Program-made: the position numbers and the translations under genes | In this document: positions 1 to 64,000 of the stretch, in pieces | Numbering within the stretch: position 1 is the stretch's first letter | How the letters are laid out: each line of letters starts with the position of its first letter | Origin: an uncultured Prevotellaceae bacterium | GTDB lineage: Bacteria > Bacteroidota > Bacteroidia > Bacteroidales > Bacteroidaceae | Direction of reading: 5' to 3' | DNA: 64,000 nucleotides | Assembly: GCA_946405805.1 (NCBI GenBank) | Contig: CAMJIL010000002.1 | Span: 27,663-91,662, forward strand | The notes under the pieces: generated by a model | The model's database searches: none | Seen by the model: the letters and a program-made list of their open reading frames with translations, nothing else | What the model was told of the DNA's origin: nothing

Positions 1-28
1 TTCTTCGCGTTTTTCCATTTCACGTACT

Positions 29-331
29 TTGGGTGGAGTAATCATAGCACGTTTTGCACAAAGACAGATGAAATTAATGTTACTCATCTGCGCTCTACTT
101 ATTCTGCACATAAGTTGTCGATATATGTGTCAGAAAAAGCTTGTGGAACTCGATCGTTTAGAGGCTCGAATTGTTGAAGCCCACAATAAAGCTATTGTTT
201 GCAGTAGCATTCTTACAGAAAAAAGTCGTGAAAGCAATGTTTTGAAACGTCTATATGAAACTGGTGATAGCACATTGAAGACAAGTAGTCAGCCACCTTA
301 TTTAATAAAAGTAAATAGTGAAGAACTTTAA
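29..331 (+). CDS. ftsL: FtsL-like division protein (frame is open to the window edge; start may lie upstream)
   Basis: Small protein with one N-terminal TM segment, directly upstream of and overlapping ftsI in a dcw cluster. Confidence 0.65.
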   Translation: MGGVIIARFAQRQMKLMLLICALLILHISCRYMCQKKLVELDRLEARIVEAHNKAIVCSSILTEKSRESNVLKRLYETGDSTLKTSSQPPYLIKVNSEEL

Positions 332-2453
332 TTCAAATATTCCCCTCCTACGCTATACAGGTATTGCAGTAATACTTGCGTTTGTAGCCTTTGCTGTTTT
401 GGCCAAAGGCTTCTACATCATGACAGCAGAGAGAGATTATTGGCTTGAAGTAAGTTCTATCCTAAAATATGACAGTATTCCTGTAGACCCTGTACGCGGC
501 AATATCCTAGCATGCGATGGTCAACAGCTGGCATGTAATATTCCAGAATACAAAATATTCATGGACTTTAGAGCCCTAAAGGAAAGTAAAGCAGATACTC
601 TGTGGTACGATTCTTTAGGCAATAGCACACAAAAACTCGATCAACTTTGCATAGGCCTTAACAAACTTTTTCCAGAAAAGACTGCTGAGGAATTCAAGGA
701 ATATTTAAAACAGGGCTACGATAAAAATAGCCGCTATTGGCGTATTGTCAAACGTCGTATAGACTATACCACATATCAAAAGGTAAAAAAACTTCCTCTT
801 TTCAATCTTAGAAAGAACATCGGTGGTTTTGCTGAAGAGAAATTCCCTGTCCGCAATCGTCCATATGGTTCACTCGCACAAAGCGTTATCGGTGATACAT
901 ACAAGGAAAAAGGTATAGCCTTTTCTGGCTTGGAACTCGCCTGCGATTCATTCCTCAAAGGGCATTCTGGATATAAACATCGTAGAAAGGTCCTCAACGG
1001 ATGGGTTGACATACTTGATTCAGCAGCTGTTGACGGATGCGACATTATCACGACTATTGATGTTGGCATACAAGATCTCGCTGAACGAGCACTTATCAAA
1101 GAGTTAAAAAAGGATGGCGCATATACGGGTGTAGCAATCGTTATGGAGGTTGAGACAGGTGATATCAAAGCTATGGTAAATATGGACCTTGATCCTAATA
1201 CTGGAGAATACTTTGAGGGCAGAAATCACGCTATTGCCGACTGGCTCGAACCTGGCTCCGTTTTTAAGACAGCCAGTTTCTTGGTTGCTCTTGATGATGG
1301 AAAGATTGACACTTCAATGACAATAAACACTGGCTGTGGCATTAAAGACATGTATGGTGCAAAGATGCGTGATCACAATTGGCATAGAGGTGGATACGGT
1401 GTCATCAGTGTACCTAAAGCCTTACAAGTTAGTTCCAACATTGGAGTCAGCGCTTTGATTGACAAATATTATCACAATCATCCTGAAGAATTTGTGAAAG
1501 GATTACATCGCGTAGGCATAGCAGAAAACCTTCATTTAGGTTTTTCCGAGTATATGCCTCCTCGTGTTCGCATGCCTAAGAAAAATGATAGGGGACAATA
1601 TACAAACTGGAGTAACACCGCCCTTCCTTGGATGAGCATAGGATACGAAACCAATGTTCCACCTATTTCTGTAGTTACATTCTATAATGCCATCGCCAAC
1701 GACGGAAAACTTGTTCGCCCTCGTTTTATAAAACGTGTGGAACACAATGGAGAGATTATAAAGGAATATCCTGTTCAGGTATTGAAAGAGAAAATCTATA
1801 AAAACGAAAAAGCTCTCCGAGAAATCCAAACCATACTCTATCAAGTTGTTGATATTGGTTTAGGAAAACGTGCAGGTTCAAAAAACTTTGGAGTATCTGG
1901 TAAAACCGGTACCGCACAGAAAGCCAGCAATGGTGGATATAAAAATGGAATAACTCATTACCTGCTGTCTTTCTGCGGATATTTCCCTTCTGGTATAGAT
2001 CCACAGACAAAAGAAAGAATAAAACCGAAATACTCTTGCATAGTATGTATCCAGAAAGCAGGTCTGCCTGCATCTGGAGGTCTTATGTCCGGACAAGTGT
2101 TCCACGATATTTCCGAAGGCATAATGGCCAAGAACATTTATACGAAACTTGATCTTTCACATACGACTTCCAATACTCCAAATGCGAAGCCCAAGCCCCA
2201 CAAGGTTCTTTCGCACCAGGAATTGCTCGCACTTGCAAACAAAACAGAGCAGAAGAGTAGGGAAAAAGCCAATGGTGGAATAAAAAATGCTATGCCGAAC
2301 CTAATTGGTCTGGGAGCACGCGATGCTGTCTACCAAGCGGAAAGCAGAGGTGCAAAGGTTATTCTGAAAGGTAAAGGAAAAGTACGCCATCAAAGCAAGA
2401 GTGCTGGTAGCACAATAAATAAAGGTGAAAAAATAATACTCGAGTTAGGATGA
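318..2453 (+). CDS. ftsI: Penicillin-binding protein FtsI / transpeptidase with C-terminal PASTA domain
   Basis: N-terminal [17 protein letters not shown] (SxxK), SSN, KTGTAQ motifs; PASTA-like C-terminus ([17 protein letters not shown]). Confidence 0.95.
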
Positions 2454-3925
2454 AACTACAAGAAATCATATCCGGAATAAATCCCATTGAGGTTATTGGT
2501 TCAATTGACATCAACATCACGGGTGTAAACATTGATTCTAGAAGAATTAGTAACGGCCACCTGTTCATTGCTATGCGAGGAACTCAGGTGGATGGTCACC
2601 AGTATATCTCAAAAGCAATTGAATCTGGAGCGTCTGCCATCGTATGTGAAGAAACAACAGATTATGTTGATAATGTCACATATATAAAGGTACATAGCAC
2701 GGAAGATATCGCAGGTATCATCGCTACCACCTTTTATGGTAATCCTACTCAAAAGCTAAAGTTAATAGGTGTAACTGGTACCAATGGCAAGACAACTATC
2801 GCCACCCTACTCTACAATATGTTCCGTCGCATGGGGCACAAATGTGGATTACTTTCTACCGTGTGCAATTACGTTGAAGGCGAGGCATATCCAACAGAGC
2901 ATACTACTCCTGACCCTGTAGAACTTAATCAGCTTCTTGCAAAGATGGTTGAGGCCGGGTGTGAATACGCATTTATGGAGTGTTCCAGCCATGCTATTGC
3001 CCAAAAAAGAATTGGTGGACTCACATTTACTGGAGGAATTTTTACAAATCTCACACGTGATCATCTTGATTATCACAAAACATTCGAAAACTATCGCGAT
3101 GCAAAGAAAGCTTTCTTCGATGGCCTGAATAAAAAAGCATTTGCTATCACAAACCTTGATGATAAGAATGGTCTTGTGATGACACAGAACACAAAAGCTA
3201 CCATACGAACATATTCCACACAGCGCATGGCTGATTATATGGCTCGTATCATTGAGTGTCATTTCGAAGGCATGTATTTAGGTATAGAAGAAAGCGGAGA
3301 AAGTCGTGTCGAAAGTCGTGAGGTAGGCGTTCAGTTTATTGGAAAGTTCAATGTTTCCAACCTTCTCGCTGTGTATGGTGCTGCTCGTATGCTCGGCAAA
3401 GAGGCTGAAGAAGTGCTCATAACTTTAAGTACTTTAAAAAGCGTTGCCGGTCGTTTGGAGCCGATACATTCTGAAAGTGGCATAACGGGACTTGTTGACT
3501 ATGCTCACACCCCTGATGCATTGGAGAATGTTCTCAAAGCCATCCATGAAGTTATGGAAGGACAAGACGGTCGTATCATCACCGTTTGTGGCTGCGGTGG
3601 AAACCGTGACAAGGGTAAGCGCCCACTCATGGCACAGGAAGCCGTAAAGCAAAGCGACACAGTGATCATAACATCAGATAACCCTCGTAACGAAGAGCCG
3701 CAGGATATCATCAACGACATGTTAGCAGGTCTTAACGCCCAGCAGATGAAAAAAGTTGTGGTAATCGCTGATAGACATGAAGCAATAAAAACGTCTGTAA
3801 TGTTAGCACACAAGGGAGATGTGATTCTTGTGGCCGGAAAAGGACATGAAGACTATCAAATAATAAAAGGTGTAAAACATCATTTTGATGATAGAGAAGA
3901 ATTACGTAATGCTTTTGTGAATTAA
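2450..3925 (+). CDS. murE: UDP-N-acetylmuramoyl-tripeptide synthetase MurE
   Basis: [11 protein letters not shown]-loop, [15 protein letters not shown] motif. Confidence 0.95.
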
Positions 3926-3953
3926 GTTTAATCAGGAAAAATAAACGTCAACA

Positions 3954-5225
3954 ATGTTATATTACTTCTTTCGATTTCTAGAGCAGTTTAACATCCCTGG
4001 TTCAGGAATGTGGAGTTACATATCATTCCGCTCCATATTGGCACTCATCCTATCACTGATTATTTCCATATGGTTTGGTGAACATTTCATCAAATGGATG
4101 CGAAACAATGGTGGTACAGAGACCCAACGCGACCGCTCAATTGACCCATATGGAGTTGAGAAGAAGGGAGTACCTACAATGGGGGGGATTATTATCATTA
4201 TTGCTACCATCATTCCATGTTTGCTCTTCGGAAGATTGAGGAATATCTACCTCATACTGATGATGGTCACCACTGTATGGCTAGGAGTAATCGGATTTGC
4301 TGACGATTATATAAAACTGAAAATATCGAAGGATGGATTGAAACCTATCTATAAACTTGTCGGACAAGCACTGTTGGGCTTAATCGTTGGCCTTACCTTG
4401 TGGCTTTCCCCAGATGTTGTCATTCGTGAAAACGTCTCTACCCAAAAGCAGGGTCAGGGTACAGAGGTCGTCATACACAAGAGCAGTCCCGTAAAATCCA
4501 CCACCACCACTATACCATTTGTCAAGAACAACAACCTCAATTACACTGATGTCTTTTTCTCCTGGCTTGGTAAACATCGCAGTGCTGCTGGCTGGATATT
4601 CTTCGTATTCCTGACCACCTTTGTTGTGATGGCAGTCAGCAACGGCAGCAACCTTAACGATGGAATGGACGGAATGTGCGCAGGTAATTCTGCTATAGTT
4701 TGTGTTGCTTTAGGCATATTGGCATACTTCTCCAGTAACCTTAGCTTCGCATCTTACTTTAACATAATGTATATCCCACAATGTGAAGAGTTGGTGGTAT
4801 TTCTCAGCGCCTTTACTGGTGCTTTGGTAGGTTTCCTTTGGTATAACGCCTACCCGGCACAGATTTTTATGGGTGATACAGGTTCTCTCGCCATTGGTGG
4901 TATTATTGCTGTAACAGCTATTATTATCCACAAAGAGCTACTCATTCCAATTCTCTGCTTTGTCTTCCTCTGCGAAAGTATCTCTGTGATGCTCCAAGTT
5001 CAGTTGGCAAAAATGGGTAATAAGAAGGGTAAGAAATGGCGTCTTTTCAAACGAGCTCCTATACACGATGCCTTCCGCATCAAACCAGGGCAGATCACTG
5101 ACGACATACATGTATTCCTAAACTGGCCACGCGGATGCTGGCTTGAATCAAAGATAACTGTACGCTTTTGGATTCTCACTATTGGCATGGCAGCACTGAC
5201 TATTATAACATTAAAGATTAGATAA
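3954..5225 (+). CDS. mraY: Phospho-N-acetylmuramoyl-pentapeptide transferase MraY
   Basis: Multipass protein with GVPTMGG, FADDYIK, NLNDGMDG motifs. Confidence 0.95.
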   Translation: MLYYFFRFLEQFNIPGSGMWSYISFRSILALILSLIISIWFGEHFIKWMRNNGGTETQRDRSIDPYGVEKKGVPTMGGIIIIIATIIPCLLFGRLRNIYLILMMVTTVWLGVIGFADDYIKLKISKDGLKPIYKLVGQALLGLIVGLTLWLSPDVVIRENVSTQKQGQGTEVVIHKSSPVKSTTTTIPFVKNNNLNYTDVFFSWLGKHRSAAGWIFFVFLTTFVVMAVSNGSNLNDGMDGMCAGNSAIVCVALGILAYFSSNLSFASYFNIMYIPQCEELVVFLSAFTGALVGFLWYNAYPAQIFMGDTGSLAIGGIIAVTAIIIHKELLIPILCFVFLCESISVMLQVQLAKMGNKKGKKWRLFKRAPIHDAFRIKPGQITDDIHVFLNWPRGCWLESKITVRFWILTIGMAALTIITLKIR

Positions 5226-6583
5226 TGAAAAAGTTGGCAATACTTGGAGCAGGCGAAAGTGGCGTAGGTACCGCTATACTTGCACAGAAACAGGGCTATG
5301 ATGTCTTCGTTTCCGATATGGGAAGCATCAAAGCCAAGTACAAGAAAAGCCTCGACGAAAACAATATACGTTGGGAAGAGAACCATCATACAGAGTCGGA
5401 AATCCTTTCGGCAACTGAAGTGGTCAAAAGTCCTGGCATACCCGATTCTGCTCCCATCATCCAGGCTCTAATAAAGAAGGATACTCCTATTTTGGCAGAG
5501 TTGGAGTTCGCACAACGCTATAGCAAAGGTAAAACGATATGTATTACAGGATCTAATGGCAAGACAACAACAACATCCCTGATTTATTACATAATGAAAA
5601 AATGGGGAGTTGATGTTGGACTTGCGGGAAACATCGGACGTTCCTACGCGCTACAGGTAGCAACAAATGATCATGATTGGTATGTTCTTGAAATCAGTTC
5701 CTTCCAGTTGGACAATATGTTTGAGTTCCATGCTGATGTTTCTATTCTTATGAACATTACCCCTGATCATCTCGACCGCTACGATTTCAAGATGCAGAAC
5801 TATGTCGATTCCAAGATGCGAATCATCCAAAACCAGGGTCCAAAGGATAGCTTTATCTATTGGTCTGACGATGAGTATATCGACAAGGAACTCCTCAAAC
5901 GTCAGGATGGCTATGCCCCAAAGCCTACGCCATCATCACGCAATGCCGTGATGGGCTATCCTACCCTTCAACCTTTCAGTGATGAAGACCTCTCTGCTAT
6001 GTCAGAATTTCCCAATCCATTGCTTCCAGGCAAACATAATCTCCGCAATATGATGGCGGCATATTATGCAACACTTGCAGCAATGGCAAAAATGGATATC
6101 AGCACTGGTCAGAAAGAGAAACTGAAAGAGAAGTTGGCACAGTGCCTAAAAGATTTTCCAGGTGTGGAGCATCGTCTTGAGAGAGTCATGGAAAAAGACG
6201 ACATTTTATGGATTAATGATTCCAAGGCTACAAATGTTGATGCTTGCAACGTAGCCCTTGAAGCGATGTCCCGTCCTACAATACTGATCGTAGGTGGAAA
6301 AGATAAAGGTAATGACTATAGCACAATAGCAGGTATCGTAAAGGAGAAGTGCTGTGCTTTAGTTTTTCTCGGAGTTGACAATTCAAAATTACATACTGCA
6401 TTTGATTCTCTTGGCTTACCCATTGCCGACACCCACTCTATGAAAGAATGTGTAGAAGCATGCAGGAAATTTGCAAAAAAGGGTTGTACTGTACTCCTTT
6501 CGCCATGCTGTGCCTCTTTCGACCTATTTAAGAATATGGAAGACCGCGGAGAACAATTTAAAACATTAGTAAAACAAGCATAA
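5225..6583 (+). CDS. murD: UDP-N-acetylmuramoylalanine--D-glutamate ligase MurD
   Basis: GAGESGVG N-terminus, ITGSNGKTTT, GKHNLRN motifs. Confidence 0.95.
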   Translation: MKKLAILGAGESGVGTAILAQKQGYDVFVSDMGSIKAKYKKSLDENNIRWEENHHTESEILSATEVVKSPGIPDSAPIIQALIKKDTPILAELEFAQRYSKGKTICITGSNGKTTTTSLIYYIMKKWGVDVGLAGNIGRSYALQVATNDHDWYVLEISSFQLDNMFEFHADVSILMNITPDHLDRYDFKMQNYVDSKMRIIQNQGPKDSFIYWSDDEYIDKELLKRQDGYAPKPTPSSRNAVMGYPTLQPFSDEDLSAMSEFPNPLLPGKHNLRNMMAAYYATLAAMAKMDISTGQKEKLKEKLAQCLKDFPGVEHRLERVMEKDDILWINDSKATNVDACNVALEAMSRPTILIVGGKDKGNDYSTIAGIVKEKCCALVFLGVDNSKLHTAFDSLGLPIADTHSMKECVEACRKFAKKGCTVLLSPCCASFDLFKNMEDRGEQFKTLVKQA

Positions 6584-6595
6584 AAGAATAAGAAA

Positions 6596-7879
6596 TTGGA
6601 CCTACAGAAGTTTCAGAATATATTCAAGGGAGACCGCATCATCTGGATGATCTTCTTCATACTGTGTATCATCAGTGTGCTGGAAGTTTATTCATCTTCA
6701 TCACGACTTGGTTATAAGTCGGGCAACTATTGGTATGCAGCGACCTATCATACTATCATTCTCCTTATTGGAGTAGTTAGCATGATTGGAGTACTGAATG
6801 TCCCTTGTCGATATTTTAAGCTAGCTACTCCTATCATGGTTCCGTTCTCGTTGATATTACTTATTCTTGTATATTTAATCGGCACGAAAGAAAATGACGC
6901 AGCACGTTGGATAAAGTTGTTTGGCATCATCCCATTACAGCCATCTGAGATAGCCAAGGGAACAATAATTCTTGCTACTGCACATATCCTATCACAGTTA
7001 CAGACGCCAGAAGGTGCACATCCTAATGCAACAAAATATATCCTTGGAACATCATTGCCACTCATTGCACTCATATTCCCTGAGAACTTCTCTACTGCAG
7101 CATTGATGCTTGGTGTTGTTTTCATGATGATGATTATTGGTCGTGTTCCAATGAAGCACATCGGATATATTATCTCTTTCTGCGTAATATCCGCTATCAT
7201 CGGCATCACGTTGATTTTCACCATCGGTAAGTCAAAATCACAACTTGGTGAACCACAAAGCAACCAACAATTAACAGAGGTCGTAACAACATCGAATAAT
7301 GGTTCTAAATCGGTTGAGATTGAAGATGCTCCAAAGCGTGGTGGTATTCTCCATCGTCTTGACCTTTGGAAACAACGTATTGATGACTTCATGGATCACA
7401 CTTATGTAGCACCAGAGGATTATGATCTTGACAAAAAAGGACAGGTAGGTCATGCCAATATCGCCATTGCTTCCTCTCACATCATAGGTGTCGGACCGGG
7501 GAATAGTGTACAACGTGACTTCCTGCCTCTGGCATTTTCTGACTTTATCTACGCAATCATCTTTGAGGAGTTGGGACTTCTCGGTGCAGCCTTTGTGGCT
7601 TTACTATATTTATCCCTCCTCTTCAGAACTGGATACATAGCACGCCGCTGTGCGAATCCATTCCCAGCCTTCCTGGCTATGGGATTGGCACTGCTCATTG
7701 TCGTGCAGGCTCTTTTCAATATGATGGTGGCAACAGGTCTCGCACCAGTTACTGGACAACCACTACCCCTTATCAGTAAGGGCGGAACCTCTTCTATCAT
7801 TAATTGTGTATACATCGGCATGATACTCTCTATCAGCCGCACAGCAAAAAAAATCGACGAATCATCTCTTAACCAATAA
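6596..7879 (+). CDS. ftsW: FtsW/RodA/SpoVE family protein
   Basis: Multipass SEDS protein, AARWIKL and QPLPLISKGGTS motifs; dcw position. The ORF track start is non-ATG. Confidence 0.93.
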   Translation: MDLQKFQNIFKGDRIIWMIFFILCIISVLEVYSSSSRLGYKSGNYWYAATYHTIILLIGVVSMIGVLNVPCRYFKLATPIMVPFSLILLILVYLIGTKENDAARWIKLFGIIPLQPSEIAKGTIILATAHILSQLQTPEGAHPNATKYILGTSLPLIALIFPENFSTAALMLGVVFMMMIIGRVPMKHIGYIISFCVISAIIGITLIFTIGKSKSQLGEPQSNQQLTEVVTTSNNGSKSVEIEDAPKRGGILHRLDLWKQRIDDFMDHTYVAPEDYDLDKKGQVGHANIAIASSHIIGVGPGNSVQRDFLPLAFSDFIYAIIFEELGLLGAAFVALLYLSLLFRTGYIARRCANPFPAFLAMGLALLIVVQALFNMMVATGLAPVTGQPLPLISKGGTSSIINCVYIGMILSISRTAKKIDESSLNQ

Positions 7880-7892
7880 CTAAAAAAACATT

Positions 7893-9029
7893 ATGAACCA
7901 TATCGAAGATTTACGAGTTATAATTTCAGGCGGTGGTACAGGTGGACATATCTTCCCTGCCATCAGTATCGCTAATGCAATTAAGGCGAAATATCCAAAT
8001 GCAAAGATACTATTTGTCGGTGCAGAAGGAAGAATGGAAATGACTCGTGTTCCAGAGTCAGGATATGAAATCAAAGGTCTTCCTGTAAGAGGCCTTATAC
8101 GTCCTCTTTGGAGTCCAAAGAACATTGGTGTTATGTTCGATTTCTTTCGCTCTCGCTCTATGGTGAAAGATATTATAAAGGAGTTCAAACCTCAGGTGGC
8201 TATCGGTGTTGGTGGCTATGCTTCTGCGCCTACCTTGAATGCGGCCGCAGCAATGGGAGTACCATGTCTCATACAGGAGCAAAATTCTTATGCTGGTGTC
8301 ACAAATAAGTCTCTTGCTCAAAAAGCTCAGAAGATATGCGTTGCGTACGATGGAATGGAACGTTTCTTTCCCGCTGAGAAGATAATAAAGACTGGTAACC
8401 CTGTGCGTCAATCACTTCTCAACAACACTATGACGAAGGAAGAGGCACGCTTAAAGATGGGACTCAAACCTGATATCCCAACAATATTGGTAATAGGAGG
8501 TTCTCTTGGTGCTCGTACCATAAACAATGCCATCGCCGATGGTATCTCCCGTTTTGATGAGAGAAATATTCAGGTAATATGGCAGACCGGAAAATTCTAT
8601 GCCGAGGACTGCGAGAGGATAACGGCAGACCACTACCGCAAAGCTGGTCTTGACTCTCCAAAGAGTGTTCACCCCATGCCATTTATTTCTGATATGGCAG
8701 TAGCCTACAAAGCTACAGACATCGTAATATCTCGCGCCGGTGCTTCTAGCATCAGCGAGTTATGTCTCCTTGGAAAAGCTGCTGTTCTTGTCCCCTCTCC
8801 TAATGTGGCAGAAGACCATCAAACAAAGAATGCTCGCGCGCTCTCCGACAAGGGTGCTGCAGTATTCGTTGCTGATAACGAGGCATCAAAGGTATTGGTA
8901 GAACAGGCAATAGCCCTCGTCTCTGATTATGAACAGATAAAGAAACTCGAAAACGAGATAAAAAAACTCGCTATTCACAACTCTGCAGATATCATAGCAG
9001 AAGAAAGTATAAAATTAATTCAACAGTAA
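7893..9029 (+). CDS. murG: MurG GlcNAc transferase
   Basis: SGGGTGGHIFPA, GGSLGA, SRAGASSISEL motifs. Confidence 0.96.
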   Translation: MNHIEDLRVIISGGGTGGHIFPAISIANAIKAKYPNAKILFVGAEGRMEMTRVPESGYEIKGLPVRGLIRPLWSPKNIGVMFDFFRSRSMVKDIIKEFKPQVAIGVGGYASAPTLNAAAAMGVPCLIQEQNSYAGVTNKSLAQKAQKICVAYDGMERFFPAEKIIKTGNPVRQSLLNNTMTKEEARLKMGLKPDIPTILVIGGSLGARTINNAIADGISRFDERNIQVIWQTGKFYAEDCERITADHYRKAGLDSPKSVHPMPFISDMAVAYKATDIVISRAGASSISELCLLGKAAVLVPSPNVAEDHQTKNARALSDKGAAVFVADNEASKVLVEQAIALVSDYEQIKKLENEIKKLAIHNSADIIAEESIKLIQQ

Positions 9030-10391
9030 ATGAACTCAGTATATTTCATAGGTGCCGGAGGTATCGGCATGAGTGCTATAGCACGCTATTACATCAAACA
9101 GGGGAAGTTTGTCGCTGGTTATGACAAAACGCCTTCAAAACTCACTGACCAACTTATCAGGGAGGGTATGCATATTCATTTTGAAGATAATGTGAACCTC
9201 ATCCCCGAAGAGTGTCGCGATGTGAAGGAAACCTTAGTAATCTATACCCCAGCCATTCCTGAAACACATACTGAATTTCAATTTTTTACCAAGCAGGGGT
9301 TTGACATACAGAAACGTGCACAGGTGTTGGGAACATTAACCAAGGAGCATAAGGGGCTTTGCGTAGCAGGTACTCATGGCAAAACTACCACCTCTACCAT
9401 GTGTGCTCACATCATGCACAACTCTCATTTGGATTGCAACGCTTTTCTCGGAGGCATTTCCAAGAACTACGGAACCAACTATATCCTTTCTGACAAGTCT
9501 GATTATGTAGTCATTGAAGCCGATGAATTCGATCGTTCTTTCCATTGGTTGCGTCCTTGGATGTCTGTCATCACATCATCTGATCCTGATCATCTTGATA
9601 TCTATGGTACCAAGGAGGCTTATTTGGAGTCTTTCCGCCATTATACTACCCTCATTCAGCCAGGAGGTGCATTGATCATTCATACAGGATTGGAGATGAA
9701 GGCCGATGTCGTTGAAGGTGTGAAGACATATACCTATGGTGTAGAGGAAGGAGACTTCCATGCTGAGAAGATAAAGATTGAGAATGGTGAAATAACCTTC
9801 GACTTCATATCTCCCGTTGAAAATGTCCGAAACATACGTCTCGGTCAACCTATTCCTATCAATATAGATAATGGTATTGGTGCTATGGCAATGGCACAAC
9901 TCAATGGTTGTACTGCTGATGAACTGCGTTACGGCATGGAAACATACAAAGGTGTTGACAGACGTTTTGATTTCGCTTTGCGCAATGATAAGCATGTAGT
10001 GATTTCCGACTATGCCCATCATCCAAAGGAGATTTATCAGAGTGCAAAGAGTCTCAAACAGGTGTATAACAATCGCACCATCACGGCCATCTTCCAGCCT
10101 CACCTCTACACCCGCACTCGCGACTTCTACAAGGATTTCGCTGCAGCCCTCTCACAACTTGATGAGGTTATACTGTGCGACATCTATCCGGCTCGCGAGC
10201 TGCCTATTCCAGGTGTTACCTCACAACTCATCTACGACTGCTTGGCACCAGGTGTGAAGAAACAGATGATAAAGAAGGATGAGGTGCTGGATTTCATCAA
10301 GTCCCACGATACCGACGTACTGGTAATACTCGGTGCAGGAGATCTTGACAACTATGTTCCAGAAATAACAAAAATCATCGAAACACGTTGA
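9030..10391 (+). CDS. murC: UDP-N-acetylmuramate--L-alanine ligase MurC
   Basis: IGAGGIGMSAIA, AGTHGKTTT, DYAHHPKE motifs. Confidence 0.96.
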   Translation: MNSVYFIGAGGIGMSAIARYYIKQGKFVAGYDKTPSKLTDQLIREGMHIHFEDNVNLIPEECRDVKETLVIYTPAIPETHTEFQFFTKQGFDIQKRAQVLGTLTKEHKGLCVAGTHGKTTTSTMCAHIMHNSHLDCNAFLGGISKNYGTNYILSDKSDYVVIEADEFDRSFHWLRPWMSVITSSDPDHLDIYGTKEAYLESFRHYTTLIQPGGALIIHTGLEMKADVVEGVKTYTYGVEEGDFHAEKIKIENGEITFDFISPVENVRNIRLGQPIPINIDNGIGAMAMAQLNGCTADELRYGMETYKGVDRRFDFALRNDKHVVISDYAHHPKEIYQSAKSLKQVYNNRTITAIFQPHLYTRTRDFYKDFAAALSQLDEVILCDIYPARELPIPGVTSQLIYDCLAPGVKKQMIKKDEVLDFIKSHDTDVLVILGAGDLDNYVPEITKIIETR

Positions 10392-11215
10392 TGAAAAAGA
10401 TATTCTTCATATTATCCGACATTTTCATTGGTGCTTACTTGGTAATGGCTATGACATCATGGAATAAGGTTGCCCCCCCTACTCCTCGCTGCAAAAAGGT
10501 TACCATTCAGATTGCCGATGAGAATTCAAATGGCTTCCTTACCCAGCAGGAGATTCAGCGTCTTCTCAAAAAACATGACATTTATCCCCTAGGGCAACCT
10601 CTAACCATTGCTAATCCACGCATGATAGAGGAGGAACTGAAACGCATGCCTTTTGTCAACAAGGCTCAGTGTAGCATTGCTCAGGATGGGCATGCAACCA
10701 TTATCGTTACCCAACGAACACCTTTGGTACGCATCAAGAATGAAAACAACCAAGATTACTATATTGATGACAATGGTGGCATAATGCCCAACTCACAATA
10801 CATCAGCAACCTCATGATTGCCACTGGCAACATCAGCAAGCAATATGCTACACAATATATCAGTGTCATAGCACGCTACCTGATGCAGGACGAGTTGTGG
10901 AGTAAAGAGATAGAACAGATAAACGTAACTCCAGACCTTCACGTCGAATTGGTTCCACGCAATGCCGAGCACGTCGTAAACATCGGGCGTATGCCAAAAA
11001 TAAACAATACGCTTAGCCCCAGCAAAAGAAATGAAGAATTAAATAATTACCTAAAGCATCAACTTTCACGGCTTGAACTTTTCTATCGTTATGTGCCACA
11101 GACTCTCAATGGTGCTGTCCCCAGAGACACATCTAATACTCTCAACTCGCTATATAGCTATATAAATCTTGAATATAATAATCAGATAATATGTCAACGA
11201 AGAACTTCATTGTAG
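10388..11215 (+). CDS. ftsQ: FtsQ-like cell division protein
   Basis: Position between murC and ftsA; N-terminal TM, POTRA/FtsQ-like region. Confidence 0.8.
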   Translation: MMKKIFFILSDIFIGAYLVMAMTSWNKVAPPTPRCKKVTIQIADENSNGFLTQQEIQRLLKKHDIYPLGQPLTIANPRMIEEELKRMPFVNKAQCSIAQDGHATIIVTQRTPLVRIKNENNQDYYIDDNGGIMPNSQYISNLMIATGNISKQYATQYISVIARYLMQDELWSKEIEQINVTPDLHVELVPRNAEHVVNIGRMPKINNTLSPSKRNEELNNYLKHQLSRLELFYRYVPQTLNGAVPRDTSNTLNSLYSYINLEYNNQIICQRRTSL

Positions 11216-12654
11216 CCATTGAACTTGGTTCAACAAAAATCCGCGGTATTGCAGGTAAAAAGAATCCTGACGGTACTATCAGTGTTCTTGCTCTTTCCGA
11301 AGAAGATGCTACTCAATGCATCAGGAAGGGCGTAGTGTATAACATTGATAAGACTACACAAGCCATCAGTAACATCATCCAGCGCCTTCGCGCACAGTTA
11401 AAGACAGGCATAAAACAGGTTTTCGTCGGCATTGGCGGACAATCAATCCACTCTCATCACAACCTGCTGTTCTGCGACATGCCAGGCACTGAGGGTGGTA
11501 TCGTTTCACAGCAACTCATCGTGGAGATGATGGATGAAAACCGCGCTACAGAATATAGCGACAAGGAGGTTCTCGATGTTCATGTTCAGGAATATCGCGC
11601 AGACAACCTTATGCAGTCTGATCCTGTTGGTATTCCATGCACACGTTTGGAAGGTAACTTCCTTAACATCCTGCAGAACAAACGCCACTATCAGAATCTT
11701 CTAAAGTGTTTTGCAAATGCTGACGTGAAGATAGCTGATATCTATCTCGCTCCTATAGCATTGGCTGACGTTGTATTAACACCTACCGAGAAGAGAAGCG
11801 GATGTATGCTCGTTGATTTAGGTGCTGATACAACAACGGTGGTTGTCTATTATAAGAATATAGTACGCCACGTTGCTGTAATTCCTCTTGGTGGTAACAG
11901 CATAACGAAAGACCTCTGTGCGCTGCAACTCGAGGAACAGGATGCAGAGAAGGTAAAGACAAAATATGCCTCTGCCTTTACTCCGGAGAATGAAGTTGAT
12001 GGTGATGAGCAATATAATCTCTCACCTACTATCTCCGTTCCTGCCGTAAAGGTTATTGATCTTGTAGAGGCTCGCGTTGACGAGATAATCACCAATGCAT
12101 GGAACCAAGTTCCAGGCGAATTTGCAGAGAAACTTCTTGGTGGCATTGTCCTCACAGGTGGTGGTGCACAACTGAAGAATATCACTAATGCCTTCCGCAA
12201 GATTACCAGCATTGAGCAGATACGCATTGCAAAAGATAGTAATGAGGCTTTCACGCCGCAACCAATCGTACCAACCTCTTTCACTCAAAACACTCTCGTT
12301 GGCATCCTTGTCAAGGGTGACCAGAACTGTTGGGCCGATGCTGCAACACCAAGGGCTAACACAGACATGTTCGAGACTCCTGTTGCTCCTGCTGCAGAAG
12401 AGAGAAAGACATCAGAGCAGACCGCTCCTCTCTCTGGTTTCCAAACCTTCGACAATGCTGCCACTAATATAGAAATCAAACAGAAGGAAGACCCTAAGAA
12501 GGAAGAAATAAAGGAAGAGACTCCTATCACAGAGGAGGACATTCTGATAAGACAATATAGAGAACAACAAGAGAAGCGTAAAGAGCAGAATAAAGACTCT
12601 CTTGGCAACAAAATTTCTCGTTGGATTCAAGCACTCACTAACCCAGAAGAATAA
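11191..12654 (+). CDS. ftsA: Cell division protein FtsA
   Basis: AIELGSTKIRGIAG, DLGADTTTVVVY, LTGGGAQLKNI actin-fold motifs. Confidence 0.95.
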   Translation: MSTKNFIVAIELGSTKIRGIAGKKNPDGTISVLALSEEDATQCIRKGVVYNIDKTTQAISNIIQRLRAQLKTGIKQVFVGIGGQSIHSHHNLLFCDMPGTEGGIVSQQLIVEMMDENRATEYSDKEVLDVHVQEYRADNLMQSDPVGIPCTRLEGNFLNILQNKRHYQNLLKCFANADVKIADIYLAPIALADVVLTPTEKRSGCMLVDLGADTTTVVVYYKNIVRHVAVIPLGGNSITKDLCALQLEEQDAEKVKTKYASAFTPENEVDGDEQYNLSPTISVPAVKVIDLVEARVDEIITNAWNQVPGEFAEKLLGGIVLTGGGAQLKNITNAFRKITSIEQIRIAKDSNEAFTPQPIVPTSFTQNTLVGILVKGDQNCWADAATPRANTDMFETPVAPAAEERKTSEQTAPLSGFQTFDNAATNIEIKQKEDPKKEEIKEETPITEEDILIRQYREQQEKRKEQNKDSLGNKISRWIQALTNPEE

Positions 12655-12659
12655 AAACT

Positions 12660-13919
12660 ATGACAGACATTATTGATTTCGGTCCTGTGACCCAGAATAA
12701 GAGCATCATCAAAGTTATTGGCGTTGGTGGTGGTGGTGGTAATGCAGTAAACCACATGTATCGCGAGGGAGTACACGATGTATCCTTTGTTCTTTGTAAT
12801 ACAGATGCTCAGGCACTGGCTGACTCTCCTGTGCCTATCCATCTGCAGTTAGGTAAGGAAGGCCTTGGTGCTGGCAACCGTCCAGAAAGAGCTCGTAATG
12901 CTGCCGAGGAGAGTATTGAGCAGATTCGCGACATGCTCAATGACGGCACACGCATGGCATTTATCACGGCCGGCATGGGCGGTGGTACCGGAACTGGTGC
13001 GGCACCGGTCATAGCACGCGAAAGCCGGGCTCTCGATATCCTTACCGTAGGTATTGTGACTATACCATTCAAGTTCGAAGGTGCTCGCAAAATCAATCAG
13101 GCCCTCGATGGTGTGGAGGAGATGGCAAAGAATGTCGATGCCCTCCTCGTCATAAATAACGAACGTCTGCGCTCTATCTATGGTGAGTTGTCTATGATGG
13201 AAGCTTTCGCAAAGGCTGACGACACACTCTCCGTAGCAGCAAAGAGTATTGCAGAGATAATCACCGTGCATGGTACTATAAACCTCGATTTCAACGATGT
13301 TAAGACCGTTCTGAAGGATGGTGGTGTAGCCATCATGTCAACAGGTTATGGTGAAGGTGACGGACGTGTCAAGAAGGCTATTGCCGACGCTCTCCACTCT
13401 CCATTGCTCAATGATAACGACATCTTCAATTCCAAGAAGATTCTCCTCTCCCTCTCCTTCCGTGGCGACGATGCAGAGAATAAGGGCCTCATGATGGATG
13501 AGATGAATGATATCAACGATTTCATGGATCAATTCGGTCCCGACTTCGAACTCAAATGGGGTACTGCCAACGACCCATCTTTAGGCGAGAAGGTCAAGAT
13601 TACCATCCTTGCGACCGGCTTTGGTATTGCCGATATCAACGAGGCTCTTGCTGACCGTGTTCGTAGCAAGAAGACACCAGAGGAGCTTGCTAAGGAGGCA
13701 GAAGAAGCTGAACGTCGTCAACGTATGCAGGAGCGTCTTGAGAAGTACTATGGCAGCGATGGCAGCAACTCGCTGAAGAAGAGAGCTCATAAACTCTTCG
13801 TCTTCTCCAACGAAGACCTTGATGATGATGATCTCATCCTCGCTGTTGAGAATACGCCTACAGCATATCGCACGCGTTCACAACTCGAAAATCTCAACAA
13901 CCATATCTATACAGTGTGA
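12660..13919 (+). CDS. ftsZ: Cell division GTPase FtsZ
   Basis: GVGGGGGNAVNHM, GGGTGTGAAP tubulin signature. Confidence 0.97.
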   Translation: MTDIIDFGPVTQNKSIIKVIGVGGGGGNAVNHMYREGVHDVSFVLCNTDAQALADSPVPIHLQLGKEGLGAGNRPERARNAAEESIEQIRDMLNDGTRMAFITAGMGGGTGTGAAPVIARESRALDILTVGIVTIPFKFEGARKINQALDGVEEMAKNVDALLVINNERLRSIYGELSMMEAFAKADDTLSVAAKSIAEIITVHGTINLDFNDVKTVLKDGGVAIMSTGYGEGDGRVKKAIADALHSPLLNDNDIFNSKKILLSLSFRGDDAENKGLMMDEMNDINDFMDQFGPDFELKWGTANDPSLGEKVKITILATGFGIADINEALADRVRSKKTPEELAKEAEEAERRQRMQERLEKYYGSDGSNSLKKRAHKLFVFSNEDLDDDDLILAVENTPTAYRTRSQLENLNNHIYTV

Positions 13920-15184
13920 ATTGGGAACAGCTCATATCGCAAAAGCGTCTCGGACAGGAGTTGAGACATACTGAACGCCGGGATGATCGCTCAGAATTCA
14001 AACGCGACTACGACCGTCTCATCTTTTCTGCACCCTTCCGGAGGATGCAGAATAAGACACAGGTCTTTCCACTTCCCGGCAGTGTCTTTGTCCACAACCG
14101 CCTCACCCACTCTCTTGAGGTGGCTTCCGTTGGAATGTCGTTAGGCAATGACATCAATCGCGGTAACAGCCTCGGCACTATAGTGGCAACAGCATGTTTG
14201 GCGCACGATATGGGCAATCCGCCATTCGGACACTCTGGCGAGAAAGCAATCCAAACATTCTTCACCGAAGGTCCCGGCAACATCCTGAAAGATATGATTT
14301 CACCGGAGGTGTGGAGCGACATCACCCATTTTGAGGGCAATGCCAACGCTTTCCGCCTCCTCACACATCGTTTCCAAGGTCGACGCGAAGGTGGATATGC
14401 TATGACCTATACCTCTCTCGCCAGCATTGTGAAATATCCCTACCCTTCCACGCAGGCTACTCCAGAACATCCTAAGTTCGGATATTTCTCCAGTGAGGCG
14501 GCTACCTTCAACAAGATATGCGACGAACTGGGTATGATAGGACGTCATCCATTGGTATATCTCGTAGAGGCGGCCGATGATATCTGCTACGAGATAATGG
14601 ATATCGAAGATGCTCACAAACTGAAACTTCTTTCTGACGAAGAGACCCTTTCTCTGTTGTTCGCCTTCTTCGAAGAGGATGTGCAGCAGAGCATCCGCGA
14701 ACGCATCAAGCGAGAGAATATCAGCGATGTCAACGAACAGGTTGTCTATCTGCGTGCCAGCGTCATCGGCAAGTTGGAGAACGAATGTGTCAAGGCCTTC
14801 CTCGACAACGAGGAAGCTATAATGAATGGCACCTTCACAGGTAGCCTCATCGGACATATCAGCCCACGTCAACGCGATGCTTATATAAGATGTACTGAGG
14901 TAGCCTTCAAGCGTATCTACAAGTCCAAGTCCGTCCTTGATATCGAACTTGGGGGTTATAGCATTATCGAGACTCTTATGACAAAGATGGTGGAGGCAAT
15001 CCTCCATCCTGACAGATATTACTCCAAGCAACTGCTCATGAGGGTCAGCAGCCAGTACGAAATAGGTGCGCCTGACCTCGAAACACGCATCATGGCAGTA
15101 CTCGACTTCATCTCTGGTATGACAGACGTCTTTGCCCTCGACTTTTACCAGAAAATCAATGGCACCTCGCTGCCAATAGTGTAG
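13916..15184 (+). CDS. dgt: dGTP triphosphohydrolase-like HD protein
   Basis: RDRSEFKRDYDRLIFSAPFRRMQNKTQVFPL, HSLEVASVG, AHDMGNPPFGHSGE. Confidence 0.92.
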   Translation: MNWEQLISQKRLGQELRHTERRDDRSEFKRDYDRLIFSAPFRRMQNKTQVFPLPGSVFVHNRLTHSLEVASVGMSLGNDINRGNSLGTIVATACLAHDMGNPPFGHSGEKAIQTFFTEGPGNILKDMISPEVWSDITHFEGNANAFRLLTHRFQGRREGGYAMTYTSLASIVKYPYPSTQATPEHPKFGYFSSEAATFNKICDELGMIGRHPLVYLVEAADDICYEIMDIEDAHKLKLLSDEETLSLLFAFFEEDVQQSIRERIKRENISDVNEQVVYLRASVIGKLENECVKAFLDNEEAIMNGTFTGSLIGHISPRQRDAYIRCTEVAFKRIYKSKSVLDIELGGYSIIETLMTKMVEAILHPDRYYSKQLLMRVSSQYEIGAPDLETRIMAVLDFISGMTDVFALDFYQKINGTSLPIV

Positions 15185-15256
15185 TGGGTAACGGTTAAAG
15201 GTTAAAGGTTAAAGAGGTTCTTGAAGTTTTCGTTTTCGTTTTGGTTTTCGTTGATA

Positions 15257-16000
15257 ATGCTTCAATTAAAAAATCTTACCATCGGATATAAAGGCAATGT
15301 GATTGCCAGCAACGTTTCTGCGGAGTTGCAGAGCGGTAGGCTAACATATCTTCTGGGTGTTAACGGTTGCGGCAAGAGTACCTTGCTGCGCACTATGTGT
15401 GGCTTTCTGCCGCCACTGGACGGAGAGATTTTTGTTGGCGACGAGAACCTAAACGATCTGACAGCATCGGAGAAATCGCGAAAAATTAGCATCGTCTTGA
15501 CACATAACGAAGAAGTCCGTGGCATGACGGTGTGGGATGTTGTAGCAATGGGCCGAAGTCCATACACGGGATTCTGGGGTCACCTGACAGACGAAGACAA
15601 GAGGATTATCCGAGAGAGTCTTGATATGGTAGGCATTAACTGTCAACTGTCAACTGTCAACTGTCAACTGTCAATGCTCAACCGACGGATTACTGAGATA
15701 TCAGACGGCGAACGCCAGAAGGTGATGATAGCAAAGGCTATAGCACAGCAGACGCCAGTGATACTACTCGACGAACCGACAGCCTTCCTCGATTACCCCA
15801 GCAAACGCCGTATGTTCAGGTTGCTGACACAGGTGGCAAGAGATTTAAACAAAGCGATACTATTGTCCACACACGACATAGACCATGCAAAGCGCTTTGG
15901 AGACCTTGCATGGATGATGGATAAAGGACAACTGAGATGTTCTTCGTTTGAAGAACTCATAGCAGAAAAGCCCGACTTCTTCTCGTCAGAAGAAGATTGA
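15257..16000 (+). CDS. FecE/BtuD-like ABC transporter ATP-binding protein (start placed at MLQLKNLTIG)
   Basis: GVNGCGKSTLLR Walker A, SDGERQKVMIAKA signature, VILLDEPTAFLD Walker B; in-frame heptamer insertion before the signature. Confidence 0.9.
   Translation: MLQLKNLTIGYKGNVIASNVSAELQSGRLTYLLGVNGCGKSTLLRTMCGFLPPLDGEIFVGDENLNDLTASEKSRKISIVLTHNEEVRGMTVWDVVAMGRSPYTGFWGHLTDEDKRIIRESLDMVGINCQLSTVNCQLSMLNRRITEISDGERQKVMIAKAIAQQTPVILLDEPTAFLDYPSKRRMFRLLTQVARDLNKAILLSTHDIDHAKRFGDLAWMMDKGQLRCSSFEELIAEKPDFFSSEED
15638..15674 (+). repeat. In-frame heptamer repeat (aactgtc) x5 in the ABC ATPase gene
   Basis: aactgtcaactgtcaactgtcaactgtcaactgtcaa encodes NCQLSTVNCQLS. Confidence 0.95.
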
Positions 16001-16028
16001 TTTGGCAGAATCTTAGCAGACAAACAAA

Positions 16029-18974
16029 ATGAAACAAACACTCACAAGTCATGTCAACTCGGCTTTGCCGAGGTCAAAAGTCAAAGGTCAAAGGTCAAAG
16101 GTTTTTTACATTTTACATCTTACATCTTACTTATTTGTGCTGTGGCTGGCAGCGTTCTGTACCCCTGTTTTTTCGCAGGAAGCAAAAGGCCTGAATCTGG
16201 CAGAGATTGACAAACAAGTAATTCCCGAAGACACCGCAGTGCGCAAAGGCGTGCTGTCGAACGGACTGACATATTATGTCTGCAAGAGCAACAACCCCGC
16301 AAAGCAGGCATTCTTTTACCTGTTGGTGAAGGCTGGCTCTGTCGTAGAGCAGGACAATGAGCGTGGTATCGCCCACTTCACGGAACACATGATGTTTAAA
16401 GGCACGAAGCATTTCCCAGGCAGTGTGATAAATTTCTTCCGCCGCAACGGCCTGCAGTTCGGTCATGACTCCAATGCCTTTACGGGTTTTGAGACTGTAC
16501 GCTATCAGCTGAATGCCATTCCTGTGGACAACACACTGCTGATGGATTCATGCCTGCTATTGCTTCGCGATTGGGCCGTCGATGCTATTATTGATGCTAA
16601 GGACGTAGAGAGCGAACATAATGTTGTAGTGGAGGAATGGCGTTCCAGAAACATCATATCCTTTGCAGATCAGTTGCAGAAAGATATCTATGGCAACTCT
16701 ATATATGCTAATCGCACGCCCATTGGCGACATGAACATTGTGAAAAACTGCTCGCAACAGTTGGTGCGCAATTTCTATGATCGCTGGTATCAACCCCAGA
16801 ACCAAGCCGTAGTGGTGGTGGGCGACTTCGATCCCGACCAGATGGTGAAAAAGGTAAAGAAGATGTTTGGCGACCGTAAACGTGGCAAGACCATACCACC
16901 TACCCCATCGGTCATTCCCGACACCGAAACACCGAAAACACTGCTGTCTGCTAACAAACAGCAAGCCTTCTGTTCCATCGGGCTGATAACGAGAATGACC
17001 AAGAACCCATTGGCACAGCTTAATACGGTAGGTGGCATGAAGACCGCCATACTACGAGACGAGATAAAGAGGGCGATGGGCAAGAAACTCAACAGTCTCA
17101 AGGCAAAATATGCAGATATTATCAGCGGTGACGTTACAAGATTAGACCTTGCCGACCTTAGCGACAAGCTATGGATATTTGACCTGTCAGCACCTCGGGC
17201 TAATCAATGGCTTCGCACACTGGAGCTGATGGCGAAGCAGGTGGAAGTGATTCGCCGTAAAGGGTTTGGCGATAAATATTGGAAACAGAACCATAGCTTT
17301 ACCGACCCCGAATACAATGCCGACTCTACTGCCATCATCCTTGCTGATACAGCATTTGCAAAAAATGATAATAACGTCAGAAGTTCAGACTATGTCAACA
17401 GATGCATCAATAACTTCTTCTGGGGCGAACCCATCATATCAGACATGGCACGCCAGTTGGCTGAGCGCCATATCAAGAACAATATCACTGCAGACGAGTT
17501 GCGTGAGGAGTTCTGCCGCATGACCAGCGGACGCAATATGCTGATAGGCGTAATGATGACCGACAGCACAACATTGCCTAAGAAAGAAGAAGTGGAAACC
17601 ATGTGGCAACGTGTGAAGCAGATGACCGACGAGGAATTGTCAGAAGTAGAGGTGGAAGAGGCAAAGAAACTGGAGCGTATCAATGTGGACAGCCTCGACA
17701 TCCCCACCATTTCAGGCACTATCGTCAGCCAGAAGGTGCTCAACGACAGCATCAGCGAGGTGATGTTGTCCAACGGCATAAAAGTAGTGTTCATGAAACA
17801 GAAAACTGATGCTGACATGATAAACTTCATGATTCGTCGTCCACAGGGCTTTTCTGCGCTCAACAATGATGACATCCACTACCACGATATGCTGGGCAGC
17901 TGCATCAGGAAATACGAATGCTGGAATGGAGCGACGACAATCAATGTAGAGGGCTTTGACGACAGCTACGACCACTCGGCTCGGTGGATACCAGGCGACA
18001 GCCTAAATGCCTTCAGGGTGGAGTGTACGCTGAAGATGATTTACAAGTCGCTGACTTCGACCGAGGTGGACTCCGTAGAGTTTGCCGAGCATAAGCAGAG
18101 ACTGCTGGCATCGGCCATCACCACATCAAGCCCCTTGGCGCAGTCGGCATTGAAGGTAAGACTGATGACGAATGCAGAGACAAAACGTCTGATGCCCCCG
18201 TCAGCAGATGAAATCGCTTCGTACAACGTTGACCACTTGCGTGAACTGGTGAAAGAGTACTATTCCAACTACAACGGCTCCGTGATGGTGGTACAGGGTG
18301 ATGTTGGTGCCGACAGCATAATGCCATATATCCTGAAATATATCGGTGCCCTTCCATCGAAGCCCGAACGCGTGAAACGCCTGACGTGGCCTGCTGACCA
18401 TTACAAGACACAGAATACCGTAATGGTAGAGAAGATTGAAACCCCTGCCCCAATTTCTCAGGCCACACTGTTCTACACTTGGGAGAAAGGTTTTGAATAT
18501 ACGCAGCAGACACATGCCCACAACGAAGTGCTGAAGGGCGTGCTTGCCAACCTGCTCCTCCAGACGCTGCGTGTGCAGCATAGCGATGTCTATACCCCCC
18601 AGGTTCTGATGGAAGATGCACTGCTGCCAATACCACACATGAAAATTACCATCTCCTTCGCCTGCAACCCCACCCAGCGCGAACGCATCGCAAAAGATGT
18701 AGAGCAGATAGTGAAGCAGATGGCAGAGGGTGACCTCATCACTTGGGAGCTGATAGAAAGCTACCTCAAGACGTACGCAAGGGCGAATGCCAACTATAAG
18801 GGAAATGAATATACCCGTCGCCGCAACTACCTGACGCAGGAGCTTAACGGCATCGTGACAGAAGGTGTCGGCATGATATACGTCAGTCAGGTAACACCCG
18901 CATCGCTCAAGGCTCACCTCAAGAAACTGCTGACAAAAGGCAACCTGCACATCGGCTACCTAACCACCGAATAA
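16029..18974 (+). CDS. M16 family (insulinase/PqqL-like) zinc peptidase
   Basis: HFTEHMMFKG (HxxEH) with downstream VEEW Glu; signal peptide. Confidence 0.92.
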   Translation: MKQTLTSHVNSALPRSKVKGQRSKVFYILHLTSYLFVLWLAAFCTPVFSQEAKGLNLAEIDKQVIPEDTAVRKGVLSNGLTYYVCKSNNPAKQAFFYLLVKAGSVVEQDNERGIAHFTEHMMFKGTKHFPGSVINFFRRNGLQFGHDSNAFTGFETVRYQLNAIPVDNTLLMDSCLLLLRDWAVDAIIDAKDVESEHNVVVEEWRSRNIISFADQLQKDIYGNSIYANRTPIGDMNIVKNCSQQLVRNFYDRWYQPQNQAVVVVGDFDPDQMVKKVKKMFGDRKRGKTIPPTPSVIPDTETPKTLLSANKQQAFCSIGLITRMTKNPLAQLNTVGGMKTAILRDEIKRAMGKKLNSLKAKYADIISGDVTRLDLADLSDKLWIFDLSAPRANQWLRTLELMAKQVEVIRRKGFGDKYWKQNHSFTDPEYNADSTAIILADTAFAKNDNNVRSSDYVNRCINNFFWGEPIISDMARQLAERHIKNNITADELREEFCRMTSGRNMLIGVMMTDSTTLPKKEEVETMWQRVKQMTDEELSEVEVEEAKKLERINVDSLDIPTISGTIVSQKVLNDSISEVMLSNGIKVVFMKQKTDADMINFMIRRPQGFSALNNDDIHYHDMLGSCIRKYECWNGATTINVEGFDDSYDHSARWIPGDSLNAFRVECTLKMIYKSLTSTEVDSVEFAEHKQRLLASAITTSSPLAQSALKVRLMTNAETKRLMPPSADEIASYNVDHLRELVKEYYSNYNGSVMVVQGDVGADSIMPYILKYIGALPSKPERVKRLTWPADHYKTQNTVMVEKIETPAPISQATLFYTWEKGFEYTQQTHAHNEVLKGVLANLLLQTLRVQHSDVYTPQVLMEDALLPIPHMKITISFACNPTQRERIAKDVEQIVKQMAEGDLITWELIESYLKTYARANANYKGNEYTRRRNYLTQELNGIVTEGVGMIYVSQVTPASLKAHLKKLLTKGNLHIGYLTTE

Positions 18975-19082
18975 CAAGTTTATTTCTTCAAGATTATCAA
19001 AAACAATAAAGTACTCACCTGCGATTGTTCATAAGCACCTACTTATTTGCGATTACAATTTTGTATATTGCATCTGCATTTT

Positions 19083-25943
<6,861 letters not shown>

Positions 25944-25967
25944 ATCTTATCTGGTTATTATTGTAAA

Positions 25968-27323
25968 CTAAAAAAAGTTCATTGATTCAAGGAAGATGAT
26001 AAGGATGACGATAGGAACTATCCATCGAAGCATCATCAGGTTCAAGTATGTTACCGTTCTTGACCCTTGATATCTCGTTTTGGGGACAAACCATCCCGTG
26101 AACACTGCCGTACCCATCGCTCCAAGAGGTATCAGGATATCTGTGCAAAGGATATTTGAAGCGTCAAACAGATTCTTACCCATCACCGTAAGTCCATCAA
26201 CAGCTCCTGTCATCGACAGAATACACAGAGTATTGGTAATCAACTGTATCACACTTACGATAATCACACTCTGATGTCTGTTGAGTGGCCGTTTGGTATC
26301 TGCTGAAGCTTCATGAACAAAGGCCACCATTACCTCCATCAGTGAGATTGTTGAGGTGATAGCTGCCACACACATCAGGGAAAAGAAAGCCACACTCGTC
26401 AACGATGGTGAGAACATATGCTGGAATACCGCCGGCAGGGTGACAAAGGCCAGTTGAGGTCCCTCTGCAGGACTGAACCCATACGCAAACACCGCTGGAA
26501 ATACAATCATACCAGCCAGCAACGATACGAAAATAACCAGTCCTATCATCTGTATTGAAGTTCTAACTACATCGCTCTCTTGAGACTGTAACGTTTCTGC
26601 CTGTTCCTTTGGCATATAACTGCCGTAGGTGATGAGTATGCCCAAACCTATCGACAGGGTAAAGAAACTCAGCCCCACAGCCTCAAGGATTACCTTCGGA
26701 GTGAGTTTCGTGAAATCTGGCTCAAACAGGAATCGCAATCCTGTTGTACCACCATCCATAAATATCATGTGAGTTGCCATCACTATTAACATCAGAAATA
26801 GCAAAGGCATAAGAATCTTACTCAGACGTTCAATACCCTTATTTACATCAAACCACAATACCGCTGCTGTCAGTATAATAGAAAGTATAGCATACGATAT
26901 CATCGTTGGAGCCTGATGCTCGAAGGAAATAAAGAAATTATTCAATGCATCGGCATCCATACCGGCAAAGGCTCCCATCGCAGCCTCAACCATATAGTAG
27001 AAACACCATCCTGTAACCACAAAGTAGAAGCCTGTAAGCAACGTTACCGTTATCACCGTCATCCACGAGAGCCACTGCCACCGGTTAGTGCCGGTTAGGG
27101 TGCGGAAGGCTCCATAAGCACTCTTGCCCGACAGCTTACCTATTAGGAAATCATTCATTACCAGAGGCAATCCGAATATCAGGGAACACACCACATACAA
27201 TATGATGAAGGCACCACCGCCATTTTCACCAACTACATATGGAAATTTCCATATACTGCCTAAACCGACGGCACTGCCTGCTGCGGCTAACAATACTCCA
27301 ATCTTTGAAGAAAAAGAACTCAT
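25968..27323 (-). CDS. SNF family sodium-dependent amino-acid/solute transporter
   Basis: AAAGSAVGLGSIWKFPYVVGENGGGAF N-terminal signature; multipass. Confidence 0.92.
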   Translation of the reverse strand: MSSFSSKIGVLLAAAGSAVGLGSIWKFPYVVGENGGGAFIILYVVCSLIFGLPLVMNDFLIGKLSGKSAYGAFRTLTGTNRWQWLSWMTVITVTLLTGFYFVVTGWCFYYMVEAAMGAFAGMDADALNNFFISFEHQAPTMISYAILSIILTAAVLWFDVNKGIERLSKILMPLLFLMLIVMATHMIFMDGGTTGLRFLFEPDFTKLTPKVILEAVGLSFFTLSIGLGILITYGSYMPKEQAETLQSQESDVVRTSIQMIGLVIFVSLLAGMIVFPAVFAYGFSPAEGPQLAFVTLPAVFQHMFSPSLTSVAFFSLMCVAAITSTISLMEVMVAFVHEASADTKRPLNRHQSVIIVSVIQLITNTLCILSMTGAVDGLTVMGKNLFDASNILCTDILIPLGAMGTAVFTGWFVPKTRYQGSRTVTYLNLMMLRWIVPIVILIIFLESMNFF

Positions 27324-27413
27324 ATTTTTTTTGTTTTAGCTTTAGGATAATGCTTACAGGGCGCTAAATTACAAATATTTTTTTTATTAGCAATATTTTT
27401 TTCTATTTTTTTT

Positions 27414-28709
27414 TCAATTTTCTTTCGATGTCATGATGTTTAGTATCATATCGTCGGTCTTGCACATAGCGTCAGCGCCTATGCTGGTCAGGTTATGGAT
27501 ACTCTTATCTACATCGTCGTCAACGATACCTTCCGACGAAGTGACGCACTTGCCCTCCATCGCCAGCAGGGCCGACAGCAGGGCAGTGGAAACACCTGAG
27601 GTAATCTTCAACGAGCATGATGGCTTGGCACCGTCGCATATCATACCCGTCAGGTTGGCTACCATATTCTTCACCGAAGCACAAATACGTTCATAGTCGC
27701 CGCCCATCAGGTAGGTGATACCGCAGCTGCTACCAATGCTTGCTACCACACAGCCGCATAATGCCGACAGTTTTCCTAACGACTGCTTGATGTATATGGC
27801 CGTCAGGTGACTGAGCATCAGGGCACGAATGAGTTCCTCTTCAGTGTTTTCGTTTTCTTTGGCATAGACGCAGACGGGATTGGTGGCACAGATGCCCTGA
27901 TTACCGCTACCGCTGTTTGACATAACAGGAATCATAGCACCACCCATACGGGCATCACATGCCGATGCCGTCCTTGAGATGATGTGACAATAGATACTAT
28001 CTCCAAAGATGCCTTTTGACAACGGGCGCTCTATGCTCTTGCCGAGGTTATGGCCGTAATTACCCTTCAACGCCTCGCGTGCCGCGTTCATGTTATAGGT
28101 GCGGGCTTCCATGATGAAACTGATTTCATCCAGCGGTGTTGTTGTAGCGAAGTCATATACCAGGCGCAGATTCAAAGGCACGTCTGCGATGTCAGCAGAA
28201 CAAGTTCCACTAGTCTTACTAGTTTTACTAGCTTCCCCCTTTAAGCACGCCTCGTCATCCATGAACCTGGTGTGCCCGCCGGCAATGACGGCCGAAGCCT
28301 TCTTGTCGCCCGCAGTGCAGATGATTTCCACATACAACTTCTCGCTGATACCTTCCTTCTGCTTGATGGCAATGCGGTTCTCAGCAATAAATCTCTTGCC
28401 CTCTTCAAGGGTTTCGGGCGTTAAGTCTTTGAGCACCTCCAACTGATAGTCGCTCTTGCCGATGATGGCGCCTAAGGCGATGGCAATTGGCAGTCCCAGC
28501 ATACCCGTTCCAGGTATACCTACACCCATAGCATTCTTCAGGATGTTGGCACTCAGCAATGCTTCAATCTTTTCGGGACGGCAACCCAACTTCTCGGTAG
28601 CCTTTGCCGTACATAATGCCACACACATCGGCTCAGTACAGCCAATAGCTGGTACCACCTCGCGATGCACCATTGCAATGATACGTTCTCTTAATTCTTT
28701 ATCAACCAT
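27414..28709 (-). CDS. UPF0597 / YhaM (CyuA)-like L-cysteine desulfidase family protein
   Basis: PAIGCTEPMCVAL, GVGIPGTGMLGLPIA, NSGSGNQGI, LSALCGCVVA motifs typical of the family. Confidence 0.82.
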   Translation of the reverse strand: MVDKELRERIIAMVHREVVPAIGCTEPMCVALCTAKATEKLGCRPEKIEALLSANILKNAMGVGIPGTGMLGLPIAIALGAIIGKSDYQLEVLKDLTPETLEEGKRFIAENRIAIKQKEGISEKLYVEIICTAGDKKASAVIAGGHTRFMDDEACLKGEASKTSKTSGTCSADIADVPLNLRLVYDFATTTPLDEISFIMEARTYNMNAAREALKGNYGHNLGKSIERPLSKGIFGDSIYCHIISRTASACDARMGGAMIPVMSNSGSGNQGICATNPVCVYAKENENTEEELIRALMLSHLTAIYIKQSLGKLSALCGCVVASIGSSCGITYLMGGDYERICASVKNMVANLTGMICDGAKPSCSLKITSGVSTALLSALLAMEGKCVTSSEGIVDDDVDKSIHNLTSIGADAMCKTDDMILNIMTSKEN

Positions 28710-28751
28710 ATCTTTATCTCATCAAGTACCTGATAATAACATTTTCTGCGG

Positions 28752-28784
28752 CAAATATAACAAAAATTCAGCAAAAAGTGCAAA
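28752..28784 (-). promoter_or_regulatory. Bacteroidetes-type promoter for the cysteine desulfidase-like gene
   Basis: On - strand: TTTG (28784-28781), 21-nt spacer, TATATTTG (28759-28752), matching the -33 TTTG / -7 TAnnTTTG consensus. Confidence 0.6.
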
Positions 28785-28923
28785 ACAACAAGCAAAAAAT
28801 GTAACAAAAGAATGCAAAAATTAAGAATAATATTCTAAAAGGCTTGTGTTTTTAAGAGCATTTTGGAACAATCACAATATTTTTACGGAGTATTTAGTGG
28901 TTTCTTCTGATTTAATGCAAAAA

Positions 28924-28956
28924 TTTGGAAGATATACCTAAATCGTCGTAACTTTG
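28924..28956 (+). promoter_or_regulatory. Bacteroidetes-type promoter for the sulfur operon
   Basis: TTTG 28924-28927, 21-nt spacer, TAACTTTG 28949-28956; 44 nt upstream of the first ATG. Confidence 0.7.
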
Positions 28957-28999
28957 CACCCGGATTTCCATCCAAATACGAAAGAATCGAGATAAAGAA

Positions 29000-30181
29000 A
29001 TGAAGAAGCAGACTATAGCCATACATACACCTTATGTTCGCCCTGATGCTTACGGGTCGCTGGCAGTACCCATATATAGTAATGTGTCATTCGAATTTGA
29101 TGATGCACAAACTATGAGCGATGCCTTCTGCAACCGTATCAAGGCACCTGACTATGCGAGAATTGCAAACCCTACCGTGACACAGTTTGAACAGCGTGTG
29201 AAGGCCCTGACAGGAGCAGAACATGTAACGGCAGTAAATTCTGGTATGGCGGCTATCAGCACGGTATTGCTGGCTGTATCCGCACAGGGAAAGAACATCG
29301 TCACATCACGTCACTTGTTTGGCAATACACTTGCCCTCATCAGCGGTTCGCTGTTACGACTTGGGGTGAAGCCACGATTGCGTGACCTGACAGACCTGCA
29401 GGCGGTAGAGGATGCTATTGACGAGAATACTGCATGCGTATATCTGGAAATAATAACAAATCCACAGTTGGAAGTGGCAGACCTCAAGGGTATTGCCGAC
29501 ATAGCACACAAAAAGGGAGTGCCTGTAATAGCCGACTCTACCATCATCCCATTTACAGAAACCTCTTTGAAGGATTTCGGAGTGGATATTGAGGTGGTAT
29601 CGAGCACGAAATACATCTCCGGTGGCGGCACATCGTTGGGCGGACTGATAATCGATTATGGTACATTTCCTCTGATAAACAAATTTGTGAAATATGACCT
29701 CCTTATAAACTTAGGTGTTTATATGACGCCGCAGACGGCTTATATGCAGACGCTGGGATTAGAGACTCTCGACGTTCGCTACCAACGTCAGGCAGCCAAT
29801 GCGCAATGGCTTGCGGAAGCACTGAACGATGTGCCTGGAATAACGAACGTGAACTATGTCGGACTGCCCGACAATCCATTTCACGATTTAGCACAGCGAC
29901 AGTTCGGAAAGACGTCAGGAGCAATGCTCACCATAGACCTCGCATCGAAGGAAGAATGCTTCAAGTTCCTCAACAACCTGAAACTGATACATCGTGCCAC
30001 AAACCTCTTTGACAGCAGAACACTGGCAATACATCCGGCATCAACAATCTTCGGGCTCTTCCCAGAAAGACAGTTGGTACAGATGGATGTAAGACAGACA
30101 ACAATACGCCTGTCCATAGGACTGGAAGCGCCAGAGGATATTTTGGATGACATTAAGCAAGCGATAGGGAATGAAGAATAA
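29000..30181 (+). CDS. Cys/Met-metabolism PLP enzyme (MetY / O-acetylhomoserine or O-acetylserine sulfhydrylase-like)
   Basis: YARIANPTVTQFEQRVKALTGAEHVTAVNSGMAAIS, SSTKYISGGGTSLGG (PLP lysine). Confidence 0.88.
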   Translation: MKKQTIAIHTPYVRPDAYGSLAVPIYSNVSFEFDDAQTMSDAFCNRIKAPDYARIANPTVTQFEQRVKALTGAEHVTAVNSGMAAISTVLLAVSAQGKNIVTSRHLFGNTLALISGSLLRLGVKPRLRDLTDLQAVEDAIDENTACVYLEIITNPQLEVADLKGIADIAHKKGVPVIADSTIIPFTETSLKDFGVDIEVVSSTKYISGGGTSLGGLIIDYGTFPLINKFVKYDLLINLGVYMTPQTAYMQTLGLETLDVRYQRQAANAQWLAEALNDVPGITNVNYVGLPDNPFHDLAQRQFGKTSGAMLTIDLASKEECFKFLNNLKLIHRATNLFDSRTLAIHPASTIFGLFPERQLVQMDVRQTTIRLSIGLEAPEDILDDIKQAIGNEE

Positions 30182-30215
30182 TTATCAATTATCAACTATC
30201 AACTATCAACTAAAT
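30176..30215 (+). repeat. Heptamer tandem repeat (aattatc/aactatc) between PLP enzyme and DsrE-like gene
   Basis: attatcaattatcaactatcaactatcaacta, 7-bp period. Confidence 0.85.
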
Positions 30216-30220
30216 AAAAG

Positions 30221-30700
30221 ATGGCAGACAATAGAAAACTGAGCATCATCGCTTTCAGCGGTGATTTTGACAAGCTGACAGCAGTGTTTACACTTGCAAC
30301 GGGTGCAGCAGCAGTAGGTTATGAAGTAAATATCTTCTTTACGTTTTGGGGACTCGACGCCATAAAGCAGAAACAGGGACGCAGTTTCACCGGTGGCAAC
30401 TGGCTGACAAAGATATTCGGCTTTATGATGGGTGGCCTCAATGTCACTCCTACAAGCCGATTTAACTTCCTCGGCGCAGGACCGAAGATATTCCGTTCCC
30501 TTATGCGTAAGAATAACGTAGCAACCTTGGAGGAACTGGTAGAGGCTGCAAAGGTTCTCGGCATCAACTTGTATGCATGCGAGATGGCGATGCATGTACT
30601 GGGGCTGAAGAAGGAAGACTTCATTCCGGAAGTGAAGGATGTACTGGGGGTAGCATCATTCCTAAACCTCAGCGAAGGAGGCCAAACGCTGTTCATTTAA
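30221..30700 (+). CDS. DsrE/DsrF/DsrH-like family protein
   Basis: DKLTAVFTLATGAAAVGYEVNIFFTFWGLDAIK and conserved YACEMAM cysteine. Confidence 0.85.
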   Translation: MADNRKLSIIAFSGDFDKLTAVFTLATGAAAVGYEVNIFFTFWGLDAIKQKQGRSFTGGNWLTKIFGFMMGGLNVTPTSRFNFLGAGPKIFRSLMRKNNVATLEELVEAAKVLGINLYACEMAMHVLGLKKEDFIPEVKDVLGVASFLNLSEGGQTLFI

Positions 30701-30760
30701 TTGAAAATTGAACATTTATAATTGTGCATTATGCATTATGAACTATGAATTAATCGTATT

Positions 30761-30985
30761 ATGGCAACAAAAGTATTAGACATTACGAAGGAACATTGCC
30801 CTATGACCTTCGTGAAGACAAAGATTGAACTGTCAAAACTGCAGCCGGGGGACATCCTGGAGGTGCTGCTGAGTGAGGGCGAACCGCTTGACAATGTACC
30901 ACGCAATGCAAAGGAACAGGGCTACAACGTAGTAGCTATAGAGCATGTGGAGGGTTCTACCCATAAAGTCGTGATAGAGCGATAG
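30761..30985 (+). CDS. TusA-family sulfur carrier
   Basis: CPMTFVKTKIELSKLQPGD, the TusA Cys-Pro motif. Confidence 0.85.
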   Translation: MATKVLDITKEHCPMTFVKTKIELSKLQPGDILEVLLSEGEPLDNVPRNAKEQGYNVVAIEHVEGSTHKVVIER

Positions 30986-31053
30986 AAATACAAAAAAACA
31001 GACTTAGTTAGATTATATTTTTTATCAACTTTTAAAACAAAACACAAACAATT

Positions 31054-32493
31054 ATGGCTGATTCAAATTTACAGCGCAGTGTGACCACTGCGACCGCCAG
31101 AAAACTGGCTACCACTACCAAGACCGCCCCACAGATGGGCTCTATCACCCCAAGACTGCTGCTAAAGCTCCTGCCATGGGTACAGGTCAGCGGTGGTACT
31201 TTCCGCGTGAACCGCACAAAGGTGGAATTGCGTAAGAACGACCGTCTGCCAATACAGTATGTGAATGGCGTACCATCATTTACAGCAAAGAACTTAAAGG
31301 CTATTCCACTGTTCTCAGAGTTCGACGACGAGATACTGAACCGTCTGGTAAGCTCTTTCGAGACAAAAGAGGTAGATGTTGACAAATACTTCGTCGAAGA
31401 GGGTAAGGACAAACAGCGTTTCTTCATCGTTGCCAGCGGACAGGCAGAGGTTGTCAGCAAGGGTTCACACGGCGAAGACCTGCGGATTGCATTGTTGGGT
31501 GACGGCGAATACTTTGGCGAGGCAGACCTGCTCGACGAACAGAAATCTACCGTTTCAGTACGTGCCATAACACCTACTATATTCCTTGGCCTTAAACTGA
31601 AGGAACTGATAAAGTTTATCAACGAGGTGCCTGACTTCCGCGAGACATTCAACAAGGCCGTTGACAAGCAGCTGCGCCTGAAGGCATCGGTAAACGACAA
31701 TGGCGAGAAACACATCGACCTGGTATCTGGTCACGAAGAGGACAATATCATACCAGAGACATACATCGATTACGAAGAGAATCCAACAGAGTATGGACTG
31801 AACACCCTGCAGACAGTAGTGCGTGTACACACTCGCGTCAGCGACCTCTACAACAACCCTTACAACCAACTGGAAGAGCAGCTACGTTTGTCAATAGAAA
31901 GCATTAAGGAACGTCAGGAATGGGAGCTCATCAACAATAAGCAATTCGGCTTGCTGGCGTCTGCCAATCCTGCTTATCGTATTACCACACGCTATGGAGC
32001 ACCAACCCCTGACGACCTTGATGAACTGCTTTCTCTCGTATGGAAGGAGCCAGCATTCTTCATTGCCCATCCACGTGCTATTGCAGCCTTCGAACGCGAA
32101 TGCACTTGGCGCGGAGTGCCTCCTGTTACTACCGACCTCTTCGGAACAAAAGTTATACTGTGGCGCGGAGTGCCTCTGATTCCTTCTGACAAAGTAGAGG
32201 TAGAAGGACAATATCTTACCGGCCGTGGCGTTGGTACGACAAAGATAATCCTCGTTCGTGTAGGCGAAAAGAGTCAGGGTGTCGTTGGTTTACACCAGAG
32301 CGGCATACCAGGAGAGATAGCTCCATCGCTGAGCGCACGTCTGATGGGACTTGATAAGTTTGGCGTCGCTTCTTATCTCCTCACGAAATATTTCTCACTG
32401 GCTTCTCTCACCGACGATGCTATCGCAGTACTCGAGAATGTAGAGGTGGGTTATTATCATGACTATCAGCATCGCAACGCTGTTGCTAAGTGA
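31054..32493 (+). CDS. Family 2 encapsulin shell protein with internal cyclic-nucleotide-binding-like domain
   Basis: Short N-arm, CBD-like insert (FFIVASGQAEVVS...LGDGEYFGEADLL, ~aa 75-195), then HK97-type shell region (LQTVVRVHTRVSDLYNNPYNQLEEQLRL...QEWELINNKQFGLLA...TTDLFGTKVILWRGVPLIPSDKV); next to a cysteine desulfurase. Confidence 0.87.
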   Translation: MADSNLQRSVTTATARKLATTTKTAPQMGSITPRLLLKLLPWVQVSGGTFRVNRTKVELRKNDRLPIQYVNGVPSFTAKNLKAIPLFSEFDDEILNRLVSSFETKEVDVDKYFVEEGKDKQRFFIVASGQAEVVSKGSHGEDLRIALLGDGEYFGEADLLDEQKSTVSVRAITPTIFLGLKLKELIKFINEVPDFRETFNKAVDKQLRLKASVNDNGEKHIDLVSGHEEDNIIPETYIDYEENPTEYGLNTLQTVVRVHTRVSDLYNNPYNQLEEQLRLSIESIKERQEWELINNKQFGLLASANPAYRITTRYGAPTPDDLDELLSLVWKEPAFFIAHPRAIAAFERECTWRGVPPVTTDLFGTKVILWRGVPLIPSDKVEVEGQYLTGRGVGTTKIILVRVGEKSQGVVGLHQSGIPGEIAPSLSARLMGLDKFGVASYLLTKYFSLASLTDDAIAVLENVEVGYYHDYQHRNAVAK

Positions 32494-32530
32494 AAAGTAC
32501 AGAGAGAAGAATAATTATGCATTGTGAATT

Positions 32531-33970
32531 ATGAATTTTGAATTGATTAACAACTACGACATAGAGGATCCTGGCTTCGCCCTGCTCCGTGAAGTAGCAC
32601 AAAAATACTGTCCGGAGGAATTTCAGGAACAGCGCAAGGAGTTCTTCCCCTTGCCTGATGAAGAGCTGAATCTCTCTGCAATAGAGAGCAGCGAACCGTT
32701 CGGCATCGGCATTCCTGAGACTCACAAGCTGGAGGACCTGCACTACGAAGAGGCTGACACTCTGAACTCCGACCAGATAAAGCGCGACTTCCCGGTATTG
32801 CAGCAGAAGGTGAATGGCCACGACCTCGTGTGGTTGGACAATGGTGCAACAACGCAAAAGCCTAATCAGGTAATCGACAAGATTTCTGATTACTACCGCA
32901 CGTACAACTCCAACATACATCGCGGAGCACACACTCTGGCAGCGCGTGCAACAGATGCTTATGAAGAGGCGCGTGAGAAGGTGCAGCGTTTCATCAATGC
33001 CGCAACAAGCGAAGAGATAATCTTCGTACGAGGCACTACAGAGGGCATCAACCTCGTGGCACAGGCTTACGGAAGACAATTCCTGACACCTGGCGACGAG
33101 GTGATAGTATCGGAACTGGACCACCACGCAAACATCGTACCTTGGCAGCGTGTATGTCAGGAACGCGGTGCTACGTTGAGGGCTATACCGACGGACCAGA
33201 ACGGAGACCTTATCCTCTCGGAATTTGAACGCCTCATAACACCTCGTACACGATTCGTTTCTGTAGGACATGTAAACAATACCTTCGGCACTATCAACGA
33301 TGTGCAACGCATCATAGACATTGCCCACTCACACCATATTCCGGTGCTGATAGACGGAGCACAGTCGATTGCCCACACACCTGTTGACGTACAGAAACTG
33401 GGAGCTGATTTCTTTGTATTCAGCGGTCACAAGATTTACGGTCCTAACGGCATCGGTGTAGTATATGGTCGCAAGGAGCTGCTCGACAAGATGCAGCCTT
33501 GGCAAGGCGGTGGTAACATGATTAAGGATGTGACCATCGAACGCACAGAGTATAATGAGCCACCGGCACGTTTCGAGGCTGGCACACCAAATGTGGCTGA
33601 TGCCATCGGTTTGGGAGCGGCACTCGATTACGTAAACCATCTCGGCATCCGTAATATTGAACACCATGAGCACCAGCTCACAGAGTATGCACGCGAACAG
33701 CTGGGACAGATTCCGGGCTTGACGCTCATTGGCAACCCAAAGAACCGCGTTTCGGTAGTTAGCTTCGTTCTCGACGGCATACCAGTGCCCGAGGTGGGTA
33801 CTCTGCTCGACAAGGAAGGTATCGCAGTACGTGCCGGTCACCACTGCGCACAACCTGCCCTGCGTGCTCTGGGGTACGAGATGAGTGTTCGGCCAACATT
33901 TGCTCTGTACAACACGCGCGAAGATGTTGATAAGTTAGTAATAGCTGTAAAAAAGATTATAGGAAGATAA
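32531..33970 (+). CDS. SufS-type cysteine desulfurase with ~80-aa N-terminal extension (putative encapsulin cargo)
   Basis: FVRGTTEGINLVAQAYG, SGHKIYGPNGIGVVYG (PLP Lys), AGHHCAQP (catalytic Cys); extra low-conservation N-terminal ~80 aa. Confidence 0.92.
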   Translation: MNFELINNYDIEDPGFALLREVAQKYCPEEFQEQRKEFFPLPDEELNLSAIESSEPFGIGIPETHKLEDLHYEEADTLNSDQIKRDFPVLQQKVNGHDLVWLDNGATTQKPNQVIDKISDYYRTYNSNIHRGAHTLAARATDAYEEAREKVQRFINAATSEEIIFVRGTTEGINLVAQAYGRQFLTPGDEVIVSELDHHANIVPWQRVCQERGATLRAIPTDQNGDLILSEFERLITPRTRFVSVGHVNNTFGTINDVQRIIDIAHSHHIPVLIDGAQSIAHTPVDVQKLGADFFVFSGHKIYGPNGIGVVYGRKELLDKMQPWQGGGNMIKDVTIERTEYNEPPARFEAGTPNVADAIGLGAALDYVNHLGIRNIEHHEHQLTEYAREQLGQIPGLTLIGNPKNRVSVVSFVLDGIPVPEVGTLLDKEGIAVRAGHHCAQPALRALGYEMSVRPTFALYNTREDVDKLVIAVKKIIGR

Positions 33971-33973
33971 ACT

Positions 33974-34198
33974 ATGGCAAAGATAATAGTTAACGGTGAG
34001 GCACAGGAGGTACAACTGCCTGTCAGCCTCACAGAATTGATAAAAAAGAATGACGTACAGCAGCCGGAAATGGTTAGCGTACAGGTTAATGATGAATTCG
34101 TGGACCGCGACGAATGGGACAAGGTTTCAATAAAGGAAGGCGACGCCGTGGATTTTCTGTACTTCATGGGAGGAGGGGATATAAAGTTTAAAGTTTAA
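33974..34198 (+). CDS. ThiS/MoaD-like sulfur carrier protein with C-terminal extension past the Gly-Gly
   Basis: MAKIIVNGEAQEVQLPVSLTELI fold start; ends FMGGGDIKFKV. Confidence 0.85.
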   Translation: MAKIIVNGEAQEVQLPVSLTELIKKNDVQQPEMVSVQVNDEFVDRDEWDKVSIKEGDAVDFLYFMGGGDIKFKV

Positions 34199-34223
34199 AG
34201 TTTAGAGTTTAAAGTTTAAAGTT
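34185..34223 (+). repeat. Heptamer tandem repeat (tttaaag) overlapping the 3' end of the thiS-like gene
   Basis: aaagtttaaagtttaaagtttagagtttaaagtttaaagtt, 7-bp period. Confidence 0.9.
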
Positions 34224-35030
34224 ATGATTGACTTCACAGAAGAACAGATTAAACGTTATTCACGGCACATCCTGCTGCAGGACGTTGGTGTAGAGGGACA
34301 GGAGAAGATTATGAACGCCCGAGTGCTCGTTGTGGGTGCCGGCGGACTGGGAGCTCCTGTGTCTTTATACCTCGCCGCAGCGGGTGTCGGAACAATAGGT
34401 ATCGTGGATGCCGATGTAGTAGATCTTAGCAACCTGCAGCGGCAGGTGATACACTTCACAAAGGACGTGGGAGTGCCGAAGGTGAAGAGTGCAAAAGAGA
34501 AGATAGAGGCCATAAACCCTGATGTAAAGGTGGAGACATATTATGAGTTCCTCGATTCTTCCAATGCCCTCGACATCATAAAAAACTACGATTTCATCGT
34601 TGACGGCACTGACAACTTCCCGGTAAAATTCCTCATCAACGATGCTTGCGTAATGGCAGGAAAGCCTTTCTCACACGGAGGAATCCTACGCTTCAACGGC
34701 CAGACCTTCACCCACCTGCCAGGCACCGCCTGCTACAGGTGTATGTTCAAGGAGCCGCCTCCTGCAGGAGCAGTTCCTACCTGTTCGCAGGCAGGAGTAT
34801 TAGGAGCCATCGCCGGTATGTTGGGAACCATTCAGGCAGCCGAAACGCTGAAGTATTTCACTGGTGTAGGAGAACTGCTGACAAACCGCCTGCTCACCTT
34901 TGATGCAAAGACGATGCAGTTCCGTACCGTTGCCGTGAAACATCGCGACTCATGCCCTGTTTGCGGCACAGCACCTACCATCGACCACCTCATTGACTAC
35001 GAACAGGCCGCCTGCGATTTGAAACATTAA
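34224..35030 (+). CDS. ThiF/MoeB/HesA-family adenylyltransferase
   Basis: RYSRHILLQDVGVEGQEKI, GAGGLGAP, CYRC...CPVC zinc site; no rhodanese domain. Confidence 0.95.
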   Translation: MIDFTEEQIKRYSRHILLQDVGVEGQEKIMNARVLVVGAGGLGAPVSLYLAAAGVGTIGIVDADVVDLSNLQRQVIHFTKDVGVPKVKSAKEKIEAINPDVKVETYYEFLDSSNALDIIKNYDFIVDGTDNFPVKFLINDACVMAGKPFSHGGILRFNGQTFTHLPGTACYRCMFKEPPPAGAVPTCSQAGVLGAIAGMLGTIQAAETLKYFTGVGELLTNRLLTFDAKTMQFRTVAVKHRDSCPVCGTAPTIDHLIDYEQAACDLKH

Positions 35031-35041
35031 ACATCAAAAGC

Positions 35042-35075
35042 CTTTGACTTTTGACATTAGACTTTTGACTTTTAA
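35042..35075 (+). repeat. Degenerate heptamer repeat (cttttga) between thiF-like and JAMM genes
   Basis: cctttgacttttgacattagacttttgactttt. Confidence 0.8.
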
Positions 35076-35078
35076 AAG

Positions 35079-35477
35079 ATGAAAATACCACAAAACATAA
35101 TTGATGAATTGATCAGCCAGGCTCAGCAGGACGCGCCGAACGAAACGTGCGGCTACCTGCTGGGCACTAGCTCAGAGGATGCTGACATCGTAACAGAAAA
35201 CTACGAGATGGAGAATATAGACCATTCACCGGAACATTTCTCGTTTAATCCGAAAGACCAATTTGCGGCACTGAAGTATGCTCGCTCCAAGGGACTGAAG
35301 ATTCTTGCCAACTGGCATAGCCATCCTGCGTCACCATCACGTCCGTCACAGGAGGATATCCGTCTGGCTAACGACCCGACAATACGTTATGCCATCCTCT
35401 CCCTGCACGATGGCATACACCTGAATTCTTTCAAGATTATCAACGGTGAAATCGTTGACAAAGAAGTACATTTATGA
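35079..35477 (+). CDS. JAMM/Mov34 metalloprotease (Mec+/HcyD-like)
   Basis: NETCGYLLG and WHSHPASPSRPSQEDI (HxHP...SxxD JAMM motif). Confidence 0.92.
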   Translation: MKIPQNIIDELISQAQQDAPNETCGYLLGTSSEDADIVTENYEMENIDHSPEHFSFNPKDQFAALKYARSKGLKILANWHSHPASPSRPSQEDIRLANDPTIRYAILSLHDGIHLNSFKIINGEIVDKEVHL

Positions 35478-35588
35478 TAATTGATAATTGATAATTGACA
35501 ATTGATAATTGACCTTTGACCTTTCTTGCAGTCGGGCGTACAAACCCTTTGTGCAAGCGGACAAGCCGAGCGGACCTTAGACCTTTGA
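35476..35588 (+). repeat. Heptamer repeats (ttgataa, tttgacc) interrupted by a ~45-bp non-repeat segment, JAMM-cysE gap
   Basis: tgataattgataattgataattgacaattgataattgacctttgacctttcttgcagtcgggcgt...ccttagacctttgac. Confidence 0.8.
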
Positions 35589-35598
35589 CAAAAAAATT

Positions 35599-36516
35599 AT
35601 GGAAAAAGACACCAACGAGATACTGATGCGAAACGTTGCTCTGCTGTCAAAACAGACAGAGCAGGAGACAAGTATGATGCCGCAGACAGATGCTCCCCTA
35701 CCCTCCGTGGAACAGGTGAAGCAGATAGTATGCCTGGTGAAGAGTATGATATTCCCTGACTACTTCACCAAACGCCCGGCAACCGAGACGATAAACTCTT
35801 ACTTCATCGGCGTGAAGATGATGGAGCTGCTGCAGCTACTGACAAAGCAGATAGCCCACGGCATGCAGTTTTGTGAGGACAGCCATAAATTCACATCTAA
35901 GGAACAGGTGTATGAACTGGCGAACAAACTGGCACTGCAGTTTATCGACACCTTGCCGGAGATAAAACGCCTGCTTTATACTGACGTACAGGCTATGTTC
36001 GACAATGACCCTGCGGCTCTGAACTATGGAGAGGTGATATTCTGCTATCCCGTAGTGCAGGCTATGACACATTACCGCATCGCCCACAAGCTTCACGAGC
36101 TAAAAGTACCGGTGATACCGCGCATTATTACAGAATTAGCTCACTCCAAGACAGGTATCGACATCCATCCTGGAGCGCAAATAGGAGAATACTTCGCCAT
36201 CGACCACGGCACGGGTGTCGTTATCGGTGAGACATCTGTCATCGGCAACCATGTAACCCTCTATCAGGGCGTCACCCTCGGTTCGAAAAATTTCAAGCAC
36301 GACGAGCAGGGCAATATCCTGAACGTCCCGCGCCATCCTATCATAGAAGACTATGTCACAGTATATTCCAATGCCAGCATCTTAGGCCGCATCACCATCG
36401 GACACCATTCTATAATAGGCGGTAACATCTGGGTAACCCATAACGTAGCCCCTAACTCACGCATCCAACAGTCAAAAGCCGTAGAAAGCCACTACGAGGG
36501 CGGATTGGGGATATAA
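35599..36516 (+). CDS. cysE: Serine O-acetyltransferase (EpsC/CysE type)
   Basis: Left-handed beta-helix hexapeptide repeats: GIDIHPGAQIG, AIDHGTGVVIGETSVIG, TLYQGVTLG. Confidence 0.92.
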   Translation: MEKDTNEILMRNVALLSKQTEQETSMMPQTDAPLPSVEQVKQIVCLVKSMIFPDYFTKRPATETINSYFIGVKMMELLQLLTKQIAHGMQFCEDSHKFTSKEQVYELANKLALQFIDTLPEIKRLLYTDVQAMFDNDPAALNYGEVIFCYPVVQAMTHYRIAHKLHELKVPVIPRIITELAHSKTGIDIHPGAQIGEYFAIDHGTGVVIGETSVIGNHVTLYQGVTLGSKNFKHDEQGNILNVPRHPIIEDYVTVYSNASILGRITIGHHSIIGGNIWVTHNVAPNSRIQQSKAVESHYEGGLGI

Positions 36517-36606
36517 AGGTTAAAGTTAATAGTTGATAGATAATAGTTGATAGTTTAGAGTGTAGAGTTGAGAGTCAGTTATATAGTTTAGAGTTTAAAG
36601 TAAATA

Positions 36607-36631
36607 GCGCAAGATGCAAAGCATCCTGCGC
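36607..36631 (+). terminator. Hairpin downstream of cysE
   Basis: gcgcaagatgc-aaa-gcatcctgcgc inverted repeat. Confidence 0.4.
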
Positions 36632-36773
36632 CATTGTCTATTAAGCCGTAAGCTATTAAGCTACTAAGCTCTTTAACCGTTAACCTTTAACCGTTACTTT
36701 TACCGCGCTATCGATTGCCCCAATTTTAAAGCCCCAAAAATAAATGTAGGCTGCAAATGTGCAGCCTACGCAA

Positions 36774-37202
36774 TTAACTTTTCACTCTCAACTTTACATC
36801 CCTCCCTTTAAGGGAGGTCAGGAGGGTCCTTAAGGTGAGGCGTGAATTTATCACCATCCCCACGATCTTGTTTTCCCCTACCAGGATGCAGCCCTGAGTA
36901 TCTTTGGCGGTGTCGCCGGCATGTATGCGGATGCCTTGCCAGAGGCTGTTGAAACGGCTGTCACCCGTTATCAGCGGCAGCTGCGTTTTATACCTTGGGC
37001 TGTATGTCATACTGACCCTGTATTCCCCTTCCGGTATCGCACACGGTTTTATTGCCTTTAGCAGATTCCTGTCTGCCAGCACCTCCTCAACTGTCCTGTC
37101 CACCTTCATCTCAATACACGGCGGCTCAAGAGTGTCGCAAAGATAGGCAGCCCCCTCCAAACCTCCCCCAGTTAGTGATGCCAAGGGATTGTCCCCTGGC
37201 AT
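36774..37202 (-). CDS. DUF5675-like small protein
   Basis: LCDTLEPP, IPEGEYRVSMTYSPRYKTQLPLI, GIRIHAGDTAKDTQGCILVGENK. Confidence 0.7.
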   Translation of the reverse strand: MPGDNPLASLTGGGLEGAAYLCDTLEPPCIEMKVDRTVEEVLADRNLLKAIKPCAIPEGEYRVSMTYSPRYKTQLPLITGDSRFNSLWQGIRIHAGDTAKDTQGCILVGENKIVGMVINSRLTLRTLLTSLKGRDVKLRVKS

Positions 37203-37216
37203 CTTTCATAACATTG

Positions 37217-38170
37217 TTATTTAGATTTACTCTTGTATTCGCGGTAGGCAGCAAGGACTTTTCCGTAATCCTCTGGACTCATGAACCAGATGCGTGAATC
37301 ACCTTCGTTGCCAACTAACCTACGCGGATTTCTTGCGAGATAACGGAAGTTGAAAACGAGATTCTTTTGCTTGCGCTCCTCCTCAGTCATGGCTATAATC
37401 TGGCCATTATCGTCAAAGAGGAGATTTGGGTCACGATTGATAGTATCATTTTCTTCATCGGCATCCAGCATTTGGGGAACCAGCCAGCCCACGAGTGGCC
37501 GCTCGATGTTCCAGTCGGCAGTCTGTATGACAAGACATCTCTTTCCTTTAAAGGTAATCAAAGGCAGGGCATAGCGGAACATTTTTGTTTGTGCTGCAAT
37601 GAACCTCTCGGTTGCTACTTCTAAGAGTATGTTGGCCTCATTAATATTTTCGATGCGTTTATTCTCCGGGGCCAGATCGTTGTTTACGAATGCCTCAAGT
37701 ATCTTTGGGAAAGCGTAAAAAGGGCGTGGACCCATCATCATCAATGAATAGATAAGCTTTGAGCAGTTAGTCAACGGGTCGTATTTTCCCAGTTCCTGCT
37801 CAAAGGCATCAGATGCCTTGTCCATGTATGACACACCCTTCTCGAAATCTTGTTTCTGCATGTATGTTGAGCCGAGTCCCAAATAGGTGAGTCCCATGAG
37901 GGTGTCTTTCATTATGGTTTGTGCCTCGGCAATCTTCTGAGCACGCTCCAAATACTGCAGGGCGAGGTCATAGTTCCTCTTGTCTTTCAGAAAATCGTTG
38001 ATGAACGCCACTCCAGCCTCATACTGCAGTTTGCCGTCATTGGGATTCTTGTCTGCCAACTTCGCTTTTTGCTCAGCATCTTTCAGTGCAATAGCTACCG
38101 AGTCTTCTTGGGCATGAATATGCAGCGCCATGGCGCATATCAGCATAATGATGGTAAAATAACGTTTCAT
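37217..38170 (-). CDS. Exported TPR-containing protein (DUF4919-like)
   Basis: Signal peptide, TPR-like helices (ALQYLERAQKIAEA). Confidence 0.6.
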   Translation of the reverse strand: MKRYFTIIMLICAMALHIHAQEDSVAIALKDAEQKAKLADKNPNDGKLQYEAGVAFINDFLKDKRNYDLALQYLERAQKIAEAQTIMKDTLMGLTYLGLGSTYMQKQDFEKGVSYMDKASDAFEQELGKYDPLTNCSKLIYSLMMMGPRPFYAFPKILEAFVNNDLAPENKRIENINEANILLEVATERFIAAQTKMFRYALPLITFKGKRCLVIQTADWNIERPLVGWLVPQMLDADEENDTINRDPNLLFDDNGQIIAMTEEERKQKNLVFNFRYLARNPRRLVGNEGDSRIWFMSPEDYGKVLAAYREYKSKSK

Positions 38171-38189
38171 AATATTACTTCTATTTTAA

Positions 38190-40640
38190 TTAATATATTG
38201 AAATTTTACGTCCTTTGTGGATATAGATGCCTTTCTTAGTTGGCTTGCCTTGGAGCAGACGGCCCTGCATGTCGTACCAGCCCGTTGCACCAGCATCATT
38301 ATGCATTATGAATTCTGAATTATGAATTAAAGGTATCTCCGTCGGGTCATCAACCTCAATCATCCATGTGGTCAGGCAGAAGTAGTCCCTCTTGTCTATG
38401 CTGTGGAAGTCGTTGGCGATGAATATGTCAAAGAGGTACGCGCCTGACTCCAGATGTTCGGGCAGGTGGATTAAGGTTGTATTATATGTGCCGCTGATTA
38501 TCTGACATTTAGAGTAGAGTGTTTCTGTTTCGGGTAATACAGGTTCGGGGGTGCCCTCATCATTGAGTTTGTATAAATCAATCTTCAACACGGCGTCATA
38601 GTCCATCGGTGTACCATTGCCCAAGATTACCCCTATGACATAATCGGGATTACCCTTCTCGTCGGTTCCCTCGGCGTACCTTGCGCCCAGACATTCGAAG
38701 GCCAGTCTATCGAAGGCTGCAATCTTATGCCCTAAATATCCAGACACCTGGTTGATATCGGCTACGTCAGTGCCAATGATGTCATTAATGTTGGGATTTT
38801 TTGCTATCAGGAATACATAGTCGCCAATCCACGGAACGGACATTTTGAAGGATACGTCAGCCTTGCCTCCAGCTTCAATCACGGCTCTGGTTTTTGACAT
38901 GGTAGCAATATCTATCAGTTTGCCGTCCTCCACATAAAAGGCGCAGCATCGCAAGTCTCCGATAAAGTCATCGGCTGCTGCATTATTGCGGATGGTTGCA
39001 TTGACGGTTTGGGCTATATTGCATTGTTTCATACCCTTAATCTCAATGCCTGCAGAGGAGGATGTGAGCTGGGGTTGCGGATGAATTATCAGGTCGGTTA
39101 CTTCACCTCCATCTCCTATATTGACCTCTATGTAAGAGCTGGGGCCATAAACGGGTTTCCATGGGGCAGTAGTGCCGCTTTCACGGCTTACAAACATCAG
39201 TTTGTGATTGCCGGAAGAAAGGTTGCTGAATAAGTTTTCGGTGAGCGGGAAAAACACTACTCCAATATTATCATTACTGAATTTTACATAGTCGTAGCCA
39301 TCAACCTCATAATCATCGGTGTAACAGATGCTGCTCAGGTCAGGCGTAGCGTCATCATTGCGCTCAGCCAGACCAACGGTGAAGACACCGGGACGGTATG
39401 ATGAATTAACCATAAGGAACTCATCTTCAATATCTCCATCTTTGACATCCCACCCAAGGCCGTAAATATATCGATGGAACTTCTTTGATGGGTCTCGCAG
39501 CGGTTGCAGACCGATGAGTGCACTTTGACCTATATTGAAACCATCATCTATACTGGTAACGCCTGTGCCACCTGTACTGGGGTTGAGCAGGTTGATTTTG
39601 TAGAAGCCGTCGTCACCGCCGTTCCAGCCCCAGTTCACGTGGAAATAGCCTTCACCATCCTGCACCTCATAGCCGTCAAGGACAAAGGCATGGCCACCCA
39701 TGGCGCCAGATCCGCCATAAAGCACAGGTCTTTTCTCGTGGAGCTCATTGTAGAGTAGCTCATCCCACTCACTCAACGAATAGTCGGTAGGTATTGCGCG
39801 ATATGCATCAGGATCGTAACCGAAACTATTGGCAAGGAGGTCGGTGTCGTAGAAGATTCCATAAGAGATATCTGGCGAATAATCCATTTGTATCGACTGC
39901 CCGCAGTAGCGCATGAGCAGGGCTACGGCATTCTGTTGTTCCTCAGTGGTGGACACGAAATAGTCGTCCATCATATTGTCCCAGTCGAACGTTGTAACAG
40001 GCAATGCGTCTATAATACGACCATCACTCATCGTATATGCTGGTAATTCATTTGCCATCTCCCCTTGTGGCCAACGGTGATAGTTCATCACCTGGGCCAG
40101 AGCCGTGGCCATACAGCCGGTGACGCATAGTTTGCCATCAGTCTCGGGGCAGTAAGCATTGTATGGTTTCTCCGGATCGTAGGTATTTGAACCCTGTCCC
40201 CACTTGGTTGTCAACATAGGGGCAATGTCGTTGTGTGTCGGCACGCTTGTCGCCTTGACACCGAGGTCTTTGAGACGGGCGATGGCTCCTGCCGTCGTAT
40301 TGAGCCACCACTGCATATTTTCAGGAACTGACGTGGCATCAAAACTACCATTGTCGGTATATCCCAGCACGAGGTTGTCGCCTACGCAGTCGTCACCGCT
40401 CACGATAACAAAACCATCACCGGAATTAATGTTAAACACATAAAACTCCTTTTGTGCCTCCACGGCAGTAAGTTTCGCACCGTCGGAGCGTTGTGCACTT
40501 CTCGCAGACGATGTGTTACCCTTCATTGAAAAAAGAAATTTAGCTGCCTTTTCACGAGCCTCACTCTCAGTGACAGGCGCTGCTACCGCCGTCAATACAT
40601 AACTAAGGACGGCAACAAATATCAACAATACTTTTTTCAT
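38190..40640 (-). CDS. C10 (streptopain-like) cysteine peptidase with C-terminal sorting-like tail
   Basis: Signal peptide MKKVLLIFVAVLSYVLTAVAA, KLCVTGCMATALAQVMNYHRWP (Cys), GGHAFVLDGY (His), tail GWYDMQGRLLQGKPTKKGIYIHKGRKISIY. Confidence 0.9.
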   Translation of the reverse strand: MKKVLLIFVAVLSYVLTAVAAPVTESEAREKAAKFLFSMKGNTSSARSAQRSDGAKLTAVEAQKEFYVFNINSGDGFVIVSGDDCVGDNLVLGYTDNGSFDATSVPENMQWWLNTTAGAIARLKDLGVKATSVPTHNDIAPMLTTKWGQGSNTYDPEKPYNAYCPETDGKLCVTGCMATALAQVMNYHRWPQGEMANELPAYTMSDGRIIDALPVTTFDWDNMMDDYFVSTTEEQQNAVALLMRYCGQSIQMDYSPDISYGIFYDTDLLANSFGYDPDAYRAIPTDYSLSEWDELLYNELHEKRPVLYGGSGAMGGHAFVLDGYEVQDGEGYFHVNWGWNGGDDGFYKINLLNPSTGGTGVTSIDDGFNIGQSALIGLQPLRDPSKKFHRYIYGLGWDVKDGDIEDEFLMVNSSYRPGVFTVGLAERNDDATPDLSSICYTDDYEVDGYDYVKFSNDNIGVVFFPLTENLFSNLSSGNHKLMFVSRESGTTAPWKPVYGPSSYIEVNIGDGGEVTDLIIHPQPQLTSSSAGIEIKGMKQCNIAQTVNATIRNNAAADDFIGDLRCCAFYVEDGKLIDIATMSKTRAVIEAGGKADVSFKMSVPWIGDYVFLIAKNPNINDIIGTDVADINQVSGYLGHKIAAFDRLAFECLGARYAEGTDEKGNPDYVIGVILGNGTPMDYDAVLKIDLYKLNDEGTPEPVLPETETLYSKCQIISGTYNTTLIHLPEHLESGAYLFDIFIANDFHSIDKRDYFCLTTWMIEVDDPTEIPLIHNSEFIMHNDAGATGWYDMQGRLLQGKPTKKGIYIHKGRKISIY

Positions 40641-40660
40641 ATTCTGTTTGTCTTTAATAT

Positions 40661-42646
40661 TTACCATATCTTTACACGTTCCTCGGGGGCGAGATAGAGT
40701 TTGTCTGTCGGTTTCACGTCATAAAGGCGGTACCATTCGTCGAACAGGCGTGCGATGCCGTTGACACGGTTATGACCGGCAGAGTGTGTGTCAATGAGGA
40801 GTTGTAGCTTTAGCATTTCCACACTGCGTTCATTTTCTATTACTGCTATGGGCATTCCGTAGGAGAGCCAGTACTTCTTTAACTGCTCATCGTATTGCTC
40901 TCCAGTGAAGCCCTGCTGACGCAGGCGACGGCTATAAGCCTCAAAGGCGAGCGTAGCCCCGCCATAGTCGGCCATGTTCTCCCTGAGCGTCTTCACACCA
41001 TCTGCGGGCTGACCGGGGTATTGCTCCAGTTGGTTCCAAAGGTTTATGAGCTGCTGCTGCTTGGCCTTAAATGCAGCCTTGTCTTCTGCTGTCCACCAGT
41101 CGCGCTTGTATCCCATTTCGTCATACTCCGAACCGCCGGCATCGAATCCGTGGCACATCTCATGACCAAAGACTGAGGCCGTGCCGTAAAGTGTAGCCTC
41201 GCTCTGGGTGAGGTCGAAGATAGGGGCTATGAGGAATGCCGGTGGTATGAGAAGCTGGTTGTTCGTTTTGTTGTATGAGGCGTTGACCGTCGTAAAGGAC
41301 GTGAATGAATACCAGAAGTCCCAGCCGTGTGTATCGACGCTCTTGCCAATCAGATTGCGGAAAGCGGCTGCCTGCTGCTTGCGCAGGTTGCATACGACAT
41401 TGAGCAGTGTTGTACCATCTATGACAGGGGTCATCTCTTCGTGCCACTTGTCGGGATAGCCTATTAAGAAACTCATGTTGTCCAGCTTTTTCAGGGCGGC
41501 CTGCTTCGTAGCATCACTCATCCAGTCGAGATTGCCGATGCGCTCACGCAAAATGCTGCGGAATTCTTCCATTATTTCAGCGCACCGGTCCTTATTGATG
41601 TTCTGCGTGCCAAGGGCATCAACCAGCAGGTGGAACATGTGATATTTGGCGTACTGCATAGCGAACTGCATACAATAGCTGGCGGGAAGAGGCGACATCA
41701 GCCGGGGAATGAACATCATGTCTAATCCCATGACATATTCTATCATGTAGTCGCGCATCATTGCAACGCTATTCTCACTACCCTCAAACAACAGGTTCAG
41801 GAGCTGTTCGATAGCCTCTCCCTTTTCCTGTTCGTAACTCTCTGATACCTTGTCTGCCATGTCACCGATACCCATCAGCTGACAGACCTGAACGTAAACA
41901 TCTGAAGAACCACGGGTCATCGTACGGGTTGTAGCAGTCCAAGGGTGGATAATTCTGTTGAAGCCATTGTCGTAGGCCTTCATCTCTATTTTTTCAACAG
42001 CCAGAGCATTCGCCCCTATTTCCGCAATACGCTCGTCGCTGAAACCAAAGTTGCTGAGTTTGGAACATATTAACTGAAGGGGTTGTGACAGATTTTCCTC
42101 TTTTTCTGAATTGAATGCTTCGTTTACAAGAACTGATGGTAATTCTGATGTAAACTGGGGCTCTATAACCCTTGCATTCCCCAATGGCACCAAGCGCACC
42201 ACAGGGCTATATCCCCATTCGTGCAATTGCTTGAAGGCTGCCAGCAGCTGTTCCTGCGTCGTGATGGATGCGAGGTAATCAATGCGCTCCTTCAGCAGAG
42301 TCATGTCTGAAGAGTCGTCAGCATCGCTGGCCTTTGCCAACTGCCTAACCCCCGCAATTACGGGGTCGTTGGAGGTTTTCAGCACCTCTGCCTCTATACC
42401 TTGCAGCTTCGTAGAGAGTATTGTTGACATCGACTGCAGCTGACTGTCGTCGAGCCACTTGCCATACTGGTAGCGGTAGAAATCGTCGCCAGGTCTGACT
42501 GACGGGTCTATATACTTGTCGTATGGGAATGGTTTGTCATCAGTTACTACAACGTCGTTTTCTACTACGTAGTCATCACTGTCGGTACAGGCAGTGAAGT
42601 TTAGCACCATGATGGTCATTGCCATCAGACAGAGATTCTTTTTCAT
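40661..42646 (-). CDS. M13 family (PepO/neprilysin-like) metallopeptidase lipoprotein
   Basis: Lipobox-like LNFTAC, GHEMCHGFDAGG (HExxH), ENMADYGG; start set at MKKNLCLMAM. Confidence 0.92.
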   Translation of the reverse strand: MKKNLCLMAMTIMVLNFTACTDSDDYVVENDVVVTDDKPFPYDKYIDPSVRPGDDFYRYQYGKWLDDSQLQSMSTILSTKLQGIEAEVLKTSNDPVIAGVRQLAKASDADDSSDMTLLKERIDYLASITTQEQLLAAFKQLHEWGYSPVVRLVPLGNARVIEPQFTSELPSVLVNEAFNSEKEENLSQPLQLICSKLSNFGFSDERIAEIGANALAVEKIEMKAYDNGFNRIIHPWTATTRTMTRGSSDVYVQVCQLMGIGDMADKVSESYEQEKGEAIEQLLNLLFEGSENSVAMMRDYMIEYVMGLDMMFIPRLMSPLPASYCMQFAMQYAKYHMFHLLVDALGTQNINKDRCAEIMEEFRSILRERIGNLDWMSDATKQAALKKLDNMSFLIGYPDKWHEEMTPVIDGTTLLNVVCNLRKQQAAAFRNLIGKSVDTHGWDFWYSFTSFTTVNASYNKTNNQLLIPPAFLIAPIFDLTQSEATLYGTASVFGHEMCHGFDAGGSEYDEMGYKRDWWTAEDKAAFKAKQQQLINLWNQLEQYPGQPADGVKTLRENMADYGGATLAFEAYSRRLRQQGFTGEQYDEQLKKYWLSYGMPIAVIENERSVEMLKLQLLIDTHSAGHNRVNGIARLFDEWYRLYDVKPTDKLYLAPEERVKIW

Positions 42647-43050
42647 ATTCTGTTTGTGTGTTATATAGTTGTTAAAAAATCCTGCTGCAAAGGTATAAAT
42701 AATTGAGAAAACAACAAAAGAAAACAAAGATTTTTTTCCTTTTCCTATCATTTTTTGTGTGCGCACCCAAATATAAAATATTATCCGTACATTTGCGGCA
42801 TATTTCAACATTATTATTAAACAAAATGAAATACCCTGCTTCGCGAAAAAACAATTACTCCGTACGAAAACGAAAACTCTTTAACCGTTAACCGTTATTG
42901 ACGCTGGCAGAGGTTTTTCGGTTTCCGCAAAACAGGATGCGCCTCAGCATAGCTCAAAAACGATTTTGACTCTGCATTCGGCTTTCACTGTTTTTCTTGT
43001 CGCAGACAAGGGCATTCTATGTTAAATTCCAAATATTTTTCTCATTTTAA

Positions 43051-43215
43051 CTACATATTCAGCGTCTTGTTGCTGAGCTCGATATCTGACGTCAGCTTAA
43101 TGATGGCCTTGTCTGCGATAGCATCGCGCAGCTCTTGGTCTGTAGAGACGTTTGTCTGTGCTGATAATGTTGTAACGCAAAACAGCGCTGTCAGCATTGT
43201 AAATAATTTCTTCAT
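43051..43215 (-). pseudogene. 54-aa exported remnant (MKKLFTMLTALFCVTTLSAQTNVSTDQELRDAIADKAIIKLTSDIELSNKTLNM*), possibly the N-terminus of a decayed beta-helix-type surface protein
   Basis: Manual translation of the - strand; clean signal peptide then abrupt stop; below the ORF track's apparent size cutoff. Confidence 0.5.
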
Positions 43216-43595
43216 GCAGTTTTAGTTTTTTTATTTATTTTTCGGTAAATGTAAGGATAAAAGCACATAAAACAAAAAAATCAACAAAAAAACAACAAAA
43301 CGAGACAAAATAATGCCATTATTTTTTTTTAAACTCATATTGACAACAATATAACACAAATCGGAAATTACACATTGGATGCACGTTGGATACACGTTAG
43401 GGTACACTATTTTGAATATACAAGAAAACCAAATATTTTTGTAATTTTAACTTTCGGTTGAAGTTACTTCATCTTGATAATGACACAAAATAAAAATAAA
43501 TTATCATTTCGCTTGCATTATTCAAGACTTAATCGTAACTTTTACCCCACTTTGCAGGCTTGAAGTCACTCTCACTCGAAAAAACTCAAATAAAA

Positions 43596-43627
43596 TTTGT
43601 TTATTTGCTCGCTTAATCGTAACTTTG
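43596..43627 (+). promoter_or_regulatory. Bacteroidetes-type promoter for cdd
   Basis: TTTG 43596-43599, 20-nt spacer, TAACTTTG 43620-43627. Confidence 0.6.
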
Positions 43628-43636
43628 TCCCCCGGA

Positions 43637-44050
43637 ATGGATTACAACGAATTAATATCACAGGCGCTGGAAGCACGCAGATATGCTTATGCGCCATATT
43701 CCCACTTCAGCGTGGGTGCTGCACTGTTGGGTGCTGACGGCAGAGTGTTCAAAGGCTGTAACATCGAGAATGCGGCCTTCTCACCCAGTTTGTGTGCTGA
43801 ACGAACTGCTTTTGCGAAGGCTATTAGCGAGGGATGCAGCGATTTCATCGCAATAGCAATAGTGGGAGCGTCATCAGACAATAAGGGAACGGACTTCTGC
43901 ACACCATGCGGTGTATGCCGACAAGTGATGAGGGAATTCTGCCAGCAGGATTTCCACATTATCTGCGCCAAGACCGATGAGATGGGAGAAATTCTCGAGC
44001 AAAAGGTCTTTACACTCAGCGAGATGCTACCTGAAAGTTTTATGATATGA
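43637..44050 (+). CDS. cdd: Cytidine deaminase
   Basis: YAPYSHFSVGAALLG, GCNIENAAFSPSLCAERTA (CAE), PCGVCRQVM. Confidence 0.95.
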   Translation: MDYNELISQALEARRYAYAPYSHFSVGAALLGADGRVFKGCNIENAAFSPSLCAERTAFAKAISEGCSDFIAIAIVGASSDNKGTDFCTPCGVCRQVMREFCQQDFHIICAKTDEMGEILEQKVFTLSEMLPESFMI

Positions 44051-44964
44051 TTCGTGGTCGTTTCGCTCCTTCCCCTACTGGTCGCATGCATTTGGGTAAT
44101 GTGTATGCTGCCCTACTCTCCTGGCTGTCAGCAAAGAGTAAGGGCGGAGAATGGGTACTTCGCATTGAGGACATTGACCCAATTCGCTCCAAACAGGAGT
44201 TTGCAGACAGGATAATGGACGATTTGGAATGGTTGGGCCTGACATGGGACGGAGAGGTGACATACCAGAGTAAACGACAAGACATCTACGAGTATTACTT
44301 TGAACTGCTGCATAAAGAGAGATTGCTATACCCCTGTTTCTGCTCCAGAGCCGACCTGCTGGTAACCCAAGCACCGCATGAGTCTGACGGCAGGGTGGTT
44401 TACAAGGGTACTTGTCGCAATCTGAGGCCTGAGAGATATCCTCAGAACATCGCCCCAGCATGGCGCATGAGGGTGCCTGATGAAACAATAGAGACAACGG
44501 ACGGACACTATGGGGCATACCGAGTGCATTTGCCAACAGAAATAGGCGATTTCATCGTGAGAAGGAAAGATGGCGCTTTTGCATACCAACTTGTTGTGGT
44601 AGTGGACGACCTGACGATGGGCATCACGGAGGTGGTAAGAGGCAGGGACTTGCTGCTATCAACGTCACAACAATTGTTTTTGGCGCAGACACTTCGATAC
44701 CTCAACACAGAAAAAGTGTTCCCTGAGGTGAGTTATGCCCACTTCCCTCTCCTGATGAACGAAGCGGGGCAACGACTCTCGAAACGCGACAAAAGTCTTG
44801 ATATGGGAGTACTGAGAGAACAACATAGTGCAGGGGAAATCATCGGTTTCATCGCGCATCTTGCCGGCATAACGCCAACACAACGCCCCATAACACCGCA
44901 AGAATTGCTACCCTTCTTCAGGTGGGAAAAGATTCCAACAGAGGACATAAGAGTGAAAAGTTAG
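44047..44964 (+). CDS. gluQ: Glutamyl-Q tRNA(Asp) synthetase-like
   Basis: GRFAPSPTGRMHLGN, RIEDIDPIRSKQ, RLSKRDKS; short form lacking an anticodon-binding domain. Confidence 0.9.
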   Translation: MIRGRFAPSPTGRMHLGNVYAALLSWLSAKSKGGEWVLRIEDIDPIRSKQEFADRIMDDLEWLGLTWDGEVTYQSKRQDIYEYYFELLHKERLLYPCFCSRADLLVTQAPHESDGRVVYKGTCRNLRPERYPQNIAPAWRMRVPDETIETTDGHYGAYRVHLPTEIGDFIVRRKDGAFAYQLVVVVDDLTMGITEVVRGRDLLLSTSQQLFLAQTLRYLNTEKVFPEVSYAHFPLLMNEAGQRLSKRDKSLDMGVLREQHSAGEIIGFIAHLAGITPTQRPITPQELLPFFRWEKIPTEDIRVKS

Positions 44965-45017
44965 CGGTTAAAGAAAAAAATTGTCAACTGTCAATTGTCA
45001 ACTATCAATTAATAAAT

Positions 45018-45386
45018 ATGAACGGAGTATATACTATATTGTTGCTGGTACTGAGCAACGTTTTTATGACATTGGCATGGTATGGACACCTGAAGTTGCA
45101 ACAGACAGGTACCAGTGCCAACTGGCCGCTATTTGTCGTCATTATCTTTTCGTGGGGCATTGCCTTCTTTGAATACTGCTGCCAGGTGCCCGCTAACCGC
45201 ATCGGTTTCATCGGCAACGGCGGGCCTTTTTCGCTGGTGCAGCTAAAGGTGGTACAGGAATGTATCTCGCTGACGGTATTCGTGATTATCGCCGACCTGA
45301 TGTTTCAAGGTGAACACCTACACTGGAACCATGCGTTGGCATTCCTCTTTATCATCATTGCCGTATATCTGGTATTCATGAAATGA
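45018..45386 (+). CDS. DMT family protein (DUF486)
   Basis: MNGVYTILLLVLSNVFMTLAWYGHLK, FEYCCQVPANRIG; four TM segments; ORF extension upstream is repeat-derived. Confidence 0.85.
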   Translation: MNGVYTILLLVLSNVFMTLAWYGHLKLQQTGTSANWPLFVVIIFSWGIAFFEYCCQVPANRIGFIGNGGPFSLVQLKVVQECISLTVFVIIADLMFQGEHLHWNHALAFLFIIIAVYLVFMK

Positions 45387-46114
45387 AGAAGACGGAACAG
45401 GAACGTCTGGAACAACGCATCCGCGAACGCTTTGTGAAAGCCTTCGTGACCTACCACCTGCTGGAGGATGATGACCACATACTCGTGGGCCTCTCGGGGG
45501 GAAAGGACTCGTTGTGCCTGCTGGAGATGCTTGCGAAACGTGCCAAGATAGACCATCCACGCTTTCAGGTAGAGGCACTGCACGTGAGGATGGAGAACAT
45601 TGCCTACAGGACATCAACGGAGTATCTGGAGCGTTTCTGCAACGACTTGAACGTAAAACTGCACATCAGGACGACATCGTTTGAGAACAACGAGGATATG
45701 AAGCAGAAACCTGCATGCTTCCTATGCTCTTGGAACAGACGCAAGATTATGTTCAACCTGGCACAGGAGTTGGGATGTAACAAGATTGCCCTGGGACATC
45801 ATCAGGACGACTTGCTGAACACCACCCTGATGAACCTATTCTACCAAGGACGCTTTGACACTATGCCGGCACTGCTGAGGATGAGAAAGATGCCTCTTAC
45901 CATCATACGCCCCCTCTGCATGGTAGAGGAAACCGACATAAAGCGGTATGCAGAACTGAAAGGATACGAGAAACAGGAGAAAGTATGCCCCTTTGAACAC
46001 GACACAAACCGCACAACAATGGACAAACTATTTAAAGAGATAGAGAGACTGAGTCCTGACGTACGACACTCTATGTGGAATGCCTTAGTAAGGGATAAAA
46101 AATTGACAGAATAA
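45383..46114 (+). CDS. TtcA-like PP-loop tRNA 2-thiolation protein
   Basis: SGGKDSLCLLEML PP-loop, CFLCSW (CxxC), GHHQDD. Confidence 0.85.
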   Translation: MKKTEQERLEQRIRERFVKAFVTYHLLEDDDHILVGLSGGKDSLCLLEMLAKRAKIDHPRFQVEALHVRMENIAYRTSTEYLERFCNDLNVKLHIRTTSFENNEDMKQKPACFLCSWNRRKIMFNLAQELGCNKIALGHHQDDLLNTTLMNLFYQGRFDTMPALLRMRKMPLTIIRPLCMVEETDIKRYAELKGYEKQEKVCPFEHDTNRTTMDKLFKEIERLSPDVRHSMWNALVRDKKLTE

Positions 46115-46132
46115 AAAAAATATTTTTATTTT

Positions 46133-46164
46133 TTTGCATTTTTCATAACTTAATCGTACCTTTG
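46133..46164 (+). promoter_or_regulatory. Bacteroidetes-type promoter for the Na/Pi cotransporter
   Basis: TTTG 46133-46136, 20-nt spacer, TACCTTTG 46157-46164. Confidence 0.6.
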
Positions 46165-46191
46165 CAAGCGAAACTGTAATCACATACACTT

Positions 46192-47874
46192 ATGTCTATC
46201 TGGGTTTTATTTAAACTTATCGGTTCTTTAGCTCTGCTGATGTTCGGTATGAAGTCAATGAGTGAGGCTCTGCAGAAGATGGCAGGCTCGCAACTACGTA
46301 ACGTACTTCAAGCAATGACCACCAACCGCTTTACGGGAATGTTTACGGGTGCCTTTGTAACAGCAGCAGTACAATCTTCTACGGCAACGACCGTCATGAC
46401 GGTGTCTTTCGTAAATGCAGGACTGCTGACACTGGCACAGTCAATATCCATCATCATGGGTGCCAACATCGGTACTACATTCACTGCATGGATTATGTCA
46501 GCCGGCTTCTCGTTTAACATCACAGACTTTGTTTGGCCAGCATTCTTCATCGGTCTATTGCTCATCTACAGCAAGAATAAACGTATCATCGGTGACTTTC
46601 TCTTCGGCGTCAGTTTCCTGCTGCTGGGTCTCGGAACCCTGAAGGCTACCGGTACAGAGATGCATCTGGAGAATATCCCTGCTGTGATGAACTTCTTCCA
46701 GTCGTTTGATGATAACTACCTGTCATACTTTATATTCCTGATTATAGGTGGTATAATGACAGTATGCGTACAGAGTTCTGCTGCTGTGATGGCTATCACC
46801 ATGACACTATGCTCAACAGGAGTATTGCCAATATACCTCGGTATAGCGCTCGTAATGGGCGAAAACATCGGTACTACCGTAACATCTAACGTTGCAGCCC
46901 TGACAGCAAATACACAGGCAAGACGTGCGGCTTTCGCACATATGTTCTTCAACATATTCGGTGTGATATGGGTGTTGTGCATCTTCCGTATATTCATTAA
47001 TATGGTATGCGGAATGGTGGGGTATAATCCAACTACACCAAATCCCGCCCTACTGCCTTTCGTACTTGCAACATTCCATACTACATTCAACATTCTCAAT
47101 ACAGCCATATTGATATGGTTTATACCACAGATAGAGGCATTCGTATGCAAGGTGATTACAAATAACAACCAGGAGGAGGACGAGTTCCGCCTGAAGTTTA
47201 TCTCTTCCGGTATATTGAGCACTCCAGAGCTTTCTATCTTGGAGGCAAAGAAGGAGATAAGCAACTTCGCTACACGTTGTCACAAGATGTTTGGTTTTGT
47301 TAATGACCTGCTGACTATCACAAAGGACGAGGAGTTTAACAAGACATTCTCACGCATAGAGAAATATGAGAATATTACAGACAACATGGAGGCAGAGATA
47401 GCCAACTACCTGACCAAGGTAAGCGAAGGGCACCTTTCTGACGACTCAAAGGCTCGCATAACACGCATGATGCGTCAGATTGATGAGTTGGAGAGTATCG
47501 GTGACAGTTGCTACCATCTGGCACGTACCATAAACCGCAGACGTAAGAATGCAAAGCAGGAGTACACCCCAGAGCAGATGGAACACATAAATGCCATGAT
47601 GGTGCTGGTAGAAAACGCTATGACCAATATGGAGACTATGATAAACCATCCTGACTCACAGGGTGCACAGTTCCTGAAGTCCCGCAATATAGAGAACGAA
47701 ATAAACAACTTCCGCTCTCACCTGAAGGGAAAGAACTTCGAGGACGTCAATGCCGGCAAATATCCATACCAGCTTGGTGTTTACTACATTGACTACATCT
47801 CTGAGTGCGAGAAACTGGGTGACTATATCATGAACGTCAACCAAGCTAGCAACGAATGCGCTAAGAACAGATAA
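46192..47874 (+). CDS. Na/Pi cotransporter family protein with PhoU-like C-terminus
   Basis: QSSTATTVMTVSFVNAGLL and QSSAAVMAITMTL duplicated motifs; PhoU-like helices. Confidence 0.92.
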   Translation: MSIWVLFKLIGSLALLMFGMKSMSEALQKMAGSQLRNVLQAMTTNRFTGMFTGAFVTAAVQSSTATTVMTVSFVNAGLLTLAQSISIIMGANIGTTFTAWIMSAGFSFNITDFVWPAFFIGLLLIYSKNKRIIGDFLFGVSFLLLGLGTLKATGTEMHLENIPAVMNFFQSFDDNYLSYFIFLIIGGIMTVCVQSSAAVMAITMTLCSTGVLPIYLGIALVMGENIGTTVTSNVAALTANTQARRAAFAHMFFNIFGVIWVLCIFRIFINMVCGMVGYNPTTPNPALLPFVLATFHTTFNILNTAILIWFIPQIEAFVCKVITNNNQEEDEFRLKFISSGILSTPELSILEAKKEISNFATRCHKMFGFVNDLLTITKDEEFNKTFSRIEKYENITDNMEAEIANYLTKVSEGHLSDDSKARITRMMRQIDELESIGDSCYHLARTINRRRKNAKQEYTPEQMEHINAMMVLVENAMTNMETMINHPDSQGAQFLKSRNIENEINNFRSHLKGKNFEDVNAGKYPYQLGVYYIDYISECEKLGDYIMNVNQASNECAKNR

Positions 47875-47930
47875 GCAGACTTGAAACAGATTGCACCGCA
47901 AAGATAGCGGACGAACTGATAAACATAAAA

Positions 47931-47965
47931 AAGAGACGGTTCCCGAAGGAATCGTCTCTTTTCTT
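47931..47965. terminator. Bidirectional terminator between the Na/Pi gene and rplQ
   Basis: aaaaaagagacggttcccgaaggaatcgtctcttttctt hairpin flanked by A and T runs. Confidence 0.8.
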
Positions 47966-47991
47966 CTATCTTAATAAAGGATAACTCTTTA

Positions 47992-48531
47992 TTATTCAGC
48001 CTTTGGCTCTTCTGCTTTCTCCTCTGCTGGAGCTTCCTCTGCAGGTGCTTCTGCCTTAGGAGCCTCTTCTACTGCTGGAGCTTCAGCTTTAGGAGCCTCT
48101 GCTGCTGGAGTAGCGGCTTTCTTACCAGCACGACGTGTCTTCTTAGCAGCCTTAGGAGCCTTTGCCATTGCCTCGTCGAAGTCAACGAGCTCAATGAAAC
48201 AAATCTCTGCAGCGTCACCCTGACGAGTGCCGAGCTTAATGATACGTGTGTAACCACCTGGGCGGTTGCCTACCTTCTCTGCTACTACTGAGAACAGCTC
48301 CTTGATGGCAAACTTGTTCTGCAGGTATGAGAAGACAACACGACGATTGTTTGTAGTATCTTCCTTAGAGCGTGTAATCAGTGGCTCCACATATTTCTTC
48401 AAAGCCTTAGCCTTGGCAACGGTCGTAGTGATTCTTTTGTGCATAATCAGCGAAATTGCCATGTTAGCGAGCATAGCACTACGATGAGATGCAGTACGAC
48501 CGAGATGGTTGAATTTCTTATTGTGTCTCAT
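47992..48531 (-). CDS. rplQ: 50S ribosomal protein L17 with Ala/Glu/Pro-rich tail
   Basis: [25 protein letters not shown]. Confidence 0.97.
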
Positions 48532-48559
48532 TTTGACATTTTAATTTTTGTAATCAGGA

Positions 48560-49558
48560 TTAGAAATCTTCCTGATTAAGTTTGTACTTTGATATATCGG
48601 TACCAAACGACAGATTCAGACTCTCGAGCAAATCATCAAGCTCTGAAAGCGATTTCTTGCCGAAGTTGCGGAACTTCAAAAGGTCGGTCTTGTTGTATTG
48701 TACAAGGTCACCGAGTGTATCTACATCAGCAGCCTTCAAACAATTCAAGGCACGAACAGAGAGGTTCATATCAACAAGACGTGTCTTGAGGAGCTGACGC
48801 ATGTGCAGTATCTCCTCGTCGAAGTCCTGATTAATATCCACACCAGTATCTTCGAACTGGATCTTCTCGTCAGAGAAGAGCATGAAATGATAAATCAGTA
48901 TCTTTGCAGCCTCTTTAAGAGCATCCTTCGGGTGAATGGAACCATCCGTTGTAACTTCTATTATAAGCTTATCGTAGTCAGTCTTCTGCTCCACACGGGT
49001 AGGCTCAACTGAATACTTCACGTTACGGATTGGAGTGTAAATGGAATCAATGGCAATTGAGTTGATGTCTGTACAGAAATCACGGTTTTCATCAGCAGGC
49101 ACATAACCACGACCCTTGTTAACGGTAATCGTGAGCTGCATAGAAGCCTTTGAATCCATATGACAAATAACCAATTCTGGGTTTAACACTTCAAATCCAG
49201 TTAGGTACTTATTAATATCACCAGCCTTGAACTCTGTTGTGTTCTCAACAGTGATACTAACTTTTTCATTCTCGAATTCTTCTACAACTTGCTTGAATCT
49301 AACTTGCTTAAGATTCAAGATGATATTGGTCACATCTTCCTTTACACCAGGTACAGAAGAAAACTCCTGCTCAACACCTTCTATACGGATAGTGTTGATT
49401 GCAAAACCCTCGAGGGATGAAAGTAAAATGCGGCGTAAGGCATTTCCTACGGTAACACCAAAGCCAGGCTCCAACGGACGGAATTCAAACTTTCCGTAAT
49501 TGTCCGTAGCCTCCAACATCACTACTTTATCAGGTTTTTGAAATGCTAATATCGCCAT
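48560..49558 (-). CDS. rpoA: RNA polymerase alpha subunit
   Basis: [19 protein letters not shown]-terminal domain [13 protein letters not shown]. Confidence 0.98.
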
Positions 49559-49570
49559 TAGTTTATTTTA

Positions 49571-50176
49571 TTATTTAGAGTACAACTCAACTATTAACTG
49601 TTCCTTAATATTCTCCTGTATGTCAGCACGGTCTGGACGATGGAGGAACTTACCGCTCTTAGAAGCGTCATCCCACTCCATCCATGGACACTTGCTATGA
49701 TTATAACCTGCCAGAGCATCAGCAATCACTTCAAGTGACTTTGATTTCTCACGAACTGCAATAACCATACCTGGCTTAACCTGGAATGAAGGAATGTTAA
49801 CTACTGCGCCATCAACAGTGATGTGCTTGTGGCCTACGAGCTGACGAGCAGCACGGCGTGTTGGAGCAATGCCCAAACGATAAACCACGTTGTCGAGACG
49901 ACTCTCAAGGAGTTGCAACAATACCTCACCAGTAATACCGTCAGCCTTTGCAGCTTTCTCAAACAGATTACGGAACTGGCGCTCTAATACACCATATGTG
50001 TACTTGGCCTTCTGCTTCTCCGCCAACATGACACCATACTCCGAAGTCTTACGACGACGGTTATTGCCATGCTGTCCAGGAGCGAAGTTTCTCTTGGACA
50101 AAACTTTTTCTTTACCGAGGATGGCCTCGCCAAACCTACGGTCAATTCTTGATTTCGGACCTGTGTATCTAGCCAT
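49571..50176 (-). CDS. rpsD: 30S ribosomal protein S4
   Basis: [17 protein letters not shown]. Confidence 0.98.
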
Positions 50177-50211
50177 TTTGCTATAAATAAAATGTATATA
50201 CTATATTATAA

Positions 50212-50601
50212 TTATACGCGACGACGCTTTGGAGGACGGCATCCGTTATGTGGTAATGGTGTTACGTCGATAATCTCTGTTACCTCGATACCACTGTTGT
50301 GACATGCACGGATAGCAGACTCACGACCGTTACCTGGACCCTTAACATATGCCTTAACCTTACGAAGACCAAGCTCGAAAGCTACCTTCGCACAATCCTC
50401 TGCAGCCATCTGTGCTGCGTATGGAGTGTTCTTCTTAGAACCACGGAAACCCATCTTACCTGCTGATGACCAAGAGATAACCTGACCTTCAGAGTTTGCA
50501 AGGCTCACAATGATATTATTGAAAGAACTATGAACGTGAAGCTGACCAATAGCGCCAACCTTTACGTTTCTTTTCTTATTTGTTGCTGTTTTCTTTGCCA
50601 T
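50212..50601 (-). CDS. rpsK: 30S ribosomal protein S11
   Basis: [16 protein letters not shown]-terminus. Confidence 0.98.
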
Positions 50602-50637
50602 AACTTTAAACTTTAAATCGTAAACTTTAAACTTTAC
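50602..50637 (-). repeat. Heptamer-type repeat (actttaa) in the rpsM-rpsK gap
   Basis: aactttaaactttaaatcgtaaactttaaacttta. Confidence 0.75.
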
Positions 50638-51014
50638 TTAGTGGCCTTCTTCTTATTAGCAACAGTCTTCTTCTTACCCTTACGTGTACGGGCATTATTC
50701 TTTGTGCTCTGACCACGAACAGGAAGACCATTACGATGACGGATTCCACGATAGCAACCAATATCCATTAGGCGCTTAATGTTCAACTGAATCTCACTGC
50801 GGAGATCACCTTCTACTTTGAATTCAGCACCGATAATTTCACGGATCTTGGAAGCCTCATCATCTGTCCAATCGCACACCTTCGTGTCGCGGTTAACACC
50901 GGCTTTATCCAATATCTTTGCTGAACTACTTCGACCAATACCATAAATGTAGGTCAATGCGATTTCGCCACGCTTGTTCTGGGGCAAATCTACTCCAACA
51001 ATTCTTATTGCCAT
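50634..51014 (-). CDS. rpsM: 30S ribosomal protein S13
   Basis: [27 protein letters not shown]. Confidence 0.98.
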
Positions 51015-51192
51015 AATTGTTAATTAAGTGAATAAATAACTCGCTAATACTTAACTCATTGAGTTTTAAAGCGATTTTGAGGTGCAAAGGTACACAAAAA
51101 AAACCTCACCCGAAAACTTTTTAACTCTTTGGGTGTATTAACATTAACATTTTTAATGTTTTTTAACTTCAAAAAGACTTTTCCCCTAATTT

Positions 51193-51309
51193 TTATCCCT
51201 GACGGGTCTTAAACTTAGGATTCTTTTTGTTGATAACAAACAAGCGACCCTTACGGCGTACGATAACGCAGTCAGGAGTGCGCTTCTTTACTGATGCTCT
51301 TGTCTTCAT
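51193..51309 (-). CDS. rpmJ: 50S ribosomal protein L36 (not in the ORF track)
   Basis: Manual translation [38 protein letters not shown]. Confidence 0.95.
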
Positions 51310-51320
51310 AATTATATTGA

Positions 51321-51539
51321 TTATTTATATCTAAAGCATATGCGACCATTGGTGAGATCGTATGGACTCATCTCAACCTTTACCTTGTCGCCAGGAAGAA
51401 TCTTTATATAATGCATACGCATCTTACCAGAGATATGTGCGATAATCTCTACGCCATTCTCAAGTTCAACACGGAACATCGCATTACTCAATGCTTCCTT
51501 AATGGTTCCATCTTGCTCAATTGCTGCCTGTTTTGCCAT
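51321..51539 (-). CDS. infA: Translation initiation factor IF-1
   Basis: [29 protein letters not shown]. Confidence 0.98.
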
Positions 51540-51542
51540 AAG

Positions 51543-52337
51543 TCAAATTTTAATGATTTCTTCTATTTCTTCAAAAGAGGAGAGTATCTCTGCCTTTCCT
51601 TTATATATCGCAATGGTATGTTCGTAATGAGCTGCAGGTTTTCCGTCACGAGTGCATATACTCCACTTGTCTGGCATCATCCATACAGCACGATTACCCA
51701 TCGTAATCATTGGCTCAATTGCGATGCACATTCCTGCTTTGAGTTTTGTGCCGTTACCATGTTTACCATAGTTTGGCACCTGAGGGTCTTCGTGCATTGA
51801 ACGTCCGATACCATGTCCGCACAGTTCTCTTACAACACCATAGCCATGAGCTTCACAATAATCCTGTACCGTTGCTCCTATATCTCCGACATGACCGCCA
51901 TGAACAGCTTTTTCTATGCCAAGATAAAGGCTTTCCCGCGTAGTACGCAATAATTGTCTTACCTCATCGCTTATCTCCCCTACTGGGAAGGTGTATGCAG
52001 AATCTCCGTTGTAACCATTTAGCAATGTACCACAATCAACAGAAACGATGTCGCCATCCTTCAGGATTTGGTCATCACTGGGAACCCCATGAACAACACA
52101 CTCATTTACTGAACAACAAATGCTTGCAGGGAATGCTGGGCCACTTGGATTGGGGAAGCCAAGGAATGTTGGCTCTGCACCATGATCACGTATGAACTCT
52201 TCAGCCACTCTGTTAAGCTCTCCGGTACTTACACCTGGCTTTATTATTTTTGCAAGTTCTCCGAGCGTGCTGCCAACGAGCCTGTTTGCAGCACGCATCA
52301 GAGATATCTCTTCTTCAGTCTTTAAATAGATAGCCAT
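51543..52337 (-). CDS. map: Type I methionine aminopeptidase
   Basis: GVPSDDQILKDGDIVSVDCG, GHGIGRSMHEDPQVPN. Confidence 0.97.
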   Translation of the reverse strand: MAIYLKTEEEISLMRAANRLVGSTLGELAKIIKPGVSTGELNRVAEEFIRDHGAEPTFLGFPNPSGPAFPASICCSVNECVVHGVPSDDQILKDGDIVSVDCGTLLNGYNGDSAYTFPVGEISDEVRQLLRTTRESLYLGIEKAVHGGHVGDIGATVQDYCEAHGYGVVRELCGHGIGRSMHEDPQVPNYGKHGNGTKLKAGMCIAIEPMITMGNRAVWMMPDKWSICTRDGKPAAHYEHTIAIYKGKAEILSSFEEIEEIIKI

Positions 52338-53680
52338 TAATAAGCGCTTACGCCATTCTGTGGTCGTGTACGACCGCTATTCAGAAGACCATCATAATGA
52401 CGCATCATCAGATGAGACTCTATCTGCTGCAGTGTGTCAATAACCACACCTACCAAAATCAGGAGTGATGTACCACCAAAGAACTGTGAGAATCCCTGTT
52501 GTACATTCAGCACACCTGCAAGAGCTGGCATGATAGCGATGAAAGCAATAAATAAAGATGCAGGAAGTGTCAGACGAGACATAATCTCTTCGATATAGTC
52601 TGCTGTTGGCTTACCTGGCTTTACTCCTGGTATGAAACCATTGTTACGCTTCATATCCTCAGCCATCTGAGTTGGATTCAATGTAATTGCAGTATAGAAA
52701 TATGTAAATGCAATAATCAATATCACATAAATTACACAATAAGGAATACTGCGTGTATCCATCAGTGCCTGTGCAAAGGTACTCATGCTTGCACCGCCAA
52801 ATGCCTGAAGGCAGATAGCAGGAATAAACATGATAGCCTGTGCAAAGATAATAGGCATCACATTAGCTGCAAACAACTTCAGAGGTATATACTGACGTGA
52901 ACCGCCAATCTGCTGATTTCCGACAAGTTTCTTAGCATACTGTACAGGAACCTTACGTACTGCCTGCACCAGCATGATAGCAGCACATATTACAGCATAT
53001 AGGATAAGAATCTCGGCAATGAACATCACCAAACCACCACCTGTAATAGCTGTAAAGCGGCTACCTACTTCCTGTATAAAAGCCTGTGGGAGACGAGCGA
53101 TGATACCAATCATAATGATCAGTGAAACACCATTGCCTACGCCCTTATCAGTAATACGCTCACCGAGCCAAAGGATAAACATAGAACCTGCAGCAAGAAT
53201 GATGGTTGCAGGAACCATGAATTCTGTCCATGACAGACCTGAAGCAAGTGCGCCAGGTGACTGCATCTTCAAGTTCATGAGATAAGAAGGAGCCTGGAAC
53301 AGCAGGATAGCTACTGTCAGGTAGCGGGTGTACTGCATAATCTTTTTCCTTCCGCTCTCACCTTCACGCTGCATCTTCTGGAAAGAAGGAACGGCAATTG
53401 CCACCAACTGCATCACAATAGATGCAGAGATGTATGGCATGATACCTAACGCAAAGATTGAAGCATTTGAGAATGCACCACCAGAGAACATATCAAGAAG
53501 TGACATCAATCCTCCTGCAGTCTGTTGCTGCAGTTTTTCGAGGTTTGCAGGATTGATACCTGGCAATACCACGAAAGAACCGAAGCGATAGATAGCGACA
53601 AAGAGGATGGTAATGAGAAGACGGATACGAAGATCCTCTACCTTCCAACAGTTCTTCAGTGTCTCTATGAATTTTTTCAT
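52337..53680 (-). CDS. secY: Preprotein translocase SecY
   Basis: Multipass; GIMPYISASIVMQL, GTSLLILVGVVIDT. Confidence 0.97.
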   Translation of the reverse strand: MKKFIETLKNCWKVEDLRIRLLITILFVAIYRFGSFVVLPGINPANLEKLQQQTAGGLMSLLDMFSGGAFSNASIFALGIMPYISASIVMQLVAIAVPSFQKMQREGESGRKKIMQYTRYLTVAILLFQAPSYLMNLKMQSPGALASGLSWTEFMVPATIILAAGSMFILWLGERITDKGVGNGVSLIIMIGIIARLPQAFIQEVGSRFTAITGGGLVMFIAEILILYAVICAAIMLVQAVRKVPVQYAKKLVGNQQIGGSRQYIPLKLFAANVMPIIFAQAIMFIPAICLQAFGGASMSTFAQALMDTRSIPYCVIYVILIIAFTYFYTAITLNPTQMAEDMKRNNGFIPGVKPGKPTADYIEEIMSRLTLPASLFIAFIAIMPALAGVLNVQQGFSQFFGGTSLLILVGVVIDTLQQIESHLMMRHYDGLLNSGRTRPQNGVSAY

Positions 53681-53713
53681 TTTTTCTTTAAAGGATTAAA
53701 GAAGTTATTGGAT

Positions 53714-54160
53714 TTAAAGGACTATTGCTTCACCACCGACTGCCTTGATTGCTTCTTCCGCAGTCTTAGAGAAAGCATTTGCCTTTACTGTCAGCTTAGC
53801 CTTAAGTTCACCATTAGCAAGAATCTTTACCATTTCCTTGCCATTTGTCAAACCTGCTTCAACGAGCTGTGCTATACCAATTTCTGTCCATCCGTTCTTC
53901 TCTGACAATTTCTGCAGAGTAGAGAGATTTACAGCGAAGTACTCCTTATGATTGATGTTCTTAAAACCAAACTTTGGAACACGGCGTTGCAGAGGCATCT
54001 GACCGCCTTCGAATCCAATCTTTTTCTTATAACCAGAACGTGCCTTGGCACCCTTGTGACCACGAGTAGAGGTACCTCCCAATCCTGAACCAGGACCGCG
54101 ACCGATACGACGACGTGAATGGGTTGAACCAGCAGCTGGCTGCAAATTATTCAATTTCAT
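53714..54160 (-). CDS. rplO: 50S ribosomal protein L15
   Basis: RRIGRGPGSGLGGTSTRGHKGAKAR. Confidence 0.98.
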   Translation of the reverse strand: MKLNNLQPAAGSTHSRRRIGRGPGSGLGGTSTRGHKGAKARSGYKKKIGFEGGQMPLQRRVPKFGFKNINHKEYFAVNLSTLQKLSEKNGWTEIGIAQLVEAGLTNGKEMVKILANGELKAKLTVKANAFSKTAEEAIKAVGGEAIVL

Positions 54161-54184
54161 AATTCTTTGTCGTTTAATATGTTA

Positions 54185-54361
54185 TTACTCTACTACTGTT
54201 ACGAGGTGGTGAACCTTACGAATCATGCCACGGACAGAAGGAGTATCCTCCTTTTCTATTACCTGAGAAATCTTATGTAAGCCCAGTGCAAGAAGGGTAC
54301 GCTTCTGATCTGCAGAAGCACCGATACGGCTTTTAATCTGCTGAATTTTAATTGTTGCCAT
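54185..54361 (-). CDS. rpmD: 50S ribosomal protein L30 (not in the ORF track)
   Basis: Manual translation MATIKIQQIKSRIGASADQKRTLLALGLHKISQVIEKEDTPSVRGMIRKVHHLVTVVE*. Confidence 0.95.
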   Translation of the reverse strand: MATIKIQQIKSRIGASADQKRTLLALGLHKISQVIEKEDTPSVRGMIRKVHHLVTVVE

Positions 54362-54380
54362 TTTATATCCTCCTTCTTTT

Positions 54381-54884
54381 TTATCCGTTAAACACTTTCT
54401 TCATGTCAATACCACGATCGTGTGCTACTGTATATGCGTCACGCATCATGCTAAGTGCCTTGATAGTAGCCTTTACGAGGTTATGAGGATTGGATGAGCC
54501 CTTTGACTTAGCCAATACATCATTCACACCTGCGCTTTCCAATACGGCACGCATAGCACCACCGGCAACCATACCAGTACCAGCTGCTGCTGGCTTCAGG
54601 AATACCTGTGCGCCACCGAAGTTACACTCAACCTCATGTGGTATTGTACCTTTCAGTACAGGAACCTTAATCAGATTCTTACGTGCAGAATCTGCACCTT
54701 TAGCGATAGCCTGCTGTACCTCACCAGCTTTTCCAAGTCCCCATCCGATAGTACCATTACCGTCACCTACAACGACAATAGCAGCGAATGTGAAGGTACG
54801 ACCACCCTTCGTAACTTTTGTTACGCGGTTGATGGCTACCAGCTTCTCTTTCAATTCTTCATTGTTAATTTTTGCTCTTTCCAT
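54381..54884 (-). CDS. rpsE: 30S ribosomal protein S5
   Basis: [28 protein letters not shown]. Confidence 0.98.
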
Positions 54885-54898
54885 TGCTGTAATATCGT

Positions 54899-55243
54899 TT
54901 AGAAGTTAAGACCACCTTCACGTGCAGCGTCAGCAAGTGCCTTTACGCGACCATGATAGAGGTAGCCGTTACGGTCAAATACTACTGTAGTGATACCTGC
55001 GGCCTTTGCCTTCTCTGCAAGAAGAGCTCCAACCTTAGCAGCCTGCTCTATCTTTGGCATTGTTTCCATGCCTAAAGATGAAGCGCTGGCCAGTGTACGC
55101 CCGTCAACATCGTTAATAACCTGAACGTAAATCTGCTTATTAGAACGGAATACACTGAGACGTGGACGCTCTGCTGTACCAGTTACGTTCTTGCGAATTC
55201 TATACTTTATCTTGATTCGTCTTTCTACTTTCTTTGTTTTCAT
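54899..55243 (-). CDS. rplR: 50S ribosomal protein L18
   Basis: [44 protein letters not shown]. Confidence 0.98.
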
Positions 55244-55269
55244 AATCGTTAAGAATATTTTAAAGATTA

Positions 55270-55836
55270 TTACTTAGCCGCTGCTGATTTACCAGACTTT
55301 CTGCGGATAACCTCGCCCTGGAACAAGATACCCTTGCCCTTATAAGGCTCTGGCTTACGGAAAGAACGGATCTTTGCACAAATCATACCAATGAGCTGCT
55401 TGTCGCAAGACTCAAGGATGAGTAGCGGATTCTGATTACGCTCAGACTTGGTCTCTACCTTAACTTCTTTTGGAAGTTCAATGAAGATTGGGTGGGTATA
55501 ACCGAGTGAGAACTCAATAAGGTTGCCCTTGTTTGACACACGATAGCCGACACCTACGAGCTCAAGAGTTTTCTTGTAGCCCTCACTAACACCTACAACC
55601 ATGTTGTTGATGAGTGAACGATAAAGACCGTGGAAAGCCTGCTTCTGCTTAACTTCTACAGGGCTATTTTCGTCTATTTCAAATTTTACATGACCATCCT
55701 CAATGATAACTTTGATAGATGAGTCAACCTTCTGAGTGAGTTCGCCCTTTGGACCTTTAACAGTGACGATTTCGCCATTCTGTGATACTGTAACACCTGA
55801 AGGGATAGTAATTGGTAACTTACCTATTCTTGACAT
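55270..55836 (-). CDS. rplF: 50S ribosomal protein L6 (start placed at MSRIGKLPI)
   Basis: [15 protein letters not shown]. Confidence 0.97.
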
Positions 55837-55851
55837 AATAAATCCTCCCAA

Positions 55852-56247
55852 TTAATAAACATAAGCAAGAACTTCGCCACCAATCTTCTGCTCAGCAGCT
55901 TCCTTGTCTGTCATTACACCTTTAGATGTGGACAGTATTGCTATGCCCAATCCGTTAATAACTCTCGGCATGTCCTTATAACCGGCATACTGACGCAAGC
56001 CAGGTGTAGAGACACGCTGCAAACTCTTAATAGCGTTTTGTTTTGTGATAGAATCATACTTCAAGGCAATCTTAATAGAGCCCTGAGGACCATCTTCAAT
56101 GAACTTGTAGTTCAGAATGTAACCTTTCTCGAAGAGGATTTTTGTTATCTCCTTCTTCAGGTTTGACGCAGGTACTTCAACCACGCGATGCTTCGCCATG
56201 ATTGCGTTTCTGAGTCGTGTCAGATAATCTGCTATTGGATCTGTCAT
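55852..56247 (-). CDS. rpsH: 30S ribosomal protein S8 (start placed at MTDPIADYL)
   Basis: MTDPIADYLTRLRNA, STSKGVMTDKEA. Confidence 0.97.
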   Translation of the reverse strand: MTDPIADYLTRLRNAIMAKHRVVEVPASNLKKEITKILFEKGYILNYKFIEDGPQGSIKIALKYDSITKQNAIKSLQRVSTPGLRQYAGYKDMPRVINGLGIAILSTSKGVMTDKEAAEQKIGGEVLAYVY

Positions 56248-56330
56248 TTTAAATAATGTTTTAATTAATCGGGACTCCCCCGACAATATTAAATAATACG
56301 GAAGATTTTTTCTCCCAATTCTTTCTTTTA

Positions 56331-56633
56331 TTACCAGCTAGCCTTCTTTACGCCAGGGATAAGACCAGCAGATGCCATCTCACGGAACTGAATACGTGAG
56401 ATACCAAACTGGCGAATATAACCCTTTGGACGTCCTGTCACCTTACAACGGTTGTGTAGGCGTATAGGATTGGCATTCTTTGGTATTGCCTGCAATGCAC
56501 GAGCTGCCTCGTAACGTTCTGCAGCATCCTCTGAAGTAGCAATTACCTTCTTCAAAGCTGCACGCTTCTCAGCATATCTAGCAACCATTTTAGCACGCTT
56601 TACCTCGCGAGCCTTCATTGATTCTTTTGCCAT
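56331..56633 (-). CDS. rpsN: 30S ribosomal protein S14
   Basis: [28 protein letters not shown]. Confidence 0.98.
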
Positions 56634-56645
56634 ATTCTATAATAA

Positions 56646-57191
56646 TTAAGCGTTCTTGAATGGCAGACCAAAGGCCTTGAGAAGAGCGAAGCCTTCCTCA
56701 TCGGTCTTGGCTGTTGTAACAAAGGTAATATTCATACCCTGTATACGATCGATAGCATCGATGTTTATCTCAGGGAAGATAATCTGCTCTTGGATACCCA
56801 AGGTATAGTTTCCACGACCATCAAGTTTTGACTGGATACCCTTGAAGTCACGGATACGTGGTAGTGCCACACGTACGAGTCTCTCAAGGAACTCATACAT
56901 GCGCTCACGACGCAATGTAACCATAACACCGATAGGCATCTTTTTACGCAACTTGAAGTTTGCAATATCCTTCTTAGAGAATGTAGCAACAGCCTTCTGA
57001 CCTGTGATTGTTGTAATCTCGTTGATAGCTACATCGATAATCTTCTTATCCTGTGTAGCATTACCGAGACCCATGTTAATAACAATCTTCTTCAGCTCAG
57101 GAATCTGCATTGCTGAAGAGTAGTTGAACTGCTTCTTCAACTCAGGAGCAATAGTCTCCTTGTATACTTTCTTTAACTGTGCTGTTTCCAT
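56646..57191 (-). CDS. rplE: 50S ribosomal protein L5
   Basis: [16 protein letters not shown]. Confidence 0.98.
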
Positions 57192-57508
57192 TACTTGATT
57201 TCCTCCCCTGATTTTTTAGAGATACGGATAACATTCTTACCCTCATGTTTGATAGAAACACGAGTAGCCTTGCCGCTCTTTGGATCAATAAGGCTCAAGT
57301 TTGAGATATGAATCGGAGCCTCTTGTTTCACGATACCACCTTGTGGGTTCTTTGCAGAAGGCTTCTGACTCTTAGATACCATATTGATACCTTCGACGAT
57401 TGCACGCTCTTCTTTAACGAGCACCTTCTGTACCTTTCCCTTTTTGCCCTTATCTCTACCGGTAAGAACAATAACGGTATCGTCTTTCTTAATATGTAAC
57501 TTACTCAT
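57191..57508 (-). CDS. rplX: 50S ribosomal protein L24
   Basis: [22 protein letters not shown]. Confidence 0.98.
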
Positions 57509-57538
57509 TGTTTTTACTTTTTTTGAAGTTAGTGAAGA

Positions 57539-57904
57539 CTAAAGTACCTCAGGCGCCAAAGAAACCACCTTCATGTTAACTGCACGGAGTTCACGAGCAA
57601 CAGGACCGAATATACGGCTGCCACGCAATTCACCAGCATTGTTAAGAAGTACGCAAGCGTTATCATCGAAACGGATGTATGAGCCATCAGCACGACGAAT
57701 CTCTTTCTTTGTACGTACGATAAGAGCCTTTGATACTGCACCTTTCTTTAAATCGCTTGAAGCGATAACATTCTTGACAGCAACGACGATAGTGTCACCA
57801 ACACTTGCATAACGGCGACGTGTACCACCAAGTACGCGAATGCAAAGAGCCTCACGTGCACCGCTGTTGTCACATACTGTAAGTCTTGATTCTGCCTGTA
57901 TCAT
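57539..57904 (-). CDS. rplN: 50S ribosomal protein L14
   Basis: [27 protein letters not shown]. Confidence 0.98.
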
Positions 57905-57906
57905 AA

Positions 57907-58173
57907 TTACTTAGCTTTTTCAATTATTGAAACTAATCTCCACCTCTTTGTCTTGGAGAGTGGACGTGTCTCCATAATGAGGACTGTATCACCTACATTT
58001 GCCTCATTCTTCTCATCATGTGCATGATACTTTTTAGTCTTCTGCACAAACTTACCATAGATTGGGTGCTTCTCCTTGAACTTGGATGCAATAACAATGG
58101 TTTTATCCATCTTGTTGCTTGTAACAACACCCTGTCTTGTCTTTCTTAAATTACGCATTTCCATCTGGACCAT
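57907..58173 (-). CDS. rpsQ: 30S ribosomal protein S17
   Basis: [19 protein letters not shown]. Confidence 0.98.
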
Positions 58174-58175
58174 TA

Positions 58176-58370
58176 TTATTTGTTAAGTTCACGTAAGCGA
58201 ATCTCTGTTTTCATACGTGCGATGTCACGACGAGCCGCTTTAATCTGTGATGGATTCTCGAGGGGAGACACTGTGTGGTTCAGCTTCATTGTCTCGAGAG
58301 CTGACTCGGCATTCTCCAACTTCTCTGTCAATTCCTTGACATCAAGTTCTTTTAATTCTTTAATCTTCAT
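58176..58370 (-). CDS. rpmC: 50S ribosomal protein L29
   Basis: [18 protein letters not shown]. Confidence 0.97.
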
Positions 58371-58373
58371 AGT

Positions 58374-58802
58374 TTAAGCGTTTTTGTCGTAATCACGACG
58401 TACAACAAATTTTGTTTTAACAGGCAATTTCTGTGCTCCAAGTCTGAGAGCCTCTTTTGCGATATCGAAAGGCACGCCTTCAATCTCGAAGAGGATGCGT
58501 CCTGGTGTTACAGGAGCCACCCATCCTGCTGGGTCACCCTTACCTTTACCCATACGTACATCCGCAGGCTTTCTTGTGATTGGTTTATCAGGGAAGATAC
58601 GAATCCACACCTGACCTTCACGGTTCATCTTACGGTTGATTGCCACACGGGCAGCCTCTATTTGTCTGCTATCTATCCACTTTGGTTCAAGGGTCTTGAT
58701 ACCGAAAGAACCGAAAGCAAGCTGTGTACCACGGTGGGCGTTGCCTTTATTGCCACGTCCATCTTGCGGTCTTCTATATTTTACTCTTTTTGGCTGTAAC
58801 AT
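58374..58802 (-). CDS. rplP: 50S ribosomal protein L16
   Basis: [25 protein letters not shown]. Confidence 0.98.
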
Positions 58803-58816
58803 AGTAGCTTCTTGTT

Positions 58817-59551
58817 TTAACGATTATTGTTTCTCTTACGGTTTCCACCACGACCTTCGCGACGACCTGCGCCAGGACGGTTGCCGCCAGTCTTCTCCTG
58901 AGAGAAGTTAGGTGCGAGATCACGTTTTCCGTAAACCTCACCACGGCAAATCCATACCTTAATACCGAGGAGTCCGACCTTTGTAAGAGCTTCTGTCTTA
59001 CAGTAGTCGATATCTGCACGGAATGTATGCAGTGGTGTACGACCTTCTTTGAGCATTTCTGAACGTGCGATTTCTGCACCATTCAGACGACCAGAAATCT
59101 GAACCTTGATACCTTCTGCACCAGCGCGCATAGTATTCTGAATAGCCATCTTAATAGCGCGACGGTATGCTATCTTGCCTTCTACCTGGCGAGCGATAGA
59201 ATTAGCGACGATATTAGCATCGAGGTCTGGTTTCTTTATTTCGAAGATATTGATTTGAATCTCCTTACCATAGAGCTTCTTCAATTCTTCCTTCAACTTA
59301 TCTACATCCTGTCCACCTTTACCAATGACAATACCCGGACGGGCAGTGCAAATAGTAATAGTGACACGCTTCAAAGTGCGCTCGATGACAATGCGTGATA
59401 CGCTAGCTTTTGCAAGACGCTCGTTGAGGTACTTACGTATTTTCTGATCCTCTACGAGATTCTCACCGAAGCTCTTACCACCGAACCAGTTTGAATCCCA
59501 GCCGCGGACAATGCCGAGGCGATTTGCTATTGGATTTACTTTCTGTCCCAT
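58817..59551 (-). CDS. rpsC: 30S ribosomal protein S3
   Basis: [23 protein letters not shown]. Confidence 0.98.
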
Positions 59552-59556
59552 ACTAC

Positions 59557-59961
59557 TTATTTTTCATCATTGGTTTTTGTGTCTACAAACAGCGTTACGT
59601 GATTAGAACGTTTGCGGATACGATATCCACGTCCCTGTGGTGCAGGACGCATACGCTTCATTGTTACGCCTTCGTCAACAAATATCTTTGAGATATACAA
59701 CTCGCCATCTTCTGCTTTGCGGTCATTCTTGACCTCCCAGTTTGCGATAGCAGAGCGCAACAGTTTCTCAACATCAGCAGAAGCCTGCTTCTTAGAGAAA
59801 CGGAGTACGCCAAGAGCTCTGTTTACCTCCATGCCACGAATCATGTCTACAACGTAGCGCATCTTGCGTGGAGATGAGGGCACACCAACGAGCTTGGCAA
59901 AGTATTGATTCTTTTTAGCCGCTTTAATAGCTTCAGCAGCGTTATGTTTTCTTGCTCCCAT
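59557..59961 (-). CDS. rplV: 50S ribosomal protein L22
   Basis: [38 protein letters not shown]. Confidence 0.98.
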
Positions 59962-59991
59962 TTCGTTTTCTTTTTAATGGATTAGCCCGTC

Positions 59992-60258
59992 TTATTTCTT
60001 GTTACCGGCATGTCCGCCGAAACGACGTGTTGGAGCAAACTCGCCGAACTTGTGTCCGACCATGTTCTCCGTCACATAGACAGGAATGAATTTGTTACCG
60101 TTATGAACAGCTACTGTATGACCCACGAAATCAGGTGAGATTACAGAAGCTCTGGCCCATGTCTTTACGACACTCTTCTTACCGCTCTCATTCATAGCGA
60201 GAATTTTCTTCTCGAGAGAAACGTTGATATATGGACCCTTTTTAAGTGAACGACTCAT
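59992..60258 (-). CDS. rpsS: 30S ribosomal protein S19
   Basis: [19 protein letters not shown]. Confidence 0.98.
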
Positions 60259-60283
60259 AATTTCTTTTCTTTAATTTGTGGGT

Positions 60284-61111
60284 TTACTTCTTGTTAGCTC
60301 TTTCTATAATGTACTTATTGCTTTGCTTCTTGGGAGCACGAGTCTTGAGACCCTTAGCATATAAGCCCTTACGTGAACGTGGGTGTCCGCCTGACTGACG
60401 TCCTTCACCACCACCCATTGGGTGATCAACTGGGTTCATTACAACACCACGGTTGTGTGGACGACGACCGAGCCAGCGTGAGCGTCCTGCCTTACCTGAC
60501 TGCTCAAGAGCATGGTCAGAGTTGCCAACAGCTCCTACTGTTGCCTTACAAGCAGAGAGCACCTTACGTGTTTCGCCTGAAGGGAGTTTAATTACACAGT
60601 AACTGCCTTCACGAGAAGTCAACTGAGCGAAATTACCTGCCGAACGTACGAGCAGAGCGCCCTGTCCAGGACGAAGCTCGATGTTGTGGATAACGGTACC
60701 TACTGGGATGCTTGCCAGAGGAAGGGCGTTACCTACCTCAGGAGCAGCCTCCGCACCAGACATCAATGTAGCACCTACCTGAAGTCCGTTAGGAGCAATA
60801 ATGTAACGTTTTTCACCGTCAACATAGTACAACAGAGCGATACGAGCCGAACGGTTTGGATCATACTCTATTGACTTTACTACAGCTGGAACACCATCTT
60901 TCTCTCGCTTGAAGTCGATCATACGGAACTTCTTCTTGTGACCACCGCCTTTGTAACGGACAGTCATCTTACCAGTGTTGTTTCGACCACCGGTAGAACG
61001 CTTACCGTAAACGAGAGACTTCTCTGGCACGGATGCAGTAATATCCTCGAACGTGCCAATAACTTTGTGTCTTTGACCAGGGGTAACTGGCTTTAATTTA
61101 CGTACTGCCAT
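60284..61111 (-). CDS. rplB: 50S ribosomal protein L2
   Basis: [35 protein letters not shown]. Confidence 0.98.
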
Positions 61112-61119
61112 TTCTTATA

Positions 61120-61554
61120 TTAAATATTGCTATAAAAATCAATTTCCTCGCCAGCCTTAAGAGTGACGATAGCTTTCTTGACGTCATTCTTCTGACCCTT
61201 GATAAGACCTGCCTTTGTATAACGAGCAGAACGCTTACCAGCGTAGTTCATTGTATTAACGTCCTCAACTGTAACATTGTAACGAGCTTCTATCTCAGCC
61301 TTGATCTGAAGCTTATTTGCCTCAGGCTTTACAAGGAAGCCATACTTTGCCTGTGCAGGCTTTGTGTATGAATAGACAGTCTTTTCCTTTTTGATTTCCT
61401 GTCCATTCTTCTTTACTGTATAGGAGATCTTCTCCTCAGTTGCACCCTTAGCCTCAGCACGATTAGCAGGAACTACGACTCTCTTATCTGCAGAAGACTT
61501 TTCGGTGACCTTTGTCATCTTTTCAGTAACAATAGGCTTAATGATAAATGTCAT
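61120..61554 (-). CDS. rplW: 50S ribosomal protein L23 with ~45-aa internal insertion
   Basis: IIKPIVTEKMT ... YGFLVKPEANKLQIKAEIEARYNVTVEDVNTMNYAGK; 144 aa. Confidence 0.95.
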   Translation of the reverse strand: MTFIIKPIVTEKMTKVTEKSSADKRVVVPANRAEAKGATEEKISYTVKKNGQEIKKEKTVYSYTKPAQAKYGFLVKPEANKLQIKAEIEARYNVTVEDVNTMNYAGKRSARYTKAGLIKGQKNDVKKAIVTLKAGEEIDFYSNI

Positions 61555-61574
61555 ATTTTGTGTCTCCTATAAGT

Positions 61575-62204
61575 TTACTTTGTTAAAATCTCGTCGATTA
61601 CCTGTACTGACTTCTCAGAAACAACAAGTACGTCTGCATTGAGCACCTTGTATGCATTGATGGTGTTTGCAGTCATAACCTCTGCCTTCTGGAGATTGCG
61701 TGCTGACAGATAAACATTCTTATTAACTTCTGGCACTACGAGAAGAACCTTCTTATCTGCAACGTTGAGATTCTTTACTACGTTCAGGAACTCCTTTGTC
61801 TTTGGAGCCTCGAATGAGAAATCCTCAACTACGATGATGCCGTTCTCCTGAGCCTTGTAAGAAAGAGCGCTCTTACGTGCAAGAGTCTTAACCTTCTTGT
61901 TGAGCTTGAAACGATAGTCGCGTGGCTTAGGACCGAATACACGGCCACCGCCTACGAGTACTGGAGAGTTGATATCACCACGACGTGCGCCGCCGCCGCC
62001 CTTCTGACGACCAAGCTTACGTGTAGAACCAGACATCTCGCTGCGCTCCTTTGACTTTGCTGTACCCTGACGCTGGTTAGCGAGATACTGCTTAACGTCG
62101 AGGTAGAGAACGTGATCGTTTGGCTCGATTGCGTAGATCGCATCATTCAGGACAACCTTACGTCCGGTCTCCTGACCATTGATATTTAATACGCTAGCTT
62201 CCAT
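61575..62204 (-). CDS. rplD: 50S ribosomal protein L4
   Basis: [39 protein letters not shown]. Confidence 0.98.
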
Positions 62205-62818
62205 TACTTCTGAATTAAGAGGGTTGAACCATTACATCCAGCTACAGAACCCTTAATGATAAGGAGATTGCTCTCTGGAATTACTTTTAACACACGAAGG
62301 TTCTGAGTGGTAACACGCTCGTTACCCATATGGCCACCCATACGCATACCCTTGAATACTTTTGCTGGATAAGAACAAGCACCGATAGAACCTGGCTTAC
62401 GCAGACGGTCGTCCTGACCGTGTGTAGCCTGACCTACACCGCCGAAACCATGGCGCTTCACAACGCCCTGGAACCCCTTACCCTTTGAAGTACCAACAAC
62501 GTCAACAAACTGAGCGTCATTGAAAATCTCCACAGAGATAGTGTCACCGAGGTTATACTCCTCGTCAAACTTGAACTCGGCCAAGTGCTTTTTAGGTGTT
62601 GTGCCTGCCTTCTTGAAGATACCCATCATAGGCTTTGTTGTACGGCTCTCCTTTGCCTCTGCAAAGCCGAGCTGAACAGCCTTATAACCGTCCTTCTCGA
62701 CGGTCTTAACCTGAGTAACAACACAAGGACCAGCTTCGATAACAGTGCACGGTATATTCTTACCGTCGGCACTGAAAACGGATGTCATTCCGATTTTTCT
62801 TCCAATTAATCCTGGCAT
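62204..62818 (-). CDS. rplC: 50S ribosomal protein L3
   Basis: [30 protein letters not shown]. Confidence 0.98.
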
Positions 62819-62864
62819 TTCAATTTAAATTTTTAATTTATTCCTTGTTACGTTTAATAATTTA

Positions 62865-63170
62865 CTACACCTTTATTTCTACTTCTACACCAGAAGGGAG
62901 GTCGAGCTTCATCAGAGCGTCAACAGTCTTTGTTGTTGAGCTGTAGATGTCGATCAGACGCTTGTAGTCTGAAAGCTGGAACTGCTCACGAGCCTTCTTG
63001 TTAACGAAGGTAGAACGGTTTACTGTATAGATGCGCTTGTGTGTTGGGAGTGGAATTGGACCACTAACGATAGCGCCTGTTGCCTTAACGGCCTTAACAA
63101 TCTTCTCAGCTGACTTATCAACCAATGTGTGGTCATAAGACTTCAGCTTGATACGGATTTTCTGACTCAT
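62865..63170 (-). CDS. rpsJ: 30S ribosomal protein S10
   Basis: [25 protein letters not shown]. Confidence 0.98.
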
Positions 63171-63251
63171 AATCTTTTAATTTGTTTATTTATTGTTATT
63201 ATTTAAATATGGTACCCGTAAAGAGTCATTTGCTCACGGGTACTCTTTTAT

Positions 63252-64000
63252 TTATACCAAATCAGCGCGACCGCCGTTCTCTTCCAAGATAGTCTTGGCA
63301 ATAGAGCTTGATACTGGCTCGTGGTGGTCATATTCCATAGAAGAGGTAGCACGACCTGATGTGATGGTACGCAATGCTGTTACATAGCCGAACATCTCTG
63401 CCAGTGGAACCATAGCCTTAACGACCTTAGCACCTGAACGAGCATCTTCCATACCCTGTACCATACCACGACGCTTGTTGAGGTCGCCGATTACGTCACC
63501 CATGTTCTCTTCTGGTGTTACAACTTCTACCTTCATGATAGGCTCCATGAGGCAAGGACCTGCCTTAGGACATGCATTCTTGAAGGCGTTGCGAGCAGCG
63601 AGTTCGAATGACAACTGGTCAGAGTCAACTGGGTGGAAGCTACCATCGATAAGTGTAACCTTCAGACCTGTTACAGGATATCCACCGAGGACACCTCCCT
63701 TGAGGCAGTCTTCGAAGCCCTTCTGAACAGCAGGAATGAATTCCTTAGGCACATTACCACCCTTCACCTCATTGATGAACTGCAGATCGCCTTCCTTATA
63801 GTCCTCATCCTTAGGACCGATGTTAACGATGATGTCAGCGAACTTACCACGACCACCAGACTGCTTCTTATAAACCTCGCGGAGGTTAACTTCCTTGGTG
63901 ATTGCTTCCTTGTAGTTAACCTGTGGCTTACCCTGGTTACATTCAACCTTGAACTCACGCTTCAGACGGTCGATGATGATATCGAGGTGCAACTCACCCA
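63252..64000 (-). CDS. fusA: Elongation factor G, C-terminal part (5' end beyond window)
   Basis: (GE)[31 protein letters not shown]; frame open to the window edge. Confidence 0.97.

Follow-up and report, generated by a model that had tools for sequence, protein, structure and literature searches.

A family 2B encapsulin gene within a sulfur-carrier operon suggests that a rumen-type Prevotella shell feeds sulfur into amino acids such as homocysteine

Results

Genes at the locus

The window (the whole stretch of DNA that was analysed, 64,000 nucleotides long) contains nine closely spaced genes on the + strand between positions 29000 and 36516, encoding in order a MetY-like enzyme, DsrE2, TusA, the shell, the desulfurase, a ThiS-like carrier, ThiF, a JAMM protein and a serine O-acetyltransferase (SAT). 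These genes, with two features inside them, are:

29000..30181, +, MetY-like PLP enzyme, candidate homocysteine/cysteine synthase using carrier-bound sulfur (393 aa; PF01053)
30221..30700, +, DsrE2-type sulfurtransferase, linked to the shell across families (159 aa; PF13686, 137.6 bits)
30761..30985, +, TusA sulfur carrier with CPMT motif (74 aa; PF01206)
31054..32493, +, predicted family 2B encapsulin shell protein (479 aa; NF041163, PF19307, PF00027; solved shells 9bje, 9bhu, 9bix, 6x8m)
31381..31623, +, inserted CBD-like domain of the shell (residues 110-190; PF00027)
32531..33970, +, SufS-type cysteine desulfurase, presumed cargo (479 aa; TIGR01979; NF041166 below cut-off)
32531..32764, +, acidic N-terminal extension of the desulfurase, candidate loading segment (about residues 1-78; outside the sufS match)
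33974..34198, +, ThiS-like sulfur carrier ending GGG-DIKFKV (74 aa; TIGR01683, 66.6 bits, cut-off 37.45)
34224..35030, +, ThiF/MoeB-like adenylyltransferase (268 aa; PF00899, 276.6 bits; NF004281, 282.7, cut-off 266)
35079..35477, +, JAMM/JAB metalloprotease, candidate carrier-tail protease (132 aa; PF14464, 89.4 bits; HSH-x7-SxxD motif from the translation)
35599..36516, +, SAT of EpsC/CysE type (305 aa; NF041874, 150.2, cut-off 150; TIGR01172 below cut-off)

The desulfurase and carrier genes are separated by 3 nt. The solved structure closest to the MetY-like enzyme is 3ri6 (330 bits; the next scores 240), which is the Wolinella succinogenes enzyme acting in the protein-thiocarboxylate route to homocysteine. 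The MetY-like gene is linked in both locus arrangements found in Prevotella, and the CPMT motif of TusA is kept in every aligned copy. This sulfur-carrier operon, absent from an earlier sequence-only reading of the same DNA, is more informative than the pairing of shell and desulfurase. Besides the operon desulfurase, each of six Prevotella-type genomes encodes a single further SufS-like desulfurase (48-51% identical), as well as separate MetY-like and CysK-like genes; thus, the cluster adds to general sulfur metabolism and is not a replacement for it.

Short tandem repeats of 7-bp units (TATCAAC, TAAAGTT, TTTGACT, TGATAAT and others) form more than 20 arrays between positions 15189 and 50636 of the window. 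Arrays inside the operon are intergenic (e.g. 30183-30212, 34182-34223, 35043-35073 and 35475-35512), and the tail of the ThiS-like carrier ends in residues encoded by one array. Outside the operon, a 2286-aa open reading frame on the - strand (19083-25943) reads in translation as a two-module non-ribosomal peptide synthetase with a reductase-like domain at its end.

The shell gene and its inserted CBD

Both open reading frames singled out by the sequence-only reading lie exactly where it had placed them (31054-32493 and 32531-33970, + strand, 479 aa each). Its description of the first as an HK97-type shell split by a CBD, the family 2B layout, was borne out by profile searches. NF041163 (encap_f2b) matched residues 9-466 with 562.9 bits (cut-off 400), PF19307 (SrpI-like) matched residues 209-466 with 373.7 bits, and PF00027 fell on residues 110-190. 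Of the solved shells, 9bje aligned with residues 7-466 (E 3e-114), and SrpI (6x8m) aligned in two pieces, 2-56 and 224-474. Since the SrpI match splits around the PF00027 region, the CBD is an insertion that interrupts the shell domain. The predicted model of the shell, made from a shallow alignment of window and related-locus proteins with shell rows 93-98% identical, reached a mean pLDDT of 37.8; because the predicted models are of low confidence, the HK97 fold is assigned from homology to the solved shells.

Could the gene instead encode a Crp/Fnr-type regulator, or is it a phage capsid gene? The CBD fits a regulator, and the molecules in 9bje and 9bix were named Crp/Fnr regulators by their depositors. 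However, the 2B shell equivalog is matched over nearly the full length and far above its cut-off, and the metabolic operon around the shell is kept across species, making this assignment highly improbable. Homology thus identifies the 479-aa open reading frame as a virus-derived family 2B encapsulin shell, which would assemble into a particle. The particle size of ~24 nm given earlier needs revision, as a family 2B shell measures about 28 nm (Sl-Enc2, PMC12407261).

At E <= 1e-60, the family 2B model NF041163 matched 0 of 14 control genomes. Shell counts take NF041163 matches above the cut-off or below 1e-60, as loose E-values bring in hundreds of CBD-only matches. A single shell match was obtained in the window genome. 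Comparison of the shell gene with those of two congeneric loci (L063 and L111) gave dN/dS values of 0.015-0.026, with dS close to saturation, indicating that the gene is kept by strong purifying selection.

In an alignment with cGMP-dependent kinases, the canonical phosphate-binding Arg of the cassette is replaced by Ser165 in the window shell, and the same Ser occurs in all 18 shells compared, which come from the window's genus, other Bacteroidales and a Chlorobiaceae-like family. The cassette glutamate (FGE) is retained. Because of the replacement of the Arg by an invariant Ser, the CBD is predicted to be unlikely to bind cyclic nucleotides, in agreement with the reported absence of such binding by a family 2B CBD (PMC12407261).

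The desulfurase and its N-terminal extension

The assignment of the next gene as a SufS-type desulfurase with an extra segment ahead of the catalytic core was likewise upheld. TIGR01979 (sufS) matched with 567 bits (cut-off 475), starting at residue 82, and the motifs SGHKIYGP and RAGHHCAQP are intact in the translation. The leading segment is acidic, as had been noticed, the 86 residues preceding FPVL having a net charge of -15 (15 Glu, 7 Asp, 9 Leu and 6 Pro). The predicted model, from an alignment limited to window and related-locus proteins, had a mean pLDDT of 50.7. In contrast to how it had been presented, the pairing of shell and desulfurase is not unusual: operons that join a family 2B shell with a desulfurase were already described in 2021, 199 of them across nine phyla (PMC8346489).

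Every complete relative checked has an N-terminal extension, variable in length, with 85-97 aa preceding the core in the window desulfurase and several relatives. In two extensions (L042 and L060), VQYDASPQHPAAL is repeated in frame, which suggests repeat expansion as the source of the length variation.

The window desulfurase did not reach the cut-off of 800 for family 2A desulfurase cargo (NF041166); it scored 729.9 bits over profile positions 214-623 only, leaving positions 1-213 unmatched. A profile of the family 2A loading motif LARLANEFFS scored at best -9.1 on its N-terminus, no better than shuffled sequence (p 0.79). Scanning the Bacteroidales extensions with a family 2A/Chlorobiaceae-like cargo-motif profile gave nothing above shuffles; the motif is clear in 2A and Chlorobiaceae-like 2B cargo. 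In the latter, 219-356 residues precede the core and include a clear LA.LA..LF-like motif that resembles the published family 2A motif (PMC8049743). Since the window extension lacks a 2A-like motif, the desulfurase may be loaded by another element, or weakly, or not at all.

These data bear on whether the desulfurase is internal cargo. It might instead remain cytosolic with TusA and the carrier, the shell enclosing something else or loading the enzyme weakly, as the shortness of the extension in the window and several relatives and the missing loading motif would allow. We consider this improbable: the extension is found in every complete relative checked, with the variability in length expected of a disordered segment, and the desulfurase is the constant adjoining partner of the shell.

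Conservation and gene order

Scanning a single genome for each species gave 543 places encoding shell relatives. Of the best 80 of the 543, nearly all carry the label Prevotella, Prevotellaceae or Bacteroidales, and many are from ruminant samples. Two arrangements occur in Prevotella. The first is that of the window, with all genes on the same strand; in the second, ThiS-ThiF-JAMM is divergent from DsrE2-TusA-shell-desulfurase, and a MetY gene of ~55% identity lies downstream. Loci of other Bacteroidales families have the orders ThiS-ThiF-DsrE2-TusA-JAMM-shell-desulfurase-SAT (L145 and L146), TusA-JAMM-shell-desulfurase beside ThiS-ThiF-DsrE2-SAT (L147) and ThiS-DsrE2-TusA-shell-desulfurase (L142). 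Maintenance of linkage across Bacteroidales families despite shuffled gene order points to a shared function. In seven loci (L038, L049, L072, L079, L091, L092 and L100), ThiS, ThiF and JAMM were absent within about 8 kb of the shell.

In the phylum sample, SAT, a 2B-length shell and the desulfurase were found in nearly all sampled members of one family (f137; L148-L161), which we take to be Chlorobiaceae. No JAMM or TusA matches were detected near the shell and desulfurase in these loci.

Co-occurrence was analyzed at two levels. The order sample comprised 295 genomes, of which 7 had a shell scoring above the 2B cut-off, 12 had JAMM and 6 had both (Fisher p 7e-9, ignoring kinship); the seventh shell genome, without JAMM, is only 65% complete. 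Among 250 genomes of the genus sample, the shell was present in 61, JAMM in 73 and both in 57 (p 2e-36, again ignoring kinship), and 45 of 51 same-contig shell/JAMM pairs in the genus were within 5 kb of each other.

The JAMM/carrier module was also found without the shell, in 16 genus genomes and 6 order genomes, and thus does not depend on it. In 4 of these 6 order genomes, which have no shell above the cut-off (G030, G123, G213 and G220 being the 4), a sulfite-reductase match (PF01077) lay within about 6 kb of JAMM. This suggests that the carrier module is the broader unit, for which encapsulin and desulfurase are an alternative sulfur source. A test of whether shell genomes have replaced sulfite reductase gave only a trend that is not significant: PF01077 was present in 3 of 12 shell genomes versus 4 of 6 shell-less module genomes (p 0.14), and it is also present in the genome of the window itself. 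In four loci (L175, L177, L180 and L182), the carrier module adjoins a 775-794 aa protein matching both PF01077 and TusA, an apparent fusion.

The existence of shell-less modules beside a sulfite-reductase-like protein, together with the Chlorobiaceae-like shell and desulfurase that have SAT and no JAMM or TusA matches nearby, would also fit a different division of labor, in which shell and desulfurase form their own sulfur store or cysteine-controlling compartment and the carrier genes are neighbors with a separate sulfur-assimilation job. This seems the less likely reading, as the shell and carrier sets remain linked when gene order changes and show strong co-occurrence, and the shell pair sits between carrier genes in several loci.

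The C-terminal tail of the carrier

In the window, the carrier continues beyond GGG with DIKFKV; i.e. residues after the Gly-Gly are present. Among linked carrier genes, 73 of 74 extend 1-23 variable residues beyond GGG and one stops at GGG, whereas ThiS in the Chlorobiaceae-like loci ends exactly at GGG. Tails are removed from other JAMM-processed carriers. A variable and nearly always present tail fits, but does not prove, removal by the JAMM protein of the operon.

Discussion

From the genes identified and their intact motifs, together with the conserved linkage, the co-occurrence of shell and JAMM and the observed carrier tail, we propose, with a probability of about 50%, that the encapsulated desulfurase supplies sulfur via TusA and DsrE2 to the carrier for synthesis of homocysteine or cysteine. 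The desulfurase, loaded within the assembled shell, would take sulfur from cysteine, and the persulfide sulfur would be passed onward by TusA and DsrE2, this order and direction of transfer being the presumed one; sulfur might also be stored in the shell. The ThiS-like carrier would be trimmed by JAMM, exposing Gly-Gly, adenylated by ThiF and then converted to the thiocarboxylate. The MetY-like enzyme would use the carrier sulfur to form homocysteine, or cysteine with SAT giving O-acetylserine, and JAMM may in addition free the amino acid from the carrier. Homocysteine makes better sense as the product, because building cysteine with cysteine sulfur would be circular; against homocysteine stand the canonical MetY and CysK encoded elsewhere in the genome. 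Against the relay as such stand the absence of the loading motif, the loci without ThiS, ThiF and JAMM near the shell, and the carrier modules without a shell. A little more tentatively, the encapsulin may be the sulfur source of a thiocarboxylate amino-acid pathway, the encapsulated desulfurase having been inserted, in Bacteroidales, in a carrier module that is fed elsewhere by sulfite reduction.

If correct, this would constitute a sulfur relay from compartment to carrier. The operon names candidate acceptors for sulfur freed inside desulfurase encapsulins (TusA, DsrE2 and the ThiS-like carrier). As these and the candidate end product are linked and co-conserved, the destination of encapsulin sulfur becomes directly testable. 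The operon also joins encapsulins with ubiquitin-like sulfur carriers and JAMM proteases, which are treated apart in the literature searched. About one in four species sampled in the window's genus carries the shell (61/250), and the shell's closest relatives (best 80 of 543) come mostly from ruminant samples.

Comparison with known systems

Pairing of shell and desulfurase is already published; coupling to a JAMM/ThiS carrier module did not turn up in the literature searched, which is incomplete. In the main texts of openly accessible papers, nothing relevant joined encapsulin with Prevotella, or with ThiS, JAMM, TusA or DsrE, 'ThiS' being confusable with 'this' in the latter case. The published family 2B operons (PMC8346489) resemble the window in having a CBD-bearing shell, a SufS-type desulfurase with an unannotated N-terminus and SAT nearby. 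They differ in that SAT and rhodanese are enriched there, whereas TusA, DsrE2, the ThiS-like carrier, ThiF, JAMM and the MetY-like gene are linked in the window.

The family 2A system of Synechococcus elongatus, SrpI/CyD, has a homologous shell domain (6x8m) and a desulfurase cargo, as is presumed for the window; the family 2A desulfurase is loaded into its shell and more active when encapsulated (PMC8049743). SrpI is without a CBD, in contrast to the window shell, and the loading domain of its cargo is 225 aa long and contains two motifs, whereas the window desulfurase has an extension of about 80 aa without the first motif. The two-component 2B shell of Streptomyces lydicus (PMC12407261) shares with the window a CBD in the HK97 E-loop and diverged ligand-binding residues of the CBD. 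It belongs to a xylulose-kinase system with two shell genes, unlike the single shell match of the window genome.

The window also contains the Wolinella-type gene set of linked ThiS-like carrier, ThiF-like E1, JAMM and O-acetylhomoserine sulfhydrylase. Wolinella succinogenes reportedly has a protein-thiocarboxylate homocysteine pathway, to which PMC5764234 refers, with these four components. ThiS-JAB-E1-SirA-O-acetylhomoserine sulfhydrylase neighborhoods with sulfate-assimilation genes have been an established type since 2006, and encapsulins go unmentioned in the consulted passages on them (PMC1779556). The window shares with the Wolinella pathway and this type the ThiS-like carrier, ThiF-like E1, JAMM/JAB, TusA/SirA and O-acetylhomoserine sulfhydrylase. 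The partners differ, being sulfate-assimilation genes in those systems and an encapsulin with a cysteine desulfurase in the window.
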